A stretch of DNA of 64,000 bases from NCBI GenBank assembly GCA_021780225.1, contig JAJXZF010000026.1, positions 1 to 64,000 on the forward strand, given 5' to 3'. A program made the translations under genes and the position numbers. The DNA is from Deltaproteobacteria bacterium (lineage in GTDB: Bacteria > Desulfobacterota > Binatia > Binatales > Binataceae). Shown one piece after another: positions 1-64,000 of this stretch (the first letter of the stretch is position 1; the number at the start of each line of letters is the position of its first letter). The notes under the pieces are model-generated. The model was not told the DNA's origin and did not search any database. It saw nothing but the letters and a program-made list of their open reading frames with translations.

Positions 1-611
1 ACGTCGTCCTCGATTATCACGCTGCCGACCTGCGGCACCTTCACGAGGTCGCCGTTATGCTCGACGAAGCCGAAGCCGTCGGCGCCGATCACCGCGCCGT
101 TTAAAATCGTCACGCGATCGCCGATCGCCACGCCTTCGCGGATCGCGACCCCGCTATGGCCGACGAAGTCGTCGCCGATGCTTGCGCCGGGATAGATCGT
201 CACGTGCGGATGGAGCACGGCGTTGCGGCCGATGATCGCGCCGGCGCCGATTACGCAGTAGGCGCCGATCGAAGCGTCCGCGCCGATTCGCGCGTCGGGC
301 GCGATTACCGCCGTCGAGTCGATTCCGGGCGCCGGCCGGTAGGGCGGAAAGAACAGTCCGAGCACGCGCGCGAAATCGAAGGCCGGATTGCCGCTCACGA
401 TCGCCGCGCCCGGCGCCGCGTCGCGCAATTCCGCCGGCACGATCGCGCACGCCGCCGCGCTCGCCTTGAGCGCCGCCGCGTACTTCGGCCCGACCGCAAA
501 GGTTATCGTGCCCGGTCCCGCCGCCTCGATCGGCGCCGGCATCGCGATTTCAATTTCGCCGTCGCCGTCGAGTTTCAGTCCCAGCCGCGCCGCAATCTCG
601 CCCAGCTTCAT
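1..611 (-). CDS. lpxD: UDP-3-O-acylglucosamine N-acyltransferase LpxD (3' end outside window)
   Basis: Translating the minus strand from ATG 611 gives MKLGEIAARLGLKLDGDGE, the typical LpxD N-terminal domain, with the FPPYRPAPGI linker near residue 90. From about residue 97 a left-handed beta-helix hexapeptide region follows (IGADASIGAYCVIGAGAIIG, then AVIGADGFGFV). LpxD adds the second R-3-hydroxyacyl chain to UDP-3-O-acyl-glucosamine in lipid A synthesis and acts in the cytoplasm. Only about 203 codons are inside the window, of the usual 340 or so; the hexapeptide part and the C-terminal helices run off the left edge. A GGGAG lies about 8 bases before the start. It is read away from the WaaF-like gene, which ends 53 bp upstream on the same strand, so the two may form an LPS operon. 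Confidence 0.9.
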   Translation of the reverse strand, partial: MKLGEIAARLGLKLDGDGEIEIAMPAPIEAAGPGTITFAVGPKYAAALKASAAACAIVPAELRDAAPGAAIVSGNPAFDFARVLGLFFPPYRPAPGIDSTAVIAPDARIGADASIGAYCVIGAGAIIGRNAVLHPHVTIYPGASIGDDFVGHSGVAIREGVAIGDRVTILNGAVIGADGFGFVEHNGDLVKVPQVGSVIIEDD

Positions 612-663
612 CCGTCGATGCTCCCGGACCGCGCTCGCGCGCCGCCCAATCTAAAGTAGCGCT

Positions 664-1779
664 TTAACTCTTACCGACCGCTCCGGCGAACGCGCCCGCC
701 GCCATCAGCGCGCCCGCGACCTCCTCGACCGTGACCCCGCGCAGGCAATCGTAATGCCCGTAGCGGCAGGTGCGGGCGAGACACGGGCTGCACTCCACGC
801 GATGATACACGAAGCCGGCGCGCGGTCCGCGCGGCCCGGTGCGATCGGGATTGGTCGAGCCGAAGATGCCGATCGCCGGGAGGCCGAGCGCGGCCGCCAG
901 ATGCATCGCGCCGGAATCGTTGCCGGCGAATCCATTGCAAAGCGAGAGCAGCGCGATCAGCTCGCCGATTCCAGTTTCGCCGGCGGCGACGATCGCGCCA
1001 GGGCGGCTGGCGCTCGCGATCTTCCCGCATAACTCGCGCTCCGCCGGCGCGCCGATCAGCACGCATTCGGCGCCGAACCGTTCGTGCAGCATCTCGATAA
1101 GTCCGGTGAAGCGCACTGCCGGCCATTCCTTGGCGGGGCCATAGGCCGCCGCCGGCGCGAGCGCGATCAGCGGCGCTTCGGGCGTGATGCGCCGTTGCGC
1201 CAGCCACGCCCGCATCTTTTCCTCGTGCCCGCACGCGACTTCAAGCTTGGGAACCTCCGGCTCCGGCGGCGTCGCGATGCCGAGCGTCGCGCGCACCATC
1301 CCGAGCCACCAGGCGCTCTGATGGCCGTTCATCGCGGCGGCGTCGGGCCGCGCGCCATAGGTCAGCATCCGCCCGCGCCCGTCGGCGACGAAACCGGCGC
1401 GTCGCGGCACGCCTGCGAGAGTGGCCCACAGCGCCGACTCGAAACTGCTGGGAAACAAGACCGCCAGATCGAATTTGCCGGCGCGGATTTTCCCGATCGC
1501 ATGGAGCCGGTCGCGCGCGCCCGCCCATCCGCGGCGAATCGTGTACGGAATCACCTCGTCCACCCAGGTCATTCCGTCGAAAAATCCGGCCAGCTCCCGC
1601 TTGACCATCACCGCCAGCTTCGCCAGCGGAAACCCGGCGCGCACCGCGCGCAAGGCGGGCAGACTGATCACGAGATCGCCGAGCCAGTTGACCTCTTTGA
1701 CCAAGATTCGGCCGGCGGCGCCGCGGATTCCGGCCGGATTGCGAGCGCGCCGCGCCGCCGAGTCATTTTCAAGCATCAC
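664..1779 (-). CDS. waaF: ADP-heptose:LPS heptosyltransferase II-like (GT9 family)
   Basis: This 371-aa protein has glycosyltransferase family 9 hallmarks. The N-terminal Rossmann segment reads VNWLGDLVISLPALRAVR (about residues 31-48). The C-terminal nucleotide-sugar domain carries FAGNDSGAMHLAAALGLPAI and IFGSTNPDRTGP. A Cys-rich end (ECSPCLARTCRYGHYDCL) is typical of WaaF-type heptosyltransferases. The family transfers L-glycero-D-manno-heptose to the LPS inner core at the cytoplasmic membrane. It precedes lpxD on the same strand. The N-terminal 25 or so residues are low-complexity, so the true start could be slightly internal. The family is clear; heptosyltransferase II rather than another GT9 member is inferred from the Cys-rich end. 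Confidence 0.85.
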   Translation of the reverse strand: MMLENDSAARRARNPAGIRGAAGRILVKEVNWLGDLVISLPALRAVRAGFPLAKLAVMVKRELAGFFDGMTWVDEVIPYTIRRGWAGARDRLHAIGKIRAGKFDLAVLFPSSFESALWATLAGVPRRAGFVADGRGRMLTYGARPDAAAMNGHQSAWWLGMVRATLGIATPPEPEVPKLEVACGHEEKMRAWLAQRRITPEAPLIALAPAAAYGPAKEWPAVRFTGLIEMLHERFGAECVLIGAPAERELCGKIASASRPGAIVAAGETGIGELIALLSLCNGFAGNDSGAMHLAAALGLPAIGIFGSTNPDRTGPRGPRAGFVYHRVECSPCLARTCRYGHYDCLRGVTVEEVAGALMAAGAFAGAVGKS

Positions 1780-1907
1780 TTGAAGTTCAAGGTTCGCGCC
1801 GAAGCGCGAACGATACGCGGCGCTATTCGCAGCGCCGTTCCGATCCAGTAAATTGAATCAATCCTGCCGGCGCAAGACGCCCGACCGGACCGTTACGTTC
1901 CGCATCG

Positions 1908-2501
1908 ATGATTGAAACGCCGGCACAACCGCCAACTCCCGCGCGCCCGCGCGGCGGAATACTCAGCGCCGGAAGCGGCGGATGGTACGCGCTGCTGGCG
2001 GCTGCCTTTCTGATCTGCTCGTTCAATCCGATCGCGGCGATCGCGCTTTCTATGGGATCGATCACGCCGCACGAGGTCTATACCACCGCACGCGGCGGGA
2101 TGCTGACAGGAGCGTCGTTTTTGCTCGGCGCGATCGGCCTTGCGATTGCGGAATTGATCGCGTGGCGCGAACGCAACCGGCGCGCGCTCGAAATTTCCAG
2201 CATGTTGACCTGCGGCGCGAGCCTGATCGCATTCAGCGTCGGGATGGCGGTGATGGGCCGGCTGATGTTTCCGATCGGAATTCTGTTCGTCGCGATCGGC
2301 GGCTTCGGACTTTGGACCACGCGGACGATTCCGGATATTTCTGAGACGCCCGGCGCGCCCGCACAAGCGCCGTCTGAGAAACCGGCCGAACGTCCCGCGA
2401 ATCCGCCGCCGAAATCGTCGTCGGGCGGCGCCAGGCGCAAGCGCAAACGCCGCCACAAAAAACGCGGGAGCGCATCCACGCCCGGCCGCTCAAACCACTG
2501 A
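1908..2501 (+). CDS. small multi-pass membrane protein with basic C-terminal tail
   Basis: This 197-aa protein is of no recognised family. It has a Pro-rich N-terminus and about four hydrophobic helices: WYALLAAAFLICSFNPIAA (residues 26-50), a segment around GASFLLGAIGLAIAELI, one around LTCGASLIAFSVGMAVMG, and FPIGILFVAIGGFGLW. A soluble tail follows that is rich in Pro, Ala, Lys and Arg and ends in a KRKRRHKKR cluster. It stands alone, divergent from the waaF-like gene. The strongly basic cytoplasmic tail suggests contact with nucleic acid or acidic lipid, but no function can be assigned. The frame is the only long one here with a hydrophobic-helix pattern, which supports it being real. Confidence 0.6.
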   Translation: MIETPAQPPTPARPRGGILSAGSGGWYALLAAAFLICSFNPIAAIALSMGSITPHEVYTTARGGMLTGASFLLGAIGLAIAELIAWRERNRRALEISSMLTCGASLIAFSVGMAVMGRLMFPIGILFVAIGGFGLWTTRTIPDISETPGAPAQAPSEKPAERPANPPPKSSSGGARRKRKRRHKKRGSASTPGRSNH

Positions 2502-3300
2502 ACGCGCTCAGAATCTGCTTTTTGATTTGAGAACGCCGACCACGCGATCATCGCGGCGCTGCGGAACATCGGGACCACGCCGGCGCCGGAATCATGATGG
2601 ATGCCCGGGTCAAGCCCGGGCATGACGAATGAGGGGCGCAATCGATGGATGCCAACATCGCGCCCGGGCATGACGATCAAGAGCGCCGGCATACGGCAAG
2701 CGGGACGCTCTGGCTGCCGCGATCGCACCGCGCGTTCATTAGCAAGTCATTCGCGAGCTAGACCGACTCGAGCGCTGGACGTTTTGGCAACATCGTCCGG
2801 CGACACGCCAAATAGTCATTCGCGGGCTTGACCCGCGAATCCATAACGTCGCGGCGTCAGCGTGGTGAATGAATGATCTCCGCAAGCGCGCGGACGGCGG
2901 TTAGCGCGCGGCCACGAGTCGGCATGATGGCAGCACGCGGCAAGTTTCCGCACGCCTTCGAGGGCACGCGAGGATTCAACCCGGCGATTCCATCACGTAT
3001 TTTTATGGCGGTACGCCGCCGGCATTGCGGACTATACTGAGATTTCCTTCTGATACGTTTTCAGTCATGGCCGGATTTGATCCGGCCATCCACGGCGTCT
3101 CTTCATTCCGAGCGGAGTCCACGAGGCGAAAGCCTGCTCTGAGTCCGAAAAAGGGAATCCCGGGATTCTTCGGCTGCGCCTCAGAATGACAAATCGAGAA
3201 ACGCAAGCAGACGGTTGGAATGTCGAATAGGATCTGCGCTCAGGTTTTCCCGATACGACGACCGTCGTGACCGTGTCTTGAGCGGCCCGCACAGAGAAAC
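2502..3300. repeat. gene-free cluster of short palindromic (REP-like) repeats
   Basis: About 800 bp without a credible gene. It holds several palindromes of one design: GTCAT-like flank, GC-rich arm, CTTGA-type loop, complementary arm, ATCCA-like flank. Clear units lie at 2601-2623 (arms ATGCCCGGG/CCCGGGCAT), 2818-2840 (ATTCGCGGG/CCCGCGAAT) and 3067-3089 (ATGGCCGGA/TCCGGCCAT). Decayed units lie near 2645-2680 and 2750-2775. A longer imperfect inverted repeat of the CATTCCGAGCGGAG...CTCAGAATGACA type spans about 3103-3192. Short ORFs here translate the repeats (MPG-D-PGIH-like peptides) and are not genes. Confidence 0.75.
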
Positions 3301-3301
3301 G

Positions 3302-3332
3302 GGCGGAGGGCCGTGATGGGCGGCCCTCCGCC
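3302..3332 (-). terminator. Rho-independent terminator-like hairpin after the UGSC gene
   Basis: An 11-bp GC-rich stem (GGCGGAGGGCC at 3302-3312 with GGCCCTCCGCC at 3322-3332) lies 14 bp beyond the stop of the UGSC selenoprotein gene. On the minus strand it is followed by CGTTTCTC, a weak T-run. The position fits a terminator for the minus-strand operon. Confidence 0.65.
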
Positions 3333-3345
3333 AGCAACGGAACCC

Positions 3346-3882
3346 TTACGCGTTGTCGCGCGAGGTCAGCGCTTCGATCACCTGATCCACAATCGCGTCG
3401 GCCTTCGCGCGCATCTCGTCATCGTTCGCGTCCTGAATCGGATGCGGCACGAAGACGCGCTTCAGCTCCGGCAATCCCAGCGCCTCGGCCTGCCGCGCCG
3501 CCGCATCGACGAAACCGGTCGAGGCGACGACCACCGCCGGCCGCGCATTGATTTCAAACCATACTGAATCGTGCACACTGCACGTTGTGCACGACCCTCA
3601 ATCGGCCAGCGCTTCGATTACGCAATCGCTCTCCTCGGCGATCCGCTTGCGCAGATCCTCGGGCGCGGGCTTGGCGAAGGTCGGCTTGCTGAAACGCTTG
3701 ACCTCGACGCCCGGCAGGCGTTCGGCCAGCCGCGCCGCCAGCCGATCGAGCAGCACGTCGCCGCGCGGCTTGCGGATATCAAGCAGCGCGACGCGGCCGC
3801 GCAGCGCCGCAGGCCGGCGCGCGAGCGTGCGCCGGACGGGCGCAAGCTCCGCCGTGGGATCGACAATTTCGAATCCGCTCAT
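3346..3882 (-). CDS. UGSC-family selenoprotein (in-frame UGA decoded as selenocysteine)
   Basis: ATG 3882 (preceded by GAGGAGG) opens MSGFEIVDPTAEL and runs to EALAD at an in-frame TGA (3600-3598). Reading straight through gives UGSCTTCSVHDSVWFEI and a further 75 or so residues to the stop at 3346. ALADUGSC...VHDSVW is the signature of the UGSC selenoprotein family, so TGA is read as Sec95 of a 178-residue protein. An ORF caller sees two fragments (76 aa with its own Met, and the upstream part). A perfect 9-bp hairpin starts 3 nt after the UGA. The family is thought to be a thiol/selenol redox protein (U-G-S-C and a second Cys); its substrate is unknown. It overlaps the upstream thioredoxin-like gene by ATGA, implying translational coupling. 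sel genes must lie outside this window. Confidence 0.88.
3569..3594 (-). promoter_or_regulatory. bacterial SECIS-like hairpin downstream of the Sec UGA
   Basis: On the minus strand TCGTGCACA (3594-3586) pairs perfectly with TGTGCACGA (3577-3569) around an 8-nt loop, ACGTGCAG. The stem begins three bases after the UGA codon (3600-3598) and the loop lies 12 bases after it, close to the geometry of known bacterial SECIS elements. These lie inside the coding region just 3' of UGA and are bound by SelB. The loop contains a GU step, but its first two bases are A and C, so it is not a perfect fit to the usual apical-G rule. Confidence 0.7.
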
Positions 3883-5477
3883 GGAACCTCCTCGATCCGG
3901 CGGCTGACGCTCATCGAGCCGGCCGGCCCGCCGAACCATCCGCCGAACACCGCCGTGAATTTGCCGGCTTCGCCGCCGGCGACAATCATCGCGATATTTT
4001 CGGGCTTGCGAAACTTCATTACCAGCGCGTCGAGCTCGGCGGCGCCGGGCGCCGCGCCGAGGCCGAGCATCGCGGGCGACATCCCCTCGCCGATTTCCGG
4101 GCCGGGCAGCAGGTCGCGGGCACGGCGCGCGCTGACCTCAAGGATGCGTTCGCGGATTTGCGCCTTGCTCCACTGGTCGCGCGCGAAGGTGTCGGCGTGC
4201 TCGGGCGAGATCACCAGCAGCACCTCGCCGAGGCGATACGCTTTCGGATGCGTCGCGGCGGCGAGGAAGGCGCCGAGGCTGCCGCCGAGCGCGCGCGCGG
4301 TGCGGGCCGTATGGTCGCTCATCTGATGCGATCCCGATTCGAGGCCGAAGAGCGTGACCACGCTGTCGTCGCGCGCGAAGCCGCGTTCGACGTGGAGCGG
4401 CTCCCACGGGCTGCGCTCCTCCCATTCCGCTACGCACATCGTGAACTTGCCGGCGGCGCCGAGCGTCGAGCGTTCGATTTCGCCGGGCCGCGCGCCGCCG
4501 ATATTGCGCAGCGCGAGCTTGAGCGCGCGGCCGATCGTCGCGTTCGGACGAAAGCCCGAGCCCAGCGCCTGAATCCCCATGTTCATCCCGAGCCGCCGGC
4601 GAATCGGGCCGTTGACGACGATGATCGGCGTCGCGCCCGCCGTGGTCGCCATGATGCCGTGGGCGTTGAAGGCGTCGGTGCAGGCGGCCTCGAGCGCCGC
4701 GATCACGACCGGCAGATATTCGGGACGGCATCCGGCCATCACCGCGTTCGCGGCGACCTTTTCGACCGTCGCGGGCGCTAGGTTGGGCGGAACGATCGCG
4801 ACGACTTCGAGCGGATCGCGCCGCGTGCCGGCGAGCATCCGCGCGACCCGCTCGGGCGTCGGCGGAATCGCCGGCAGGCCGTCGGTCAGCCCCTGCTCAA
4901 ACATGAACTCGAACGGATCTTGCGCCGCGCCGAGCGCGATTCGCCGCGCGCCCTTCCGGCGGCCGGCCGCCTCCGCGGCGAGACGTTCCGCAATTTCCGG
5001 CTCGACCGATCGCGAACCGCATCCGGGGCGCGTCTCGGGAAATTCGCCCCAATCGATTCCTGGCGCCGCGACGGCGGTGCGCACCACCAGATGCGCGACC
5101 AGATCGCGCCAGTCGCCGCGATCGAAGCCATCGAAGCGGCGCGAGATCGTTCCGTCCGCTTCGGCAAGAATCACGGTCGGCACGATTTCGACGTCGCAGG
5201 CGAACGAGAGCTTGAGCGCACTGTCATCGAGCATCGGCAGCGTCAGCCGATGGCGCTCGATAAGCGCGGCGTTGCCCGCCGCCTCCTGCCCGACCGCGGC
5301 GATATCGAGCGCGCCGCCGAAATGACGATAAAGCCGTTCGAGGATCGGCAGCGTAAGGTCGCAGGTCGGACAGCCGTCGTGCACGAAGCAGAGCAGCGCG
5401 TCGCGCCCGAACGGCAGCGTCCAATCGCGTCCGCGCTGATCGCGCAAAACGATTTGCGGCAAGGCCGAGGGTTTCAT
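3879..5477 (-). CDS. thioredoxin-fold protein fused to a UGSC-associated conserved domain
   Basis: This is a 532-aa protein. Residues 1-130 form a thioredoxin/AhpC-TSA-like domain with a redox CxxC in FVHDGCPTCDLTLPI and a cis-Pro-type VPTVILAE segment. From about residue 185 a conserved domain begins with GLTDGLPAIPPTPERVARML. It includes AVMAGCRPEYLPVV, TPIIVVNGPIRRRLGMNMG and a Gly-rich end, VAGGEAGKFTAVFGGWFGGP. I recall this second domain as a widespread family of unknown function that occurs next to UGSC proteins; that is memory, not a search. Its stop overlaps the UGSC start by 4 nt (ATGA), so the two proteins are probably made in fixed ratio and may form a dithiol/selenol relay. The protein appears cytoplasmic: no signal peptide is seen. 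Confidence 0.75.
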   Translation of the reverse strand: MKPSALPQIVLRDQRGRDWTLPFGRDALLCFVHDGCPTCDLTLPILERLYRHFGGALDIAAVGQEAAGNAALIERHRLTLPMLDDSALKLSFACDVEIVPTVILAEADGTISRRFDGFDRGDWRDLVAHLVVRTAVAAPGIDWGEFPETRPGCGSRSVEPEIAERLAAEAAGRRKGARRIALGAAQDPFEFMFEQGLTDGLPAIPPTPERVARMLAGTRRDPLEVVAIVPPNLAPATVEKVAANAVMAGCRPEYLPVVIAALEAACTDAFNAHGIMATTAGATPIIVVNGPIRRRLGMNMGIQALGSGFRPNATIGRALKLALRNIGGARPGEIERSTLGAAGKFTMCVAEWEERSPWEPLHVERGFARDDSVVTLFGLESGSHQMSDHTARTARALGGSLGAFLAAATHPKAYRLGEVLLVISPEHADTFARDQWSKAQIRERILEVSARRARDLLPGPEIGEGMSPAMLGLGAAPGAAELDALVMKFRKPENIAMIVAGGEAGKFTAVFGGWFGGPAGSMSVSRRIEEVP

Positions 5478-5546
5478 CGCTCCAATCGCGACCCCCTTAC
5501 TCCTGCGGCGCGCGGGCGAATCGCGCCGACCCGCCCGCGCGATCAG

Positions 5547-6779
5547 TCAGCGGCCGACCACGAACGCGCAACTGGTGGTGCCGCTGCCGCCGATATTCAG
5601 GACGGCGAAGCGCTTCGCGCCTTTGACCTGATAGTCGCCGGCGTTGCCCGTGACCTGGCGCCACGCGTCGAGCATCTGGCGCACGCCGGTCGCGCCGACC
5701 GGATGGCCCGCGCCGATCAAGCCGCCGCTCGGATTGATCGGGATGCGCCCGCCGAGTTCGATCGCGCCCGCTTCGACCGCTTTCCATGATTCGCCGGGCG
5801 CGGTGATGCCGAAGTGGTCGATCGCCATGTACTCGGACGTGGTGAAGCAATCGTGGGTTTCGATTCCCGAAAGCTCGTTCACCCCGCCGACGCCGGCGCG
5901 CGCGAAGGCGTCGAGAATGGCCTGGCGCGTATGCGGCAGGACGTAAGGATTGTCGCGGCTCTCGGCGATTTTCGCGTCGAATTCGAGCGGCGCGGTATGA
6001 TGGCCCCAGCCCTCGATGCGTGGCACGTCCACGAGGTTTTTGCCGTTGCGTTTCGCCCATTCGGACGCGTACTTCTCCGATGCGAGCATCACGACCGCGG
6101 CGCCGTCGGTGACCTGCGAACAATCGCGCACGCGGATGCGGCCGGCGATGTGCTGGTTGAATTTCGCCTGCTGCTGCTCGTCTTCCTTGTTCATCACCCA
6201 ACCGCGGGTCTGCGCGAGCGGATTGAGCCGGGCGTTGGCGAAATTGATTTCGGAAATCCGCGTGAGATGCTCTTCCTTGAGGCCGTAGCGCTTGTCGTAT
6301 TCGTCGCCGAGGCGGCCGAACAGGCGCGGGAAGGGATAATCCTTGCCCTTGCATTCGCGCTCGTACCATCCGGCGGTGCCGAGGAAGTCGCCGCCGGTGA
6401 CGGTATCGACCGTCTTCATCTGCTCCAATCCAACCGCCGCCGCGAGATCGTAGCGGCCCGCCTCGATTTCCGCCGATGCGGCCAGAATCGCGATCGAGCC
6501 GGACGCGCAGGCCGCCTCGTGGCGGCTGGTCGCGATTCCCGAAAGCACGGGATCGGCTTCGAGCACGAAGGCGCCGACCTGGCCCTGCTTCGCGTAAAGT
6601 TCCGCCGCGAAGTTGCCGACGTGCGCCGTCTGGACCTCGCGCGGTTCGATTCCGGCCGCTTCGAGCGCACCCAGCAGCGCCTCGTTCATCACGCTGGAAA
6701 AATGTTTGCCCTCGCGCGCCCAGTTGCGGGCGAAATCGCTCTGGGCGCCGCCCAGGATGAAAACTGGCGATTGTTTCAT
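5547..6779 (-). CDS. thiolase family protein (acetyl-CoA acyltransferase / SCP-x type)
   Basis: This 410-aa thiolase has the acylatable Cys91 in EAACASGSIAIL, the active-site His in IETHDCFTTSEY, GGLIGAGHPVGATG near residue 345, and the second catalytic Cys in GGSGTTSCAFVV at the C-terminus. The ETHDCF and C-terminal signatures match the SCP-x/unclassified thiolase branch rather than classical FadA or PhaA. It would cleave 3-ketoacyl-CoA or condense acyl-CoAs in the cytoplasm. It lies 70 bp upstream of the thioredoxin-UGSC pair and downstream of an SDR, all on the minus strand. A CTCTCC/GGAGAG Shine-Dalgarno precedes the start. Confidence 0.9.
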   Translation of the reverse strand: MKQSPVFILGGAQSDFARNWAREGKHFSSVMNEALLGALEAAGIEPREVQTAHVGNFAAELYAKQGQVGAFVLEADPVLSGIATSRHEAACASGSIAILAASAEIEAGRYDLAAAVGLEQMKTVDTVTGGDFLGTAGWYERECKGKDYPFPRLFGRLGDEYDKRYGLKEEHLTRISEINFANARLNPLAQTRGWVMNKEDEQQQAKFNQHIAGRIRVRDCSQVTDGAAVVMLASEKYASEWAKRNGKNLVDVPRIEGWGHHTAPLEFDAKIAESRDNPYVLPHTRQAILDAFARAGVGGVNELSGIETHDCFTTSEYMAIDHFGITAPGESWKAVEAGAIELGGRIPINPSGGLIGAGHPVGATGVRQMLDAWRQVTGNAGDYQVKGAKRFAVLNIGGSGTTSCAFVVGR

Positions 6780-6896
6780 GATGAAACTCTCCTTCGATCG
6801 CGGCCTGAGGCAGGGCCGCCGCCGTTCCTCGTTACTAATCTAATAGCACCCTTCGCGCCGCGCTCCACTACCTCGTAAGCGGCGCGGCGGACGGGT

Positions 6897-7652
6897 TCAA
6901 GTGCGCAGCATCAGGCCGCCGTCCGCGCGGATTCCGGCGCCGGTTACGTAGTCGGCGTCGGACGAGGCGAGGAACAGCGCCACTTTCGCCATGTCTTCGG
7001 GCTGGCCGAGCCGGCGCAGCGCGGTCTTCTTTTCCCATACGGCGCGAATGTGCTCGCGGTCGAAATTGGCGCGCGTCAGGCCCGTGTAGATCGGGCCGGG
7101 CATGATGTAGTTGGCGCGGATGCCGTGCTTGCCGTATTCGAGCGCGACGGTGCGGGTCAAACCGGCGACGCCGGCCTTCGACGAACAATACGGCGCGAGG
7201 CCGTAGTCGGTCGCCTCGGCCATCACGGAAGCGACGTTGACGATACTGCCGCCGCCCGCCTGAATCATCGCCGGAAGCGCGGCGCGGATCAGCAGGAATT
7301 GAGCGCGCACATTGATATTGTGCACGCGGTCCCATTCCTCGATCGACATTTCCGCCGTGAGCGCGTTGCTGCCTACGCCCGCGTTGTTCATCACCGTCGT
7401 GAGCTTGCCGAATTTCTCCACCGCGGTCTCGACCAGCCGGAACGCGGTCGCCTCGTCCGCGATGTCGGCGGCGACGCCCACGCTGTCGTGGCCGCCCGCC
7501 GCGAGCAGCGCCTGCGTGCCCTCAGTCCCGCCTTCGGAGACGTCGCAATGCACGATTTTCGCGCCTTCGGCGGCGAACAGCAGCGCGCTTGCGCGGCCGA
7601 TGCCCGAGCCGGCTCCGGTCACTATCGCAACTCTGCCTTCCAGCCTCTTCAT
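6897..7652 (-). CDS. SDR family NAD(P)-dependent oxidoreductase
   Basis: This is a classical short-chain dehydrogenase of 251 aa from ATG 7652, which has GGAGG 9 bases upstream; an in-frame start at 7682 lacks such a site. The cofactor motif is TGAGSGIGRA (near residue 10), the structural motif NNAG follows, and the catalytic Ser-Tyr-Lys set sits in VNVASVMAE and YCSSKAGVAG. In the catalytic position the sequence reads APYCSSKAG, giving the required YxxxK. The C-terminal VTGAGIRADGGLMLRT is typical of the FabG-like group. It probably oxidises a 3-hydroxyacyl or other secondary alcohol substrate and may feed the thiolase downstream; the substrate is unknown. Confidence 0.88.
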   Translation of the reverse strand: MKRLEGRVAIVTGAGSGIGRASALLFAAEGAKIVHCDVSEGGTEGTQALLAAGGHDSVGVAADIADEATAFRLVETAVEKFGKLTTVMNNAGVGSNALTAEMSIEEWDRVHNINVRAQFLLIRAALPAMIQAGGGSIVNVASVMAEATDYGLAPYCSSKAGVAGLTRTVALEYGKHGIRANYIMPGPIYTGLTRANFDREHIRAVWEKKTALRRLGQPEDMAKVALFLASSDADYVTGAGIRADGGLMLRT

Positions 7653-7757
7653 CGGAAAACCTCCGTCGCGGAAAGCGCCCACGATAGCGCATCGCCATGC
7701 GTTGGCGCACGCGAAACGCCAGCGTTCCCGCGCGCGCCTATGCTATTTTAACGGGCC

Positions 7758-8168
7758 ATGGCGAATTCGATCCGCAACATCTATCTCTGCGGCCCGATCA
7801 TGGACGCCGAAGCGAATGCGGCCAAGGATTGGCGCACCCGCGCGAAGGAGCGGCTGGCCGGCCGTTTCATCCTGCTCGATCCGCTGCGGCGCAATTTCCG
7901 CGATCGCGAAATCGATTCGGCCAACGAAATCGTCGAGTTCGATCTGCAGGACGTGCGCGACGCCGACCTGCTGCTGGTCAATTACTGCAAGCCGTCGCTG
8001 GGCACCGCGATGGAAGTGTTTTACGCAAGCCGCGATCTGGGCAAGTTCGTAATCGCCTTCAGTCCCTTCAGCTTCCAGGAATGCTCGCCCTGGATGGTGC
8101 GGTTCTGCACCAAAATTCTGCCGGATCTGGAAAGCGCGCTCGGCTATATCGAGCGGCATTTTCCCTGA
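7758..8168 (+). CDS. nucleoside 2-deoxyribosyltransferase-like protein
   Basis: This 136-aa protein begins IYLCGPIMDAEANAAKDWR, the GPxF/I-type start of the nucleoside 2-deoxyribosyltransferase fold. It continues with a DPLRRNFRD loop, ADLLLVNYCKPSLGTAMEVFYA (the family's conserved GTxxE element) and a hydrophobic strand, KFVIAF. The fold is used for base exchange or hydrolysis of deoxynucleosides and related N-glycosides, and many members are uncharacterised. It is divergent from the SDR gene and 52 bp ahead of the FAD/Fe-S dehydrogenase. The exact substrate cannot be told from the sequence. Confidence 0.75.
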   Translation: MANSIRNIYLCGPIMDAEANAAKDWRTRAKERLAGRFILLDPLRRNFRDREIDSANEIVEFDLQDVRDADLLLVNYCKPSLGTAMEVFYASRDLGKFVIAFSPFSFQECSPWMVRFCTKILPDLESALGYIERHFP

Positions 8169-8220
8169 AGCGCCGCGCTTGATAGCCGCGCCGCATGATC
8201 GATTAGAATGATTCGCGGCG

Positions 8221-11088
8221 ATGGCTTCACTTGCCGCAATCCGCGATGAACTGGCGCGCATGATCAAGGGCGACGTGCGCTTCGACGCCGCCGCGCGGGT
8301 GATTTTCTCCACCGACGCCTCGAACTATCGGCGCGATCCGATCGGCGTAATCGCCCCGCGCGACGCCGCCGATATAGCGACGGCGCTCAAAATCGCGCGC
8401 GACAACGATCTGCCGGTCGTGCCGCGCGGCGGCGGCACCTCGCTGGCCGGGCAGGGCGCCAACACCGCGCTGATGATCGATTGTTCGCGCTACATGACGG
8501 AAATCCGCGCCATCGATCCCGATCGCCGCGTCGCGATCGTCGAACCCGGCGTCGTCCAGTCGCATCTGAACGCCGCCGCGGAACCATACGGGCTGTTCTT
8601 CGCGCCCGATCCGTCAACCAAGGACCGCTGCACGATCGGCGGGATGATCGGCAACAACTCCTGCGGCGCCCATTCCGCGGCCCACGGCAAAACCGCCGAC
8701 AACGTCGTTTCGCTCGAAACGATGCTCTACGACGGCGCGGAACTGAGCCTCGGCGCCGCGGCGGGCGCCGGCGCAATCGACGCCGCGATCGCGCGCGGCG
8801 GACGCGCCGCGGAAATTTTCGCTTCGCTGCGCGCGCTCGCCGATCGTCACGCGCACGCGATTCGCGCCGGCTATCCGAAAATTCCGCGCCGGGTCTCCGG
8901 CTACAATCTTGACGACCTGCTGCCCGAACGCGGCTTCAATCTCGCAAGCGCGGTCGTCGGCTCCGAAGGCACGCTCGCCATTTTTCATCAGGCGGCCGTG
9001 CGGCTTGTACCGATTCCGCGCCGCCTCGCGCTGGTGGTGCTGGGCTTCGCCGACGTTTATCTGGCGGCCGACCAGATGGCGTGGATGCTCGCGCATCGGC
9101 CGCAGGCGCTCGAAGGTTTCGATCATCATCTGCCGGATCTCGCGCGCGCCAAGGGCGTCGTCGCGGTGCGTCTGCTTCCCGAGGGCCGCGCTTTCCTACT
9201 GGTCGAGGTTGGCGCGGAAAGCGATGAAGAACTGCATAGCCGCGTCGCAGCCCTGACCGGCGCGGCGCGCGCGACCGGGGCCTGCACGGGGGTCGCAGCG
9301 CTGTTCGATCGCGCCGAGCAGCTTGCGGTTTGGCGCTTGCGCGAATCGGGGCTTGGCGCGGGCGCCTATGTGCCCGGCCGACCGCGCACCTGGCCGGGCG
9401 CCGAGGATTGCGCCGTGCCGCCCGCGCGCCTCGGCGATTTTCTGCGCCGCTTCGTCAAGCTGCTCGACGGCCGCGCGCTGGCTGCGGCCACCTATTACGG
9501 CCATTTCGGCGAGGGATGCGTCCATTGCCGGATCAATTTCGATCTTGCGACGCGGCAGGGGATCGCGACCTTTCGCGCCGCGATGGAGGAGATTGGCGAT
9601 CTGGTCGCGGAATTCGGCGGTTCGCTCTCCGGCGAGCACGGCGACGGCTTGGCGCGTTCGGAATTGCTGCCGAAAATGTACGGCGCGGAGCTGATGGGCG
9701 CATTCCGCGACTTCAAGCGCATCTTCGACCCCGGCCATCGCATGAATCCGGGCGTCATCGTCGATCCCGAACCGCTCGACTCGAACCTTCGCATCGGCCC
9801 GCGCTACGCGCCACGCGCGGTGAACACCTATTTCGATTTTTCGCCGGAGGGCGGGCTGGCGGGCGCGGCGCTCAAATGCGTCGGAATCGGCAAATGCCGC
9901 AAGACCGACGCCGGCGCGATGTGTCCGTCGTACATGGCGACGCGCGATGAGGCGTACTCCACGCGCGGCCGGGCGCGGCTGCTCTTCGACGCTTTAGCGG
10001 GCGGCGTGCTGCCCGGCGGCTTCGCCGACGACGCGCTCTACGAATCGCTGGAATTGTGTCTGTCCTGCAAGGCGTGCAAAACCGAATGTCCGGCGTCGGT
10101 CGATATGTCGAAGTACAAGGCCGAGTTCATGGCCAACTACTATCGAACTCATCGCCCGCCGATCGCCGCACGGATTTTCGGCCGGATTCATGACCTCGCC
10201 CGGATCGGTTCGGCCGCGCCGCGGTTATGCAACGCAACGCTGTCCGGCGGAATGGGCTCAATCGCCAAAACCCTCCTCGGCATCCATCCGGAACGCGCAC
10301 TGCCGCGGCTTGCGCCGGTTACGTTCCGCCGATGGTTCCAAAGCCGGCGCGCGGCCAATCCGGACGCGCCCGCGGTCGTGCTGTTTCCCGACACGTTCAA
10401 CAATTTTTTCGAACCGCACGTGGCGATCGCGGCGACCGAAGTGCTGGAGCGCGCGGGCTTCCGCGTGACGCTTCCGCGCGGCGATATCTGCTGCGGCCGC
10501 CCGCTTTACGATCAAGGCCGCCTCGACCTTGCGCGCCGCCGGATTCTCGATTCGCTCAATCGGCTTGCGCCCTTTGCGGCGAGCGGCGTTAAGATCGTCG
10601 GCCTCGAGCCAAGCTGCATCTTTACCTTTCGCGACGAAGCCCCCGCGCTCTTTCCGCGCCTCGGCGCGGCGCGCGCGGTCGCCGAAGCGGCGCTGACGCT
10701 GGACGAGTTCCTGATGCGCGAGGCGCCTGGCTTCGTCCCGCCAGCGCTGACCGGCCGCGCGCTGGTGCAGGGCCATTGCCATCGCCAGTCGCTTGCGGGA
10801 CTCGATGCGGAACTCGCGATTCTGCGCAAAGCGCCCGGTCTTGAAGCAAGCGCGCCCGACGCCGGATGCTGCGGGATGGCCGGCGCGTTCGGCTACGGCG
10901 AAAAGCGTTTCGCGATCTCGCGCAAAATCGGCGAGCGCGTGCTGATTCCCGCCGTCAACCACTCGCCGGAGGAAACGATCGTCATCGCCGACGGCTTCGC
11001 CTGCCGCGCCCAAATCCGCCAGTTTTGTCCCGGCCGCGAACCACTCCATCTGGCGGAAGCGCTCAACCCGAAACCGCGGGAAAGATAG
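8221..11088 (+). CDS. FAD-linked oxidase / Fe-S (CCG) fusion dehydrogenase, Dld/GlcDF type
   Basis: This 955-aa fusion starts with a PCMH-type FAD domain (VVPRGGGTSLAGQGANTALM, about residues 60-80; IGGMIGNNSCGAHS, about 138-152). A FAD-oxidase C-terminal domain ends around residue 520 (SGEHGDGLARSELLPKMYG). It is followed by a two-cluster ferredoxin region (GKCRKTDAGAMCPSY and LSLCLSCKACKTECP-like spacing) and two CCG Fe-S domains (GDICCGRPLYDQG; DAGCCGMAGAFGYG). This architecture matches D-lactate or D-2-hydroxyglutarate dehydrogenases that pass electrons to the respiratory chain. No membrane helix is visible, so it is probably peripheral. The whole length is about that of the fused family. 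Confidence 0.9.
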   Translation: MASLAAIRDELARMIKGDVRFDAAARVIFSTDASNYRRDPIGVIAPRDAADIATALKIARDNDLPVVPRGGGTSLAGQGANTALMIDCSRYMTEIRAIDPDRRVAIVEPGVVQSHLNAAAEPYGLFFAPDPSTKDRCTIGGMIGNNSCGAHSAAHGKTADNVVSLETMLYDGAELSLGAAAGAGAIDAAIARGGRAAEIFASLRALADRHAHAIRAGYPKIPRRVSGYNLDDLLPERGFNLASAVVGSEGTLAIFHQAAVRLVPIPRRLALVVLGFADVYLAADQMAWMLAHRPQALEGFDHHLPDLARAKGVVAVRLLPEGRAFLLVEVGAESDEELHSRVAALTGAARATGACTGVAALFDRAEQLAVWRLRESGLGAGAYVPGRPRTWPGAEDCAVPPARLGDFLRRFVKLLDGRALAAATYYGHFGEGCVHCRINFDLATRQGIATFRAAMEEIGDLVAEFGGSLSGEHGDGLARSELLPKMYGAELMGAFRDFKRIFDPGHRMNPGVIVDPEPLDSNLRIGPRYAPRAVNTYFDFSPEGGLAGAALKCVGIGKCRKTDAGAMCPSYMATRDEAYSTRGRARLLFDALAGGVLPGGFADDALYESLELCLSCKACKTECPASVDMSKYKAEFMANYYRTHRPPIAARIFGRIHDLARIGSAAPRLCNATLSGGMGSIAKTLLGIHPERALPRLAPVTFRRWFQSRRAANPDAPAVVLFPDTFNNFFEPHVAIAATEVLERAGFRVTLPRGDICCGRPLYDQGRLDLARRRILDSLNRLAPFAASGVKIVGLEPSCIFTFRDEAPALFPRLGAARAVAEAALTLDEFLMREAPGFVPPALTGRALVQGHCHRQSLAGLDAELAILRKAPGLEASAPDAGCCGMAGAFGYGEKRFAISRKIGERVLIPAVNHSPEETIVIADGFACRAQIRQFCPGREPLHLAEALNPKPRER

Positions 11089-11663
11089 CGCGCCGGGTAC
11101 TGTCCTAAGTTGAAGCGATTTTAGGGGGGAGTGTCAGGGTTTCAAAGCTGAAGTGCCCTGATTAAGCAGGGTGCCCTGCTTCCCGCAATCCAAGCGAGCC
11201 GAAGCCAAGCGGATAACTCCAATCTCGCCGCCTGTGCCTTCTGCACCAACGTCCACTTTTGTTCTTCGGCAACACGCAAGCGGATCATGTCGTCTTTGCG
11301 TTGAGCCTTCGGTTGGGATGTCGATTTCGCGACGATCACGAAAAAATATGTTGGCGATTCCAACTTACCAGATACGGCACATCGCTACTCTCCCGGCCAT
11401 GTGTCGCGTGGAACGGGTTGTAATAAAAGGCAGGCCAGCTTCTATAACCTATGCCGCGTTCACGAAACGTAGCGCTGTAAGCGCGCAACGGCGCTTGACG
11501 TAACGGATCATATTTAGAGCGTGAGCGAGCTTATCGCAGCGGCGCTTGAGCGTAGGAGCATACCGCCACTACCGGATCGGACGCCACCATTAACGCTTCG
11601 GCCTGGTTATACGCCGATCAAATTGCGTGTGATTCACGGCGGGAAGATGAGCAAGCAGTGAGA
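11089..11663. other. AT-richer junction region at the left of the DUF262-HNH island
   Basis: Base composition drops compared with the flanking genes. The stretch holds a short RHH-like ORF (11142-11363, minus) and an unassigned 47-codon frame from GTG 11521 to TGA 11661 on the plus strand. It also has an inverted repeat near 11152-11180 (GCCCTG/CAGGG arms). GGGGAGTGTC at 11126-11135 recurs at 13367-13376 on the other side of the island. No transposase or integrase was recognised. Confidence 0.5.
11142..11363 (-). CDS. small ribbon-helix-helix-like protein
   Basis: This 73-aa ORF contains MIRLRVAEEQKWTLVQKAQ followed by AARLELSAWLRLAW. A short beta strand with alternating residues is followed by two amphipathic helices, as in Arc/MetJ-type ribbon-helix-helix proteins of mobilisation and antitoxin systems. 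The real start may be the internal Met at residue 26 or the first Met; the N-terminal 25 residues look unconserved. It sits at the edge of the AT-richer island with no obvious toxin partner, so it may be a remnant. Assignment is by pattern only. Confidence 0.4.
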   Translation of the reverse strand: MESPTYFFVIVAKSTSQPKAQRKDDMIRLRVAEEQKWTLVQKAQAARLELSAWLRLAWIAGSRAPCLIRALQL

Positions 11664-12416
11664 TTAAGAAGCATCAGCCGCTTTCTGGGCTTTGGCGTGT
11701 TTCGCTTCCTTGTATCCCGTATTGCAATAAGGATGCGTAAATTGGAGATTCTCAACGGTGCCTTTACCGCCATCTTCTTGCCGGACTTTGTGGTCTTTCG
11801 ATCTGGCAACGGGTGGCAGCCGAGCGCCGCATTCGGTACAGCGGCTTCGTGTCTTCAGAATTTCATATACTAAAGCGGTTGCCTGTACGGTTTTTGAGAG
11901 CTTTTTCCCGACTTGTTGGCCATCTGACGCAGGCCAATCTTTCAAATCCTTGAGACGGGAATCAGCATTCAATTTTGCAATGATGTCATTGTCGGCTTCT
12001 GTCCCGCTCCACAAGCACTCCAAGATTATTTTGTGCATCGCCATCAAAGAATCGAGAGAGCGCGTTCCGCTGCCTTTGCTATGGGCCAAGTCATTGATAA
12101 ATGACTTATGGCGAACAAGGAAATCTTCAAATTTCGACCGCACCTCAATAAATTTAATTAATTCTTTTTGGTCGTTTAATTCCTTTGCCAGCTTTAGCGA
12201 TGCAATATGTGCCACTGGATGAAATTTTCCAGTTGCCCCGTAGGAATAGACAGCAGGATCGAGACCCAGAGAGTTTGCGGTCGCGTTTCCAGTTACTAAT
12301 TCGGCGGTTCGTTTGATCTGGTTGAGAAATTCCAGCGTTTTGGTCCCGTCAGTATCATCCGGTAACAAAGGCGTCGGATTTTTCGGTTTGCGGCGAGGTT
12401 CACGCACCTTCCACAT
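11664..12416 (-). CDS. HNH endonuclease domain protein (C-terminal half of a split DUF262-HNH gene)
   Basis: The 250-aa ORF ends in an HNH/Zn module: RCTECGARLPPVARSKDHK, then GGKGTVENLQFTHPYCNTGY. That supplies the CxxC, DHK (His) and NLQ..H..CN elements. The first 170 residues are helical and contain YSYGATGKFHPVAHIASLKLA. Codons just upstream of this ATG in the same frame read NDVTPAMWKV, which continues the helix interrupted at the stop of the DUF262 ORF. It is therefore probably the C-terminal half of one protein rather than a separate gene. DUF262-HNH proteins resemble the GmrSD type IV restriction family and other phage-defence nucleases. The codon use is AT-richer than in the neighbours. 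Confidence 0.75.
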   Translation of the reverse strand: MWKVREPRRKPKNPTPLLPDDTDGTKTLEFLNQIKRTAELVTGNATANSLGLDPAVYSYGATGKFHPVAHIASLKLAKELNDQKELIKFIEVRSKFEDFLVRHKSFINDLAHSKGSGTRSLDSLMAMHKIILECLWSGTEADNDIIAKLNADSRLKDLKDWPASDGQQVGKKLSKTVQATALVYEILKTRSRCTECGARLPPVARSKDHKVRQEDGGKGTVENLQFTHPYCNTGYKEAKHAKAQKAADAS

Positions 12417-12424
12417 AGCAGGAG

Positions 12425-13288
12425 TTACATCATTTCTAATATCATCGCAAACGCATCAGCCGAGTACGGTTGCCCGGCGCGCGGCAAATCGGGAACTTGT
12501 GAGCTAATATCGACGATCTCGCCAAACAGCAATTCATAAACCTTTGCTGCCAGTTCTTCGATTTCGGTGGCACGTTGCGGAAATTTGCTCCAATACCTAT
12601 GCCCAGTGCCCGCACGAATGAGTGCTCGCGCTGCAATCGCATCCGGTTTTTTTCTGGCCTGAATCACGGCTAATTCGGTATCGCTAATTGTGGCGGGGTT
12701 CTGATTGATTTTGAAGAAGGATTTTTCGGCAACAGCAGCATCGCCGTCCACTTTTTGCACTGGAAGCTGTCGCGTGGCGATGGCTCGCCCACGCTTAACA
12801 TTGATTTCTGGCTGTCCTGTCGGGTTTAGCGCCGTAAAAACCAGACTATTGTAGGTTCCTATTTGCTCAGCGATCAACTTTTGCGTCGCATTATGAAAAC
12901 GGACTTGTGCATCGGGGACTTTAAACGCAAAGAATTTTTGGGAAATCTCGCCGTTGCCATAGTCATCATTGACCCACGCAATCAGTGCGCTCAACCTATG
13001 TGCGCCATCTATTATGAATACCTTATTGGTGTCTTTTGAATGCCACGAAATGATCGCGGGGATGACTTCACCATCAAGAAAACTTTTGACAAATTCGACG
13101 ATGGTTTCTGACGACCAATCCGCTGTATCCCGTTGAAAATCCGGCTTCCGTAAAACACTGAAATAAAGGGAGTCGCTCTTTAATTCCCCAAGCTTGAAAC
13201 TTGGATCACCCGAACCGCTTACAGCGTCACCCGACTCAAAATCTTCGCGCTGAATCAAGGCATCAAGGTTTACGAGATGTGTCGGCAT
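12425..13288 (-). CDS. DUF262 (GmrS-N/ParB-like) domain protein, N-terminal half of a split gene
   Basis: This 287-aa ORF has the DUF262 pattern: LRKPDFQRDTADWSSETIVE (about residues 47-66), VIPAIISWHS, then the nucleotide-handling motif VFIIDGAHRLSALIAWVNDD (about 92-111), where DGAHR stands for the family's DGQQR/DGAHR. A second conserved block is INQNPATISDTELAVIQARK. The ORF ends ILEMM-stop at 12425. The next ORF starts 8 nt further in another frame, and restoring one A in the AAA run at 12435-12433 joins them as ILENDVTPAMWKV. This is a likely frameshift mutation or assembly error in a roughly 540-aa DUF262-HNH defence protein. It is flanked by core genes and has low-GC codons, consistent with horizontal acquisition. 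Confidence 0.8.
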   Translation of the reverse strand: MPTHLVNLDALIQREDFESGDAVSGSGDPSFKLGELKSDSLYFSVLRKPDFQRDTADWSSETIVEFVKSFLDGEVIPAIISWHSKDTNKVFIIDGAHRLSALIAWVNDDYGNGEISQKFFAFKVPDAQVRFHNATQKLIAEQIGTYNSLVFTALNPTGQPEINVKRGRAIATRQLPVQKVDGDAAVAEKSFFKINQNPATISDTELAVIQARKKPDAIAARALIRAGTGHRYWSKFPQRATEIEELAAKVYELLFGEIVDISSQVPDLPRAGQPYSADAFAMILEMM

Positions 13289-13505
13289 CGGAAGCCCTCA
13301 AAACGGAACTTTGCAAATCATCCTAACCCACCCCCCTTCCTTTCGGTCCAGAAAGGCGGCCAAGATGGGGAGTGTCCTGATTTGAGGGCAGCGGTGTCCG
13401 GGTTTGGCCGAAACCAGACAGTACCGCGCGTCGGCGCGGCTTTGCGCTCGGGCGGCGCGCTCGATATAGATTTCACTTCATTGTCTGAAAAGAGAGTTTC
13501 CGTCC

Positions 13506-14522
13506 ATGATGCGACTTGGAATCACGATTCCGCTTGACGGCTTTCATAATCAGCATTTTGCCGAACTGGTGCGCCATGCCGAACGCGCCGGCTACGGCGA
13601 CGCCTGGTCGTACGAGACCTTCGCCGGCGACGCGATTACGCCGGTCGCCGCCGCCGCGACGGTAAGCGAGCGGATGCGGCTCGGAACGGCGATCGTTCCA
13701 GTCTTTACCCGTCCGGCCGCGCTGATCGCGCTTTCCGCCGCATCCCTGCAGCGCCTTTCGGGAGGACGATTCATCCTCGGCCTCGGCATTTCGACTCCGA
13801 CGATCGTCGAACAATGGATGGGCGTGCCGTACAAGATGCCGATCACCCGGCTCAAAGAGACGGTTGACGCGATACGGCGATGCTTCACCGGCGAAAAGGT
13901 GACGGTCGCCGGCAAGACCGTGCAAATCAATGGCTTCCGGCTGGGCGGTCCGAGCGATCCGCCGCCGCCAATCTATATCGGCGCGCAGGGCGCGTTGATG
14001 CTGCGGACGGCGGGCGAAATCGGCGACGGAGCCATCGTGAATTACATCACGCCGGAAACGTTTGGCCCGCTGCGCGAGCATATTCTCGAAGGGGCGCGCG
14101 CGGTCGGCCGGCCCACCGGCGATATCGATATAGCCTGCCGCATCATGGTCGCGATCGACGCCGAAGAAGACGCCGTGCGCGAGCAATTGCGCCGCGAGCT
14201 TACCGCCTATGTGACGGTGCCGCAGTACAACAAGTTCTTCCGCGAAATCGGTTATGAATCCGTGGCGCGCGCCGCCCTCGACGCATGGATCTCCGGCGAT
14301 CGGAAAAAAGCCATGACGACGATTCCCGACCACATGGTCGAGTCGATTTACGTGCTCGGATCGCCCGCGAAGATCGCGCGCCGGCTGCGCGCTTACGAAC
14401 GGGCCGGAATCACCGCCGCCGCGTTGCAGTTCACCTCCTACGCCAAAGATCCGGAGGAAAAACGCAAGCGCATTTTGGCGGCCATTGATGCACTCGCGGG
14501 CGAATGGCCCGCCAGCGCCTAA
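13506..14522 (+). CDS. LLM-class flavin/F420-dependent oxidoreductase
   Basis: This 338-aa TIM-barrel luciferase-like monooxygenase family protein begins MRLGITIPLDGFHNQHFAEL. It contains AERAGYGDAWSYET, ERMRLGTAIVPVFTRPAALIA, LSGGRFILGLGISTPTIVEQ and IYIGAQGALMLRTAGEIGDG, as in F420-dependent members. Such enzymes reduce or oxidise organic substrates with F420 or FMN. The protein is cytoplasmic and has no operon partners. A strong terminator follows its stop. The start could be either of two adjacent ATGs. F420 rather than FMN use is inferred from similarity to that branch. Confidence 0.85.
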   Translation: MMRLGITIPLDGFHNQHFAELVRHAERAGYGDAWSYETFAGDAITPVAAAATVSERMRLGTAIVPVFTRPAALIALSAASLQRLSGGRFILGLGISTPTIVEQWMGVPYKMPITRLKETVDAIRRCFTGEKVTVAGKTVQINGFRLGGPSDPPPPIYIGAQGALMLRTAGEIGDGAIVNYITPETFGPLREHILEGARAVGRPTGDIDIACRIMVAIDAEEDAVREQLRRELTAYVTVPQYNKFFREIGYESVARAALDAWISGDRKKAMTTIPDHMVESIYVLGSPAKIARRLRAYERAGITAAALQFTSYAKDPEEKRKRILAAIDALAGEWPASA

Positions 14523-14552
14523 GCGGCGCTCCGGCGCGACGAACTGAATAAC

Positions 14553-14586
14553 GAGAGCGTCCCGGCCCTTGCGCCGGGACGCTCTC
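14553..14586. terminator. strong bidirectional hairpin terminator
   Basis: The 14-bp stem GAGAGCGTCCCGGC (14553-14566) pairs with GCCGGGACGCTCTC (14573-14586) and is followed on the plus strand by TATTTTT. It lies 30 bp past the stop of the LLM oxidoreductase gene and 50 bp before the end of the convergent Gly-rich gene. Confidence 0.85.
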
Positions 14587-14638
14587 TATTTTTGAACGAT
14601 AGCGCCGCTTCCAGATCGCGGACGGCGCCGGACCGATT

Positions 14639-15052
14639 TCAATCGTCGTCGCCGCCGCCCCATCCGCGACCGCCGAACCATCCGGGACCGCCGCCCCAAC
14701 CTCCGTCATCACGTCCGCCCCAACCTCTATCATCATTTCCGCCCCATCCGCCGCCGTACCAGCCGGGGCCGCCGCGCTCGTCGCCGTCGCGATCCCCTCC
14801 GCCATAGCCCCACGGTCCGTAGCCGCCACGCCCGTAGGCGCCCGGCCCATAGCCCCACGCTCCGCGGCCGCGCCATCGATTTCCCCAGCGGCCACGCAGC
14901 GGGTGTCCACCGCGCCATCCGTGATGCCATCCGCCATGCCCCCATCCATGCGCATAGGCGCTGCCCGGCGCCGACGCCATTCCGGCGGCGAGGATGGCGG
15001 CGAATAATGCCGCGACTACCGACTTACGCGAAATGAATTTCGAAAGACTCAT
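14639..15052 (-). CDS. secreted Gly/Trp/Arg/Asp-rich low-complexity protein
   Basis: Starting at ATG 15052, which has GAGGGG 7 bases upstream (better than a GTG at 15067), this 137-aa protein has a Sec signal peptide: a basic start, then VVAALFAAILAAGMASA and cleavage near AYA-HGWGH. The mature part is almost entirely Gly with Trp, Arg, Tyr, His and Asp in short repeats (GWGHGGWHHGWRGG; WYGGGWGG; a terminal GGGDDD). It is probably an extracytoplasmic structural or surface protein, or an outer-membrane-associated glycine-rich protein. No enzymatic motif is seen. It lies next to a second protein of similar plan (15301-15864). Confidence 0.65.
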   Translation of the reverse strand: MSLSKFISRKSVVAALFAAILAAGMASAPGSAYAHGWGHGGWHHGWRGGHPLRGRWGNRWRGRGAWGYGPGAYGRGGYGPWGYGGGDRDGDERGGPGWYGGGWGGNDDRGWGGRDDGGWGGGPGWFGGRGWGGGDDD

Positions 15053-15300
15053 GCTCTTTCCCCTCACCGTCTCTCAACTCTAAATACGTCGATTCCAATT
15101 CGGCGTTTCAACCAGAAGGCTCGTTCTCACTAGCTGACCAGCGTTTTCGCGTGCAGGCGGCGTCCGACTCGCGAACAAAATCGCAATCCTAACCGATCGA
15201 ATATTTCGGCGCCCCGCCATTGCTGACGGGGCGCTCTTGGTGACTCAAACTATCCTTGGGCCGAGAGCGGCAGGCCCGCCGAACGTGACGCCAAGCGTCG

Positions 15301-15864
15301 TTACGGTATCGGAATGCCCAGCATCGGACCCGCGATCGCTCCGATCGCATTCATAGCCGGGCTTTGTCCGTAGTAGCCGTTGTAACCGTTGCCGTAGTAG
15401 TTGTTGTTGTAGCCGTTGTAACCGTTATAGCCGCTGTAGTTGTACAGGTTCGCGGCAGGATTCGGCGCCCAATGGCAATGATGGCCACCGCCGTCGCACA
15501 TCCAGCGCAGCCGCGGATTGCGCGGATTGACCATTCCATCGATGGTGCCCGGGATTAGCGGCCGATTGTATGAACCATAGGCGTAAGGGTTACTGTATCC
15601 CCCGTAGCCATAGCCGTTATTGTATCCCTCGTCGCCGTCGTTATCGCCGCGTCCCCATCGATTGTTCTGCCATCCTGGAGGGCCGCCGCCCCATCTGCCG
15701 TGATCGCCCCAACCGCGATGCAACCCCGGATTGTCTTCCCTTCCCCATCCGGGACCGCCGCCATGATCCCAATCGTGCGCGAGCGCGTTGGTCGGTATCG
15801 CCGCCATCGCGACCGCCACGACCATCGAGAATATCGCCGCCACTATCGTCTTGTTGCCACGCAT
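15301..15864 (-). CDS. secreted Gly/Asn/Tyr-rich low-complexity protein
   Basis: This 187-aa protein has a signal peptide (KTIVAAIFSMVVAVAMAAIP, cleavage near ALA-HDWDHGG). Its mature N-terminal region is rich in Gly, Trp, Arg and Asp and resembles the neighbouring 137-aa protein. A middle segment carries a Cys pair (RWMCDGGGHHCHW), followed by tandem NGY/SGYNGYNGYNNNYYGNG repeats and a hydrophobic end, AIGAIAGPMLGIPIP. The shared signal-peptide ending (A-H-x-W-x-H-GG) suggests duplication of one ancestor. It is probably a cell-envelope or extracellular protein. A GGAGG lies 9 bases before the ATG. Confidence 0.65.
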   Translation of the reverse strand: MRGNKTIVAAIFSMVVAVAMAAIPTNALAHDWDHGGGPGWGREDNPGLHRGWGDHGRWGGGPPGWQNNRWGRGDNDGDEGYNNGYGYGGYSNPYAYGSYNRPLIPGTIDGMVNPRNPRLRWMCDGGGHHCHWAPNPAANLYNYSGYNGYNGYNNNYYGNGYNGYYGQSPAMNAIGAIAGPMLGIPIP

Positions 15865-16300
15865 TGCCGGACGCCTCCTGTCCCTTCAACGCATCCTGAG
15901 CCGTGATCGTTTACTTTGGTTTCAGGCCTGCGTTTTCTGATGAACAGTCAGAGCATCATGCATGCCGGACCTGCAAATGGCAAAAACTCGTGGATTTATT
16001 GGATTTTTAAATTCGATCGCGATCGTGCGCGGATGGAAGTGTAGATTTTGCGCGAATGAGAACGACGTAACGGGATAGGACGAGACGCAAATCGTCGAGC
16101 ATGCCGCTCGGCGCGCGCGCCGGTGTGCAGCCGGTTTTGTCACGGGCCGCGGCCCTTGCGTCGGCGCGAAAATTGACGTGGCCGAAATCGTCGGGCGAAA
16201 CGCGAAAGGCGGCCTGAAAGGGCCGCCTTTCCACTGTCCAGCGCTGTTTTTTTATTGGCTAAGGCCGCGCCGCAGCCTTAGACCGATACCGGCTTCGCTT
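15865..16300. other. intergenic region with possible promoter and hairpin
   Basis: No credible gene. Near 15952-15967 the minus strand has CGGCATG, four bases, ATGCT, with GG and GC ten bases apart as in a sigma54 promoter, 90 bp before the Gly/Asn/Tyr-rich gene. This is only a moderate match. A GC-rich hairpin lies at 16204-16231 and a TAAGGC/GCCTTA inverted repeat at about 16258-16281. Confidence 0.4.
16204..16231 (-). terminator. hairpin downstream of the conserved hypothetical gene
   Basis: The 11-bp stem GAAAGGCGGCC (16204-16214) with GGCCGCCTTTC (16221-16231) lies about 70 bp past the stop of the minus-strand gene ending at 16301. The T-run is weak on both strands, so termination is tentative. 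Confidence 0.45.
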
Positions 16301-16867
16301 TCAGGCTTGCGCCTTGCGTAATCCACGAGCAGCCGGGCGCGCGACCGCGGCCGTCTGATGTTTTACCGGCCGATGGCTCGCGCTCTTCGTGGGCGAAGCA
16401 GCCGCGACTTTCGGCGCCGCGACCGGCTGGATCGCCACCGGCGCGACCGCTTCGACCGGCGCCGTCGGAGCAACGGTTGCGGCCAAAGCCGCCGCCTCCG
16501 CACGCGCCTGCGCCGCCCGCTCTATGGCGGCCAGCTTGCGCTCTTTCCAGCGCTGCAGACCACGCCGCAGATACTCGGGATTGATATCGAGCATGTCGCA
16601 AACGTTATCGAACGAGAACACCCAGTGCCGATCTTCAAGCGAGATCCATTCGTCGGCGTCGCGGAACAAACGCTGGCCTTTGCTGGTCGGCGAATCGATA
16701 CACTTCATGAAGCACTCGACCGCGTCCTCAAGCACGCTGAGCACCAGCCGCTTTTCACCTTCAAGCAGATGCTTCTTGCGCATCGCCTCGAAGTACTGAA
16801 TCGGCAAGAGTGTGTCGGGCTCGAACAGACCCGGCAATCTCTCGTCAAGAGTCTCTTTTTCCTGCAT
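16301..16867 (-). CDS. conserved hypothetical protein with HTH-like core and Ala/Pro-rich tail
   Basis: From ATG 16867 (GGGAG 8 bases upstream) the protein is 188 aa. Residues 40-115 form a compact helical core: LVLSVLEDAVECFMKCID, SKGQRLFRDADEWI, then FSFDNVCDMLDINPEYLRRG. The last block looks like a helix-turn-helix. I recall this core from many Deltaproteobacteria-type genomes as a small uncharacterised family. The C-terminal 75 residues are Ala, Pro and Val-rich and basic, and probably disordered. It may bind DNA or act as a regulatory adaptor, but nothing in the neighbourhood fixes its role. Confidence 0.65.
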   Translation of the reverse strand: MQEKETLDERLPGLFEPDTLLPIQYFEAMRKKHLLEGEKRLVLSVLEDAVECFMKCIDSPTSKGQRLFRDADEWISLEDRHWVFSFDNVCDMLDINPEYLRRGLQRWKERKLAAIERAAQARAEAAALAATVAPTAPVEAVAPVAIQPVAAPKVAAASPTKSASHRPVKHQTAAVARPAARGLRKAQA

Positions 16868-16943
16868 CTTTGCTCCCTGCTCTGCCCTCATCGCTTCCGC
16901 CCCTCCACCTTTGATTTTAAGACGAAAACAACCGCCGCCCTAT

Positions 16944-17159
16944 TCAATCTCCGCCGTTTTCCTTATACAGCTCGTGCCATGCCATCTGGATTGCCTCGAG
17001 CTTGCCCTCGCTGGAGGCCGACGGTTCGTCGCCGAACTCGTCGAGATCGATCACCCATTGGCGCAAATCGGTGAAGCGCACCTGCAGCGGGTTGAGTCCC
17101 GGATGATTCTCAGCCAGAACCTCGGCAATTTCTTCCGCCTGGTCCCATTTGAGTCCCAT
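16944..17159 (-). CDS. iscX: Fe-S cluster assembly protein IscX
   Basis: This 71-aa acidic protein, MGLKWDQAEEIAEVLAENHP...VRFTDLRQWVIDLDEFGDEP...LEAIQMAWHEL, matches the small IscX (YfhJ) family nearly end to end, including the conserved FTDLRQWV and EAIQMAW segments. IscX binds IscS and iron and modulates cluster assembly on IscU. It closes the isc operon 87 bp downstream of hscA, where E. coli has fdx and then iscX; no ferredoxin gene is seen between them here. Confidence 0.9.
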   Translation of the reverse strand: MGLKWDQAEEIAEVLAENHPGLNPLQVRFTDLRQWVIDLDEFGDEPSASSEGKLEAIQMAWHELYKENGGD

Positions 17160-17246
17160 AACTTCTAAACCCTTCCTTGAAATGAAGTGGCGCGGAGGGG
17201 TTCGCCGGGATGAGGCGCAACAATATACCCTTCACGCTGGATTACG

Positions 17247-19067
17247 TCAAGAAAATTCATCGACCGATTTTCGCTTGAGCGCTTCGCCGATCGCCCGATC
17301 CATGATGCGATGGGCAAACGGCGTCGACGCCTCGTTGAGTTCTTCAACCAGGCGGGCAATCAGTTCGCGATCGGTTCCGGAACGCGCCGTTTCGAGACGC
17401 TCCGCCGCCTCCGCCATCCGCCGCCGCTCCCCGGCGTCGACCAGATCGCCATACTCGCCCAACTGTTTCGCGAGAGCGGCCAGGATCTGATCGGCGTCGT
17501 TGCGCGCCGCGATCAGCAGCCGTTCCTCAAGGTCCTGCTCGCCGAGATCGATCGACTCCTCGAGCATCCGCTCGATCTCCTCGTCGCTCAGTCCGTAGCT
17601 CGGCTTCACGTCGACCGAGTGCTCGCGGCCGGTGCGCTGATCGCGCGCTGTAACATTGAGTATTCCGTTCGCATCGATAAGGAAAGTAACTTCGATACGC
17701 GGAATGCCCGCCGGCCCCGGCTCGATCGGCCCCAGCTTGAAGCGCGCCAGGCTCCTGCAATCGCGCGCCATTTCGCGCTCGCCCTGCAACACGTGCACGT
17801 CGACATGCGTCTGGTTGTCGACCGCGGTGGTAAAGCCTCCGGTCACGCTGGTCGGAATCGCGGAGTTGCGATGAATCAGGCGCTCCATCAAGCCGCCCAT
17901 CGTTTCGATTCCGAGCGACAACGGCGCCACGTCCAGCAGCAGCAAATCGCTCCGGGCGCCCGTCAGCACCCCTCCCTGCACGGCGGCGCCAAGGGCGACC
18001 ACTTCGTCCGGGTCGATGGTGCAAAACGGCTCGCGGCCGAAGACTTCCGCCACGCGCCGCCGCACGATCGGCGAGCGGGTCGAACCGCCGACCAGCACCA
18101 CCGCGTCGATCGCCGCGGGAGCGAGTTGGGCGTCCGCCAGCGCGCGCCGGCAACACTCGATCGTGCGTTCCACGATTGGCGCCGCCAGACGCTCGAAATC
18201 CGCCCGGCTGAGCGTTCGCTCAATCACGCCAGCGCCTGTTGCGAGCCTGATCTCGGCGCTTTCCGCGACGGTCAAGCGCTGCTTCGCCGCTTCAGCCGCC
18301 GTGCGCGCCCGGCTCCACAGTTCGCGATCCGGGCGCGCCTCCTCCGGCAGTCCCGCAAGGACTTCCGCAACGATCGCCTGATCGAGATCGTCGCCGCCCA
18401 GATGGGTGTCGCCATTGGTGGCGATAACTTCAAACACGCCGCCCTTGATATTGAGAATGGAAATATCGAACGTGCCGCCGCCAAAATCGTAAACCGCGAC
18501 GTAGCCGTCGGTCAGTTGATTCAATCCGTAGGCGAGCGATGCGGCGGTCGGTTCGTTGACCAGCCGCACGACTTCAAGCCCGGCGAGACGGCCGGCGTCC
18601 TTGGTCGCCTGGCGCTGAGCGTCGTTGAAGTATGCGGGCACGGTGACCACCGCGCGCTCGACCCGCTCGCCGCCGAATGCGGCTTCGGCGCGGCGTTTCA
18701 GCGCCCGCAAGATCTCGGCTGAGATCTGCGGCGGCGTATGGACGCGGTCGCCAACCTTGAAACGAACGACCGGTCCGGAAAGATCCGCGAACTGGTAGCG
18801 CCGGCGTTCTTCCGCGCCAAGCTCGCCGCCGCCCAGTCCCATGTAACGCTTGACCGAACGAATCACGACGCTGGAGCGCTGCGCTTCGGTTTCGAGCGCA
18901 ATCGCGGCGTCGCCCACCGCGACGCCGCCGTCAGGCGCGATCGCTACTACCGACGGCAGCAGCGTACGGCCGGTTTCCAGGTCGGCGAGCACGCGCGGCT
19001 CGCCATTCTCCATCACGGCGATCAGGCTGTTGGTGGTGCCGAGGTCTATGCCAAAAATGCGATCCAT
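17247..19067 (-). CDS. hscA: Fe-S assembly Hsp70 chaperone HscA
   Basis: This 606-aa Hsp70 begins [20 protein letters not shown]. It carries the ATPase motifs [30 protein letters not shown] and [19 protein letters not shown]. The substrate-binding domain shows [19 protein letters not shown] and VFLID-type [10 protein letters not shown] segments. It is shorter than DnaK and lies directly after hscB in the isc operon, so it is assigned as HscA, which together with HscB releases Fe-S clusters from IscU. The C-terminal lid is complete. Confidence 0.9.
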
Positions 19068-19168
19068 TAAAAGTTCGGTTTGAATTTCAACTTGATTCTT
19101 TGGAATTGCGGAGCCGGTTGCGCCGCGTCCGCGGGCCGAATGTTCAGCCCGCGCGCGCCGCGCGGCGG

Positions 19169-19813
19169 CTAGGCGGCGCGCGCGGTCTCCAGTTCGCGGA
19201 AGATATCCCGCTCAAGCGTCGTCAGATAGGCGATTTTTGAAAGAATGGCCTTCAGGTTCGTAAAGCGCGCCTTCCGCCGTTCTTCATCCGCATCCTCCCC
19301 GGCGCCGTCCCATGCCGCGAAATTCCGCGCCAATTCCGCTTTGGCGTCCGCCAGTACGCGCGCCGCTTCGGTTTGCCGCGTCCGGGCCGCGGCGAGATTC
19401 TCGGGCGTGCGCGAGTCGCGCAATTCTTCCAGCCGTTCCTGCGTCTCGAAGACCATCGCGGCCAATTCAGCCGGCACCTGCTGATTGTTCTCGCCAAGCT
19501 TGCGGCCGTGCAATTCGAGCCAGTAGCGGCCCCGCGAAATCGGGTCGCGCAAGCTGCGATAGGCGCGCGTGAGCAGCGCCGTCGCGCGCATGCTGGCGTC
19601 GCGCACCGCGGCCGGAGCGGCGGCGAAACGGTCCGGATGGATCCTGCGGCTCAGATCGTGATAGGCGCGCTCCATCGCGGCGGCGTCGATCGTGAGCCGG
19701 CGCGGCAGATTCATCGCCGCGAAGAGATCGAGGTTTGCGCCAAGCGGCGCGCCGCATCCGGCGCATACCAGCGCCGGCGCTTGCGCCCGCATGCATGACG
19801 GGCAGGTAATCAT
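19169..19813 (-). CDS. hscB: Fe-S assembly J-domain co-chaperone HscB with N-terminal Cys4 module
   Basis: The 214-aa protein has a J domain ([25 protein letters not shown] at about residues 59-63, then [20 protein letters not shown]) and an HscB C-terminal coiled domain that binds IscU. Its N-terminus adds [20 protein letters not shown], two CxxC pairs that could bind zinc. Such a module is known in eukaryotic HSC20 but absent from E. coli HscB. It stimulates the HscA ATPase and delivers IscU. It lies between iscA (28 bp) and hscA (101 bp). Confidence 0.88.
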
Positions 19814-19841
19814 GATCGAAAGCTTCGCCGCGGCCGCCGCC

Positions 19842-20162
19842 TCAAACCACGAACGATTCGCCGCATCCGCAGGTGCGCTTGGCGTTGGGATTCACCAGGC
19901 GAAAACCCGAGGACATCAATTCCTCGGCGTAATCGAGTTCCGAGCCGTTGAGATAAAGAAAACTCTTTTTGTCGACGATCAGGCGGGCGCCGTCGCGCTC
20001 GAAAATCTTGTCGCGCTCGCCCGCCGAGTCGATTTCCATCCGATATTGCAGACCCGAGCATCCACCGCCCACCACTTTCACGCGCAGGCCGGCGTCGGGT
20101 TTCTCCGCGGTCAACTGATGGATTTTCCGGGCCGCGTTCTCGGAGAGCGTAACCGTCGCCAT
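19842..20162 (-). CDS. iscA: A-type Fe-S carrier protein IscA
   Basis: This 106-aa A-type carrier has the three invariant cysteines: Cys35 in VVGGGCSGLQY and the C-terminal CGC pair in KRTCGCGESFVV. It carries Fe or [Fe-S] clusters from IscU to apoproteins. It lies between iscU and hscB on the minus strand, in standard ISC order. Confidence 0.92.
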   Translation of the reverse strand: MATVTLSENAARKIHQLTAEKPDAGLRVKVVGGGCSGLQYRMEIDSAGERDKIFERDGARLIVDKKSFLYLNGSELDYAEELMSSGFRLVNPNAKRTCGCGESFVV

Positions 20163-20213
20163 TTGAATGCCGAATCTTCCTTCTTAACGTTTGATCGCCG
20201 GCTGCGGCGAGCC

Positions 20214-20642
20214 TCAGCCTTCCTGCGCCTTGCGCTGCTCGGCCGCGGCGGGTTCGCCGTCCTCGTGATGCTTTTTCCAGTCGCCGATCGCGGCCTTGAT
20301 CGCGTCTTCGGCCAGCACCGAGCAGTGAATCTTGACCGGCGGCAGGTTCAGCTCGCTGACGATGACCGTATTCTTGATCGTCATCGCTTCGTCGATATGC
20401 TTGCCCTTGACCAGTTCGGTAACGTAGCTGGAACTGGCGATCGCGCTGCCGCATCCGAAGGTCTTGAAGCGGGCGTCTTCGATCACCCGGCTGTCAGGAT
20501 TGATCCGAAGCTGCAGCTTCATCACGTCTCCGCATTCCGGAGCGCCCACGATTCCGGTGCCGACGTCGGCGTCGCTCTTGTCGAAACTGCCGACGTTGCG
20601 CGGATTGTTGTAATGGTCGATGACCTTGTCTGAATACGCCAT
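20214..20642 (-). CDS. iscU: Fe-S cluster scaffold protein IscU
   Basis: This 142-aa scaffold begins MAYSDKVIDHYNNPRNVGSF. The three cluster-ligand cysteines lie in GAPECGDVMKL, FKTFGCGSAIASSS and VKIHCSVLAEDAI. The LPPVK motif recognised by HscA is present just before the third Cys. The last 17 residues (EDGEPAAAEQRKAQEG) extend beyond the usual C-terminus and are probably disordered. It receives sulfur from IscS, encoded 19 bp upstream. Confidence 0.93.
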   Translation of the reverse strand: MAYSDKVIDHYNNPRNVGSFDKSDADVGTGIVGAPECGDVMKLQLRINPDSRVIEDARFKTFGCGSAIASSSYVTELVKGKHIDEAMTIKNTVIVSELNLPPVKIHCSVLAEDAIKAAIGDWKKHHEDGEPAAAEQRKAQEG

Positions 20643-20660
20643 AGCTAATTCTCCCGCCCG

Positions 20661-21881
20661 TTACTCCGCCTTCCACTGAACCGATTTGAGATCGATTCCG
20701 TCCCGCGCCATCTCGTACAGCGGCGACATTTCGCGCAACCGCTTGACCTCGTGCGTCACCCGGTCGGTGACGAAATCGACTTCCGCTTCGGTGTTGAAGC
20801 GGCCGAGGCCGAAACGAATCGAGCTGTGCGCCAGCTCGTCGCTGACGCCAAGCGCGCGAATCACATAGGACGGCTCGAGCGTCGCGGAGGTGCAGGCCGA
20901 GCCGGAGCTGACCGCGATATCATGCAGGCCCATCAGCAGCGACTCGCCCTCAACGTAGGCGAAGCTGACGTTCAGGTTGCCCGGCAAGCGCTCCGTCGGA
21001 TGGCCGTTCAGCGAAACTTCGTCGAGCCGCTCGAAAATTCCCGCCTGCAGCTTGTCGCGCAGATCGAGCAGGCGGCGATTCTCTTCGGCCATCTCGGACG
21101 CCGCGACTTCGCACGCCTTGCCGAGCCCCACGATGCCGGTCACGTTCAGCGTCCCCGAACGCATCCCGCGCTCATGGCCGCCGCCGTCCATCTGCGGCGT
21201 AATCCGCACGCGCGGCCCCTTGGATCTCACGTAAAGCGCGCCGACTCCCTTGGGTCCGTAGATTTTGTGCGCGCTGATCGAGAGCAGGTCGATATGGTCG
21301 CGATCGACGTCGACCGGAATCTTGCCGGCGGCCTGCACCGCGTCACAATGAAAAACCGCGCCGCGCTCGCGCGCGATCCGGCCGATTTCAGCGACCGGAT
21401 GGATCGTGCCAACCTCGTTATTGGCATACATGATCGTGACCAGCACGGTGCGGTCGGTAATCGCCTTGCGCACCGCATCCGGATCGACCATCCCGTATTT
21501 GTCCACCGGCAGATAGGTGACTGTGGCCTTGCCGGCCCGTTCGAGCGCGCGGCAACTGTCCAGGACCGCCTTATGCTCGGTCACGCAAGTTACGATGTGG
21601 TCGCCTTTTTCCTTGTAAAATTCGACCACGCCCTTGATCGCCAGATTGTCGGACTCGGTCGCGCCCGAGGTAAAAATGATCTCCTTGGACTTCGCCTTGA
21701 TCAGTTGCGCGATTTGGCCGCGCGCCCGATCGACCGCTTCTTCCGCTTCCCAGCCGAAACTATGATTGCGGCTGGCCGCGTTACCGAACTTCTCGCTGAA
21801 GTACGGCAGCATCGCCTCGAGCACCCGCTGGTCGACGGGCGTCGTGGCATGGTTGTCCATGTAAATCGGCAGCTTGGGCAT
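20661..21881 (-). CDS. iscS: cysteine desulfurase IscS
   Basis: This 406-aa PLP enzyme begins [14 protein letters not shown]. It has [15 protein letters not shown], the cofactor His in [12 protein letters not shown], the Schiff-base lysine in [18 protein letters not shown] and the persulfide Cys in [17 protein letters not shown]. The longer catalytic loop and SxxACTS pattern fit the IscS/NifS class rather than SufS. It supplies persulfide sulfur to IscU. As first gene of the operon it has a good promoter and a probable Rrf2-type operator upstream, but iscR itself is not in the window. GGGAAGAG lies 7 bases before the ATG. Confidence 0.95.
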
Positions 21882-21942
21882 CGCAAACTCTTCCCGGCCT
21901 CGGCGCCGGAAGCAAAAACGGATTAGTGGACCTGATGGGTAT

Positions 21943-21970
21943 AATATAGCCCTTGGATTGATGCTGTCAA
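21943..21970 (-). promoter_or_regulatory. sigma70-type promoter of the isc operon
   Basis: On the minus strand TTGACA (21970-21965) and TATATT (21948-21943) are separated by 16 bases; an overlapping TATTAT gives 18. The expected transcript start is about 55 bases before the iscS ATG. Two further TTGACA hexamers lie upstream (21991-21986 and 22040-22035). Confidence 0.7.
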
Positions 21971-21993
21971 ATTCTTGCGAGCATCTGTCAACA

Positions 21994-22018
21994 ATACCCG
22001 ACCTGTTCAGTCTAGTAA
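21994..22018 (-). promoter_or_regulatory. IscR type-1-like operator upstream of iscS
   Basis: The minus strand from 22018 reads TTACTAGACTGAAC, then AGGTCGGGTAT. It agrees at about 20 of 25 positions with the type 1 IscR consensus (ATASYYGACTRWWWYAGTCRRSTAT), including the GACT and GTC half-site cores 6 bases apart and the TAT end. It overlaps the region of a weaker upstream promoter (TTGACA 22040, TACTAG 22017) and lies about 70 bases before the start expected from the main promoter. Confidence 0.6.
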
Positions 22019-22067
22019 GGATTTACCCTTTGATTGTCAAGGGAAATCGCTATCGCTCACCGTCCGG

Positions 22068-22571
22068 TCAGGAGCGTTTGGCGAGCGCGTCAAGGTCGAT
22101 TCGCCGCTCCTGCATCCAATCCTCGTAACCGTGCTTGTACCAGGCCGCCGAACCAAGCCAGTTGCGATGCATCACGGTGAGAGTCACCACCGCGACGCCA
22201 TGGCCGCGAAACCACTGGTACGCCTCGGCGAGCATCGGTCGCATTAGCCCTTTGCCGCGCCAGCCTTCATCGAGATAAGCCTGATTAATATACCCCCGGA
22301 GCCGCGGGAGATAGCCCTGACGATCGCGCCGGAGATGCACCCATAGATAACCGGCGAGGCCGCCGGCGCCGTTTTCGACCACCCAGACCGCGTGATGGTC
22401 GCGGTGAAGCACGGCGGGCAACCACGACGGCGCATTGCGAATTTCGTCCCAATCGAAACGGGCGCGCGGATCGAGCGATTCGTGCCACGCGGCGATGCCG
22501 GCGACCAAACGGGCCAATTCCGGAATATCGGCGTCAACGGCACGGCGATAATTGGTCTTGATTGCGTCCAT
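22068..22571 (-). CDS. GNAT-family N-acetyltransferase
   Basis: From ATG 22571 (GGGAG 9 bases upstream) this is a 167-aa acetyltransferase: YRRAVDADIPELARLVAGIA at the N-terminus, GYLWVHLRRDRQGYLP, then the acetyl-CoA site YLDEGWRGKGLMRPMLAEAY and a C-terminal VTLTVMHRNWLGSAAWYKHGY. An in-frame start at 22586 is also possible; the longer frame to 22793 is not supported. The substrate is unknown. It follows a 103-aa hypothetical gene on the same strand and ends just beyond the isc operon control region. Confidence 0.82.
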   Translation of the reverse strand: MDAIKTNYRRAVDADIPELARLVAGIAAWHESLDPRARFDWDEIRNAPSWLPAVLHRDHHAVWVVENGAGGLAGYLWVHLRRDRQGYLPRLRGYINQAYLDEGWRGKGLMRPMLAEAYQWFRGHGVAVVTLTVMHRNWLGSAAWYKHGYEDWMQERRIDLDALAKRS

Positions 22572-22615
22572 GATGCGGTCTCCCATGAACCTGCGGCGGC
22601 GCCGGCCGGCGCAAC

Positions 22616-22927
22616 TTAGAACGGACCGGGATTCGCGGCGTCGAAGGAGAATTCGTGCAGCCGGCGTTCCGAACGGATCGTTTTGAGCGCGGCTTCGCGG
22701 ATCGACTCGAAATCCCGCTCGATCCATCCGGCCAGCCGGGCGGCCAATTCGTCCGCCGGCGCCGCGCCCGCAAGGCTTGGCGCTATGCGGCATCGCAGGA
22801 CCACTCGTTCGATACCGTCGGCGCGCTCCAAGGCGAGAGTCAGCCGAATCGCGTCGTTGGAATTTTCGAGCGGAGCCGCGATTCCGACGTTATAGCGGCC
22901 GCGCGCGGTAGTGATCGAAATCGGCAA
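22616..22927 (-). CDS. hypothetical protein, 103 aa
   Basis: No family is recognised. The sequence reads MPISITTARGRYNVGIAAPL, a hydrophobic strand-rich start, followed by RLTLALERADGIERVVLRCR and a C-terminal amphipathic helix ending RRLHEFSFDAANPGPF. The alternating pattern suggests a small alpha/beta domain. It lies in one direction between secF and the GNAT gene with short gaps (41 and 44 bp), which supports it as an operon member. Confidence 0.5.
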   Translation of the reverse strand: MPISITTARGRYNVGIAAPLENSNDAIRLTLALERADGIERVVLRCRIAPSLAGAAPADELAARLAGWIERDFESIREAALKTIRSERRLHEFSFDAANPGPF

Positions 22928-22968
22928 AGCCGGCCTTTACCAGGTTCGGGAGCAGGCGGCTGATATCG

Positions 22969-23910
22969 TCAGGCCGCCCGCGAAGCCGCGCCGCGATTGC
23001 CGCCGTGGCCTTTTTCCCAATAGAGCACCACCGGACCCGCGATATAAATCGACGAATAGGTGCCCGTGATAATGCCGATAAAGAGGGTGAAGGCGAAGGG
23101 ACGCAGGATCGGCCCGCCCAGCGCCAGCAGCGCCAGCAACACGACCATCACGGTGCCGGAGGTCAGCAGGGTGCGCGACAGGGTCTCGTTGATCGCGCGG
23201 TTCATTACGGATTCGAGCGGTTCGCGGCGGCGTTGCGCGGCGTCTTCGCGAATTCGGTCGGAAACGATGATCGTGTCGTGCACCGAGTAGCCGATAACCG
23301 TCAGCAGGCCGGCCAGGGTCGTCAGGTCGAATTGCAGGCGCGACAGCACCAGCGCGCCGGTGACGACCAGAACGTCGTGGATCAACGCGATTACCGCGCC
23401 GGCGCCGAAACTCCAGCTCACGTTGCGGAAACGAATCGCGATATAAATCCCCATGAAGACGGTGGCGAAGGCGACCGCCATAAAACCGTCCAGGCGCAAG
23501 TCGCGCCCGACCTTGGCGCCGACCGTCTCGACCCGCAGCACCTCGGCGTGATTCGATGCGCCGTAGCTTTCGTTGAGCGCCTCTTCGACCCGCTTGCCGA
23601 GGCTGCCGATATTCTTGACCTTCTCGAAGCGGACCAGGAATTGATTCAGGTTCGCGGCGCCGAAGTCCTGCACCGTGATCTCGCCGACGTCCATCGAGGT
23701 CAGCGCTTTGCGAATCTGATCGCCGTTGGTCGCTTTGTCGAACTTAATCTGAATCAGGCTGCCGCCGGCGAAATCGACCCCGTAATTGAGCCCGACGAGG
23801 AGCAGCAACGCGATCGCGGCAAGGTTGATAATAGTCGAAAGCGCCACGAAGAAATGGCGTTTGCCGACAAAATCGAGGTTTATCCCGGGCGAGATTAGCT
23901 GTAGTCCCAT
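22969..23910 (-). CDS. secF: protein translocase subunit SecF
   Basis: This 313-aa protein has six expected membrane segments and the SecF signature: FVALSTIINLAAIALLLLVG, then LNYGVDFAGGSLIQIKFDK, a periplasmic domain of about 100 residues, TLAGLLTVIGYSVHDTIIVSDRIRE (the D-R motif of SecDF) and ITGTYSSIYIAGPVVLYW. With SecD it drives late steps of preprotein export using the proton-motive force. Usually secD lies directly upstream, but here the upstream genes are two small zinc-ribbon proteins and secD is not in the window. Confidence 0.93.
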   Translation of the reverse strand: MGLQLISPGINLDFVGKRHFFVALSTIINLAAIALLLLVGLNYGVDFAGGSLIQIKFDKATNGDQIRKALTSMDVGEITVQDFGAANLNQFLVRFEKVKNIGSLGKRVEEALNESYGASNHAEVLRVETVGAKVGRDLRLDGFMAVAFATVFMGIYIAIRFRNVSWSFGAGAVIALIHDVLVVTGALVLSRLQFDLTTLAGLLTVIGYSVHDTIIVSDRIREDAAQRRREPLESVMNRAINETLSRTLLTSGTVMVVLLALLALGGPILRPFAFTLFIGIITGTYSSIYIAGPVVLYWEKGHGGNRGAASRAA

Positions 23911-24020
23911 CGTGGCGGTTCAATCCTGCGGCGTATCGCGACACACGCCGGGGCTAGCCGGAAAATATCGCTTCGAACGGCGAAATCAAAGTCCCGACCG
24001 GGCGTGTGCGACTCGGATCG

Positions 24021-24368
24021 TCACGCCGCCGCGGTGCGCGACTTGGCGCACTTGGCGCATTGATTGTTCTGGTTTTCGGGATCTTCCTGCAAGCCGTCGT
24101 CGAGCGAATGGCAAACCTTCATACAACGGATGCAAATGAAGTAGATCCCTTCGATCGTCTTGTTGATGCGCTCGCGATTGAGGATGCGGCCCTTGAGTTT
24201 TTCGATCCGGATTCCGAGCAGGTCCTGGTACTGGCGCTTGATTTTGCGGCGGCCGGCCTCGTCCTTGGGCAGGTCGGCGTCCTCATCATGCTCTTCAGCC
24301 TGATCGGCGAAACCCGCCGTCAGATCGCGTTTGGGCGATTTTGGTTTCCGCGACCGCGCCGTAGCCAT
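24021..24368 (-). CDS. small Cys4 zinc-ribbon-like protein, 115 aa
   Basis: From ATG 24368 (GAGGGGGCCGGAG upstream) the 115-aa protein has a Lys/Arg-rich start, an acidic linker and a helical middle (IKRQYQDLLGIRIEKLKGRI). A C-terminal metal-binding module contains FICIRCMKVCHSLDD and NNQCAKCAKSR. The four main cysteines form two CxxC knuckles 25 residues apart. Its role is unknown; it may bind RNA or a translocon component. It lies 11 bp after the 57-aa zinc-ribbon gene and 110 bp before secF on the same strand. Confidence 0.65.
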   Translation of the reverse strand: MATARSRKPKSPKRDLTAGFADQAEEHDEDADLPKDEAGRRKIKRQYQDLLGIRIEKLKGRILNRERINKTIEGIYFICIRCMKVCHSLDDGLQEDPENQNNQCAKCAKSRTAAA

Positions 24369-24379
24369 CTCCGGCCCCC

Positions 24380-24553
24380 TCAACGAGTGCGGCCGATATA
24401 GCCGCAGTTCTTTTCGCAGACCAGATAGAAGCCCTTGCGTCCGTATCCCGCGAACATCGTGACCTTGCTCTCGGCGCCGCAGGTCGGACACATGTGCTTG
24501 TGCTGTACCTGACCGCCGCCTTTTTCCGCGGTTTTCGCTTTCTTTTCAGCCAT
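24380..24553 (-). CDS. 57-aa zinc-ribbon protein
   Basis: From ATG 24553 the peptide begins MAEKKAKTAEKGGG. It carries HMCPTCGAESKVTMFAGYG and VCEKNCGYIGRTR: a CxxC knuckle and a CxxxC knuckle around a short beta hairpin, as in ribosome- or RNA-associated zinc ribbons. It is short but has a basic N-terminal tail and a clear metal site. It precedes the Cys4 protein by 11 bp, so the two are probably co-transcribed. The specific function is not recognised. Confidence 0.65.
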   Translation of the reverse strand: MAEKKAKTAEKGGGQVQHKHMCPTCGAESKVTMFAGYGRKGFYLVCEKNCGYIGRTR

Positions 24554-24817
24554 CGTCTTCTGTCGCCTCTTGCTGTCCCCGCGCTTCGCCCGGATTCCAG
24601 GCGAAGCTGTAATCTTCCATCGAGTGAAGCGGTGCGGCTCGCATCGGTATAAAAAATTACCCGGCCACCGTTCCATCCGATGCATGCATCGGTCGAATCG
24701 TGATCGCCGGGATTATACCAAGGTAAGCGCCGCCGCCCAATCCAGTCAATAGCCATGCGCGTTTTCGACCGTGCGGTTGCGCCCGGCCGGACGAGCGTCT
24801 AAGCCTAATGCACTCCG

Positions 24818-25687
24818 ATGGGGCCATTGAAGGAAACCGACGCCGTGCTTTTCATCGACCGCAAAGGCCGGCGCTATCTGAAAATCTTGCGCGCCGGCAA
24901 GCGTATCGAGATTCGCGGGCAAATCGAACCGGAATCGCTTTTCGGTCTCGACGAAGGTTCGCGGGTCAAATCGAGCGCCGGCGAAAGCTATCTGATCCTG
25001 CGGCCGACCTACGCCGACTTGATCCCGCATCTGCCGCGCGCGGCGCAGGTCATCTATCCGAAGGACACCGGCCCGATGCTGCTGTGGGGCGACGTCTATC
25101 CGGGCGCGACCGTAATCGAAGGGGGAATCGGCGCGGGCGCGCTCACGATCGCGCTGTTGCGCGCGGTCGGACCGCACGGACGGGTCATTTCTTATGAAAT
25201 TCGCGAGGATTTCGCCGCCGCCGCGCGCCGCAACGTCGCCGCGTTTTTCGGCAATGCGCCCAATTGGACGCTCAAACTGCGCGATCTCTACCAAGGTTTC
25301 GACGAAATCGCCGCCGATCGCATCTTTCTCGATCTGCCCGAGCCGGGACGCGCGCTCAACGTCGCCGCGCCCGCGCTCCGTCCCGGCGGCGTATTCGTCG
25401 GCTACGTGCCGACGGCGCTCCAGCTTAAAGACACGGTCGAGGCGCTGCAGCGCCGGCCCGATTTCGGCGAAATCGACAGCTTTGAGACCCTGATGCGGCA
25501 TTGGCGGGTAAAAGGGATGAGCGTGCGGCCGCAGCATCGGATGGTCGCGCATTCGGCGTTCATCATTATCGCGCGCCGCCTCGCAAACGTCTCCGCGGCA
25601 TCGCCGGCCGAAGCGATGGCGTCCGACATTATGAACCACGATGGCGACGTAGCGGAGGATCTCGACGGCGGCGAATCGGACGATTGA
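24818..25687 (+). CDS. trmI: tRNA (adenine-58-N1)-methyltransferase TrmI
   Basis: This 289-aa class I methyltransferase has an N-terminal beta domain (GRRYLKILRAGKRIEIRGQI), the linker PKDTGPMLLWGDVYPGATV, and the SAM motif VIEGGIGAGALTIALLRAVG. The acidic motif VISYEIREDF is next, then IFLDLPEPGRALNVAAPAL. The layout matches the TrmI/Gcd14 family that methylates A58 (and in some species A57) in the T-loop of tRNA. The C-terminal 40 residues are acidic and beyond the usual fold. An ATG at 24833 in the track frame is less likely than the first ATG. Confidence 0.88.
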   Translation: MGPLKETDAVLFIDRKGRRYLKILRAGKRIEIRGQIEPESLFGLDEGSRVKSSAGESYLILRPTYADLIPHLPRAAQVIYPKDTGPMLLWGDVYPGATVIEGGIGAGALTIALLRAVGPHGRVISYEIREDFAAAARRNVAAFFGNAPNWTLKLRDLYQGFDEIAADRIFLDLPEPGRALNVAAPALRPGGVFVGYVPTALQLKDTVEALQRRPDFGEIDSFETLMRHWRVKGMSVRPQHRMVAHSAFIIIARRLANVSAASPAEAMASDIMNHDGDVAEDLDGGESDD

Positions 25688-25701
25688 ACTGTGCGGTTCG
25701 C

Positions 25702-26928
25702 CTAAAAGCGCATCCCGGTCAGCGCGGCGCCGGCGATTCCGCCGGCCAGAATCAGCCAGACTGAATTGACGCGGTAAGCGATGAGAAGAATGGCGCTGAG
25801 GGCCGCGATCATGATGGTCGGCAAATCGACAATCGCGGCGCGTCCGAGCTGCCACGTCACTACGATCATCAGCGCGAACGATGCGGCATTCACGCCGTCG
25901 AGAAATGCTCCCGCCGTCGCCGAACGGCGGATACGCGGCAACAGCGGACCGCTGACGGCGACAAAAAAGAACGCCGGCGCGAAGATTCCCGCCGTCGCGA
26001 CCGCCGCGCCGCTCCCCCGCCCGAGCAGATAGCCGATGAACGTCGCCGTGCAGGAAAGCGGTCCGGGCGTGAATTGCCCCACCGCTACCGCGTCGAGCAA
26101 CTGGCTCTGCGTCAGCCAGTGACGCCGCGCGACCAGTTCGGTCTGCAGGAAAGCGAGCAGCACGTAGCCGCTGCCGAACAGCACCGAGCCGATTTTCGCG
26201 AACACCAGAAAGAGCGCGCCCAGGCTGAACGGCGCGGCCACAGCCACACCGGCGCCGGCCGCGGCAGGCGCCGCTAACGCGGGTAGCGCGCCGAGCGCGG
26301 CAAGCACGCCGCCTCCGGCCATGCGCCGGCGCTGCGCGATACGATGCAATCCGATCGCAGCCAATCCAGCGATCAGCAGCAGCGCGATTTCGTTCAATCC
26401 GGCGAAGGCCGCCGCCGCCGACGCCGCCGTGAGCGCCGCGAATATCCGCGTGCGCGCCGCGGTTCGTCCGAGCCGCCACAGCGCCTGTACGATTATCGCG
26501 ATTATCACCGGTTTGACGCCGTAGAGGGCGCCGCCCACCTGCGGCATCGCGCCATACCGCACGTAGGCCCACGCGACCGCGACCGTGAGCGCCGCCGCCG
26601 GAATGATAAACGCGCCGCCCGCGACGAACGACCCGGCCAGACCGGCCCGGCGATGGCCGATATGAATCGCCATCTCGGTCGAATTCGGACCCGGAATTAA
26701 ATTGCAAGCGCCGATCATGTCGAGAAAGGCTTCGCGCGTAACCCATCCGCGCCGGCGCACCACCTCGTCTTCCATCATCGCGATATGCGCCGCCGGCCCG
26801 CCGAATGCGGTCGTGCCGAGCCGGAAAAACAGCGCCGCCAATTCGCGGAGCCGCGCTGCTTCGCCGTCCGGCCCGGGCGCGTCAGAAACGCCTGCGGCGG
26901 CCGTACCCGCTTCGTCCTCCATCACCAT
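25702..26928 (-). CDS. chrA: ChrA-family chromate transporter (fused two-domain)
   Basis: This 408-aa integral membrane protein has the CHR repeats: FFRLGTTAFGGPAAHIAMME and ACNLIPGPNSTEMAIHIGHR in the first half, FAKIGSVLFGSGYVLLAFLQ and VAVGQFTPGPLSCTATFIGY in the second. The FGGP and PGP motifs are diagnostic. It is expected to export chromate or a related oxyanion such as sulfate at the inner membrane. It is convergent with trmI. A very long open frame on the same strand (to 24746) is a codon-bias shadow of trmI and of this gene. Confidence 0.9.
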   Translation of the reverse strand: MVMEDEAGTAAAGVSDAPGPDGEAARLRELAALFFRLGTTAFGGPAAHIAMMEDEVVRRRGWVTREAFLDMIGACNLIPGPNSTEMAIHIGHRRAGLAGSFVAGGAFIIPAAALTVAVAWAYVRYGAMPQVGGALYGVKPVIIAIIVQALWRLGRTAARTRIFAALTAASAAAAFAGLNEIALLLIAGLAAIGLHRIAQRRRMAGGGVLAALGALPALAAPAAAGAGVAVAAPFSLGALFLVFAKIGSVLFGSGYVLLAFLQTELVARRHWLTQSQLLDAVAVGQFTPGPLSCTATFIGYLLGRGSGAAVATAGIFAPAFFFVAVSGPLLPRIRRSATAGAFLDGVNAASFALMIVVTWQLGRAAIVDLPTIMIAALSAILLIAYRVNSVWLILAGGIAGAALTGMRF

Positions 26929-26934
26929 CGCGAG

Positions 26935-27561
26935 TCACTTTCCCTCGGGCGGCAATACGAGGATCTGGCCGGCCATTTCGGGCTGATGGGTCAGGCACTT
27001 GAAATCGAACAGACCCTCGCGATGAAACGTGAAAATCCATGACGATTTGGATAGCGGTTTCAGCCGTTCGTACATCATCACTTTCAAATTCGATCCGAGC
27101 AGCGCGAAATCGTGTTCGTCGTCGGGCTGCAGGTTCCAGAATTCCATCTGCGTCGGCTGGTCGCGATGGACCGCGATAAAAGTCGGGCTGAAAGCATAAA
27201 TTTCGCCGAACTTCTTTATCGTCGCCGCCGGCGCGCTCTCTTTGACCGCAACCGCGATGGTCATCACCGTGACGGCCGCTTCTGGCTCGCCATTTTTGCT
27301 GACGCTGACGATCTTCGAGTCTTCGGCGTTGGGCAGGAACGACGCGGCCGCGCCGGCTGGACTGCGACCGCCGGCCGTCAGCATGACGAGTAAGGCCGCA
27401 ACGACGATCCAAATCCAGCCGCTCAACTCAGGCCGGAGTATTTCAAATTTAACGTTAGAACTCTTCACAAAGATTAGTTTTGCGGCGAACGCGGCCGCCG
27501 TGCAATCCAAAACGGGTGAATTCAATGTGATGGAAATGAGGCTCGCGTCGCACGGCGCCAT
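26935..27561 (-). CDS. membrane-anchored cupredoxin-like copper protein
   Basis: This ORF of up to 208 aa contains one hydrophobic anchor or signal (WIWIVVAALLVMLTAGG). After it come a beta-rich domain, AFSPTFIAVHRDQPTQMEFW, the first copper ligand in DDEHDFALLG, and the C-terminal loop FDFKCLTHQPEMAGQILVLP, with C, H and M spaced as in type I copper proteins. It is probably periplasmic, in electron transfer or copper handling. No start has a good ribosome site; GTG 27468 just before the anchor is plausible, the upstream 30 residues being unlike a coding N-terminus. It is divergent from the Tat-exported molybdoenzyme, for which it may be an electron partner. Confidence 0.7.
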   Translation of the reverse strand: MAPCDASLISITLNSPVLDCTAAAFAAKLIFVKSSNVKFEILRPELSGWIWIVVAALLVMLTAGGRSPAGAAASFLPNAEDSKIVSVSKNGEPEAAVTVMTIAVAVKESAPAATIKKFGEIYAFSPTFIAVHRDQPTQMEFWNLQPDDEHDFALLGSNLKVMMYERLKPLSKSSWIFTFHREGLFDFKCLTHQPEMAGQILVLPPEGK

Positions 27562-27663
27562 CGGCGCAAAATCGAATACTCAAACGCCGATTTCGTCTCA
27601 ATCCAGACCAAGGCTCCGGTCCGGCGGCGCGCGCGGACGATACGACGGCGTAGAGGTCAACCG

Positions 27664-28668
27664 ATGACGCGAAGGAAATTTCTCAGACTTGCGGGAGCGG
27701 CCCTCGCCGCCGCGAATCTTCCACTCGGCGCGGATTTGGCCGCGGCCGCGAACCCTGTCGGTAGTTTTGGCGGACCTACGCCGAACGACCAGTTCTATGT
27801 CACCTCATACGGAGAAACGCCGGCCGTCGACGCGGCCAAATGGAACCTTAAAATTCACGGCCTGGTGCGCAATCCGATCAGCCTCAATCTCGGGCAGCTA
27901 CGCGCGCTGCCGGCGGTGCACGAAACCTTGACGCTCGAATGCATCTCGAATCCACCCGACGGTTCGGCGATCAGCAACGCCGAGTGGGCCGGCGCTCCGC
28001 TGCAACCGATTCTCGAACGCGTCGGCGTCAAATCTGGCGCGGTTTACGCCGCGATGCGCGCGGCGGACGGGTATTACACCGGAGTGCCGGTCGAGGAAAT
28101 TTTGCGGCCGGAGAATTTCATGCCCTATCTGATGAACGGCGCGCCGCTGCCGCCGGCTCATGGTTATCCCGTGCGCATCTTCATTCCCGGGAAATACGGG
28201 ATGAAGCAGCCGAAATGGATTACCGAAATAGAATTCGTCGATCGGCCTTTCACCGGCTACTGGGAAGCGCGCGGATGGAGCAACGAGGCGTGGCGAAAAG
28301 TCAATTCCGGATTCTTCCAGCCGCGGCCGAGCGGCGGCCTGCTCGATATCCTGTCGCTCAGCACTTCGGCGCGCGCGAAAAGCCCTGTCGATATTGCCGG
28401 ATGGGCGCTGGCGGGGCCTTCGGGAATCCGCCGCGTCGCCGTATCGACCGACGACGGCGCGACCTGGAAACCGGCGGAATTGATACTCAATCGATCGCAC
28501 TACGAATGGACCGTGTGGAAATATCATTTCGCGGCTCCGCCGGGCGAATATGCCGTGCGCGTGCGCGCGACCGACGGCGACGGCGCGGCGCAGCCGCCCA
28601 GCGATCCGCAGACCGGCTCCGGGATGAGCGGCCAGCCGCGGATGCGCCTTGAAATTCTGGCGACCTAG
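27664..28668 (+). CDS. Tat-exported sulfite oxidase-like molybdopterin enzyme
   Basis: This 334-aa protein starts with a twin-arginine signal, TRRKFLRLAGAALAAANLP. The Moco domain follows: LTLECISNPPDGSAISNAEW, with the molybdenum-ligand Cys; WAGAPLQPIL; and GYPVRIFIPGKYGMKQPKW. A Mo-co dimerisation (Ig-like) domain runs from about residue 230 (IAGWALAGPSGIRRVAVSTDDGATW). This is the SUOX/SorA layout. It probably oxidises sulfite or a related S/N-oxide in the periplasm. The adjacent cupredoxin gene suggests an electron acceptor. Confidence 0.85.
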   Translation: MTRRKFLRLAGAALAAANLPLGADLAAAANPVGSFGGPTPNDQFYVTSYGETPAVDAAKWNLKIHGLVRNPISLNLGQLRALPAVHETLTLECISNPPDGSAISNAEWAGAPLQPILERVGVKSGAVYAAMRAADGYYTGVPVEEILRPENFMPYLMNGAPLPPAHGYPVRIFIPGKYGMKQPKWITEIEFVDRPFTGYWEARGWSNEAWRKVNSGFFQPRPSGGLLDILSLSTSARAKSPVDIAGWALAGPSGIRRVAVSTDDGATWKPAELILNRSHYEWTVWKYHFAAPPGEYAVRVRATDGDGAAQPPSDPQTGSGMSGQPRMRLEILAT

Positions 28669-28870
28669 AGTGCCGGCCCGCAAATAACTTCCACCTGACG
28701 CCATATCAGCTCGGCGCGCGGGTCGCCCACCGCGGGGCGACCAGGGATGGATTGCCGGGTCTGGGCCCGGCAATGACGCATAGAGTTGGTCATGCCCGGA
28801 CTTGATCCGGGCATCCACGCCGAGCGCAAGATAGACGCGAAGTGCAAACTCATTCAGGGGACGCCACACC
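28669..28870 (-). mobile_element. MITE-like dispersed element, copy A
   Basis: About 200 bp, near-identical in the opposite orientation to 37329-37532. In element orientation it opens with GTGTGGCGTCCCCTGAAT (28869-28852 on the minus strand). It contains two palindromes (ATGCCCGGA/TCCGGGCAT and ATTGCCGGG/CCCGGCAAT) and ends ATTTGCGGGCCGGCACTC. It has no coding capacity; a 62-aa ORF through it is repeat translation. It sits immediately after a stop codon, between convergent genes. Confidence 0.75.
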
Positions 28871-28881
28871 GGGTAGTCCGC

Positions 28882-31419
28882 TTAATGGCCGAACAGCGAT
28901 CCGAAAAAGCCGCCGATCGAGCCAAAAACGCTGTTCGACGCGGAGCCGGAGGCCGGCGCCGGCGTGGCGGCGCCCGCCGGACCTGACGCGCCCGGCATCG
29001 GCGCGGCTGACGCGGTCGTGGTCGGCGGCGGCGAGGTCAGGCCGCTGTGCAGCGGACACGGCTGCGTCGGTTCGGTGCCTTCCAGAAACGGCAGGTTCTG
29101 CACCCGCGGACAATTCGGCGTCGCGAGGCCGCCGCTTTGCGGATCGATCGCCGCCATCACGATGCCGGGCGGAGGCGGACCGAAACCGAGTTCCGGTTCC
29201 GTCACCACCGAAGTCATGAATTTCACCCATGACGGCAACGCCGCCTGCGCGCCGGTCAGACCCAGCGTTTCAGGCTGGTCGAAACCGACCCAAACCCCGG
29301 TCACGAGCTGGCGCGTATAGCCGACAAAGTATGCGTCGTGATAATCGTCGGTCGTTCCGGTTTTGCCCGCGGCGACGAAGTTCAGGCCCAGCGCGCGGGC
29401 GCTCGCGGCCGTTCCATACTGGAACACCCCCTGCAACGCTCCCGTCATCAGGTAGGCGACCGCGCGGCTCATCAGGCGATCCGAGCGATCCTCGTGGCGC
29501 CAAAGCAGGCGGCCGTCGCCGCCGACCACCGCCGAAATCGCCCACGGCGGCCGCTCCACCCCGCCGTCCGCGAACACCTGATACACGCCGGTCAGTTCGA
29601 GCAGATTCACCTCGCCGGCGCCGATCGTGACCGGCAGATAGTCGGGCAGTTTCGATTCGACGCCGAGTTCGTGCGCCGTGCGAATGACGCGGCCCGGCCG
29701 CAACAGACTGCCCAGATAGACGGTCGGCACGTTGAGCGACTCGGCCAGCGCCGCGGCGATCGTCACCTCGCCCTGATAGGTGCGCTCGTAGTTCGCCGGC
29801 GTCCATCCGCCGAACGACATCGGCCGGTCAGGCAGCAGCGACGCGAGCGTGACCGGTTGCGGAAGCGGATTCAGTTCCGGATCGAGCGCGGTCAAATAGA
29901 CGATCGGCTTGAACGCCGAACCGGGCTGGCGTTCGGCCTCGACCGCGCGATTGTACTGGCTGCGCGCGTAATCCCTCCCGCCGACCATCGCGAGAATTCC
30001 GCCGCTGCGCGGATCGAGCGCGACGATCGCGCCCTCGAGCGGGTCGCGCCGGTCGCGCCGGGCGAGCGCCGGATGGAGCCGCTCGAGGCGCGCGAGATTC
30101 TGGTCGAGACTTTCGCGCGCCGCCTGCTGCATCTCCGGATCGAGCGTGGTGTAAACCTTGAGTCCGGGCCGAATCGCGATCTCCGGGGCGATTCGATGAA
30201 GTTGTTGAATGACGTAATCGGTGAAATAGGGCGCGCGTCTCAGTCCCGGCGCTTTCACGGTAGTCACGGGAGTCGCGATCGCCTCCGCATACTGCGCTTG
30301 ATCGATCGCGCCGGTCCGGCGCATCAGCGCGAGCACGGTGTCGCGCCGCGTGCGGGCAGCGTCGGGATGGCGGCGCGGATCATAGAGCGTCGGCGCCTGG
30401 ATCATCCCAACCAGCATCGCGGCCTCGGCCGGCGAGACTTCGCTCAGGTCCTTGTTGAAGAAATAGCGGGCGGCCAGCGGCATGCCATAGATCGGCGCGC
30501 CGCCATACGCGCCCATCGGCACGTCGTTGATATAACGCTCGAGAATTTCGTTCTTGGTCAGCCTGATTTCGAGCACCAGCGCGATCGCCAGCTCGCGAAA
30601 CTTGCGGCGAAAGGTGCGTTGATGCTGATCGATGAAGGTCCGCGCCAACTGCTGAGTGAGCGTGCTCGCGCCCTGGCTCAATCGATGCGAATGAAAATCG
30701 ACGATCGCCGCTTCGACGATGCGAATCGGATCGAAACCGAAATGGTAGTAGAAGAAACGATCTTCGGTGGCCAGCAATCCTTTGATCAGGTACGGCCGAA
30801 CCTCGTCGAGCGAAACCTCGACGCGCTCGGCCGGCGCGTCGGGCGCCAGTCGTCCGATTACTTCGGGTTCGACCTTGATCTGGCTGAGCGGCGCGCCAAA
30901 CGAATCGGCAATCGCCGCGACCGCTGAATTCGAGAAGGAGACATGCGCGAGTTGCGCGGGATATCCATGCACGCCGTCGCTGAAATCGCGCGCGAATAGC
31001 GTCATCGAACCGGGCGTGAGCGAATATTGGCCCGGATGCGCCACGTTGTCGACGCGCGAGTAGCTCAGATGGTCCAGCCGGTCGATCAGATGCAGCGGGG
31101 CGATCCGTTCGCCGGACGAAATCGCGAGGGGCGCCGAATAGATGGCAGAGCTGAGACCGGCGCGGCGTTCCGCGATCAGTTGGGAAATGTCCGTATAGAC
31201 CTGCGCGAGATAAAAGCCCGCGCAAAAGATCGCCAGGAAACCCGCGCCAATCAGCGATCGGCGCCATCCGAGCCGCCGGAAAATCGCGCCGATTCGCGCC
31301 GCGCACCAGCGCGCCGCCGCCCATGCGCGGCCCGCCGTCGAATTTCGCGCCGCGGCAGCGCCGCGCGCCCCCTTACGCCGCGTTCCGGCTTTGCCGCCGC
31401 CTGCGTTGGCCTTGGCCAT
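28882..31419 (-). CDS. class A penicillin-binding protein (PBP1b-like)
   Basis: From ATG 31419 the protein is 845 aa. After a basic cytoplasmic tail comes one membrane anchor (LIGAGFLAIFCAGFYLAQVY). The GT51 transglycosylase domain has ATEDRFFYYHFGFD and GASTLTQQLARTFIDQH. The transpeptidase domain has the active-site Ser in ERQPGSAFKPIVYL, SLN in ALAESLNVPT and KTGTTDD. A UB2H-like region (about residues 90-190) supports PBP1b rather than 1a type. The C-terminus is a Pro/Ala/Gly-rich tail. It polymerises and crosslinks peptidoglycan at the inner membrane. The upstream Met at 31476 is less likely. Confidence 0.9.
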   Translation of the reverse strand: MAKANAGGGKAGTRRKGARGAAAARNSTAGRAWAAARWCAARIGAIFRRLGWRRSLIGAGFLAIFCAGFYLAQVYTDISQLIAERRAGLSSAIYSAPLAISSGERIAPLHLIDRLDHLSYSRVDNVAHPGQYSLTPGSMTLFARDFSDGVHGYPAQLAHVSFSNSAVAAIADSFGAPLSQIKVEPEVIGRLAPDAPAERVEVSLDEVRPYLIKGLLATEDRFFYYHFGFDPIRIVEAAIVDFHSHRLSQGASTLTQQLARTFIDQHQRTFRRKFRELAIALVLEIRLTKNEILERYINDVPMGAYGGAPIYGMPLAARYFFNKDLSEVSPAEAAMLVGMIQAPTLYDPRRHPDAARTRRDTVLALMRRTGAIDQAQYAEAIATPVTTVKAPGLRRAPYFTDYVIQQLHRIAPEIAIRPGLKVYTTLDPEMQQAARESLDQNLARLERLHPALARRDRRDPLEGAIVALDPRSGGILAMVGGRDYARSQYNRAVEAERQPGSAFKPIVYLTALDPELNPLPQPVTLASLLPDRPMSFGGWTPANYERTYQGEVTIAAALAESLNVPTVYLGSLLRPGRVIRTAHELGVESKLPDYLPVTIGAGEVNLLELTGVYQVFADGGVERPPWAISAVVGGDGRLLWRHEDRSDRLMSRAVAYLMTGALQGVFQYGTAASARALGLNFVAAGKTGTTDDYHDAYFVGYTRQLVTGVWVGFDQPETLGLTGAQAALPSWVKFMTSVVTEPELGFGPPPPGIVMAAIDPQSGGLATPNCPRVQNLPFLEGTEPTQPCPLHSGLTSPPPTTTASAAPMPGASGPAGAATPAPASGSASNSVFGSIGGFFGSLFGH

Positions 31420-31545
31420 CAGGCAATTAGACCGTCCTTCCCCGCCCCGCATCCGGCGCCCGTATGAACGCCGCACCTCCGAGTATAGCGCGCCGGAACT
31501 CCTGATGGCGCCCTCTGACCGAACGGACGCCGCCGGCCAAAATCG

Positions 31546-32031
31546 TTATTGCTTGTAGCCGAAACGCCGCAAAAGGGCGTGACGTTCGGCGCGCTCTTTC
31601 TCGCCCTCGACGCCTTGCGGCGGACTGCCGTCGAGCACGCCGGCGACGCCGCGTTGCCCGTTATGCTCGGCCACAATCACGCTCAACGGATTCGCGGTCG
31701 CGCAGAAGACGCGACAGACCTCGGTCACCGCTTTAATCGAATTGAGCACGTTGACCGGAAAGGCGTTGCCCAGCATCACGACGAAGACATGGCCGGCCGC
31801 GATTGCCTGCGCCGCCGCAATCACCGCATTTTCGAGCGCCGCATCAGTGCCGGTATGGCGAATCAGGCACGGTCCCGACGCTTCACAGAACGCCACGCCG
31901 AATTTCACGCCCGGCACGGCCTGCACGATCGCTTCGTAGAGGTCTTCGACCGTTTTGATGAAATGCGATTGGCCGACGATCACGTTCACGTCGTCAGCCG
32001 GCTTGGCAATCTCGACCGCATGAAAATCCAT
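31546..32031 (-). CDS. adenosine-specific kinase (PF04008 family)
   Basis: Starting at ATG 32031 (GGAG upstream), the 161-aa protein MDFHAVEIAKPADDVNVIVGQSHFIKT...matches the adenosine-specific kinase family across its length. It includes PGVKFGVAFCEASGPCLIRHTG, HVFVVMLGNAFPVNVLNSIK and FCATANPLSVIVAE. These small proteins are best known from archaea and some bacteria; the name comes from a structural-genomics description, and the physiological role is uncertain. It is read in the same direction as the membrane gene upstream. Confidence 0.85.
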   Translation of the reverse strand: MDFHAVEIAKPADDVNVIVGQSHFIKTVEDLYEAIVQAVPGVKFGVAFCEASGPCLIRHTGTDAALENAVIAAAQAIAAGHVFVVMLGNAFPVNVLNSIKAVTEVCRVFCATANPLSVIVAEHNGQRGVAGVLDGSPPQGVEGEKERAERHALLRRFGYKQ

Positions 32032-32113
32032 AGGCGCTCCGCAGCGCGCACCCGGCGCCGTCACGCAAGATGATAAGGTAGCGGATCGAGGGCGAAAAGC
32101 CGACGCCGGACGG

Positions 32114-32575
32114 CTACAGCCGCGACGGAGCGTAACGCCAGTCGTGGATCACCAGCGCGAGGTCGATGACGTAAAGCGTGATCACGAGATCGCCGAGCGT
32201 GGTCGCGGCCACGCCCGGCGGCATCAATTGCGCGATGCCCCACAAAATAAACGCCGCGCCGACCATCGCGCGCTTGATAAATTCCCGCCATCCGGGCCGC
32301 GTCAGCGGCAGAACGACCATGAACGCCGCGCCGACCATCAGCAGCGGCGCCGCCGAGATCGGCGCGTGCGCCGCGCGCGCGGCTAATCCGGCCGCAAGGT
32401 CGCCGATGAGAAGAACCAATCCGGCGATCACGGCCACGAACGCCACCGATCCGCCGATCCCGCGGACGATCCCGTCCGCGCGAAACGCCGACGATCGCGT
32501 GGCGCCGCTGGCGCAATCCGTGACGCTGGCCGCGAGGCGGCCGCGTTCGCCGGCCGTCTCGTTCGAGGACTTCAT
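32114..32575 (-). CDS. four-helix membrane protein, unknown
   Basis: This 153-aa protein has hydrophobic segments IGGSVAFVAVIAGLVLLIGD, ISAAPLLMVGAAFMVVLPL, a segment around AMVGAAFILWGIAQLM, and LGDLVITLYVIDLALVIHDW. It resembles small inner-membrane proteins annotated as hypothetical in many genomes. The N-terminal 35 residues are polar. It lies 82 bp upstream of the adenosine-specific kinase gene on the same strand. No function can be inferred. Confidence 0.6.
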   Translation of the reverse strand: MKSSNETAGERGRLAASVTDCASGATRSSAFRADGIVRGIGGSVAFVAVIAGLVLLIGDLAAGLAARAAHAPISAAPLLMVGAAFMVVLPLTRPGWREFIKRAMVGAAFILWGIAQLMPPGVAATTLGDLVITLYVIDLALVIHDWRYAPSRL

Positions 32576-32614
32576 CGCCAGAATCTTATTTGGCCGATCG
32601 ATCGACGGCCAGCG

Positions 32615-33106
32615 CTAGCGGGATTCGTGCGCCCGATGATTCTTCGCGGGATGGAAGCGTGACGCGACCGCCGACCACGCCCGATGCGGAACGCGCCGTT
32701 CAAGTGTCGAGTGCGGGATAAACGAAGGGTTCGCGGCGCCTGATCGCCTTGGGCGTCCGGGGCAGGATTTGCCCGCGAAGCTCGCCAACCGGCGCATCGC
32801 TTCGTCAGTCGCAATCGGCCGATCCGCGGCGTCCACGGCGACCACCCGGCCGCGCACGTCCACCAGAAAGTTCCATCGGCAATCGAGGCACATATAGCGA
32901 TGGCGGTACGGCTCCAACGCATCAGCCGGTTTCAGCCGATAAATCACGAACGCATGGCGACGCGGCGCGGCGTCGGCGGAGCCATCGCAAGCCATCCCGG
33001 GCCGCGGCGCGGGCGCGAACCCCGCACCGACGGTCGAACGTTTAAGGCCAAACAATGAACCGAGCCAATCTCCGATCGTTCCAAGCACAGCTAATCGAGA
33101 ACGCAT
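32615..33106 (-). CDS. hypothetical protein with Cys-rich YMCLDCRW motif
   Basis: From ATG 33106 (or 33145) the protein has about 163 residues. The middle block HAFVIYRLKPADALEPYRHRYMCLDCRWNFLVD, followed by RGRVVAVDAADRPI, looks structured and contains a CxxC. The C-terminal 50 residues are basic and low in complexity. The upstream region has no strong ribosome site. Moderately likely to be real because the CxxC block is coherent and the gene is in line with its neighbours. Confidence 0.45.
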   Translation of the reverse strand: MRSRLAVLGTIGDWLGSLFGLKRSTVGAGFAPAPRPGMACDGSADAAPRRHAFVIYRLKPADALEPYRHRYMCLDCRWNFLVDVRGRVVAVDAADRPIATDEAMRRLASFAGKSCPGRPRRSGAANPSFIPHSTLERRVPHRAWSAVASRFHPAKNHRAHESR

Positions 33107-33316
33107 CAAACGTGCCCGCCGCAGGCCCGCGAAAAACCCGCGCATTTTTTCAGTGACGGCGGCAATCTTGCAAATCGCCGCCGTCCGGACGATGCGTTAC
33201 GCAATGCGGATCGCGACGCGCGCCGGAAATACCACGTTGCGCGGCTCCGGTTGCGCTCTAATCGCCTCCGATACACGATAAGCAAATTGGTGGACGCGGG
33301 GTCGAAAGGAACTGAT

Positions 33317-33940
33317 GTGCGAGCGAACGGGCGCGGCCGCACGGGCGCTCGCGCTGCCGAGAGCGACGCGCGTCCGCTGCCCGCGTTCTACTACCGGCTT
33401 TCGGCGCGGGCGCAGCGATGTTACCTGAAAAGCGATTCGCTCGACCGGTATGCGCTTGCGGCAAGTCCAGCCGCCATCAAGATCGCATCGCGGCTGGCCG
33501 CCGTTCTGCCCGACGCCGGGCCGTCACTGGCGCAGCGCGGCGCGCAAGCGCTCGGCAACGAGCTGTGCCGGCTGCTGGGCGTCGCGCCCGTCCGAATCGA
33601 AGTCAGAGGAGTGCGGCCGCACAACGCGCGCGGCGAATTGCACGGCATTTTCTATCCGGAAGGGACCGGCCGGATTCAGGCGCCGGAGCCGGGATCGTCC
33701 GCGGCGCCGCGGCGCGATCGCGAACCGCTGATTATCCTCTGGATGCGCACGGCGCAGCGCCATGACGTGGTCAAGCCGCGCACGTTCCTGCGCACGATGA
33801 TGCATGAGTTGGGGCACTATTTGGATTACGCGCACTTCCGGCTCGACGATTCGTTTCATACCGCCGGATTTTTCAAACGCGAATCGTTCCTGATCCGCAC
33901 GCTCTTTCCGGACTCCGCGGACGCGCAGCGGCCGGAATAG
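33317..33940 (+). CDS. putative zinc metallopeptidase (HELGH motif)
   Basis: The last third holds FLRTMMHELGHYLDYAHFRL, an HExxH zinc site followed by a possible third ligand in DDSFHTAGFFKRESF. The central part (residues 55-120) is helical and begins FYYRLSARAQRCYLKSDSL. I prefer GTG 33317 (AAGGA 6 bases upstream; 207 aa) to ATG 33251, whose extension is low-complexity. The protein is probably cytoplasmic, with no signal peptide. Similar stand-alone HELGH proteins are known as conserved hypotheticals; substrate unknown. Confidence 0.65.
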   Translation: MRANGRGRTGARAAESDARPLPAFYYRLSARAQRCYLKSDSLDRYALAASPAAIKIASRLAAVLPDAGPSLAQRGAQALGNELCRLLGVAPVRIEVRGVRPHNARGELHGIFYPEGTGRIQAPEPGSSAAPRRDREPLIILWMRTAQRHDVVKPRTFLRTMMHELGHYLDYAHFRLDDSFHTAGFFKRESFLIRTLFPDSADAQRPE

Positions 33941-33944
33941 CGCG

Positions 33945-33963
33945 AGAGCCGGCCGCCGGCTCT
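33945..33963. terminator. palindromic terminator between convergent genes
   Basis: AGAGCCGGC and GCCGGCTCT form a perfect 9-bp arm palindrome, followed on the plus strand by ACAGAAATTTTTT. It lies just past the metallopeptidase stop and overlaps the end of the convergent nucleotidyltransferase gene. Confidence 0.65.
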
Positions 33964-35056
33964 ACAGAAATTTTTTCAAGCCGCGCCGCGCAAGTTCCTC
34001 GGTCACCCGGCGAATCTCCTGCGCCGCGGACATCCGCGCGATCAGGATCGCGTCGCCGGTATCGACCGCGACCAGATCGGAAACTCCCAGCAACACCATC
34101 AGACGCTCGCCGCCGCGCGCGAGCACGCCGCTCGACCCGAACGCGATCACGTTGCCGCTCAACACGTTCGCGGCGGCGTCCGAACGAAGCGCGTCCCACA
34201 GGCCCTGCCAACTGCCGACGTCGAACCATCTGAAGCGGGCGCGAACGCCGATCACGTTGCGGCTTTTTTCGACGATCACCCGGTCGAACGAATCGAACGC
34301 GAGGCTTCGATAAACCTCCGGCAGTTCGCGAGCGCCGACGGCGGCAAAACGCTCCATCGCCGCCGCCAATTGCGGCGCATGCCGCCGCAGTTCGGCCTCA
34401 AATACGCCGGCGCGCATCACGAAGATTCCGGCGTTCCACAAATAGCGGCCGGATTTGACCATCCGGCGCGCGACGGCGGGTGCGGGCTTCTCCACGAATC
34501 GCGCGACTTTGTAACCGCTGCCAAGCGCGGGGCCGATTTGCTGATAGCCGTAGCCGGTCTCGGCGCTGGCGGGCGTCACGCCCACGACGACGATCGCGTC
34601 GTGGGCGCGCGCGAGATCGAACGCTTCGGAGATGGTTGCGCGAAAGCCGTCCGCGGGCGCGACATGATGGTCCGCCGGCATCACCGCGAGCGCTGTGTCG
34701 GCGCCAAGCTTCTTTGCGATTTTCGCCGCGCCGAATGCGATCGCCACGGCGGTGCCCCGCCCCTCCGGTTCGACGAAAAGATTCCCGGCCGGCAGGATTC
34801 CGCGCAGCGCTTTGCGGAACGGGCGCCGCTGATCGGCTGAGACCACAACGAAGATTCGCGCCGGCGGAATCAAGCCCCGCATCCGCGCGATCGTGCCGGC
34901 TAACAGCGACGTGCGGCCGTCGATCGCGAACAACGGCTTGGGACGTCCGGCGCGGCTTTCGGGCCAAAAACGCGTTCCGCGTCCGCCGGCGATAATCAGC
35001 GCCGCCGCGGCGCGCGCGGCGGGCGCACGATTCGATCGCCGGCGCGTCCGCTTCAC
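33962..35056 (-). CDS. manC: mannose-1-phosphate guanylyltransferase
   Basis: The 364-aa protein from GTG 35056 begins with basic residues. It then has the nucleotidyltransferase motif LIIAGGRGTRFWPESRAGRP, PADHHVAPADGF and GYGYQQIGPAL, the sugar-binding FVEKPAPAVARRM, and WNAGIFVMRAGVFEAEL. It makes GDP-mannose from mannose-1-P and GTP; the C-terminal beta-helix isomerase domain of bifunctional ManC proteins is absent. Its GTG overlaps the TGA of the phosphomannomutase gene (GTGA), so the pair PMM-GMP is translationally coupled and provides GDP-mannose for surface glycans. Confidence 0.85.
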   Translation of the reverse strand: MKRTRRRSNRAPAARAAAALIIAGGRGTRFWPESRAGRPKPLFAIDGRTSLLAGTIARMRGLIPPARIFVVVSADQRRPFRKALRGILPAGNLFVEPEGRGTAVAIAFGAAKIAKKLGADTALAVMPADHHVAPADGFRATISEAFDLARAHDAIVVVGVTPASAETGYGYQQIGPALGSGYKVARFVEKPAPAVARRMVKSGRYLWNAGIFVMRAGVFEAELRRHAPQLAAAMERFAAVGARELPEVYRSLAFDSFDRVIVEKSRNVIGVRARFRWFDVGSWQGLWDALRSDAAANVLSGNVIAFGSSGVLARGGERLMVLLGVSDLVAVDTGDAILIARMSAAQEIRRVTEELARRGLKKFL

Positions 35057-36411
35057 AGCTTCGCGCCCAACTCTTTCAGCTTGCTCTCGAATATGGCGCG
35101 GATTTCGCCGAGCGTGCGCTCGTCTTCGGCTTCGAATCTCAGCACCAGCGCCGGCTGCGTGTTTGACGCGCGCACCAGCCCCCATCCGCCGGGAAATTTG
35201 ACCCGCGCGCCGTCGATATCGATCGTCTCGTAATGCGCCCGGAAATAATCCGCGGCCTTGCGCACCACCTCGAATTTGACGTCGTCCGGACAATCGAGCC
35301 TGAGCTCGGGGGTGAAACAGGTTTGCGGCAGATCAGCCAGCAACTGGCCCAAAGAGCGTCCCTCGCGGCTGACGATCTCCAGCAGCCTGAACGACGAATA
35401 GATCGCGTCGTCGAAGCCGTAATAGCGATCGTTGAAAAACATGTGGCCGCTCATCTCGCCCGCGAGCGCGGCGTTCTCTTCCTTGAGCTTGCTCTTGATC
35501 AGCGAATGGCCGGTTTTCCACATAATCGGCCGGCCGCCATGGCGGGCGATGTCGTCGTACATCCGCTGCGAGCATTTGACGTCGCCGATAATCGTCGCGC
35601 CCGGCCGCTCCTTCAGAATCGAGCGGGCGTAAACCACCATCTGTTCGTCGCCCCACACGATGCGTCCGTTTTCGTCCACCGCGCCAATTCGATCGGCGTC
35701 GCCGTCGTACGCGATTCCGATTTCGGCGCCGGAATTTTTCACCGCCGCCTGCAGGTCGCGCATGTTCGCCTCGACCGTCGGATCGGGATGGTGATGCGGG
35801 AAACGGCCGTCCATCTCGACGTACAACTCGACCGTCTCAAGCCCCATCTCGCGCATCAGCGGCGCCGCGACCACGCCGCCGCAGCCGTTGCCGCCATCCA
35901 CCGCGACCTTCATCCCAGGCCGCAAGCGGATATTGCGCTTGATATAGTCGCGATAGTCGGGCAGCGCCGGCCGCGACGCAAGTTTGCCCTTGCCGCCGGT
36001 CGAAGCGAACGCCCGCGCCTCGATAATCTGGCGCACCCGCTGAATTTCGGCGCCGAAAATCGTCGCGGGACCAACGCCCAATTTGAAGCCGTTGTATTCC
36101 GCCGCGTTGTGGCTGCCCGTGATCATCGCGCCGCCGTCCATCCGCCAATGCCGCACGGAAAAATAGAGCAGCGGCGTCGGCGCGACGCCGATATCGATCA
36201 CGTCGATTCCACTCGGCAGCAGCCCCTCGAGCAGCAGCTCGCGCAAAGCGCCGGAGGTCAGACGGCAGTCGCGTCCCAGCGTAATCGTGCGCTTGCCGGC
36301 CTGTAGCAGCAGGGTCGCGTAGGCGCGTCCCAAAGCGACGACAAAATCGTCGTCGAAGTCTTCCTCCACCACGCCGCGGATGTCGTATTCGCGAAATACC
36401 TGCGGATTCAT
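35053..36411 (-). CDS. phosphomannomutase / phosphoglucomutase (AlgC type)
   Basis: This 452-aa enzyme from ATG 36411 begins MNPQVFREYDIRGVVEEDF. It has the active-site phosphoserine loop ITGSHNAAEYNGFK, the metal loop AYDGDADRIGAVDENG, the sugar-binding GEMSGHMFFNDRYYGFDDA, and RASNTQPALVLRFEA for phosphate binding. The loop reads T-G-S-H-N where many members have T-A-S-H-N. It converts hexose-6-P and hexose-1-P for GDP-mannose and glucan synthesis. An upstream extension to 36612 looks non-coding and overlaps the divergent SDR. Confidence 0.9.
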   Translation of the reverse strand: MNPQVFREYDIRGVVEEDFDDDFVVALGRAYATLLLQAGKRTITLGRDCRLTSGALRELLLEGLLPSGIDVIDIGVAPTPLLYFSVRHWRMDGGAMITGSHNAAEYNGFKLGVGPATIFGAEIQRVRQIIEARAFASTGGKGKLASRPALPDYRDYIKRNIRLRPGMKVAVDGGNGCGGVVAAPLMREMGLETVELYVEMDGRFPHHHPDPTVEANMRDLQAAVKNSGAEIGIAYDGDADRIGAVDENGRIVWGDEQMVVYARSILKERPGATIIGDVKCSQRMYDDIARHGGRPIMWKTGHSLIKSKLKEENAALAGEMSGHMFFNDRYYGFDDAIYSSFRLLEIVSREGRSLGQLLADLPQTCFTPELRLDCPDDVKFEVVRKAADYFRAHYETIDIDGARVKFPGGWGLVRASNTQPALVLRFEAEDERTLGEIRAIFESKLKELGAKL

Positions 36412-36553
36412 TAAACTTCGATTGTGTTTGGCTGTCGCCGACAAGGCAACCATGCGGCGCCGGCGCGGCGAGTCGCGCTGAAATTTGCCGTTGCAGGCCG
36501 TTTTACGCGAACCTTCGCATATTCCGACCCAAGCGAGCGCCGCGTTTCCGGCA

Positions 36554-37330
36554 ATGGATGATTCCGCGACGACGCCTGCCGACCGCGCTTGCGCCCCGGT
36601 CGCGATCATCACCGGCGCCGGCCGCGGGATCGGCCGCGCGGTCGCGCTCGCGATGGCCCGCGCGGGCTACTCGCTCTGCCTCGCCGCGCGCACCCGCGAG
36701 GAATTGGCGGAGACGCGAACCGCGACCGGCCTGACGCCCGATCGCGCGCTGATTGTGCTCGTCGATCTGGCCGCCGAAGACGCGCCGGAAAATCTAATCG
36801 ACGCGACGTTGCATCGCTATGGCCGCCTCGACGCGGTGGTGAACAACGCCGGATGGGCGCCGCCGCGCACGCCGCTCGCGCGGATGAGCGCGGCCGATCA
36901 GGATCGCATCCTCGCGCTCAATTTGCGCGCGCCGATCGCGATTACGCGTCTTGCCGCCGCCCATTTCTCGAAGGAAATCGCGCACGACGCCGCCGCGCCG
37001 CGCGCGATCGTGAATATCGCCTCGTCGGCCGCGCGCGCCACCCCGCCGGGCGAAGCCGTTTACGCCGCCGCCAAGGCCGGCCTGGTCGCATTCACCCACG
37101 CCGCGTTCAACGAGTTGCGCGCGCGCGACGTGCGCATCGCGGTGGTGATTCCGGGCCTGACCGATACCTCTTTGATCCCTGAAAACAGGCGGCTGGATCG
37201 CTCGCTGATGCTGCGCGCGGACCATGTCGCCGCGGCGGTGATGCAGGTAATCGCGGCGGACGCGGGCGCCTGTCCGGTCGAAATCGTACTCGAACCGCTG
37301 GCCGATCCGATGCGCCCGAAGCGTTCCTAG
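36554..37330 (+). CDS. SDR family oxidoreductase
   Basis: From ATG 36554 the 258-aa protein has the cofactor motif AIITGAGRGIGRAVALAMAR, NNAGWAPPRTPL, IVNIASSAARATPPGEAVYA and the YAAAKAG catalytic pattern (Ser, Tyr, Lys). It is a classical NAD(P)-dependent SDR of unknown substrate. The first Met (36485) adds 23 residues that overlap the divergent PMM promoter region and is less likely. A MITE-like repeat begins right at its stop codon. Confidence 0.82.
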   Translation: MDDSATTPADRACAPVAIITGAGRGIGRAVALAMARAGYSLCLAARTREELAETRTATGLTPDRALIVLVDLAAEDAPENLIDATLHRYGRLDAVVNNAGWAPPRTPLARMSAADQDRILALNLRAPIAITRLAAAHFSKEIAHDAAAPRAIVNIASSAARATPPGEAVYAAAKAGLVAFTHAAFNELRARDVRIAVVIPGLTDTSLIPENRRLDRSLMLRADHVAAAVMQVIAADAGACPVEIVLEPLADPMRPKRS

Positions 37331-37532
37331 TGTGGCGTCCCCTGAATAAGCTTGCACTCCGCATCTATCTTGCGCTCGGCGTGGATGCCCGGATCAAGTC
37401 CGGGCATGACCAACTCTATGCGTCATTGCCGGGCTCAGACCCGGCAATCCATCCCAGGCCGCCCCGCGCTGGGCGGCCTGCGTGCCGAGCTGATATGGCG
37501 TCAGGTGCAAGTTATTTGCGAGACACCACAGT
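37329..37532 (+). mobile_element. MITE-like dispersed element, copy B, with imperfect terminal inverted repeats
   Basis: About 204 bp in direct element orientation, starting AGTGTGGCGTCCCC and ending GAGACACCACAGT. The first 29 bases (AGTGTGGCGTC...AAGCTTGCAC) and the reverse complement of the last 28 (ACTGTGGTGTC...AACTTGCAC) form an imperfect terminal inverted repeat. Internally it has three palindromes: ATGCCCGGA/TCCGGGCAT, ATTGCCGGG/CCCGGCAAT and GGCCGCCC/GGGCGGCC. It has no gene and no visible target-site duplication. Confidence 0.75.
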
Positions 37533-37691
37533 AGGCGGCGATTTTCGGCGCGCCGCCGCACCCCCGATGCGCGGCCGGCTTGCGCGGCCCAATCGCAACC
37601 GTTAAACGGCAATTTTTGAATCCGCCGGCCGAGGTCCAAGATCACGCAATCGCACAATCGCACCGCTTTCGATCGCTTCACGCTGTCGTTC
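37331..37691. other. gene-free stretch: MITE-like copy then leader
   Basis: Positions 37331-37532 are the repeat element. From 37533 to 37691 nothing was recognised beyond the leader of the CPBP protease gene, whose start is uncertain and may lie within this stretch. Confidence 0.5.
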
Positions 37692-38543
37692 ATGCTCGCC
37701 CTCGCCGCAGGGCTGGCCGCCGCGGTCGCGCTGTCGCCGTTCGTCGCCGGCGCGGTCGCGGCGCTCGGCTGGCGCTTTCCGTTTCCGCGCATTTTCGACC
37801 GCGTGGCGATGGCGGCGCTGCTCGCCGCTTTACTGATCGCCTCGCGCCGGCTGCGCTTTGTCCAACTGCTGCGCGCGGGCTGCGCGCGCCCCCGCGCCAA
37901 CTTCGGCCGCTTCGCGATCGGTCTTGCGGTCTCCCTCGGCGCGATCGCGATACTCTTCGCACTGGCCGCGGCCGCCGCCCCGGGCGATCGGCTCCGGCCC
38001 GGCCTCGCGCTGGCGCGCGCCGCGACGCATCTCCCGGCCGCGCTCGTTATCGCACTGATCGAAGAAGCATTCTTCCGCGCCTTCCTGCTGGCCGGCATGC
38101 GGACGGACTTCGGCGCCCGCGGCGCTTTGCTGCTGAGTTCGGCGTTCTACGCGATCGTCCATCTGATTCGCTCGCCCGCGCACTACTACCTGACCGGGTA
38201 TCATCCGGCCGCCGGCGCTCACAACCTCGCCGCCAGCGCCGCGATGCTGGAGCATCCGATGGCGGCGGCGCCGGCGATATTGGGACTGTTTCTGCTGGGC
38301 GTCGCGCTGGGCGAAGCTTTCCTGCTGACCGGGAATCTCTGGATGGGGGCCGGGATGCACGCGGGATTCGTGCTCGGCGCCAAAAGCTGGGGCGCGTTCA
38401 TGAGCGGAGCCAAGGCGCCGCGCTGGCTTGCCGGAGCGGGGCCGGTCCCTTTGATCGCCGCGCCGGCCGCGTGGCTAGCCGCCCTCGCGATCTGCGCGCT
38501 GCTGCCGCGAATCGCGCGACCGGCCGCCGTTCAGGAATCGTAA
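37692..38543 (+). CDS. CPBP-family intramembrane metalloprotease (CAAX/Abi type)
   Basis: This 283-aa, multi-helix membrane protein has the Abi/CPBP motifs EEAFFRAFLLAGMR (EExxxR), FYAIVHLIRSP (His) and GMHAGFVLGAK (HxxxF-like) in the C-terminal half. The family includes CAAX proteases, bacteriocin-processing and self-immunity proteins. The substrate is not apparent. Upstream in-frame codons without ATG (ITQSHNRTAFDRFTLSF) may belong to the protein if it starts at a rare codon. It is convergent with the LpxL-type gene, overlapping by 13 bp. Confidence 0.8.
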   Translation: MLALAAGLAAAVALSPFVAGAVAALGWRFPFPRIFDRVAMAALLAALLIASRRLRFVQLLRAGCARPRANFGRFAIGLAVSLGAIAILFALAAAAAPGDRLRPGLALARAATHLPAALVIALIEEAFFRAFLLAGMRTDFGARGALLLSSAFYAIVHLIRSPAHYYLTGYHPAAGAHNLAASAAMLEHPMAAAPAILGLFLLGVALGEAFLLTGNLWMGAGMHAGFVLGAKSWGAFMSGAKAPRWLAGAGPVPLIAAPAAWLAALAICALLPRIARPAAVQES

Positions 38544-39607
38544 ATCGGCGGCGTTCCGCGCGGGCGGGTGCGGTAGCGCCGATGGGTCCACAGGAACTGC
38601 TCCGGATATTGCCGGACCACTGCTTCCAGCGCCTGCATGAAGCGGCGGGTGTTTTCGATCACGTCGGCTTCGGCGTCGTCCGTATGCTGAACCGCGACCG
38701 CTTCGTAAACCTTGATGCGATGCGTCCGCATCGAGGGGTCGCGCACCAGATAAACCGGCACGACCGGCGCGCGGGAGATTGCGACCAGCCGCGCCAGTCC
38801 GCTCGCAGTCGCCGCCATCTCACTGAAAAACGGCACGAAAACCGCCTCGCTGCGCTTGGCGTTCTGATCGAACGGAATTCCGACCGCCTCGCCCTTGCGC
38901 AGCGCTTTCAGCACGGCGCGCGCGGCCTTGTGCTTGCGAATCACCTCGACGCCGGCGCGCTCGCGTATGAAAGTCAACAGCGCGTCGCCCGCCAAAAACC
39001 GCTGGGTATGATGAACCAGCCCGATTTTATGGCCGTACATCGCATGCGCCGTCGGCAGCAGCTCGAAATTGCCGAAGTGCGCGCTCAGAATCAGCAGGCC
39101 GCGGTCGGCGTTCCGCGCTTTTAGTTCATTCCAATAGTCCAGCCCGTCGTAGCGCACGCGCTGTTTGAGCCGGCGATAGAAAAATCCGCCGAGCCGGATA
39201 TATTCCGCCGCGCCGCGTCCGAGATTGACGTAAGAGGCGCGCAGGATGCGCCGGCGCTCGGCGACGCTGCGCTCCGGGAACGCGATTTCGAGATTGCGCA
39301 TCCCGATGCGTACGTGCCGGCGGTCGAGTTGATAGCCGAGCCATCCGCCGGCGGCTCCCAGCGGATAGAGCAGGAAGTCGGGAATCAAGCTCAGCAAATG
39401 AAGCAGGCCGAGCATCAGATAGTAAATCGCGCGATCGCGCGGCCCCAACTCGAGCTTCCCCGCTTGCGCCCGGCGCGCCGCGCCGACGGCCCGCTCGGCC
39501 GCGGACGCGACCGGACGATTGCGCGCGGCGGCGCGCGATTCGTGAACGCCGTCGCTGGGCCGGGTGGCGGCGGCGCTTTCGCGCCGCGGCTCGCTGCCGC
39601 CGTTCAA
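38531..39607 (-). CDS. lipid A biosynthesis acyltransferase (LpxL/HtrB type)
   Basis: The protein (358 aa from TTG 39607, which overlaps the glgC stop as TTGA) has LLHLLSLIPDFLLYPLGAAG as an N-terminal membrane segment. The catalytic HX4E appears in ILSAHFGNFELLP, then LGRGAAEYIRLG and VGIPFDQNAKRSEAVFVPFF, and WTHRRYRTRP at the C-terminus. It adds secondary acyl chains to Kdo2-lipid A at the inner membrane. The first 50 residues are Ala/Arg-rich and unlike LpxL, so the true start may be TTG near GKLELGPRD, giving the usual 305 residues. Confidence 0.85.
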   Translation of the reverse strand: MNGGSEPRRESAAATRPSDGVHESRAAARNRPVASAAERAVGAARRAQAGKLELGPRDRAIYYLMLGLLHLLSLIPDFLLYPLGAAGGWLGYQLDRRHVRIGMRNLEIAFPERSVAERRRILRASYVNLGRGAAEYIRLGGFFYRRLKQRVRYDGLDYWNELKARNADRGLLILSAHFGNFELLPTAHAMYGHKIGLVHHTQRFLAGDALLTFIRERAGVEVIRKHKAARAVLKALRKGEAVGIPFDQNAKRSEAVFVPFFSEMAATASGLARLVAISRAPVVPVYLVRDPSMRTHRIKVYEAVAVQHTDDAEADVIENTRRFMQALEAVVRQYPEQFLWTHRRYRTRPRGTPPIYDS

Positions 39608-40839
39608 ATGAACACGCCCTCCCGCTTCGGCGCTTTCGGAATCACCACGATTCCGCTGTCGGTGACGAAGAAGCGCTTGCGGTCGCGCTCGAGATCGAAA
39701 CCGATAACGTCGCCCTCCGGAATGGTCACGTTCTTGTCGATTATCGCCCGGCGGATTCGCGCATGGCGGCCGATATCGCAATAGTCCATGATCACGGAAT
39801 CGTCGATATCGCTGTAGGAATGCACGAATACCGAACGGCCCAGCACCGAGTTGCGGACCGAGCCGCCGGAAATGATGCAGCCTTCAGAAATCACGGAATG
39901 CAGCGCCTCGCCGCGCCGGCCGTGTTCGTTGAATACGAATTTGGCCGGCGGCTGATTGTAATAGGCCGTGCGCAGCGGCCAGAAAGTATTGTAGAGATTC
40001 AGATGGGGCCTGGCGTCGCGCAAGTCCATGTTCGCCTCATAATAGGCTTCGATCGTGCCGACGTCGCGCCAGTAGCTCAAGTTTTCCTCCGAATCTCCGC
40101 GGATCTGATTGGTCATGAAATTGTAGGCGTAAACCGGCGTCCGTTCGATCATCGAGGGAATCAAGTCGCGTCCGAAGTCGTGATGGCTGTTGCGGTTCTG
40201 CGAATCCTCGATCAGCGCGTTGCGCAGCACCTGCGGATCGAACAGATAATTGCCCATCGACGCCAGGCATTTCCCCGGCGCCCCCGGCATCGCGCGCGGA
40301 TGCTTCGGTTTTTCCTCAAAGCCGTTGACCCGCAGGCCGGAATCGACCTCCAGCACGCCGAATTGGTCGGCGTCTTCGAGCGCCACCGGCAGCGTGGCGA
40401 CGGTCACCGTCGCCTTGCGCTCGATATGGAACTCGATCATCTGCGAAATATCCATCCGGTAGATATGGTCGGCTCCGAACACCGCCACCAGGTCCGGGCG
40501 GAAATCATCGATCAGGTTAAGATTCTGGAAAATCGCATCCGCCGTGCCCTGATACCAGCTTTCGCCCATCCGCATCTGCGCGGGCACCGGCACGATAAAA
40601 TGATCATGCATCACCCGTCCGAACTGCCATCCGTCCTTCAGATGCTCGATCAATGACTGCGATCGCCATTGAACCAGAACGTAGATCGAAAAAATCTGGG
40701 AATTGATCAGATTGGAAAGGACGAAATCCACAATCCGGTATTTTCCGCCGAACGGAACCGCCGGCTTCGCCCGATCGCGAGTCAGCGGATAGAGCCGGGT
40801 GCCTTGGCCTCCGGCCATCACGAGCGCAAGCGTTCTCAT
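39604..40839 (-). CDS. glgC: glucose-1-phosphate adenylyltransferase
   Basis: This 411-aa protein begins TLALVMAGGQGTRLYPLTRD. It has RAKPAVPFGGKYRIVDFVLS, the ADP-Glc pyrophosphorylase signatures WYQGTADAIFQNL and GADHIYRMDISQMIEFH, then GFEEKPKHPRAMPG and a left-handed beta-helix C-terminus (NSVLGRSVFVHSYSDIDDSV). It makes ADP-glucose for glycogen synthesis and is the regulated step of that pathway. Its stop overlaps the following acyltransferase start. No other glycogen genes are in the window. Confidence 0.95.
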   Translation of the reverse strand: MRTLALVMAGGQGTRLYPLTRDRAKPAVPFGGKYRIVDFVLSNLINSQIFSIYVLVQWRSQSLIEHLKDGWQFGRVMHDHFIVPVPAQMRMGESWYQGTADAIFQNLNLIDDFRPDLVAVFGADHIYRMDISQMIEFHIERKATVTVATLPVALEDADQFGVLEVDSGLRVNGFEEKPKHPRAMPGAPGKCLASMGNYLFDPQVLRNALIEDSQNRNSHHDFGRDLIPSMIERTPVYAYNFMTNQIRGDSEENLSYWRDVGTIEAYYEANMDLRDARPHLNLYNTFWPLRTAYYNQPPAKFVFNEHGRRGEALHSVISEGCIISGGSVRNSVLGRSVFVHSYSDIDDSVIMDYCDIGRHARIRRAIIDKNVTIPEGDVIGFDLERDRKRFFVTDSGIVVIPKAPKREGVFI

Positions 40840-41265
40840 TCAAACAATCTCAGGATTCTTCGCGATAATCCTTGGGTTATTTGGAGTTACGGCCGCCAGA
40901 TTCTTCAGCCAAGCGCAGTATAAGCGAGCCATCCGAGTTCTGGAACGGGGTCTGGACGACGCTCGATAGCGAAAGTAGATGATTTTGCGGGACTTTCGCA
41001 ATTGGCGCTTTTTGCTCTCCGGATCATTCGCGAATTGTCCCAAATGATTCGATTTTACAAACCATCCGGGGCGCCGCAGGCGGCGCGCTTGGACGCCATT
41101 TGGTTCACTTCGTCTTATTATTCAATGTAAACGGTTGAGATTATGGATGCCATCAAAAATCGGCACGCCTGTTGCTTGAAACATTTTCCAAGCTTGAACG
41201 TCTAACACTTTGAATCGAGCGTGGACCCGAGCGGACCACTCCCCGAGGAGGGAGGAATAAATTCG
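40840..41265. other. intergenic region with sigma54-like promoter
   Basis: A divergent control region of 426 bp between glgC and the small zinc-ribbon gene. It contains a sigma54-type site at 41161-41177 and is otherwise AT-richer, with no gene. A 164-aa minus-strand ORF crossing it (41122-41616) is a shadow of the zinc-ribbon gene. Confidence 0.6.
41161..41177 (+). promoter_or_regulatory. sigma54-type (-24/-12) promoter
   Basis: CGGCACGCCTGTTGCTT matches the sigma54 consensus TGGCACGnnnnTTGCW except for the first base. GG (41162-41163) and GC (41174-41175) are exactly 10 bases apart. Transcription would begin near 41187, about 80 bases before the ATG of the zinc-ribbon gene. Confidence 0.65.
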
Positions 41266-41574
41266 ATGCAAACGACTGTCAGCAACACTGAAACTCGCGC
41301 CAAAAAGGGCCAAAGCGGGATTATTTATCGCACAGTATGCCAAAACCCCGGATGCGCTCATACTTTTAACCTGCATATCACGCCTCAGACAGCCTCGATG
41401 CTCAGCGGAACGGTGGCGTGCCCGCGATGCCGCCGCCATGGCGGGATGTTGAAGCCGCAGGGACGAATCGGTGACAAGCTGTTCGCCGCTAAACTGGTAT
41501 ATCGTCTTACCGGAGTCGCGCCGCGCCCCGATGAAGACGACGCCTATGCGGAAGCCGCGGAACTCCGCTACTAA
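41266..41574 (+). CDS. small zinc-ribbon protein behind a sigma54-like promoter
   Basis: From ATG 41266, preceded by GAGGAGGGAGGAATAA, the protein has 102 aa. YRTVCQNPGCAHTFNLHITP and TVACPRCRRHGGML provide CxxxxC and CxxC knuckles of a zinc ribbon about 29 residues apart. The C-terminal part (LFAAKLVYRLTGVAP, then acidic residues) is helical. The strong ribosome site and a sigma54-type promoter suggest a regulated, highly expressed small protein. Family and role are not recognised. A 15-bp stem terminator follows. Confidence 0.7.
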   Translation: MQTTVSNTETRAKKGQSGIIYRTVCQNPGCAHTFNLHITPQTASMLSGTVACPRCRRHGGMLKPQGRIGDKLFAAKLVYRLTGVAPRPDEDDAYAEAAELRY

Positions 41575-41637
41575 TCGACCTTCCGATCGCATAGAGTAAC
41601 GAAGCCATTCACGCATCCGCGGCTTCGGCCGCTTGAA

Positions 41638-41674
41638 AGAATCGCGCCGCCCGGGACATGGGCGGCGCGATTCT
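41638..41674. terminator. strong terminator after the zinc-ribbon gene
   Basis: The 15-bp stem AGAATCGCGCCGCCC (41638-41652) with GGGCGGCGCGATTCT (41660-41674) and a 7-base loop is followed by TTT on the plus strand. It is also suitably placed for the convergent GST gene, which ends at 41699. Confidence 0.85.
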
Positions 41675-41698
41675 TTTGGCTCAAGATTCGTGCGGCAG

Positions 41699-42337
41699 TC
41701 AGATTCCAGCCAGCGGTTCGGTCGTCACGCCCTCCAGACTTTGAATGCTCGGCCGGTCGAGCAGCCGTCGCATCCAAGCCTCGACGTTTGGCCGATTCTG
41801 GCCGGGCTCAATTCCGAGCTCGCGCAGCACCAAAACGCGCGGTACGAAGGCGATGTCGGCGACCGAGAATTGTTCGGCAAGAAATTCCTGCTTCTGCAGC
41901 TCGTGATTGAGAAAATTCAGAACCTGCTCGATCGAGCGATGGTAGCGTTGGAGACGCGCCGCGTCGCGCTCGGCTTCCGCTTTCGCCATCTCGCCCATGA
42001 GCTGGCCGACCTGCGGCGTGAATGACGTATCCGCGAAATCTTCCCAGGTGCGCGCACGGGCGCGCAGCGCGCTCGATCCGATCGCCGGCAACAGCGGCGG
42101 CTCCGGATATTCGTCTTCGAGATATTCGGCGATAATGGTCGAGTCGTAGATGGTGACGTCCTCGTCAACCAGCACCGGCACCCGTCCGAATGGATTCAAG
42201 CGCAGAAAGTCGGGTTTGCGCTGGTCGCCCGCGGCCAGATCGATCTGAATGAATTCATAAGACAAGCCCTTTTCGGCGAGCACAATTCGGACTTTCTGGC
42301 CGAAGGGACAAGGCAGGAAGTCGTAAAGCTTCATCAT
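41699..42337 (-). CDS. glutathione S-transferase family protein
   Basis: This 212-aa protein has an N-terminal thioredoxin-like domain (MKLYDFLPCPFGQKVRIVLA; FGRVPVLVDEDVTIYDSTII, with the cis-Pro and ES/DS-type glutathione site) and an all-helical C-terminal domain (FAEQFSVADIAFVPRV). The first domain places Cys9 near the active site (CPFGQKVR). It is probably cytosolic and acts in detoxification or isomerisation. It is in the same direction as the ribosomal operon and lies 19 bp downstream of rplI. Confidence 0.88.
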   Translation of the reverse strand: MMKLYDFLPCPFGQKVRIVLAEKGLSYEFIQIDLAAGDQRKPDFLRLNPFGRVPVLVDEDVTIYDSTIIAEYLEDEYPEPPLLPAIGSSALRARARTWEDFADTSFTPQVGQLMGEMAKAEAERDAARLQRYHRSIEQVLNFLNHELQKQEFLAEQFSVADIAFVPRVLVLRELGIEPGQNRPNVEAWMRRLLDRPSIQSLEGVTTEPLAGI

Positions 42338-42356
42338 TTCGATTTCCCTTCAATCC

Positions 42357-42812
42357 TCACTCGCCAGCGGCTGTAACCACGAATTTCAGCGCGGCGTCCA
42401 CTTCGCCGCCCAGTTTAATCGCGACCGAGTACTCGCCCAGTTGCTTGATGGGCTCGGCCAGTTGGATGCGGCGCCGGTCGACCTCGATGCCTTTTTCGCG
42501 CAGCGCCCGCTCCAGGTCGATATTGGTGACCGAACCGAAGAGTTTGCCCTCTTCGCCGGCCCGCGCCGCGATTTCGAGCCTGAGCGCCTCGACCTGCCCC
42601 TTGACTCCGAGCGACGCCTGCTTCAACGCTTCACGCTTGCGCAGCGCCACCGCCTTGGCGTGTTCAAACGCCCGCAGGTTCTTGGGATTCGCTTCAATCG
42701 CGAGCTTGCGCGGCAGCAGGTAATTGCGCGCATACCCGGCACGCACTTTGACCACGTCGCCCGGACTGCCCAGGTTATGGACTTCTTCGTTGAGAATCAC
42801 TTGAACGTTCAT
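42357..42812 (-). CDS. rplI: 50S ribosomal protein L9
   Basis: This 151-aa protein begins MNVQVILNEEVHNLGSPGDV, then VKVRAGYARNYLLPRKLAIE, the hallmark N-terminal domain of L9. A long central helix and the C-terminal domain (LFGSVTNIDLERALREKGIEVDRR) follow. It binds 23S rRNA domain V and reduces frameshifting. It is the last gene of the rpsF-rpsR-type operon, downstream of a DUF2232 gene rather than directly after rpsR. Confidence 0.96.
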   Translation of the reverse strand: MNVQVILNEEVHNLGSPGDVVKVRAGYARNYLLPRKLAIEANPKNLRAFEHAKAVALRKREALKQASLGVKGQVEALRLEIAARAGEEGKLFGSVTNIDLERALREKGIEVDRRRIQLAEPIKQLGEYSVAIKLGGEVDAALKFVVTAAGE

Positions 42813-42839
42813 AGCTTCGCCTGCCTAATCCCGCCCGGC

Positions 42840-43817
42840 TCAGAGGTAATCGCCGAGGTTACGCGCCTCCCGGCTGGGCGGCTTGAGCCGCCGGAAATCG
42901 ATCCAAAGATCGAACACGCCAACGGCGCAGACCAGCGCCGCGAGCACCGGCTGCACCATGGTTACGAAGTAGATGAGGCCTCGCGCCAGCGCCGGCATCG
43001 CCAGCACTTTGAAATAAAAAGACATTATCGCGAGGCCTTGACAAAAATAGATCGCCGCCACGACCACAAAGAGATTGAGCGCAATCAAGCGGAGCTGCTC
43101 GCCGGGAATGAACAGCAGGCCGAAACCTGCCGCGACCAACGCCCAAATCAGCCATTCCGGCGCCGACCATCGCGCCAAATCGCCGAACAAAACGTAACCG
43201 ATACGCCGCTCCCGCCCCGTATAGCGCCAGACCACGCCAAGGTTGAGCAACGCCGCGGTCGCGGCCGATAGCGCCGCCAGCGCCGGCGCCAATCGCAACG
43301 TGCCGTCCACAATCGCGACGCGGGTCTCGGGCGGCACGCCCGATTGCAGCCCAATCGCCTGGTAGAATTTCTGACCGCGCGCCATCCCGTTCAGCAGATC
43401 GGCGCGCATCACGTCCGCGAGCGTGGCCGGCGAGCCGACGGTCGCGAGCACCGCGGCGGCGCCCGCCGCGAGGATCACAACCGTCGCGACCAGCACGATC
43501 ATTTCAAAGGATTGCCGCCGCTCGAGCATCGCGGCCATCACGACCGTCGCGAGGCCGAAGGTCATCAGGTAGATGCCGGCCGCGGCCGGTCCATAGGTCG
43601 CCGGACCGCCTCCAACCACGATCAATCCCGCCGCGACCGCGGCCGCGATCGCCGCACGCATCGCCATTCGCGATTCGCCGGCCGCGTACACCAGCACCGG
43701 CGTCGGCGACAGCAGCATCGCAAGCCCGCCGATCACCGGCAGAATCGGTCCCGCCAGGAACATCACCGCCGCCGCGATTGCGGCGCGCAAGGTTCCGATC
43801 AGGTCGCGGCGCGTCAC
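42840..43817 (-). CDS. DUF2232 (YybS-like) membrane protein
   Basis: This 325-aa protein has about eight membrane helices, among them VMFLAGPILPVIGGLAMLLS, AGIYLMTFGLATVVMAAML and LALNLFVVVAAIYFCQGLAI-like segments. DUF2232 (YybS) proteins are commonly encoded between rpsR and rplI, as here, in Firmicutes and Deltaproteobacteria-type genomes, which supports the assignment. The function is unknown. Start codon GTG or ATG with a short spacing to rpsR (10 bp). Confidence 0.85.
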   Translation of the reverse strand: MTRRDLIGTLRAAIAAAVMFLAGPILPVIGGLAMLLSPTPVLVYAAGESRMAMRAAIAAAVAAGLIVVGGGPATYGPAAAGIYLMTFGLATVVMAAMLERRQSFEMIVLVATVVILAAGAAAVLATVGSPATLADVMRADLLNGMARGQKFYQAIGLQSGVPPETRVAIVDGTLRLAPALAALSAATAALLNLGVVWRYTGRERRIGYVLFGDLARWSAPEWLIWALVAAGFGLLFIPGEQLRLIALNLFVVVAAIYFCQGLAIMSFYFKVLAMPALARGLIYFVTMVQPVLAALVCAVGVFDLWIDFRRLKPPSREARNLGDYL

Positions 43818-43827
43818 GTTCGCGGCC

Positions 43828-44211
43828 CTAGACTCCCAGCGTGGAGAACGGCAGCAACGCGATCACACGCGCCCGCTTAATCGCGACCGCGAGTTGCCGC
43901 TGATGCTTGGCGCAATTGCCCGAGGTGCGGCTGGGAACAATCTTGCCGCCCTCGGTGATAAAGCCCTGCAGCGTCCTTACGTCTTTATAATCGACGGAGA
44001 GCGATTTGTCCGCGCAAAACCGGCATACTTTGCGGCGTCCGCCGGTACGGCGCCTGCCGCCTCTGCCGCCGCCGCGTCCTTCGCCGGAGGAGCGGCCTTC
44101 GCCCCCCTCGCCCTGCCGTTCGCCGTCCCCGCGCGGCGCGCGCGCCGGCCGCGGCGTTTCGTGGCCTTCGGACGCCGCGGCGCCCGATGTTGCTTTGTGT
44201 TCGTCAGCCAT
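43828..44211 (-). CDS. rpsR: 30S ribosomal protein S18 with long basic N-terminal extension
   Basis: The C-terminal 70 residues are S18: [21 protein letters not shown], then [31 protein letters not shown]. It is of the zinc-ligating C+ type (CxxC, with a further Cys in GNC). The first 55 or so residues (ending [16 protein letters not shown]) are Gly/Arg/Glu-rich and longer than in most bacteria. S18 binds S6 in the small-subunit platform. ATG 44211 is the only good start. Confidence 0.93.
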
Positions 44212-44281
44212 CTGCAGATTCCTGAAAATCGTTGTTCGCGGCGCATCAATTAAAACGCTTGAGACCGTATCCGTGCGCCGT

Positions 44282-44593
44282 TTAATTCCTCATTTTGCCG
44301 CCGGCCGCCTTTACCTCATCCGCATGCACTTCGAGTCGTGAGGTCCGCAAACCGCCCTCGCGATTGTTTCCGGCAAACGCGCGGAGCATGCCTCGCACAT
44401 TTACGATCTGGCCGTCCTTCAGCGCAGCGGCGACCGTCCGCGCCTCTTCGCCGACCATCACCACGGCCATAGCCAGCTCACCCGGCTGCTCGCCGCAATC
44501 CACGATCATGTGCGCCACCGCGGCGCCCGCCGGCGTCACTCGCAATGCCGGCGGTTTTATCAGCCGGCCGCACAACTCAACTCTGACTGCCAC
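44282..44593 (-). CDS. OB-fold single-strand-binding protein (PriB/SSB-like)
   Basis: From GTG 44593 the 103-aa protein reads [20 protein letters not shown], with [42 protein letters not shown] and [10 protein letters not shown]. This is an OB fold with the VELCGRL and VxVxGxL blocks of SSB and PriB. It lies between rpsF and rpsR, where beta- and gammaproteobacteria have priB, and its length equals PriB (about 104 aa). It overlaps the rpsF stop. It would bind ssDNA in primosome restart; direct homology to PriB rather than to SSB is uncertain. Confidence 0.7.
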
Positions 44594-45104
44594 CGTCCGG
44601 TTGCGAATCGTCGGCGGCTTCCTCGCCTGCGTTCTCGGCGTTCGCTGCCGCATCGGCCGCCGGTTCGCTCGCCGCCGCTGCGGCGGCAGCCTGAGCTTCG
44701 GCTGCGGCGGCGCGCTCGGCGGCCAATGCCGCCGCCCGCGCTTCGGCGGCCGCGCGCGCCTCGGCGGCGCGGCGATGGCGCGCTTCGATTTCAGCTCGAA
44801 CCGTCGCCATATCGGCGGAATCGTCGACCAGCACGGATAGATAGCGCAACACGCCGTCCGACAGCTTGAGATTGCGCTCAAGCTCGTTCATCGTCGCGCC
44901 GGCTCCGCCGTAATCTAAGCGAACGTAATAGCCGCGCCGCTCGCCCTTGATATGGTAGGCGAGCTCGCGCGCGCCCCATTCGTCGGTCTCGACCAAATCG
45001 CCGCCGTTACTCGCGACGATTCCGGCAAAGCGCTGAATCGCCTCTTTGTGCGCTGTTTCGCCCAAATCCGGGCGCAGGATTAAAATCGTTTCGTAGCGCC
45101 GCAA
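44577..45104 (-). CDS. rpsF: 30S ribosomal protein S6
   Basis: From TTG 45104 (AAAGGAGG 7 bases upstream) the protein begins LRRYETILILRPDLGET, the usual S6 N-terminus, so the longer ATG 45149 start is rejected. The core ends near residue 105 (ELAYHIKGERRGYYVRLDYG; LKLSDGVLRYLSVLVDDS). An unusual 70-residue Ala/Glu-rich helix-forming tail follows. S6 pairs with S18 in the 30S platform. It is the first gene of the operon rpsF-(ssb/priB-like)-rpsR-DUF2232-rplI. Confidence 0.93.
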   Translation of the reverse strand: MRRYETILILRPDLGETAHKEAIQRFAGIVASNGGDLVETDEWGARELAYHIKGERRGYYVRLDYGGAGATMNELERNLKLSDGVLRYLSVLVDDSADMATVRAEIEARHRRAAEARAAAEARAAALAAERAAAAEAQAAAAAAASEPAADAAANAENAGEEAADDSQPDGGSQS

Positions 45105-45424
45105 GCGCCGTCCTCCTTTCGGTTTCCAGCCCTTCTTCGGGAAGAGCAAGGAGCGAAACAGCCATCTTAACAGCGGTCGGACGACTCAACAAGGCGTTTT
45201 GGGCGCAAAATCGCGAGTATTTTGCCCGGGATACGGAGATTTGGAATTCGCTCATACGATGTTTTATCGACTATTAACATACCCTTCGCTTGAACAATCT
45301 CGCGCACGGCTGTTGTAAGCTCCCGCGGTATTGATAAATGAACTGCTGGTGGCGTTAAGCCAGATCGCCGTTGAGAACCGGGAAATCAATAACGATTCAC
45401 AGCAATTCTTGAGAAGGGAAAACG

Positions 45425-46615
45425 ATGGCCAAGAAAGTCGTTCGCAAACAGGCGCCAAAAGCGGCTAAAGCTGTCGCCAGAAAGCCCAAGCCCAAGAAGG
45501 CCGCGGCAAAGAAGCCGCCGGCAATCGGCAAGGCGCGCGCTCGCGCGCTCGCGCCGAAACCCGCTCCGGTGAAAAAGGCCGCCGCCCGGCGCGCCAAACC
45601 GCAGACAAAATCCCGGCCGCGCGCGGCCGTCCCAACGCGTCCGCGGGCGCCCGAACCGCGTCTCCCGCGACACCACGAATTGCCGATCCGGCCGGACGCT
45701 CCGGCGGGCGCCGCGTGGGGCGTCTTTGGCGACGACGACCAACTCGGAACAATCAATCTGATGACGCCGGAGGTGGTGGTCGAAGCCGCCGGCGCAATCC
45801 GCAGCGGGCGCGTTTTTGCGCTGAACCTGCCGATCAATATCCCGGACCCGCCGCTCTTCACGCGCGGCAAGCACAATCACGTTATCAAGCAGTATGCGTC
45901 CTACATCCTCGACGACTACCTGGATAATTTCTATCCGCAGGCGTCGTCGCAGTGGGACGCGCTATGCCACGTCAAGCACCCCAGATTCGGCGCTTACAAC
46001 GGCATCCCCGACTCCGAAGTGACGGGCTACGGCGGCGCGAAACTCGGCATCGACAATCTGGCCCGGCGCGGCATCGCCGGGCGCGGCGTGTTGGCGGATC
46101 TCGGGCGCTATCTCGAACGGACCGGCCGGACGATCGACTTCACCACCAACGACATGATTCCGTTCGAAGATTTGCAGGCGACGCTTGCCGAGCAGAAGAC
46201 CGAGCTCCGTCCCGGCGACGTGCTGCTGATTCGAATCGGATGGACCAAGGCGTATCTGGCGATGTCGCCCGAGGAGAAGGCCGAACTTGCGGCCAAGACC
46301 CGCTGCCCCGGCATCGAAGGCACGCCGCGCGTCGCGCAATGGTTGTGGGACAACCGCATCGCGGCGGCTGCATCGGATTCGCCGGCGCTGGAGGCGATGC
46401 CGCCGCCGCGCACGGCCGATTTTTTGGAATCGAACGACCTTCTGCATTTCCACATGTTGTCGTTCTTCGGGATGCCGATCGGGGAGATGTGGAATCTCGA
46501 GGAACTGGCCGAGGATTGCGCGCGCGACGGACGTTACGAATTTTTCTTCACCTCGGCGCCGCTCAATATTCCGGGCGGCGTCGGCTCGCCGCCCAACGCG
46601 CTCGCGATCAAATAG
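45425..46615 (+). CDS. cyclase family protein with Lys/Ala/Pro-rich N-terminal extension
   Basis: This 396-aa protein. Residues 1-75 are a basic, histone H1-like stretch (KKVVRKQAPKAAKAVARKP and similar). The rest is a PF04199-type metal-dependent cyclase/kynurenine-formamidase fold. It contains DDDQLGTINLMTPEVVVEAA, the substrate/metal block QWDALCHVKHPRFGAYNG and the DFTTNDMIPFEDL and GDVLLIRIGWTKAYL segments. The typical HxGTHxD-like metal site is not literally present, so the exact activity is unclear. It has its own terminator and GAAGGG upstream of the ATG. Confidence 0.8.
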   Translation: MAKKVVRKQAPKAAKAVARKPKPKKAAAKKPPAIGKARARALAPKPAPVKKAAARRAKPQTKSRPRAAVPTRPRAPEPRLPRHHELPIRPDAPAGAAWGVFGDDDQLGTINLMTPEVVVEAAGAIRSGRVFALNLPINIPDPPLFTRGKHNHVIKQYASYILDDYLDNFYPQASSQWDALCHVKHPRFGAYNGIPDSEVTGYGGAKLGIDNLARRGIAGRGVLADLGRYLERTGRTIDFTTNDMIPFEDLQATLAEQKTELRPGDVLLIRIGWTKAYLAMSPEEKAELAAKTRCPGIEGTPRVAQWLWDNRIAAAASDSPALEAMPPPRTADFLESNDLLHFHMLSFFGMPIGEMWNLEELAEDCARDGRYEFFFTSAPLNIPGGVGSPPNALAIK

Positions 46616-46650
46616 CCCGAGCGACCAGCCCGATCGCGAAACTCGCAGCC

Positions 46651-46675
46651 GGGCGGAACGGCCATCGTTCCGCCC
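46651..46675 (+). terminator. terminator after the cyclase gene
   Basis: GGGCGGAACG (46651-46660) and CGTTCCGCCC (46666-46675) form a 10-bp stem with a 5-base loop, followed by GTTCTTTTTC. It lies 35 bp past the cyclase stop. Confidence 0.85.
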
Positions 46676-46740
46676 GTTCTTTTTCACGATCTGCGCGACA
46701 ATCCGGGCCGTTCGTTTCGCGTATGCCGGCGCGACGGAGA

Positions 46741-47115
46741 TTAGCGCTTCGCCAGCGAAAAGATTTCGTAGATCTCGGCATCGCGCGGGGCCTTGCGGCT
46801 CTCGAAGATCTTCGCCACGCGCCATCCGCCGCGCCGCAACGAATCCGCGACATGCAATTCATCGTTCCAGACTTTCACCGTAATCAGATATTGCGGTTGG
46901 TATCGGTTCGCGATCGTCCGAATCGCCTCCGGCAGCATCGCTCCGTTCGACGGAAGCGTGATTCGGCGATTAATCGCGAGGCACTCCGGTGTTTTTAGTC
47001 CGGTGAAATCGACCAGATGAAAATCGCCCGCATAACCAATATAGCCCGCATCGTGAACCATCACTGTGGCGCCGGCGGGAAGATGCCGATCCGCCCACGC
47101 CACCGTCTCGACCAC
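46741..47115 (-). CDS. C-terminal fragment of a GT-C membrane glycosyltransferase (frameshifted)
   Basis: This 124-aa frame (GATVMVHDAGYIGYAGDFHL, VDFTGLKTPECLAINR, YLITVKVWNDELHV) resembles the periplasmic C-terminal domain of GT39/ArnT-type glycosyltransferases. It overlaps the membrane-domain ORF by 55 bp in another frame, and upstream codons in its frame read DRFRPAVVETVAWADRHL. The upstream ORF loses homology exactly there (YYLTVSDPPWSRR). A single lost base, probably a G near 47140-47145, would restore one reading frame. It is therefore probably not a separate gene. Confidence 0.6.
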   Translation of the reverse strand: MVETVAWADRHLPAGATVMVHDAGYIGYAGDFHLVDFTGLKTPECLAINRRITLPSNGAMLPEAIRTIANRYQPQYLITVKVWNDELHVADSLRRGGWRVAKIFESRKAPRDAEIYEIFSLAKR

Positions 47116-48296
47116 GGCGGGTCTGAAACGGTCAGGTAATAATGGTAGCTCTCGAACTGCTTATACGAAGCGTAGCTGGTGGTCGCGATCGAGGCGATGA
47201 TGCAACTCCTGACGAACCGGCGGCGCGGCGCGTCAGCCGCGGCGTACGAATCGATTACGGCGAATACGACAACCGGGGCGAAAATGAAAAAATAGCGGCC
47301 GGAATTCGCTTCCCACCCGCCGGGAAATCTCTGGAGGTAGGCGAAAAGAACGATCAGTATAAAGCCGAAGCACAAAAGCCTGAGCGGCCGACTGCGAACC
47401 ATCGCCAGGCAAAAGATCAAGGGAACGTCGTACACCAATCCGATGCGGACTCCGCCCGCAAGCAGACTCAATCTCTCGCTTAATGGTAAATTCGCCTCGG
47501 CGGAGAAATAAGTTTTGGCGCCGATCGTCGTCGGAATGACGCTGCCGGTGTCGATCCAGTACCACGCAAGAAAGGGCGTCGCGGACGCGGCGGCCAACGC
47601 GACAACCAGCACCTTTTCGCGGCGGCTGATTTTGGCGTCGCACAGCATCACGAGAACCGCGCCCGCGCTCAACACGGCCAACTCCGGGCGGACGAAGGGC
47701 ATAACGCCGCATAGAATCGCGAGCGCGGGCCGATAACGTTTCGCGTCCAACAGCGCCAAACACCAGATAACGGCCGCCATCGCCAATCCGGTGTCCAGAC
47801 CGTTGAGGAACTGGAACAGGCATCCTTCGACCAGCAAGCTCGCAAGCGCCATCGCAACCGATAAATTGCGCGGGAATCCGCAGGTCAAACCCAGAAAATA
47901 GACGCCGAGCACGTAAGCAAGCGTCACGACGCCGCAAAGCGCCAGCAGAGCGACCGGCGCCGAAGGGATCAGGCATTCGAAGAGCATCAGCAGCGCCAGT
48001 TGCGCGCCGCTCGTAGCTCCGACCAACGCCGGCGTGCCGCGATAGGCGGAGTCTTGGCCGGCCCACAGCACCTGCGCATTGTGCAAAGCGATATAGGCGT
48101 CGTCGTTAGGAAATTTCGCGCCGCCACTCAGGAGATAATCAAGGGCGAAAATCAGCGCCACCACTGCCGCCGCAATCAGAATCGGCGCGCCTCGGGCGAT
48201 CCGGTCTTCGCGCGGCGCTGAATGACGCCGCGAAGCGAATCCCAATCCGCTGATCGAATCAGGCGCGGTAGCCATGCCATGGAACGATACTGTCAT
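47061..48296 (-). CDS. GT-C/ArnT-like membrane glycosyltransferase, N-terminal part (frameshifted)
   Basis: The 411-aa ORF has about ten hydrophobic segments and, after the first helix, the GT-C acidic motif in GGAKFPNDDAYIALHNAQVL. Later helices include YVLGVYFLGLTCGFP and SGRYFFIFAPVVVFAVIDSY. The final 25 residues (YLTVSDPPWSRRWRGRIGIF...) do not look like the family. The missing C-terminal domain is encoded in the adjacent frame at 46741-47115. Such enzymes transfer sugars from polyprenyl phosphates in the periplasm. The best start is probably the internal Met of MATAPDS. The joined gene (46741-48296) would be about 510 aa. Confidence 0.65.
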   Translation of the reverse strand: MTVSFHGMATAPDSISGLGFASRRHSAPREDRIARGAPILIAAAVVALIFALDYLLSGGAKFPNDDAYIALHNAQVLWAGQDSAYRGTPALVGATSGAQLALLMLFECLIPSAPVALLALCGVVTLAYVLGVYFLGLTCGFPRNLSVAMALASLLVEGCLFQFLNGLDTGLAMAAVIWCLALLDAKRYRPALAILCGVMPFVRPELAVLSAGAVLVMLCDAKISRREKVLVVALAAASATPFLAWYWIDTGSVIPTTIGAKTYFSAEANLPLSERLSLLAGGVRIGLVYDVPLIFCLAMVRSRPLRLLCFGFILIVLFAYLQRFPGGWEANSGRYFFIFAPVVVFAVIDSYAAADAPRRRFVRSCIIASIATTSYASYKQFESYHYYLTVSDPPWSRRWRGRIGIFPPAPQ

Positions 48297-48413
48297 TCCA
48301 GGCGTAAAGGAATCTCGGCGACCGGCAGCTTCCGCAACAGTTAAATCGCCAGGCGACCGGACGGATGCCGCCGTTCAGGACGTATGAATCGAAGAAAACG
48401 CCGGCCGGGCCGG

Positions 48414-49523
48414 TCAATGGCCGTGGCGATGGTGCGGGTCGGGGTAATGCGGATGGGCGTGGATGAGCGAGTCGTGGCGATGCCGGTGCGAATGTGCGGC
48501 GGCGGATGAAACTCCGGCCGGATGAGCGTGCGCGTGATGCTCGTCGTGAACGTGCGCATGCTCATGTTCGATCGTTTCGTGCCGATGCTGATGGAGATGC
48601 GGGGCGAACGCGATCGCGCCGGCGCCGAGCGCCATCAGCAAGCCCGCGGCCAGCGTCGCCGCGCCGGGCCGCTCGTCAAAAATGATCGCCGCGGCGATTG
48701 CGCCCGCGAACGGCGCGGTCGCGAAATAGGCCGCTTGACGCGCCGCGCCGAGCGTCCGCAGCGCGCGGATATTCAGGATCAGGCTGACGCCGTAACTGAC
48801 CGTTCCAAGCATGACCGCGGCGGCGATAATTCCGGCGCGCGGCGCGGGGCCGCCGCGGAAAAGCGCGATCGCGAGCATCGCCAGTCCGGCGGCCGAGGTT
48901 TTGAAACGCGTCACCGCGACTGGGTCGCGCAGCGAAAGCCGCTGAGTGAGATTGTTGTCGATCGCCCACGACAGGCAGGCGCCCGCGATCGCGAACGCGC
49001 CGATCAGGTCGCCGTTCAGATCGCGGGGGCCCGCGCCGCCCGCCCCCAGCACCATCGCGCCGATCACGATCGCCGCCGCGCCCTGCGCTTCCCGCCGTCC
49101 CATCTGATCTCCGAACACGGCGAGCGCGAGCAGAATCGTAAATGGCGTCTCAAGATTGAGCAGCAGCGATCCGGCGACCGCTGACAGATGTTTCAGTCCG
49201 GCGAGCATCAGGATCGGGCCGGCCACCCCGCCGAAGATCACTATGCCGGCCATCACGGGCAAATCGGCGCGCGCCAGTCCGGCCTCTCGCGACCCGTTCA
49301 GCGGCGCGAAAATCCGCGTCAGCGCCTCGACGACGAACAGGCCCGCCGCCGCGCCGAGATAGAGCATCGCGGCGAGCGTCAACGGATCGCTGTGCGGCAA
49401 AAGGATTTTCGCGAACGGCGTGCTCATTCCGAACAGCAGCGCCGCGCCCAATCCCTCGGCAGGAGCGCGCCACGAATTATGCGCCGACGGAGCAGTCGAG
49501 TCGTTCGCGGGCGTTTCGCTCAC
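48414..49523 (-). CDS. EamA/DMT-family transporter with His-rich C-terminal tail
   Basis: This 369-aa protein has ten expected membrane helices and duplicated EamA domains (GAALLFGMSTPFAKILLP, then AIAGACLSWAIDNNLTQRLS). The last 60 residues (HLHQHRHETIEHEHAHVHDE, then HSHRHRHDSLIHAHPHYPDP) contain about 25 histidines. His-rich tails occur in metal-handling proteins, so a divalent-metal sensor or carrier function is possible, but the transporter domain is drug/metabolite-type and the tail could be a spacer. The substrate is unknown. The frame and EamA repeats are clear. Confidence 0.82.
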   Translation of the reverse strand: MSETPANDSTAPSAHNSWRAPAEGLGAALLFGMSTPFAKILLPHSDPLTLAAMLYLGAAAGLFVVEALTRIFAPLNGSREAGLARADLPVMAGIVIFGGVAGPILMLAGLKHLSAVAGSLLLNLETPFTILLALAVFGDQMGRREAQGAAAIVIGAMVLGAGGAGPRDLNGDLIGAFAIAGACLSWAIDNNLTQRLSLRDPVAVTRFKTSAAGLAMLAIALFRGGPAPRAGIIAAAVMLGTVSYGVSLILNIRALRTLGAARQAAYFATAPFAGAIAAAIIFDERPGAATLAAGLLMALGAGAIAFAPHLHQHRHETIEHEHAHVHDEHHAHAHPAGVSSAAAHSHRHRHDSLIHAHPHYPDPHHRHGH

Positions 49524-50008
49524 AGATAACAGCGTAGCGCCGGGGAGGTTCGGCGCAAAGTCAGTTCAAGCTGAGACGACAGCCGCGATCGCGCCCACCG
49601 CAATCGTCCAGTCAGGATCTGGATGCCCAGATCAAGTCCGGGCATGACGTAAGAAAAAGGCCGTCACGCTTGGCCGTCGAATCAAGCCCGCAATGACGGA
49701 TAAAAAAGACTCTCACCCTCGGGCCGATTCAATTCGATCGGGCTGTTTAATTTACTGAGATCTGCTTATTACAGTAATGGTGCAAAAGCGTTTTCGTCGC
49801 TCCCGCGTGCGGGTTTCTGGCTGCGCGATTGTCACAATATTTCACAGAGCTCAATAGTCGCCCTCGGGCTGTTTAATTTTGTCACCCTCGGGCTTGACCC
49901 GAGGGTCCATGCCGACTCGCGTCGTGGATTGCCGGGTCAAGCCAGAGGGCCGACAGTCCACCGTCACTCTCAAAATCGTGGGTGTCGCCGCGACGGCGAC
50001 CGCCCGGC
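49524..50008. repeat. gene-free region with REP-like palindromes
   Basis: No gene. It contains REP-like units with the same CTTGA-type loop: an imperfect one near 49623-49648 (ATGCCCAGATCAAGTCCGGGCAT), one at about 49878-49904 (CACCCTCGGG/CCCGAGGGTC) and a partial one near 49926-49950 (GGATTGCCGGGTCAAGCCAGAGG). Around 49760-49860 the sequence is AT-rich, with TCTTATT-like stretches but no assigned promoter. Confidence 0.6.
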
Positions 50009-51793
50009 TTAGGCGGGCACGGCAAGGCGCGCCGCGACGGCTAGCGAAACCGGCGCGTCGCCGAGCAGCAGCGAGATCGCCTCATCCTCGCGATCGTCCT
50101 TGTGCGGCGCAAGCGGATCGGCCGGCCGCAGGCGATGATCGATCGCCATCCGCGCCAGCAGCATCCGGCGCGCGTCGCCGTTGCGCTCGCCCAGCGTCGC
50201 GCCCTCCCACGCCATCAACGCGGCGCTGGCGCAATGATAGAGCGCGCCCGCAGCCATGCGATCGAACTTCTCGTTGCGGCGATCGGCGGCGGTCTCTTCG
50301 GCAAACACAACCGCGCGATCGATCAGCGCCGAGATTTCATCGCGCAAGGCGGCCGGCGCGGCGGACGCGAGCTTGAGCCGTTCTTTGAGCGCACGCGCGA
50401 GCTCCAGATGGCCGCGCGCCCTGGCGACCGCGCGATCGATCACGTCGAGCGCGTTGATATTGCTGGTGCCCTCCCAGAGCACGCCGATATGAGCGTCGCG
50501 CACGAGGCGGGAATTGACCCAATCCTCGATATAGCCGTTGCCGCCGCGCGCCTCCAGCGCGCCGGTCGCGACGCGCAGATTGTCGCGGCAGGCGCGGAAC
50601 TTGAGCAACGCCGTCAGGATGCGCATCACGCGTTCCGCCGCCGCGTCGCCGGCGCGGGCGGCGTCCATCATCACCGCGTCGAAGGCGAAAACCGAAAGCG
50701 CCTGCTCGGCCGGAACCATCAGCTTCATCAACTGGCGGCGCATCAGCGGATGCTCGATCACGGCGCGGCCGAAGGCGCGGCGATGACGCGCGACGACCAG
50801 CGCTTCGTTGAGGCAGCGGCGCATCATGCCGGCGGCGCGGGCGCCGTGCGACATCCGGCTGAGATTGACCATGTCCATCATTTGCCGGAGGCCGCGATCG
50901 ATTTTGCCCAGATGGTAGGCGACGGCGCCTTCGAGAATCACTTCGCCGCTGGCCATGTCGCGGGTGCCGAGCTTGTCTTTGAGGCGCGCGACCCGATAGC
51001 TGTTGCGCTCGCCGTTCTCCAGATGGCGCGGCATCAGAAAAAGCCCCAGTCCGCCGGAGCCCGCGGGCGCGTCCTCGGGCCGGGCGAGCAGGAGCACGAC
51101 GTCGCCGTCGACCGCTGAGCAAAACCACTTGTCGCCGTAGAGCCGCCAGTGGTCGCCGTCGCGCCGCGCGGTTAACGAACTGCCGGCAAGGTCGGAGCCG
51201 CCCGCCCGCTCGGTCATGAATTGCGCGCCCTTCAGCAACTCCTCGAGATTCTGCGACAGCATCCGCGGCAGATAGCGGCGTTTGAGGCCGTCGTCGGCGT
51301 AGCGCTCGACCAGGACGGCGCCGGTGTCGGTGACGCTGATCGGACACATCAAGCCGAACTCGGCCTGCGCGAACAGATACTGAAAGGCGTATTTGGCGAT
51401 ATAGGGCAGCGGCGCCGGCCATCCGAGCACGCCCTCGCGATGGGCCATCGCGTGCATCCCGAAATCGCCGAAAGCGATTCGCTCCATCTCGCGGTACGCG
51501 GGATGGAATTCGACCCAATCGCGATTGCGGCCGAAACGGTCGCGCGGATGAAGCACGGGAGGATGCTTGTCGGCGAGTTCGGCCAGCTCGTCGAGCTTGC
51601 CGCCGGCGATTTCGCCAAGCCGGTCGAGATGCGGCTCCATCGCGGCGCGCAGCTTCGGCGCCATGTGCAGATCGAGAAGATCGCGCAGCGAACGATCGAT
51701 GCGATAAAAATTCAAGCCGCGGCAATCGGGAGCGAGCAACTCGGCGGGATCGGGCGCAGCCGCGGCGCGGCGGTCGATTGATGCGGTGGCCAT
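50009..51793 (-). CDS. acyl-CoA dehydrogenase family protein (AidB-like)
   Basis: This 594-aa flavoenzyme has GAQFMTERAGGSDLAGSSLT, YGDKWFCSAVDGDVVLLLAR and the FAD/substrate motif LGTRDMASGEVIL. The catalytic region is NLRVATGALEARGGNGYIED, then VLWEGTSNINALDVI, where the Glu of the base position lies in WEGTSN. The length and N-terminal helical block resemble AidB/isovaleryl-type ACADs rather than short-chain ACADs. Electrons would go to ETF. It is an isolated minus-strand gene, 98 bp downstream of a small Cys protein gene. Confidence 0.88.
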   Translation of the reverse strand: MATASIDRRAAAAPDPAELLAPDCRGLNFYRIDRSLRDLLDLHMAPKLRAAMEPHLDRLGEIAGGKLDELAELADKHPPVLHPRDRFGRNRDWVEFHPAYREMERIAFGDFGMHAMAHREGVLGWPAPLPYIAKYAFQYLFAQAEFGLMCPISVTDTGAVLVERYADDGLKRRYLPRMLSQNLEELLKGAQFMTERAGGSDLAGSSLTARRDGDHWRLYGDKWFCSAVDGDVVLLLARPEDAPAGSGGLGLFLMPRHLENGERNSYRVARLKDKLGTRDMASGEVILEGAVAYHLGKIDRGLRQMMDMVNLSRMSHGARAAGMMRRCLNEALVVARHRRAFGRAVIEHPLMRRQLMKLMVPAEQALSVFAFDAVMMDAARAGDAAAERVMRILTALLKFRACRDNLRVATGALEARGGNGYIEDWVNSRLVRDAHIGVLWEGTSNINALDVIDRAVARARGHLELARALKERLKLASAAPAALRDEISALIDRAVVFAEETAADRRNEKFDRMAAGALYHCASAALMAWEGATLGERNGDARRMLLARMAIDHRLRPADPLAPHKDDREDEAISLLLGDAPVSLAVAARLAVPA

Positions 51794-51891
51794 CGGACGA
51801 AATCTCCCTGGCGGCGAAATGAAAACCGCGCCACGAGATCGTCCGGCGGCGCGCGCGCGATGTCAACGCCCGCGGCCGCGGATGCGCGGCG

Positions 51892-52131
51892 TCAGTCTTC
51901 GGCGACGAAGCAGGCGCGCGCAGCGCCGCGGCAGGAATCGGCTCCGGCCGGCCGATCGTCCGGGCCAAAGGGCCGCTGCGTCCGCATGCATGAATAGCAA
52001 GCCGTGGCGCTGGCCGGATCGATCAGGCGGGCGCCGCCGGGCGCGCGGAAATAGCTGAATTTCGTGCGCAGCATCGCGCAAAAGCGCGCGGCGGATTCGG
52101 GCGCGGACGGATTTACCGGTTCATCGGCCAT
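51892..52131 (-). CDS. small conserved Cys-rich protein
   Basis: This 79-aa protein contains FCAMLRTKFSYFRAPGGA, then ATACYSCMRTQRPFGPDDRPAG and ADSCRGAARACF. Four cysteines in a CxxC...C...C arrangement, with the TQRPFGPD segment, recall a family of short hypothetical proteins I have seen in actinobacterial and Binatia-like genomes. It may bind a metal or Fe-S cluster. It lies 16 bp from the FAD subunit of the XDH-type complex on the same strand and might be its accessory protein; this is inference. Confidence 0.55.
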   Translation of the reverse strand: MADEPVNPSAPESAARFCAMLRTKFSYFRAPGGARLIDPASATACYSCMRTQRPFGPDDRPAGADSCRGAARACFVAED

Positions 52132-52147
52132 CGCGATTCCTCCGCGC

Positions 52148-53143
52148 TCAGGCGGTTTCGTCCGCGATTCCGCCCGCGCGCAAGATGGCGCGGCGCACCA
52201 TCGCGCGCGCGATCGGAATTTTGTAGGCGTTATGCGCCAGCGGAGCGGCGCCTTCCAACGCGGCCTGCGCCGCGCGGTCCGCGACCGCGCGATCGAGTCT
52301 GGCGCCGTGCAGGATTTTCTCGGCGGACGGCGCGCGCCACGGTATCGGCGCGACCGCGCCCATCACGATCCGCGCGTATTCGATTTCGCCCGCGCGATTC
52401 ATCGCGAGAATCGCGACCGCGCTCGCCAGCGGCCAGTCGAACGACTGTTTCTCGCGCGCTTCAATGTAGGCCGAGCGCGCTCCCGCGGGCGGCGCGGGAA
52501 CGTCGATCGCCGCGATTATCTCGCCCGGTATGAGCGCGTTTTCGCGCCGCGGATCGGCTTTCGGCAAGGTGAAGAATTCGGCGATGGCGAGTTTGCGCGC
52601 GCCGTCCGGGCCATGCAGCGTAAGCGTGGCGTCGTAGGCGACGAGCGCGGGCGCAAGATTCGACGGATTAACGATAAACGACGGTCCGCCGCCGAGGATC
52701 GCGTGATAGCGATTCAGCCCGGCGACCGCATAGCATTTCGATCCGCCTTTTTTCAGGCAGACGATAGCGGGATTGCGGAAGTACCAGCAGCGCGGACGCT
52801 GCGCTAGATTGCCGCCGACGGTCGCGAGATTGCGCAACTGCGGGGTCGCGGCTTCCGCCGCCGCATCGGCAAGCGCCGGATGGCGTGCGCGGACGGCCGG
52901 CGACGCGGCAAGCTGATGCAGCGTCACGAGCGGGCCGATTCGCAACGCGCCGCCGGATTCGCTTTCGATCCGGTCGAGACCGCCGAGCGCTTTGAGATTC
53001 ACCAGCTCGTCGGGCGCGGCGAGCTCCTGCTTGAGCAGATCGAGCAGATCGACGCCGCCGGCCAGCGCGGATCGATTCGGCTCCGCCAGCATCCGCGCGG
53101 CGGCCGACAGGTCGGCGGGCGCAATGACCGCGAATCGCTTCAT
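52148..53143 (-). CDS. xanthine-dehydrogenase-type FAD-binding subunit
   Basis: This 331-aa medium subunit has LAEPNRSALAGGVDLLDLLKQ, RIGPLVTLHQLAASPAVRAR, LRNLATVGGNLAQRPRCWYF and CLKKGGSKCYAVAGLNRYHA. The TVGGN flavin loop and a pair of cysteines in the RPRCWYFRNPAIVCLKKGG insert resemble the [4Fe-4S]-binding insertion of 4-hydroxybenzoyl-CoA reductase/PaoB-like subunits. It passes electrons within the complex encoded with the two genes upstream. It follows the Mo subunit by 49 bp. Confidence 0.88.
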   Translation of the reverse strand: MKRFAVIAPADLSAAARMLAEPNRSALAGGVDLLDLLKQELAAPDELVNLKALGGLDRIESESGGALRIGPLVTLHQLAASPAVRARHPALADAAAEAATPQLRNLATVGGNLAQRPRCWYFRNPAIVCLKKGGSKCYAVAGLNRYHAILGGGPSFIVNPSNLAPALVAYDATLTLHGPDGARKLAIAEFFTLPKADPRRENALIPGEIIAAIDVPAPPAGARSAYIEAREKQSFDWPLASAVAILAMNRAGEIEYARIVMGAVAPIPWRAPSAEKILHGARLDRAVADRAAQAALEGAAPLAHNAYKIPIARAMVRRAILRAGGIADETA

Positions 53144-53192
53144 CGGGCGGCGCCTCCGATCGCGGCGGCCGGGCGGATGCGAAGCGTCGTCA

Positions 53193-55397
53193 TCAGACGC
53201 GCCCCAGCGCCGCGAGCACGCGGTCGGGCGTGAGCGGCAGATCGCGGACCGGCGCGCCGATCGCGTCCGCGACCGCGCATCCGATCGCGGCGGCCGCGGC
53301 GACGTGCACGGCCTCGCCCAATCCGAGCACGCCGGTGTTGGTGATTCCGTTGGCGACCTCGACGAAATAGGCGCGGATTTCGGGCGTGTCGAGAACGCCC
53401 GGCAGCTTGTAATCGTCCATCGTCGGATTCACCATCAGGCCGGTCTGCGGATCGAGCCGGCGGTCCTCGAACAGGGCGAAGCCGACGCCCATGATAATGC
53501 CGCCGTTGACCTGGCTGCGCGCGGTCAGCGGATCGACGATCGCGCCCGCATCGTGCACGGCGACGAAATCGACGACGCGCACGATTCCGGTTTCGATATC
53601 GACCTCGACGCCCGCGAACTGGCATCCCGCCTGCGTCATGCTGTAGCCGCCGTAGTTGGGAACGTGCTCGCCGTCGGCGGCGAGCGAATCGCCGGAGATC
53701 CGGCGGCAGAGGTCGGCGAATTGCATCGCGCGGTTCGGTTCGGCGCGCACGCGCACTACGCCGTCGCTGATCACGAGATCCTCCGGTTCGGCGCCGAGCG
53801 CCGGCGCGGCGAGCCGCATCAGCTTGCCCTTCAGATGCGCGGCGGCCTGGCGCACGGCGGGCGTGGTCGAGGGGGCGGTCATGCTGCCGCCCGAGGGCAG
53901 CGAAAACAGGTAGCGGGTGTCGCCGATTTCGGCGATGACCGAACTCAGCGGCAGGCCCAGCTCCTCCGCCGCGACCATCGCGATAATCGTGCGCGTGCCG
54001 GTGCCGACGTCCTGCGTGCCGATACGCACGGCGACGCGGCCGTCGCGAAACGCGACGCATTGCGCCTGCGGTCCCGACGCGCCGATTCCATGCCACACAG
54101 CGGACGCGACGCCGACGCCGCGCCGCATCGGGCCGCGCGCTTTGGGCGCACGCGCGCGTTCCTCCCAGCGGAAGGCGCGCGCGCCAAGCTCGAATTCGAG
54201 CGCGCGCACCGGACTCGGATTATTGCGCCGGCGCATCTCCAGCCGGTCGAGGTTCAATTTGCGCGCCAGTTCGTCGATCGCCAGTTCCAGCGCGAAACAT
54301 CCCTGCGGCCATCCTGGCGCACGCATCGGCGACGCCGGACCGGCGTTGATATTGACGTTGTGTTCGCTGGTGCGCAGATTCGGACATCGATAGAGCGATA
54401 AATACGGCGCGGCGCTGCCTGAACCGCCGCCGATTCCACCGCTGCCATGCTGCTCAAGCTCGAGCGCGGTCAGCGCGCCGTCGCGCGCCGCGCCGATCCG
54501 CACGTGCTGCCGCGAGCTTGGGCGATTGCCGGTGGCGACGTGCTCCTCCGCGCGCGACAGCATCAGCTTGACCGGCGCCCGCGCCATCCGCGCCAGCTCG
54601 GCCGCGAAGATGACTTCGTGGCCCGCGCCGAATTTCGATCCGAATCCGCCGCCAAGGTATGCGGTAATCACGCGCACGTTTTCGGGCGGCAGGCTGAAAT
54701 GGACCGCCAGGTCGTCGCGCACGCCGAAGATGCCCTGCGTCGAACACCACACCGTCAGCTCGTCGCCGTTCCAGCTTGCGACCGCGCCATGGGTCTCCAG
54801 CGAAACGTGGGTCTGCACCGGAGTGGTGTAAACCGCATCGACCGACGCCGCCGCGGTCTCGAATCCCGCCGCGACGTTGCCGATCTCGTTGAGGTGCGGC
54901 GAGCCGACGTTCCCGCCGCTTTCGAATACGTCCGGCGCGTCCGGACGCGACGCCTCGTCCATCGCGACGACGAACGGCATCGGCGCGTATTCGACCTTGA
55001 TCAGACGCAAAGCGTCGCGGGCGATTTCCGGACTGACGGCGGCGACCGCGGCGACCTCCTGTCCGGCGAAACGGATGGTCGCGCCCGAGCGCTCGAGCGC
55101 GGCGCGCACGCCCGCGAGCCTGCGCGCGGCGCCGAGATCGACGCTGCGCACGCGGGCGTGCGGATACGGACTGCGCAGGATCGCGCCGTAGAGCATCCCC
55201 GGCAACTGAATATCGCAGGTGTATGGCGCGCGGCCGGTCGCCTTCAGCGGACCGTCAAGCCGGGGCGTAGCCACGCCGACGACCGAAAATTTTTCGCCCC
55301 ATTGCCATGGCGCCGGCTCGTCGTCGGGAATCGTCACGACAACGTCGCGCAATTCGCCCTCAAACCCCAGCCGCAACGTGACCCGGCGCGCCATCAA
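53193..55397 (-). CDS. xanthine-dehydrogenase-type molybdopterin-binding subunit
   Basis: This 734-aa large subunit has PRLDGPLKATGRAPYTCDIQ at the N-terminus, YLGGGFGSKFGAGHEV for Moco, MRAPGWPQGCFALELAIDEL, GTGTRTIIAMVAAEEL and the active-site Glu in LGLGEAVHVAAAAAIG. The order is [2Fe-2S]-Mo-FAD, with the [2Fe-2S] gene upstream overlapping by 4 nt (ATGA). The family oxidises aldehydes, purines or aromatic N-heterocycles. With a Tat-exported small subunit the complex is probably periplasmic, as in E. coli PaoABC. Confidence 0.9.
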   Translation of the reverse strand: MMARRVTLRLGFEGELRDVVVTIPDDEPAPWQWGEKFSVVGVATPRLDGPLKATGRAPYTCDIQLPGMLYGAILRSPYPHARVRSVDLGAARRLAGVRAALERSGATIRFAGQEVAAVAAVSPEIARDALRLIKVEYAPMPFVVAMDEASRPDAPDVFESGGNVGSPHLNEIGNVAAGFETAAASVDAVYTTPVQTHVSLETHGAVASWNGDELTVWCSTQGIFGVRDDLAVHFSLPPENVRVITAYLGGGFGSKFGAGHEVIFAAELARMARAPVKLMLSRAEEHVATGNRPSSRQHVRIGAARDGALTALELEQHGSGGIGGGSGSAAPYLSLYRCPNLRTSEHNVNINAGPASPMRAPGWPQGCFALELAIDELARKLNLDRLEMRRRNNPSPVRALEFELGARAFRWEERARAPKARGPMRRGVGVASAVWHGIGASGPQAQCVAFRDGRVAVRIGTQDVGTGTRTIIAMVAAEELGLPLSSVIAEIGDTRYLFSLPSGGSMTAPSTTPAVRQAAAHLKGKLMRLAAPALGAEPEDLVISDGVVRVRAEPNRAMQFADLCRRISGDSLAADGEHVPNYGGYSMTQAGCQFAGVEVDIETGIVRVVDFVAVHDAGAIVDPLTARSQVNGGIIMGVGFALFEDRRLDPQTGLMVNPTMDDYKLPGVLDTPEIRAYFVEVANGITNTGVLGLGEAVHVAAAAAIGCAVADAIGAPVRDLPLTPDRVLAALGRV

Positions 55398-56089
55398 GCC
55401 CGTCCTCGCGCGGCTTTCGCCGCGGCGAGCGCCGCTTCAATCACATGCGGGTAGGTTCCGCAGCGGCAGATATTTCCGGCGATCGCGCGTTTGATCTCCT
55501 CCGGCGATGGATTCGGATTCGCGCCCAGCGCGGCGCTCAACGCCATCGTGATACCGGGCGTGCAGAAGCCGCATTGCAAAGCGTCGTTGGAAACGAAAGC
55601 GTTCTGGAGCGCGTTCATCCGATCCGGCGCGCCAAGACCCTCGATCGTCGTGATTTCATGGCCGCGCGCGTCGACCGCGAGCATCATGCACGACGCAACC
55701 GGCGCGCCGTCCAGATGGACCGTGCAGGCGCCGCAGGCGCCGCGATCGCACACCAGCTTGGTTCCCGTCAGCCCCAGATGGTCGCGCAGGACGCCGAGCA
55801 GCGTCACTCGCGGCTCGGCGGCGACGGTTCGCGCGGCGCCGTTGATGCGCAGATTGAAGGCCGCAGGACCCGGTCCAAGCCGTTCGGCCGATCCCGCAAG
55901 CGGCGGATTTGGCGCGGATACGTCCGCCTCGGCCGGGCTTACACCCAGCAGGCTGGCGGCGGCCGCCGCGGCCCCGGCGCCCTTGAGAAACGACCGGCGC
56001 GAAAGCGTTGAACCGCCGCCATCGGCGGCGGAGTCGGCCGGAACCGCGATTTTTTCGATAATGTCCCGATCGCGCGGGCGGCGTGACAT
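55394..56089 (-). CDS. Tat-exported [2Fe-2S] subunit of an XDH-type complex
   Basis: This 231-aa protein has a twin-arginine signal (LSRRSFLKGAGAAAAAASLL, about residues 30-50). The first [2Fe-2S] domain reads KLVCDRGACGACTVHLDGAP and the second QCGFCTPGITMALSAAL, with NICRCGTYPHVIEA. This pairing matches PaoA/YagT, the exported small subunit of periplasmic aldehyde oxidoreductases. The other subunits lack their own signals and would be co-exported. It is the first gene of the operon and divergent from a TetR-type regulator. Confidence 0.9.
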   Translation of the reverse strand: MSRRPRDRDIIEKIAVPADSAADGGGSTLSRRSFLKGAGAAAAAASLLGVSPAEADVSAPNPPLAGSAERLGPGPAAFNLRINGAARTVAAEPRVTLLGVLRDHLGLTGTKLVCDRGACGACTVHLDGAPVASCMMLAVDARGHEITTIEGLGAPDRMNALQNAFVSNDALQCGFCTPGITMALSAALGANPNPSPEEIKRAIAGNICRCGTYPHVIEAALAAAKAARGRA

Positions 56090-56293
56090 TCAGATTACCT
56101 CCGCTCGCCCGCAATCGCGGCAAGCACGACGCCTCGCCGCAAGTAAACGTCGCGCACAATTCGCCTGTCAAGACGATGTTCGCGCAGGAGAAAATTCGCC
56201 TCCGCGCTGGCGCGAGCGCCCCGGCTTGAGAATAATTGCGGCGGGGCGCCGATCCATGGGGACGGCCGCGCGCGCGGCCGGTTGGCTCGCACG

Positions 56294-56947
56294 ATGAAAC
56301 GACAGCACAAGAAGGAGCGCAAACGGGCCGCAATCATGCAGGCCGCGACCGCGCTCTTCAGCGAACGCGATTATCATATCGTCCACATGGACGACGTCGC
56401 CGCCCGCGCACGGGTCGGCAAGGGCACGCTGTACCGGTATTTCCCAACCAAGGACGATCTCTATTTCGCCACCGTGATCGACGCGTGGGACCGGATGCGT
56501 CACGAGTTGGCCGAGGCGGACGACGCCAGCGATCCGCCGGCGGAAAATCTCTATCGGATGACGGAGCGGGTGCTGGCGTTCTTCTGGCCGCGCCGCCAAT
56601 TCGTGGCCCTGCTGCGCGACAACATGGAGCATCCCGAATGGCGCAGCCGGCGCGAGGTGGTCATCGGACTGGTGGAGAGCGAACTGCGGCGCGAAGATGC
56701 GGCGCGCGCGCTCGCCGCCGGCGACCTGAGAATGGCGGTCGAGCTGTTCCTGGGAATGTTTCGCGCGGCGCTGCTCTATCGCGACGAAGAAGGCCGGCCG
56801 GAGAGCCTCGCCCGCCAGATCGTAACGACCTTCCTCGACGGCTTCCGGAGTTTCGGCGCGGCCAACTCCCTTCCCGCGCCTGAACCGGCCGGCATCGCCG
56901 GGGATGCGATCGGCGCGGCCGCCGCTCATGAGCCGCCCGAGGAGTAA
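56294..56947 (+). CDS. TetR-family transcriptional regulator
   Basis: From ATG 56294 (217 aa; a TTG at 56282 is possible) the protein begins KRQHKKERKRAAIMQAATAL. The helix-turn-helix is DDVAARARVGKGTLYRYFPT followed by KDDLYFATVIDAW. The C-terminal ligand domain is diverse. It is divergent from the XDH-type operon, with a 200-bp intergenic region, and is a natural candidate for its repressor. The last 22 bp overlap the convergent membrane gene. Confidence 0.88.
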   Translation: MKRQHKKERKRAAIMQAATALFSERDYHIVHMDDVAARARVGKGTLYRYFPTKDDLYFATVIDAWDRMRHELAEADDASDPPAENLYRMTERVLAFFWPRRQFVALLRDNMEHPEWRSRREVVIGLVESELRREDAARALAAGDLRMAVELFLGMFRAALLYRDEEGRPESLARQIVTTFLDGFRSFGAANSLPAPEPAGIAGDAIGAAAAHEPPEE

Positions 56948-57504
56948 CGCCGTCCGCCGGCGATCGCCGCCGCGGCCACGATCGCGAAAATCGCCGCGCC
57001 CGCAAGCGCGGCGAAAACCGCCATCCGCACGAAATAAGCCGCCGCGAGATATATTTTGAAGGCGGTTTCGCCGCCGTTATATCCGAATCCGCCGACCAAC
57101 CAGCTTTCGATCGCCGCGCCGCCCGCGTCCGTTCCAGCGCGCCCCGCCGCCGCGCAGAGCTTGCTCAACGGCGCGAACACGATAATCGCCGCGATTAGCG
57201 CAACCCATGCCTCGCGCGGCCGCGATCCGCTCCGGCCTGCGCAGCGCCGCGCCGCCCTGATTCCAATCAACAAGCCAAAGCCGGTGGCGCCGCCGACCAT
57301 CAGGTCAAAGAGATGGCCCGCAAGCCACGCGCCCAAACCCGGTCTTACGATCCGCACTACCGTCGCGGCGCTGGTCGCGCCGCCAAAGGCGGCCGCCAGC
57401 CCAACAACCAGCGCGGCAATCGTCAATCGTCCCAGCGCCGGCATCCGCGGCGGACGGGCCGGATTTGTTTCGGCGCGCGGATTTGCGTCCGGCGCGCCGC
57501 TCAT
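56926..57504 (-). CDS. multi-pass membrane protein, unknown
   Basis: This 192-aa protein has about four hydrophobic stretches (LTIAALVVGLAAAFGGATSA, a segment around LVGGFGYNGG, and AAYFVRMAVFAALAGAAIFA). A soluble N-terminal 25 residues is Pro/Ala-rich. It overlaps the preceding gene by 4 nt (57504-57501), so the two are translationally coupled. No family is recognised. Confidence 0.6.
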   Translation of the reverse strand: MSGAPDANPRAETNPARPPRMPALGRLTIAALVVGLAAAFGGATSAATVVRIVRPGLGAWLAGHLFDLMVGGATGFGLLIGIRAARRCAGRSGSRPREAWVALIAAIIVFAPLSKLCAAAGRAGTDAGGAAIESWLVGGFGYNGGETAFKIYLAAAYFVRMAVFAALAGAAIFAIVAAAAIAGGRRYSSGGS

Positions 57505-57968
57505 CGGATCGCTCCGCCGCGCGTCAAGCCGAGCGAGATATAGACGATCGCCAGCACCAGCGCGCCGACCGTCAACCCAACCCGTTGAAAGCGCGCCTGC
57601 AGCGCGGGCAACTCCGGATTGGGGCCGGCCGCGGAAAGCCGCCAGATTTCGGCGCCGAGGTTTCCGTACTGGTAAAGGGCCAGCGCGAACACCGCCGCGA
57701 CCAGCACCAGCTTCACTATCAGCGCGGCAGGGATTGCGCCCAGATAGATTACGTTGACGATTCCGGTCAGCAGCAGGACGCCGAGCGCGGTCAGCACGAT
57801 CGCGCCGAGGCGTCGAATAACCCGGCGGACGATTCGGATTCGCGCCGCCGGTTCAAGTTCTTCCGCAAGAATCGGCGCCAGCGCGAAAGTGCTGAACAGC
57901 GAACCGCCCAACGCGACGATCACCGCGATAACGTGCACGAACAGCACCGCGATTCGCGCCGTGAGCAT
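57501..57968 (-). CDS. CopD/DUF4149-like four-helix membrane protein
   Basis: This 155-aa protein begins LTARIAVLFVHVIAVIVALGG, then FSTFALAPILAEEL, followed by GAIVLTALGVLLLTGIVNVI and helices ALIVKLVLVAAVFALALYQY and VGLTVGALVLAIVYISLG. The opening FVHVIAVIVALGGSLFS pattern is like CopD and related small membrane families. It may act in copper handling, but no conserved metal ligand is evident. It is coupled to the membrane gene downstream by a 4-nt overlap. Confidence 0.6.
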   Translation of the reverse strand: MLTARIAVLFVHVIAVIVALGGSLFSTFALAPILAEELEPAARIRIVRRVIRRLGAIVLTALGVLLLTGIVNVIYLGAIPAALIVKLVLVAAVFALALYQYGNLGAEIWRLSAAGPNPELPALQARFQRVGLTVGALVLAIVYISLGLTRGGAIR

Positions 57969-58024
57969 CGCCGCTTCCGCCCCAAGCTAAACTGAACGCC
58001 GCGCCGCCTTAAGCCCGCACGCGC

Positions 58025-59467
58025 TCAACGCGGCAGCTCGCCGCCGGGAATCCAGGTCGAATGAAATCCGATCGGCACGCGCTGCGAAATCGTGACGCGC
58101 GCGATCGGGCCGCGCGCGATCGCTTGAGCGTCGAGGATAATCGCCTCGCCCGTATCGGGCCGGTTCGCGTCGGCGACGAAAGCGACGATATAGCCGTCGT
58201 CTTCCGACCGGGCGCCGATCCGCGGCGCGAATGGCAGTTCGTTCGCGGTCCGTCCGGGTCCGAACATGAAACTCTCTTTGGATTTCTGCTCAAGGTCGTA
58301 TTTGACCAGACCCTCGTAATGAGGCACGCGCGAGTGGTAAGCGAAGCGTGCGCGGCGGCCCATCCGATGCCGGTTGACGGTCGGCCATTCGGTTTTCAAA
58401 TCATCGAGTTGCTCTTCGCTGGTCTGGCCGGTCTTAAGATTGAAACGCCATCGCCACAGCCGCGCCTCCAGCCGCAGGAACGCCCGCATCCGCGCCAGTT
58501 CGCCCGCGCCGCGCGCGCTCGATGGCGCCGGATCGACCACGCAGCAGGCGTCCATGACGATTTCGTCGCCGTCCTCCCACGCGTTGACGACATGGTAGAT
58601 GTAGCAGGGCGGCGCCTCGAACCATTCCACATCGGCCGCGCCGCCGTGACGCGGGATAATCGCGAAGCGGCTGGGCAAGTCCGGATGGAAAATTACCTTG
58701 TGCACTTTGCGCGCCAGCAGGTTCGGATCCCAGAACAGCGGCAGATCCATCAGGATCGAGTAGTTCTCGGTGAACGCCATGTCGTGCGGCAGGCGCGGGC
58801 CGGGCAAATCGATCGGCACATGATGCGTCAGGACGCCGTCGGGGTTGACGACATTGTAAGTTAGAAACGGCTCGGCGGTGGCGTAATCGAAAAACAGCAG
58901 TTCTCCCGTGACCGGATCGACTTTCGCATGGGCCGACATGCCGCGCTTGAGCGCGCCGTTAAAATTTTCGGCGCCGCGGGTTTGGAGCGTGCGCGGATCG
59001 AGCGCATACGGCGTTCCGCATTGATAAAACAGCGCGAGCGCCTGGTTGTTATGGTAGAGGACGTCAGTGTTCGCCGTGTCCTTGAGCCATCCGTCCGAGC
59101 CTGCGCCTTGGGGCGCGTTCGGATCCGGCGGGTCCATCAGGCCCGGCCAAAGCGCGCGGCCGGCGGCTTGTTCGGCGAGAAAACCCTGCGTGCGAATCCA
59201 GCGGTTGCGATAGGTCGCGCGCCCCTCGCGGAATTCGAGCGCGTGGACCATGCCGTCGCCGTCGAACCAATGATACCGGCCGCGCGGATTGAAAATCGGA
59301 TTCGGCCCGTTGCGCAGATAGACGCCGAACAGATCGCGCGGAATTTCGCCCTCGACCTCCAGATGGTCGGCGGTGATTTCCCGGCTGACCGGCGCGAAAA
59401 GTCCGTTGAGAAAGGGATTTTCGCCGGGTTCGATCCTGATTGGGATTTCGTTTTCGATTTTGAGCAT
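58025..59467 (-). CDS. carotenoid oxygenase family protein
   Basis: From ATG 59467 (GGAGAG upstream) the protein has 480 aa and the seven-bladed propeller family features: VEGEIPRDLFGVYLRNGPNP, then YHWFDGDGMVHALEF, MSAHAKVDPVTGELLFFDY, HDMAFTENYSILMDLPLFW and GFHSTWIPGGELPR at the end. The four iron-binding histidines are consistent with SAHAK, HDMAF, YHVVNAWEDG and GFHSTW. Family members cleave carotenoids, stilbenes or lignin-derived phenylpropanoids. The substrate is not known; no carotenoid genes are nearby. Confidence 0.9.
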   Translation of the reverse strand: MLKIENEIPIRIEPGENPFLNGLFAPVSREITADHLEVEGEIPRDLFGVYLRNGPNPIFNPRGRYHWFDGDGMVHALEFREGRATYRNRWIRTQGFLAEQAAGRALWPGLMDPPDPNAPQGAGSDGWLKDTANTDVLYHNNQALALFYQCGTPYALDPRTLQTRGAENFNGALKRGMSAHAKVDPVTGELLFFDYATAEPFLTYNVVNPDGVLTHHVPIDLPGPRLPHDMAFTENYSILMDLPLFWDPNLLARKVHKVIFHPDLPSRFAIIPRHGGAADVEWFEAPPCYIYHVVNAWEDGDEIVMDACCVVDPAPSSARGAGELARMRAFLRLEARLWRWRFNLKTGQTSEEQLDDLKTEWPTVNRHRMGRRARFAYHSRVPHYEGLVKYDLEQKSKESFMFGPGRTANELPFAPRIGARSEDDGYIVAFVADANRPDTGEAIILDAQAIARGPIARVTISQRVPIGFHSTWIPGGELPR

Positions 59468-59574
59468 GCCGCTCTCCGGCGGGCGCGGACCCATCCCGTC
59501 GAGCACGAAACTATCACGCGGCCGCGGCGTTCCGAAGGGCGAATCGGCGCGCCGCAAGGCGCGGGCGCGAACGT

Positions 59575-60669
59575 TCAAAGCGCGCGGCGATAGGTGACGA
59601 AGTTGCCGGTGACGCGCGCGCCAAGGCTTTCCGCCGTCCGGCGCGACGGCCAGTTGTCGTCGAGCACGAGCGTATATCCCGCGAAGCGCATGCGATTGCG
59701 CGCCATCGCGAGATACGATTGCGCGGCCATCGCACGCGCCACGCCGCGCGCGCGCGCCGGTTCAAGCACGCCGATATTGATGAGGGCGCCGCGCGCGCCG
59801 GCGCGTTCGGGCGGAAGCTTCGCGCCCGGCCGGATCATCGCCAGCGAACCGCTCAGATCGGGCGTGGAAAAAACCGCGCCGACGGGCGCATGATCGATTT
59901 CCGCGATCATCGAAAGATCCGCCACCAGCGTCGCTTGCAACGGCGCGAGCATCGGCCGCACTTCTTCGTGCGAAATCGGATTCCATCCCCAATGACGGAC
60001 GAAAGCCCCGTTGGTCACGGTGGTCCACGCATCGATCGCGGCGAGGAATCCGTAGTCGCGCCAACTGCGAATCGCAACGCCCGCGGCTTCGGCCGCGGCG
60101 GCCATCCGGCGATAGCGCTCCTGCAGGTCCGGGGTGAGCGGCGCGGTGTAATCGACCTGTCCTTTTTCGGTCTCGAAGCGCGCGTTCTTCAGATAGGAAT
60201 GGTAGTAGCCCGGGTTGCCTCTCAGCAAAAAGGACGGCAAATCGCCGTAATTGTCGATCGCGTAGGGATAATCCAGGAACGCCGCGAAGCCGCTGCGAGC
60301 CGCATTCATCCCGCGCCGCGCCAGCCACGTCAGCGCCTCGTCGAACATCGCGGCGACGGCGCCGGCCTCGTTCGGCATCGCTTCAAAATGGATCAACTGG
60401 CCGAGTTTTTCATGCCAATGTTCGTTGTACCGGTAATTCACGACGGCGCTGACCCGCGCCACCATCCGGTCGTCGCTGAACGCGGCGAAGGGGTTGAGGT
60501 CAAGATGCGCCGCGATTCGCGCCCGGCCCGACAGCAGATCGATTTCGTTCTGGATATCCGGCGGCCACCATGCTTCGCGGCCGGCGTATATCGAATAGGG
60601 CAAGCGCGCGAACTGGTTGAAGGCTTCGCGGGAGCCGATTCGCTCGATTCTGATTCGCCGCAACGCCAT
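59575..60669 (-). CDS. GNAT-like acetyltransferase, 364 aa
   Basis: From ATG 60669 the protein begins MALRRIRIERIGSREAFNQF. It has an unusual N-terminal half with IYAGREAWWPPDIQNEIDLL and a C-terminal GNAT-like fold (IGVLEPARARGVARAMAAQS; YTLVLDDNWPSRRTAESLGA). The double-domain layout resembles the family annotated as large GNATs in actinobacteria and deltaproteobacteria. It is encoded upstream of the carotenoid oxygenase on the same strand, 107 bp apart. The substrate is unknown. Starts at 60720 or 60768 are also in frame. Confidence 0.65.
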   Translation of the reverse strand: MALRRIRIERIGSREAFNQFARLPYSIYAGREAWWPPDIQNEIDLLSGRARIAAHLDLNPFAAFSDDRMVARVSAVVNYRYNEHWHEKLGQLIHFEAMPNEAGAVAAMFDEALTWLARRGMNAARSGFAAFLDYPYAIDNYGDLPSFLLRGNPGYYHSYLKNARFETEKGQVDYTAPLTPDLQERYRRMAAAAEAAGVAIRSWRDYGFLAAIDAWTTVTNGAFVRHWGWNPISHEEVRPMLAPLQATLVADLSMIAEIDHAPVGAVFSTPDLSGSLAMIRPGAKLPPERAGARGALINIGVLEPARARGVARAMAAQSYLAMARNRMRFAGYTLVLDDNWPSRRTAESLGARVTGNFVTYRRAL

Positions 60670-60832
60670 CGTTTGCCTACGCGCGAAACTCGCCGGCGCG
60701 ATACGCCGCATACGCCGGCCCATCTTCGCTGGCGCTCCAGAGTGGCAAATTCGTGCTGGCCGCGCCACCGGACCGCCGGACGGAAATAGTCAAAGCGATA
60801 GTCTATTCGAATCCGACGCGCGACGTTGATGA

Positions 60833-61678
60833 TCAGCGATCGAGCTCTATCAGCAGCCCGTCGGCCAGCCAGCGCGCCAGCATTCGGTTAATCGACTCGA
60901 CGGCGTCGCCGGGATTTGCGATTTTCGCCGCGACCGCCGCGCAGATTTCCTCGAACCGCGCGCCTTGCGCACCGGCGGCGCGCGCGAGGCCGGCGGCCTC
61001 CGGCGGCTCGAGGCCGCGGAAAAGAACGTCGCCGTCCCGGCGCCAGATCGCGATTGCGGCCGGCGTCGATCGCGGCGGATCGGGCAGGATTACCGCCGGA
61101 TTTGGACCGGCGGTTTCGTGCACGGCCCAATCGCCCATCAGCAACCTGACCGCCGGCGCCAGCCGCATCGACCAGCCGGGCCATTCGGCGGGCGGCGTCG
61201 AGCGTAGCGCGGATGCGTCGAGCGGCGTCGCGTCGGCGGCGTGAAACGCTTCGAGCATCGCGCGCTCGAACCCGGCCAGTTCCGGCAGCCACGGACGCTC
61301 GACGGCGGCCGGATAGGTCCGAAGAAAATCCGCCAGATGCCGTCCGGCGAAAAAAATCGAAGGTTCCGTCGGCGGAAACTCCAGCAAATAGCTCGTGATC
61401 AGGTTGTGAAAGCGATCCGAACCGAGCGCCGTGAAGGTTAACGGGTAGTCTTCCTTGAGCACATCCAACAACCGATAGAAATAGGCGTTAGCGTAAATTT
61501 CAACGCGTTCGCGCGCCGACAAGCGATCGTCGCCGCGGACGATCGCGCCGAGGCCGTTCGCGGCCAGCGCCGGCTCCTCCGCGATCGCCTCGGCGACGCC
61601 GGTGGGCGCGACGATCATGCGCATCAGTTGAAGTTGCAAATCCCGAAGGCTGAGCGGCGGCGGATCGGTCGGCGTCAT
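60833..61678 (-). CDS. bufC: bufferin-associated DUF2063 protein BufC
   Basis: This 281-aa protein begins LSLRDLQLQLMRMIVAPTG. It then has ARERVEIYANAYFYRLLDVLKEDYPLTFTAL, the DUF2063 hallmark, and SIFFAGRHLADFLRTYPA. It is MbnC-like and acts as partner of the DUF692 enzyme that installs oxazolone/thioamide-type modifications on the precursor's cysteines. Its ATG overlaps the bufB stop by ATGA, so the two are coupled. The C-terminal half (about residues 160-281) is a winged-helix-like domain. Confidence 0.85.
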   Translation of the reverse strand: MTPTDPPPLSLRDLQLQLMRMIVAPTGVAEAIAEEPALAANGLGAIVRGDDRLSARERVEIYANAYFYRLLDVLKEDYPLTFTALGSDRFHNLITSYLLEFPPTEPSIFFAGRHLADFLRTYPAAVERPWLPELAGFERAMLEAFHAADATPLDASALRSTPPAEWPGWSMRLAPAVRLLMGDWAVHETAGPNPAVILPDPPRSTPAAIAIWRRDGDVLFRGLEPPEAAGLARAAGAQGARFEEICAAVAAKIANPGDAVESINRMLARWLADGLLIELDR

Positions 61679-62541
61679 CGCGTGGCGCCTTCGGCGCGGC
61701 TCCGTACACGCCGGGACAGCACGGCGCGGGCGCGGCTGCGAGACTCATCGGCGGCGGCAGCTAATGTCGCAAACGGCGGGATACGATCGTCCCATTCAAT
61801 CAACGTTGACGCTTCGCCGAAGCGTCCGACCGCATAATCGAAAAGCTCCCAGACGCCGTCGCAAATCGGATGGTCATGCGAGTCGAGCAGGTACGTTCCG
61901 TAATCGCTATGACCCGCCAGATGGAACTGAACGACGCGTTCACGCGGTATCGCATCGACGTAGGCATACGGGTCGAAGCGATGGTTGAACGCGTTGACGT
62001 AAATGTTGTTGATATCAAGCAGGATCGCGCAGTCGGCCGCGTCGGCCACCGCCGCGACGAATTCCCATTCGGCCATCGATGACGCCGTATAGGTCAGGTA
62101 AGACGAAACGTTCTCGATCGCGATTCGCCGTCCCAGGATGTCCTGCGCGGTACGGAGGCGCCCGGCCGTGTACGCGACCGTCTCCTCCGTGAAGGGCATC
62201 GGCATCAGGTCATGCAGATTGCGCCCGGCCGCTCCCGTCCAGCATAGATGATCCGAAATCCAGGCCGGCTCGATCCGCCGCGCCAGCTCCGCCAGTTGAC
62301 GCAGATAGTCGCGATCGAGCGGATCTGTCGAGCCGATCGAAAGCGACACGCCATGCATCACGACCGGATAATTCGCGCGCACGCGCTCCAGCGTCTTGAG
62401 CGCCGGTCCGCCCGCGACCATGAAATTCTCGGAGACGATCTCGAACCAATCCATCCGCGGCCGCCCGCCGGCGACCTCGGCGTAATGCGGCCGGCGCAGA
62501 CCGGCGCCGTAGCCTAAAAATGGGAATTCCGCGCGTTCCAT
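61675..62541 (-). CDS. bufB: bufferin-modifying DUF692 iron enzyme BufB
   Basis: This 288-aa DUF692 TIM-barrel protein begins FLGYGAGLRRPHYAEVAGGR. Metal ligands are expected in NYPVVMHGVSLSIGSTDPLD, WISDHLCW, the acidic IAIENVSSYLTYTAS and ILLDINNIYVNAFNHRFD, and the late FHLAGHSDYG. It is related to MbnB, which uses a multinuclear iron centre to oxidise cysteine in a precursor peptide. It forms the operon bufA-bufB-bufC, 81 bp after bufA. Its stop overlaps the bufC start. Confidence 0.9.
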   Translation of the reverse strand: MERAEFPFLGYGAGLRRPHYAEVAGGRPRMDWFEIVSENFMVAGGPALKTLERVRANYPVVMHGVSLSIGSTDPLDRDYLRQLAELARRIEPAWISDHLCWTGAAGRNLHDLMPMPFTEETVAYTAGRLRTAQDILGRRIAIENVSSYLTYTASSMAEWEFVAAVADAADCAILLDINNIYVNAFNHRFDPYAYVDAIPRERVVQFHLAGHSDYGTYLLDSHDHPICDGVWELFDYAVGRFGEASTLIEWDDRIPPFATLAAAADESRSRARAVLSRRVRSRAEGATR

Positions 62542-62622
62542 CGCGCCGCCAACTCATCGATTGGCGACGGCCCGGCCATCGCCGCACGAAGCCCGGGCCG
62601 TCACCAGACGCGACATTCTGGA

Positions 62623-62892
62623 CTAGTGGACCGGATGGCCGCTCTTGGCGACGCAATCCTTGACGCTCGCCGTGGTAATCCAACCTTTTCCCTTGCAGGA
62701 ATTTTGACCTTTGCAACTGTTGCCCGCGCTCTTGCAGGAGCTATGACCCTTGCAACTGTTGCCGCCGATGCATTTCACGCTCGCCGGAACGCCCTGACCG
62801 CTTTTGTCGGCCGCTATCGCGGGCTGCGCCGCGAACATCAAACCGACAATTGTCGCCATCGCCGCTCCAGTCGCCACTTTGCAATCCATCAT
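62623..62892 (-). CDS. bufA2: BufA2-type bufferin precursor peptide (secreted metallophore)
   Basis: The 89-aa precursor has a Sec signal (TGAAMATIVGLMFAAQPAIA, cleavage near AIA-ADKSG). The mature core has six cysteines in tandem NSCKG-type repeats: SVKCIGGNSCKGHSSCKSAG, NSCKGQNSCKGKGW, then VKDCVAKSG. The spacing and the downstream DUF692-DUF2063 pair identify it as BufA2-type bufferin, a periplasmic copper-binding RiPP. A GGAGG precedes the ATG. The core is cysteine-modified by BufB/BufC and exported. Upstream lies a divergent ECF sigma factor gene that may control it. Confidence 0.88.
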   Translation of the reverse strand: MMDCKVATGAAMATIVGLMFAAQPAIAADKSGQGVPASVKCIGGNSCKGHSSCKSAGNSCKGQNSCKGKGWITTASVKDCVAKSGHPVH

Positions 62893-63126
62893 ACTGCCTC
62901 CTCTTACGCTTGCTCAACTACGACGGCCGCATGGCCGCCGCTCGTCGAACTTAACCTATCCGCCGGCGCAAATCCAAGCGCGCTTTTCGACTCGGCCACC
63001 GCCCGCATCTTCTCCACTCCAACTGCCATCGCCAGTCGGCCCGACTCGCGTTTCGGACGTGCGGGAACCTTTCTCACTCCATTAGGATTTGTATCGAAGC
63101 GGGTGCTATGTTCGTCTTCCCTGCAT
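62893..63126. promoter_or_regulatory. divergent control region of bufA and the ECF sigma gene
   Basis: The 234 bp holds no gene. On the plus strand GGAACC at 63064-63069, followed after 21 bases by GTATCG (63091-63096), resembles an ECF-type -35/-10 pair ahead of the sigma gene start at 63127. The spacing is somewhat long. No equally clear ECF element was found on the minus strand for bufA. A CGGCCGCATGGCCG inverted repeat lies at about 62920-62936. Confidence 0.4.
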
Positions 63127-63705
63127 ATGACGCGCAAAAGCGGCACGGCGACAGACAGGCGCCTCGCTTTCGAGCGGGAGGCGATGCCTCACCTCGACGC
63201 CGTCTATTCGACGGCGCTGCGTCTGGCGCGCAATCCCGACGACGCCAACGACCTGACTCAGGAGACCATCCTCCGCGCGTACCGGTACTTCGACCAATTC
63301 GCCTCCGGCACCAATTGCCGGGCGTGGATGCTGACGATTCTCTACAATATTTTCCGCAACGCCTGGCGCCGCGGGGAGCGCGAACAACCGGCGGCTACGC
63401 CCGAGGAATTCGACGCCGAAATCGAAGCGCACAGCCGCGCCGCGGACCAGTCGCGAATCAATCCGGAAGCGTTGCTCTTGAACCGCACCGCAGGCCGGCG
63501 GATCGAGTTGGCGCTGAACGCGCTGCCGGCGGAATTCCGCGAAGCGCTGATTCTCGTGGATGTGCAGGAGTTGAATTATCAGGAGGTCGCGACGGTGCTG
63601 AACGCGCCGCTCGGCACCATCAAATCGCGCGTCTCGCGCGGACGGGCGCTGATGCGCAAGGCGCTGTGCAGGCTCGATCAGGCGCGCGGAAAAACGGGTA
63701 CTTGA
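63127..63705 (+). CDS. ECF-family RNA polymerase sigma factor
   Basis: From ATG 63127 the 192-aa protein has sigma2 (YSTALRLARNPDDANDLTQE, TILRAYRYFDQFASGTNCRA, WMLTILYNIFRNAWRRGERE) and sigma4 (LNALPAEFREALILVDVQEL, NYQEVATVLNAPLGTIKSRV, SRGRALMRKAL). The ORF caller extends the frame far upstream to 62626, antisense to bufA; this extension is rejected. It is followed after 98 bp by a zinc-binding anti-sigma gene. The pair is divergent from the bufferin operon, so it probably responds to copper or redox stress. Confidence 0.92.
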   Translation: MTRKSGTATDRRLAFEREAMPHLDAVYSTALRLARNPDDANDLTQETILRAYRYFDQFASGTNCRAWMLTILYNIFRNAWRRGEREQPAATPEEFDAEIEAHSRAADQSRINPEALLLNRTAGRRIELALNALPAEFREALILVDVQELNYQEVATVLNAPLGTIKSRVSRGRALMRKALCRLDQARGKTGT

Positions 63706-63803
63706 CAGGATCGAGCCGCCCAAATACTTCGACGAATAGGTATCGCGGGGCGCCATCCGTTGCGGCGCGCGCCGATATCGAGGCCGATAGCGAGTGATAC
63801 GCC

Positions 63804-64000
63804 GTGGATTGCCGTGAGTACATAAGTGAGTATCTTGCGGGGCATGCCGACGGCGAGCTTGCGCCTCTCGCGCGCCGCGCCGCTGACGAGCATGTCGCCG
63901 GATGCCCCATCTGCCGGGCGCAGTTAATCGAAGAGCGCGCGCTCAAGGCGATGGTCCGGCAGGGCGCCGCGATCGTCAAAGCGCCGGCCGATCTGAAATC
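63804..64000 (+). CDS. anti-sigma factor with zf-HC2 domain (3' end outside window)
   Basis: From GTG 63804 the visible 65 codons begin VDCREYISEYLAGHADGELA and contain the ZAS motif EHVAGCPICRAQL (HxxxCxxC). This is the zinc-binding anti-sigma domain that sequesters ECF sigma factors. The rest, possibly with a membrane anchor, is cut by the window edge. It lies 98 bp after the sigma gene. Confidence 0.8.
   Translation, partial: MDCREYISEYLAGHADGELAPLARRAADEHVAGCPICRAQLIEERALKAMVRQGAAIVKAPADLK

Follow-up and report, generated by a model that had tools for sequence, protein, structure and literature searches.

Does the TGA at codon 95 of a short minus-strand reading frame end a protein or encode selenocysteine, and, in the latter case, in what kind of enzyme might the selenoprotein take part? 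The frame lies in a stretch of 64,000 nucleotides (the window), for which a preliminary description had proposed a UGSC-family selenoprotein of 178 residues, starting at ATG 3882 behind a good Shine-Dalgarno sequence and with UGA read as Sec95. We recovered the same frame: 178 codons, beginning with ATG 3882 and closed by the TAA at 3346, of which only codon 95 is an in-frame TGA. The protein around it reads ...EALAD-U-GSCTTCSVHDSVWFE..., with 83 residues C-terminal of Sec; the Shine-Dalgarno sequence is given in Table 1. The ATG overlaps the stop codon of the gene upstream (ATGA), hereafter the partner gene.

Table 1. Features of the UGSC locus and of the overlapping partner gene (window positions)
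Feature	Coordinates	Strand	Remarks
UGSC selenoprotein CDS	3346..3882	minus	178 aa, Sec95 (UGA) and Cys98
SECIS-like hairpin core CGUGCA-GUG-UGCACG	3570..3584	minus	13 nt downstream of the UGA
Sec UGA codon, residue 95	3598..3600	minus	TGA in 57/57 site-reaching homologous loci
Shine-Dalgarno AGGAGG	3887..3892	minus	4-nt spacer to ATG 3882; read by eye
Partner gene, 532 aa	3879..5477	minus	thioredoxin/ResA-like N-terminus and C-terminal unnamed domain; stop overlaps UGSC start codon
Partner C-terminal unnamed domain, about 340 aa	3882..4901	minus	fused to UGSC in other bacteria
CPTC motif, partner residues 36-39	5361..5372	minus	CxxC in 48/50 relatives spanning it

As the preliminary description had foreseen, a list of open reading frames that respects stops splits the gene in two: an ORF of 113 aa that starts at an upstream ATG (3598-3939), and one of 76 aa whose start is an internal GTG (3346-3576). 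These are precisely the two products expected by mechanical ORF calling if UGA95 were a true stop, dividing a 94-aa (or 113-aa) protein from a separate 76-aa protein that begins at GTG 3576. The homologues argue against that division. A pattern-seeded scan of a species-genome collection returned 61 loci. The Sec position is covered by 57 of them, and in every one of the 57 the codon is again TGA and the frame stays open beyond it, so that the situation the preliminary description had held against its own reading, homologues that all end at the UGA, does not occur. Three loci (L078, L079 and L081) were left out of this count because their matches end before the site, and an apparent Cys homologue, L080 (TGC), was dropped because its frame departs from the family ahead of the site. 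The nearest homologues, at 95-97% identity, are in metagenome-assembled genomes labelled Deltaproteobacteria or plain bacterium; further ones, at 74-75%, belong to Candidatus Binataceae. In eight pairs with relatives, dN/dS was 0.10-0.25 on the 3' side of the TGA and 0.01-0.31 on the 5' side, values that point to purifying selection on both flanks. The internal GTG falls within the post-Sec helix of the AF2 model, the hairpin that follows the UGA covaries (see below), and at 13 loci the UGSC domain is fused in frame, through the TGA, to a long second domain. A true stop at codon 95 is, in our judgment, barely conceivable. A conventional annotation of this locus would thus put two false ORFs in place of one selenoprotein.

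TGA has been reassigned to a standard amino acid in some other lineages, and a genome-wide reassignment of this kind, or a sequencing error that produced the TGA, would also account for an open frame. Against these explanations, the partner gene, in the same operon, itself terminates at TGA (3879-3881), the genome encodes Sec machinery, and the TGA is seen again in independently assembled genomes. We consider either explanation extremely improbable.

According to excerpts of PMC1088965, a bacterial SECIS element is a stem-loop that follows the UGA immediately and carries a G in its small apical loop. The window has such a stem-loop after the UGA, with an apical loop of GUG and 19 nt from the UGA to the loop G. 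For the 50 nt counted from the UGA the folding energy is -18.8 kcal/mol, and the z relative to dinucleotide shuffles is -3.79 (equalled by 1 of 200); among nine other sequences folded, only L025 has a z below -2 and one is positive. Against synonymous recodings the window has a z of -2.2, and 58 sequences have a mean of -1.05, with 31 of 58 below -1 and some positive. Because the z values are mixed across homologues, stability alone is a weak argument for the hairpin, and covariation is the stronger one. The core stem is paired in 99.6% of cells in an alignment of 38 distinct sequences, hand-chosen for diversity among the window sequence and those of the 57 loci, and in 92.6% after the addition of 27 loci from the phylum (65 distinct sequences). 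There are 34 two-sided changed cells, as compared to 6.0 +/- 2.1 in shuffles (none of 500 as high) and at most 21 in slid versions, and the covariation score is 0.347, as compared to 0.155 in shuffles (again none of 500 as high) and at most 0.129 in slid versions. The number of stem pairs with two-sided change, five of six, is unexceptional, being reached by 69 of 500 shuffles. One variant of the stem, CGUGGA/UCCACG, changes the protein from TCSVH to SWSIH with pairing preserved. The stem is not kept in roughly ten distant paralogues, and a search of the window with Rfam gave no match to a SECIS family.

The selenocysteine reading had been made to depend on finding selA, selB, selC and selD elsewhere in the genome, with the absence of selB or selC named as a ground for giving it up. 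The window's genome has selB (370 bits), selD (387 bits) and selA (567 bits), each above its cut-off, as well as a tRNA-Sec with anticodon tca, and its selD has an in-frame TGA of its own. Taken with the TGA that is kept and read past in 57 of 57 site-reaching loci and with the covarying hairpin, these genes bear out the assignment of UGA95 to Sec, and we regard it as nearly certain that UGA95 is decoded as Sec by way of a downstream hairpin (SECIS) and that the 178-aa product is a bona fide UGSC-family selenoprotein. Three tRNA-Sec genes (tca) are present in this genome (G000:C18:23069-23160, C18:25930-26021 and C70:11402-11488, our loci L009 to L011). The first two are about 2.9 kb apart, each in a copy of a 281-nt repeat (96% identity), and the third is embedded in 269 nt that are 84% identical to the first; this is possibly an integration site. 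In the other 18 genomes of the class, among the matches listed, only G217 has two matches above 52 bits.

Across the phylum, selA is found in 183 of 198 genomes and in 21 of the 22 genomes with UGSC matches, an overlap that is no surprise given the base rate, so only the exception is informative. In that exception, G092, no selA was found, and the UGSC match, a weak partial one of 61 bits, reads CGSC with codon TGC, supplying the Cys homologue that the preliminary description had proposed to look for; this is the replacement of Sec by Cys that is expected where Sec decoding is absent. G092 also has a match to the tRNA-Sec model at 50.8 bits, which we did not count as a tRNA-Sec because a tRNA-Ser of the window's genome scores nearly the same (49.6 bits).

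The membership in the UGSC family, which had been proposed from the signature around the UGA, was borne out by profile searches. The read-through protein matches the Pfam UGSC family PF24696 at 165.4 bits (1.8e-48, cut-off 25) and the NCBIfam family NF041046, "UGSC family (seleno)protein", at 160.3 bits (cut-off 125); the 76-aa piece alone scores 60.6 bits against PF24696 and 66 bits against NF041046, the latter under the cut-off. The gene is the sole family match in its genome. It shares with the family the UGSC motif, a UGA-coded Sec and a SECIS-type hairpin, and there is no difference in kind, the UGSC gene here being separate from, and overlapping, its partner instead of fused to it. The preliminary description overrated the novelty of the find: the family was described in PMC2398784, where the excerpted text counts, in GOS, 255 forms with Sec and 21 with Cys, and is curated as NF041046 and PF24696. 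Selenoproteins with a UGSC motif are also mentioned in excerpts of PMC5330540, for genomes in which tRNA-Sec decodes UAG. The UGSC family was published in 2008 or earlier and is curated but functionally uncharacterised, and the window gene is a further member of it.

We inspected an alignment of 47 members, picked by hand for diversity, in which only P9, Sec95 and Cys98 are invariant; L026, in which Phe replaces Cys98 (UGSF), is not among these rows. A third cysteine after the UxxC motif, C101, is present in 28 of 28 rows of a close-homologue alignment and is replaced by W, Y, G or A in many distant members of the 47-row alignment. Within the phylum, 22 of 198 genomes have UGSC matches at E <= 0.001 and 10 have matches above the family cut-off. 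From 50 matches outside the window's own, 29 loci were fetched; this set shares one locus with the set of 61, L083 being from the same genome as L021. Five paralogues, in the genomes G033 and G048, lack both Sec and Cys at the position that aligns with the Sec site. G033 has 18 UGSC matches in one genome (among them L099, L109 and L144-L147), mostly in long open frames; those examined extend into or towards the partner domain, and in several the Sec/Cys site is gone. By eye, some of the G033 copies have signal-peptide-like starts, as do L092 and L094 in other genomes.

The overlapping upstream gene is a near-constant partner of UGSC genes. A homologue lies inside the fetched flank at 53 of the 61 loci; of the other eight, L033 and L054 are near contig ends, and seven of the eight genomes have the partner elsewhere, the genome of L054 having none. 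All 29 fetched loci of the phylum have a partner match within 1.5 kb or fused, and in 13 of them the UGSC and partner domains form a single open frame through the TGA. Counted with a profile built partly from the same loci, 23 of the phylum's 198 genomes have the partner domain. Every one of the 22 genomes with UGSC matches is among them, and the additional genome, G169, has a weak partial match. A hypergeometric figure for this co-occurrence ignores kinship and serves as an index only.

The N-terminal part of the partner resembles thioredoxins, with ResA as the best match among PDB sequences (E 1.6e-4), and falls under the Pfam and NCBIfam cut-offs; its identification as thioredoxin-like is a weak one, suggested by such matches together with the conserved CxxC. 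No thioredoxin-like region was seen in the 13 UGSC fusions. For the C-terminal domain, Pfam gave no match to the window copy or to that of L084 and only noise for the L098 copy (E 0.13 and worse), there was no NCBIfam match in four copies, and a best E of only 0.084 against PDB sequences. A model of a fused UGSC/partner protein (pLDDT 88.6) gave no Foldseek match at E <= 0.001. Its VIA rows span mainly residues 23-308, and for that reason the fold of the partner domain should not be called new. Excerpts of PMC2398784 describe a fusion of UGSC to a domain termed Unknown_1, which, like our 13 loci, joins UGSC to a second conserved domain, whereas in the window the second domain is in its own gene, behind the thioredoxin-like region. 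We would guess, from description and not from alignment, that the partner domain and Unknown_1 are the same. It is left as a guess because, according to the same excerpts, domains fused in this way generally contain a conserved Cys, which clashes with the partner domain, where no Cys is invariant in 19 rows.

Upstream of the partner, at 5547-7682 on the minus strand, there are a thiolase (PRK06289-like) and, judged by eye, a short-chain dehydrogenase. These were considered and rejected as parts of the system: they are evidently not needed, because that order beside the pair is found only in L021, L022 and L024 (the flank of L083 is too short).

In the AF2 model of the UGSC protein (pLDDT 93.4, pTM 0.87), five strands alternate with five helices, and residue 95, modeled as Cys, is immediately ahead of the third helix, after strand 3, which suggests a three-layer alpha/beta fold. 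In Foldseek, FMN azoreductases (E 1.5e-5, TM 0.48) come first, and the matches that follow include lumazine synthases and flavodoxins; VIA-align returned many alpha/beta folds at Z 9-11. The fold is a common one and indicates no function. No solved UGSC relative was found by sequence, the best PDB matches being FtsY chains at E of about 1.

The thioredoxin fold has the order beta-alpha-beta-alpha-beta-beta-alpha. The predicted model does not have this order, as its strands and helices alternate throughout and the strands number five. This matters for the possibility that the UGSC protein has a Trx-like fold and serves as a general disulfide or peroxide reductant, as its UxxC motif might suggest and as published statements would have it: in the excerpted text of PMC2398784 UGSC is "likely Trx-like", and in that of PMC13188914 it appears in a list ending "exhibit a Trx-like fold", where the portion of the list that is meant is ambiguous. 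In the model, however, Sec sits just before the helix that follows strand 3, the structures most like it are azoreductases and similar alpha/beta proteins, and in hhalign the probability is 0.6% against a thioredoxin profile derived from the N-terminal part of the partner and 96% against GrdB. The model and the profiles disagree with the published assignment, and we think a Trx-like reductant improbable.

Profile comparison is more specific than the fold. Aligned by hhalign to six GrdB proteins of the phylum, each read through its own TGA, the 47-member UGSC profile gave 96.1% and an E of 3.5e-9 over 88 columns, with Sec on Sec (read as Cys in both profiles). The match was weaker against a short PrdB-like set (79.8%) and with the close UGSC homologues alone (89.7%). 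The score of 66.8 may be compared to 60 column-permuted controls (mean 14.4, maximum 20.8) and to control scores of 16.0 for the thioredoxin profile, 14.3 for the partner domain and 20.3 for reversed GrdB; with Sec masked it is 56.2, and with UGSC and C101 masked it is 41.4. The match is confined to UGSC residues of about 82-176. Shared with the C-terminal Sec domain of the GrdB/PrdB-like family (PF07355) are the Sec after a strand, UGxC, an E-x-x-GIP helix end and a late HP motif, but UGSC is without the N-terminal part of GrdB. When 28 members were compared with Pfam at E values of 10 or less, 11 families were listed and PF07355 was not one of them; in this range HMMER filters drop most matches above 0.1. 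We infer that the Sec half of UGSC is a remote homologue of the GrdB C-terminal Sec domain and not of thioredoxins. A GrdB/PrdB-like gene in the window's genome (L124, G000:C47:19993-20364) has an in-frame TGA (PAUPVCHQS) and is a probable further selenoprotein.

The likeness to GrdB does not extend to the large domain of the partner, which had no match to the GrdB profile (0.1%). In GrdE, a pyruvoyl group is derived from Cys; the partner domain has no invariant Cys, and therefore a group of that kind is not indicated for it. D-proline reductase has a Cys-derived pyruvoyl as well, according to a reference title in PMC13188914, and in excerpts of the same paper GrdB is the substrate-binding subunit of glycine reductase, with a UxxCxxC motif.

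With the recoding, the family, the partner linkage and the relationship of the Sec half to GrdB supported at the level of sequence, the explanation that we find best as a whole, and quite probable, is a recoded UGA95 in a GrdB-related, two-part enzyme made with the partner. That the pair is a Sec reductase with GrdB-like chemistry at Sec95 and Cys98 is a narrower proposal, which we favor by a little. The UGSC protein would be one half of the enzyme, and the partner's domain of about 340 aa would probably be for the substrate. The Sec95 selenolate would attack a small substrate at an electrophilic centre, the product would depart while a selenenylsulfide forms between Sec95 and Cys98, and the CPTC region of the partner might then re-reduce the Sec95-Cys98 bond.

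A different use of the same residues can be imagined, in which the pair binds or detoxifies a metal, a metalloid or an electrophile through a Sec/Cys cluster (UxxCxxC), with no reductive cleavage. The constancy of C101 among the close homologues would fit such a cluster, but its loss in many distant members, which leaves P9, Sec95 and Cys98 as the residues kept throughout the 47 rows, does not, and we recognised no metal-linked gene among the neighbours that we looked at. We consider this reading unlikely, and prefer the two-part Sec reductase. More speculatively, and with doubt slightly outweighing belief, UGSC and the partner domain could be a widespread class of GrdB-related Sec reductases outside the clostridial amino-acid reductases, with a thioredoxin reductant inside the partner and a paralogue expansion (18 matches in one genome) presumably serving different substrates.

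Passages on UGSC selenoproteins in the papers searched make no mention of a GrdB relationship or of a thioredoxin-bearing partner, and the GrdB passages of PMC13188914 do not name UGSC. As far as searched, then, two additions made here are not in print: the link of the Sec half to GrdB, and the overlapping thioredoxin-like partner whose domain is fused to UGSC elsewhere. Together, the GrdB link and a partner domain found in nearly the same genomes as UGSC turn an "unknown selenoprotein" into a testable two-protein enzyme.

Two smaller observations may be added. L065 (CAMBZJ010000022.1), titled as a Klebsiella pneumoniae metagenome-assembled genome, has a UGSC gene 60% identical and a partner 49% identical to those of the window, and its organism label looks doubtful. 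In the window itself, ORF translations at about 2550-2830 and 3003-3206 have repeated MPGLDPGIH or PGMT-like stretches, which might be what short interspersed intergenic repeats could give.
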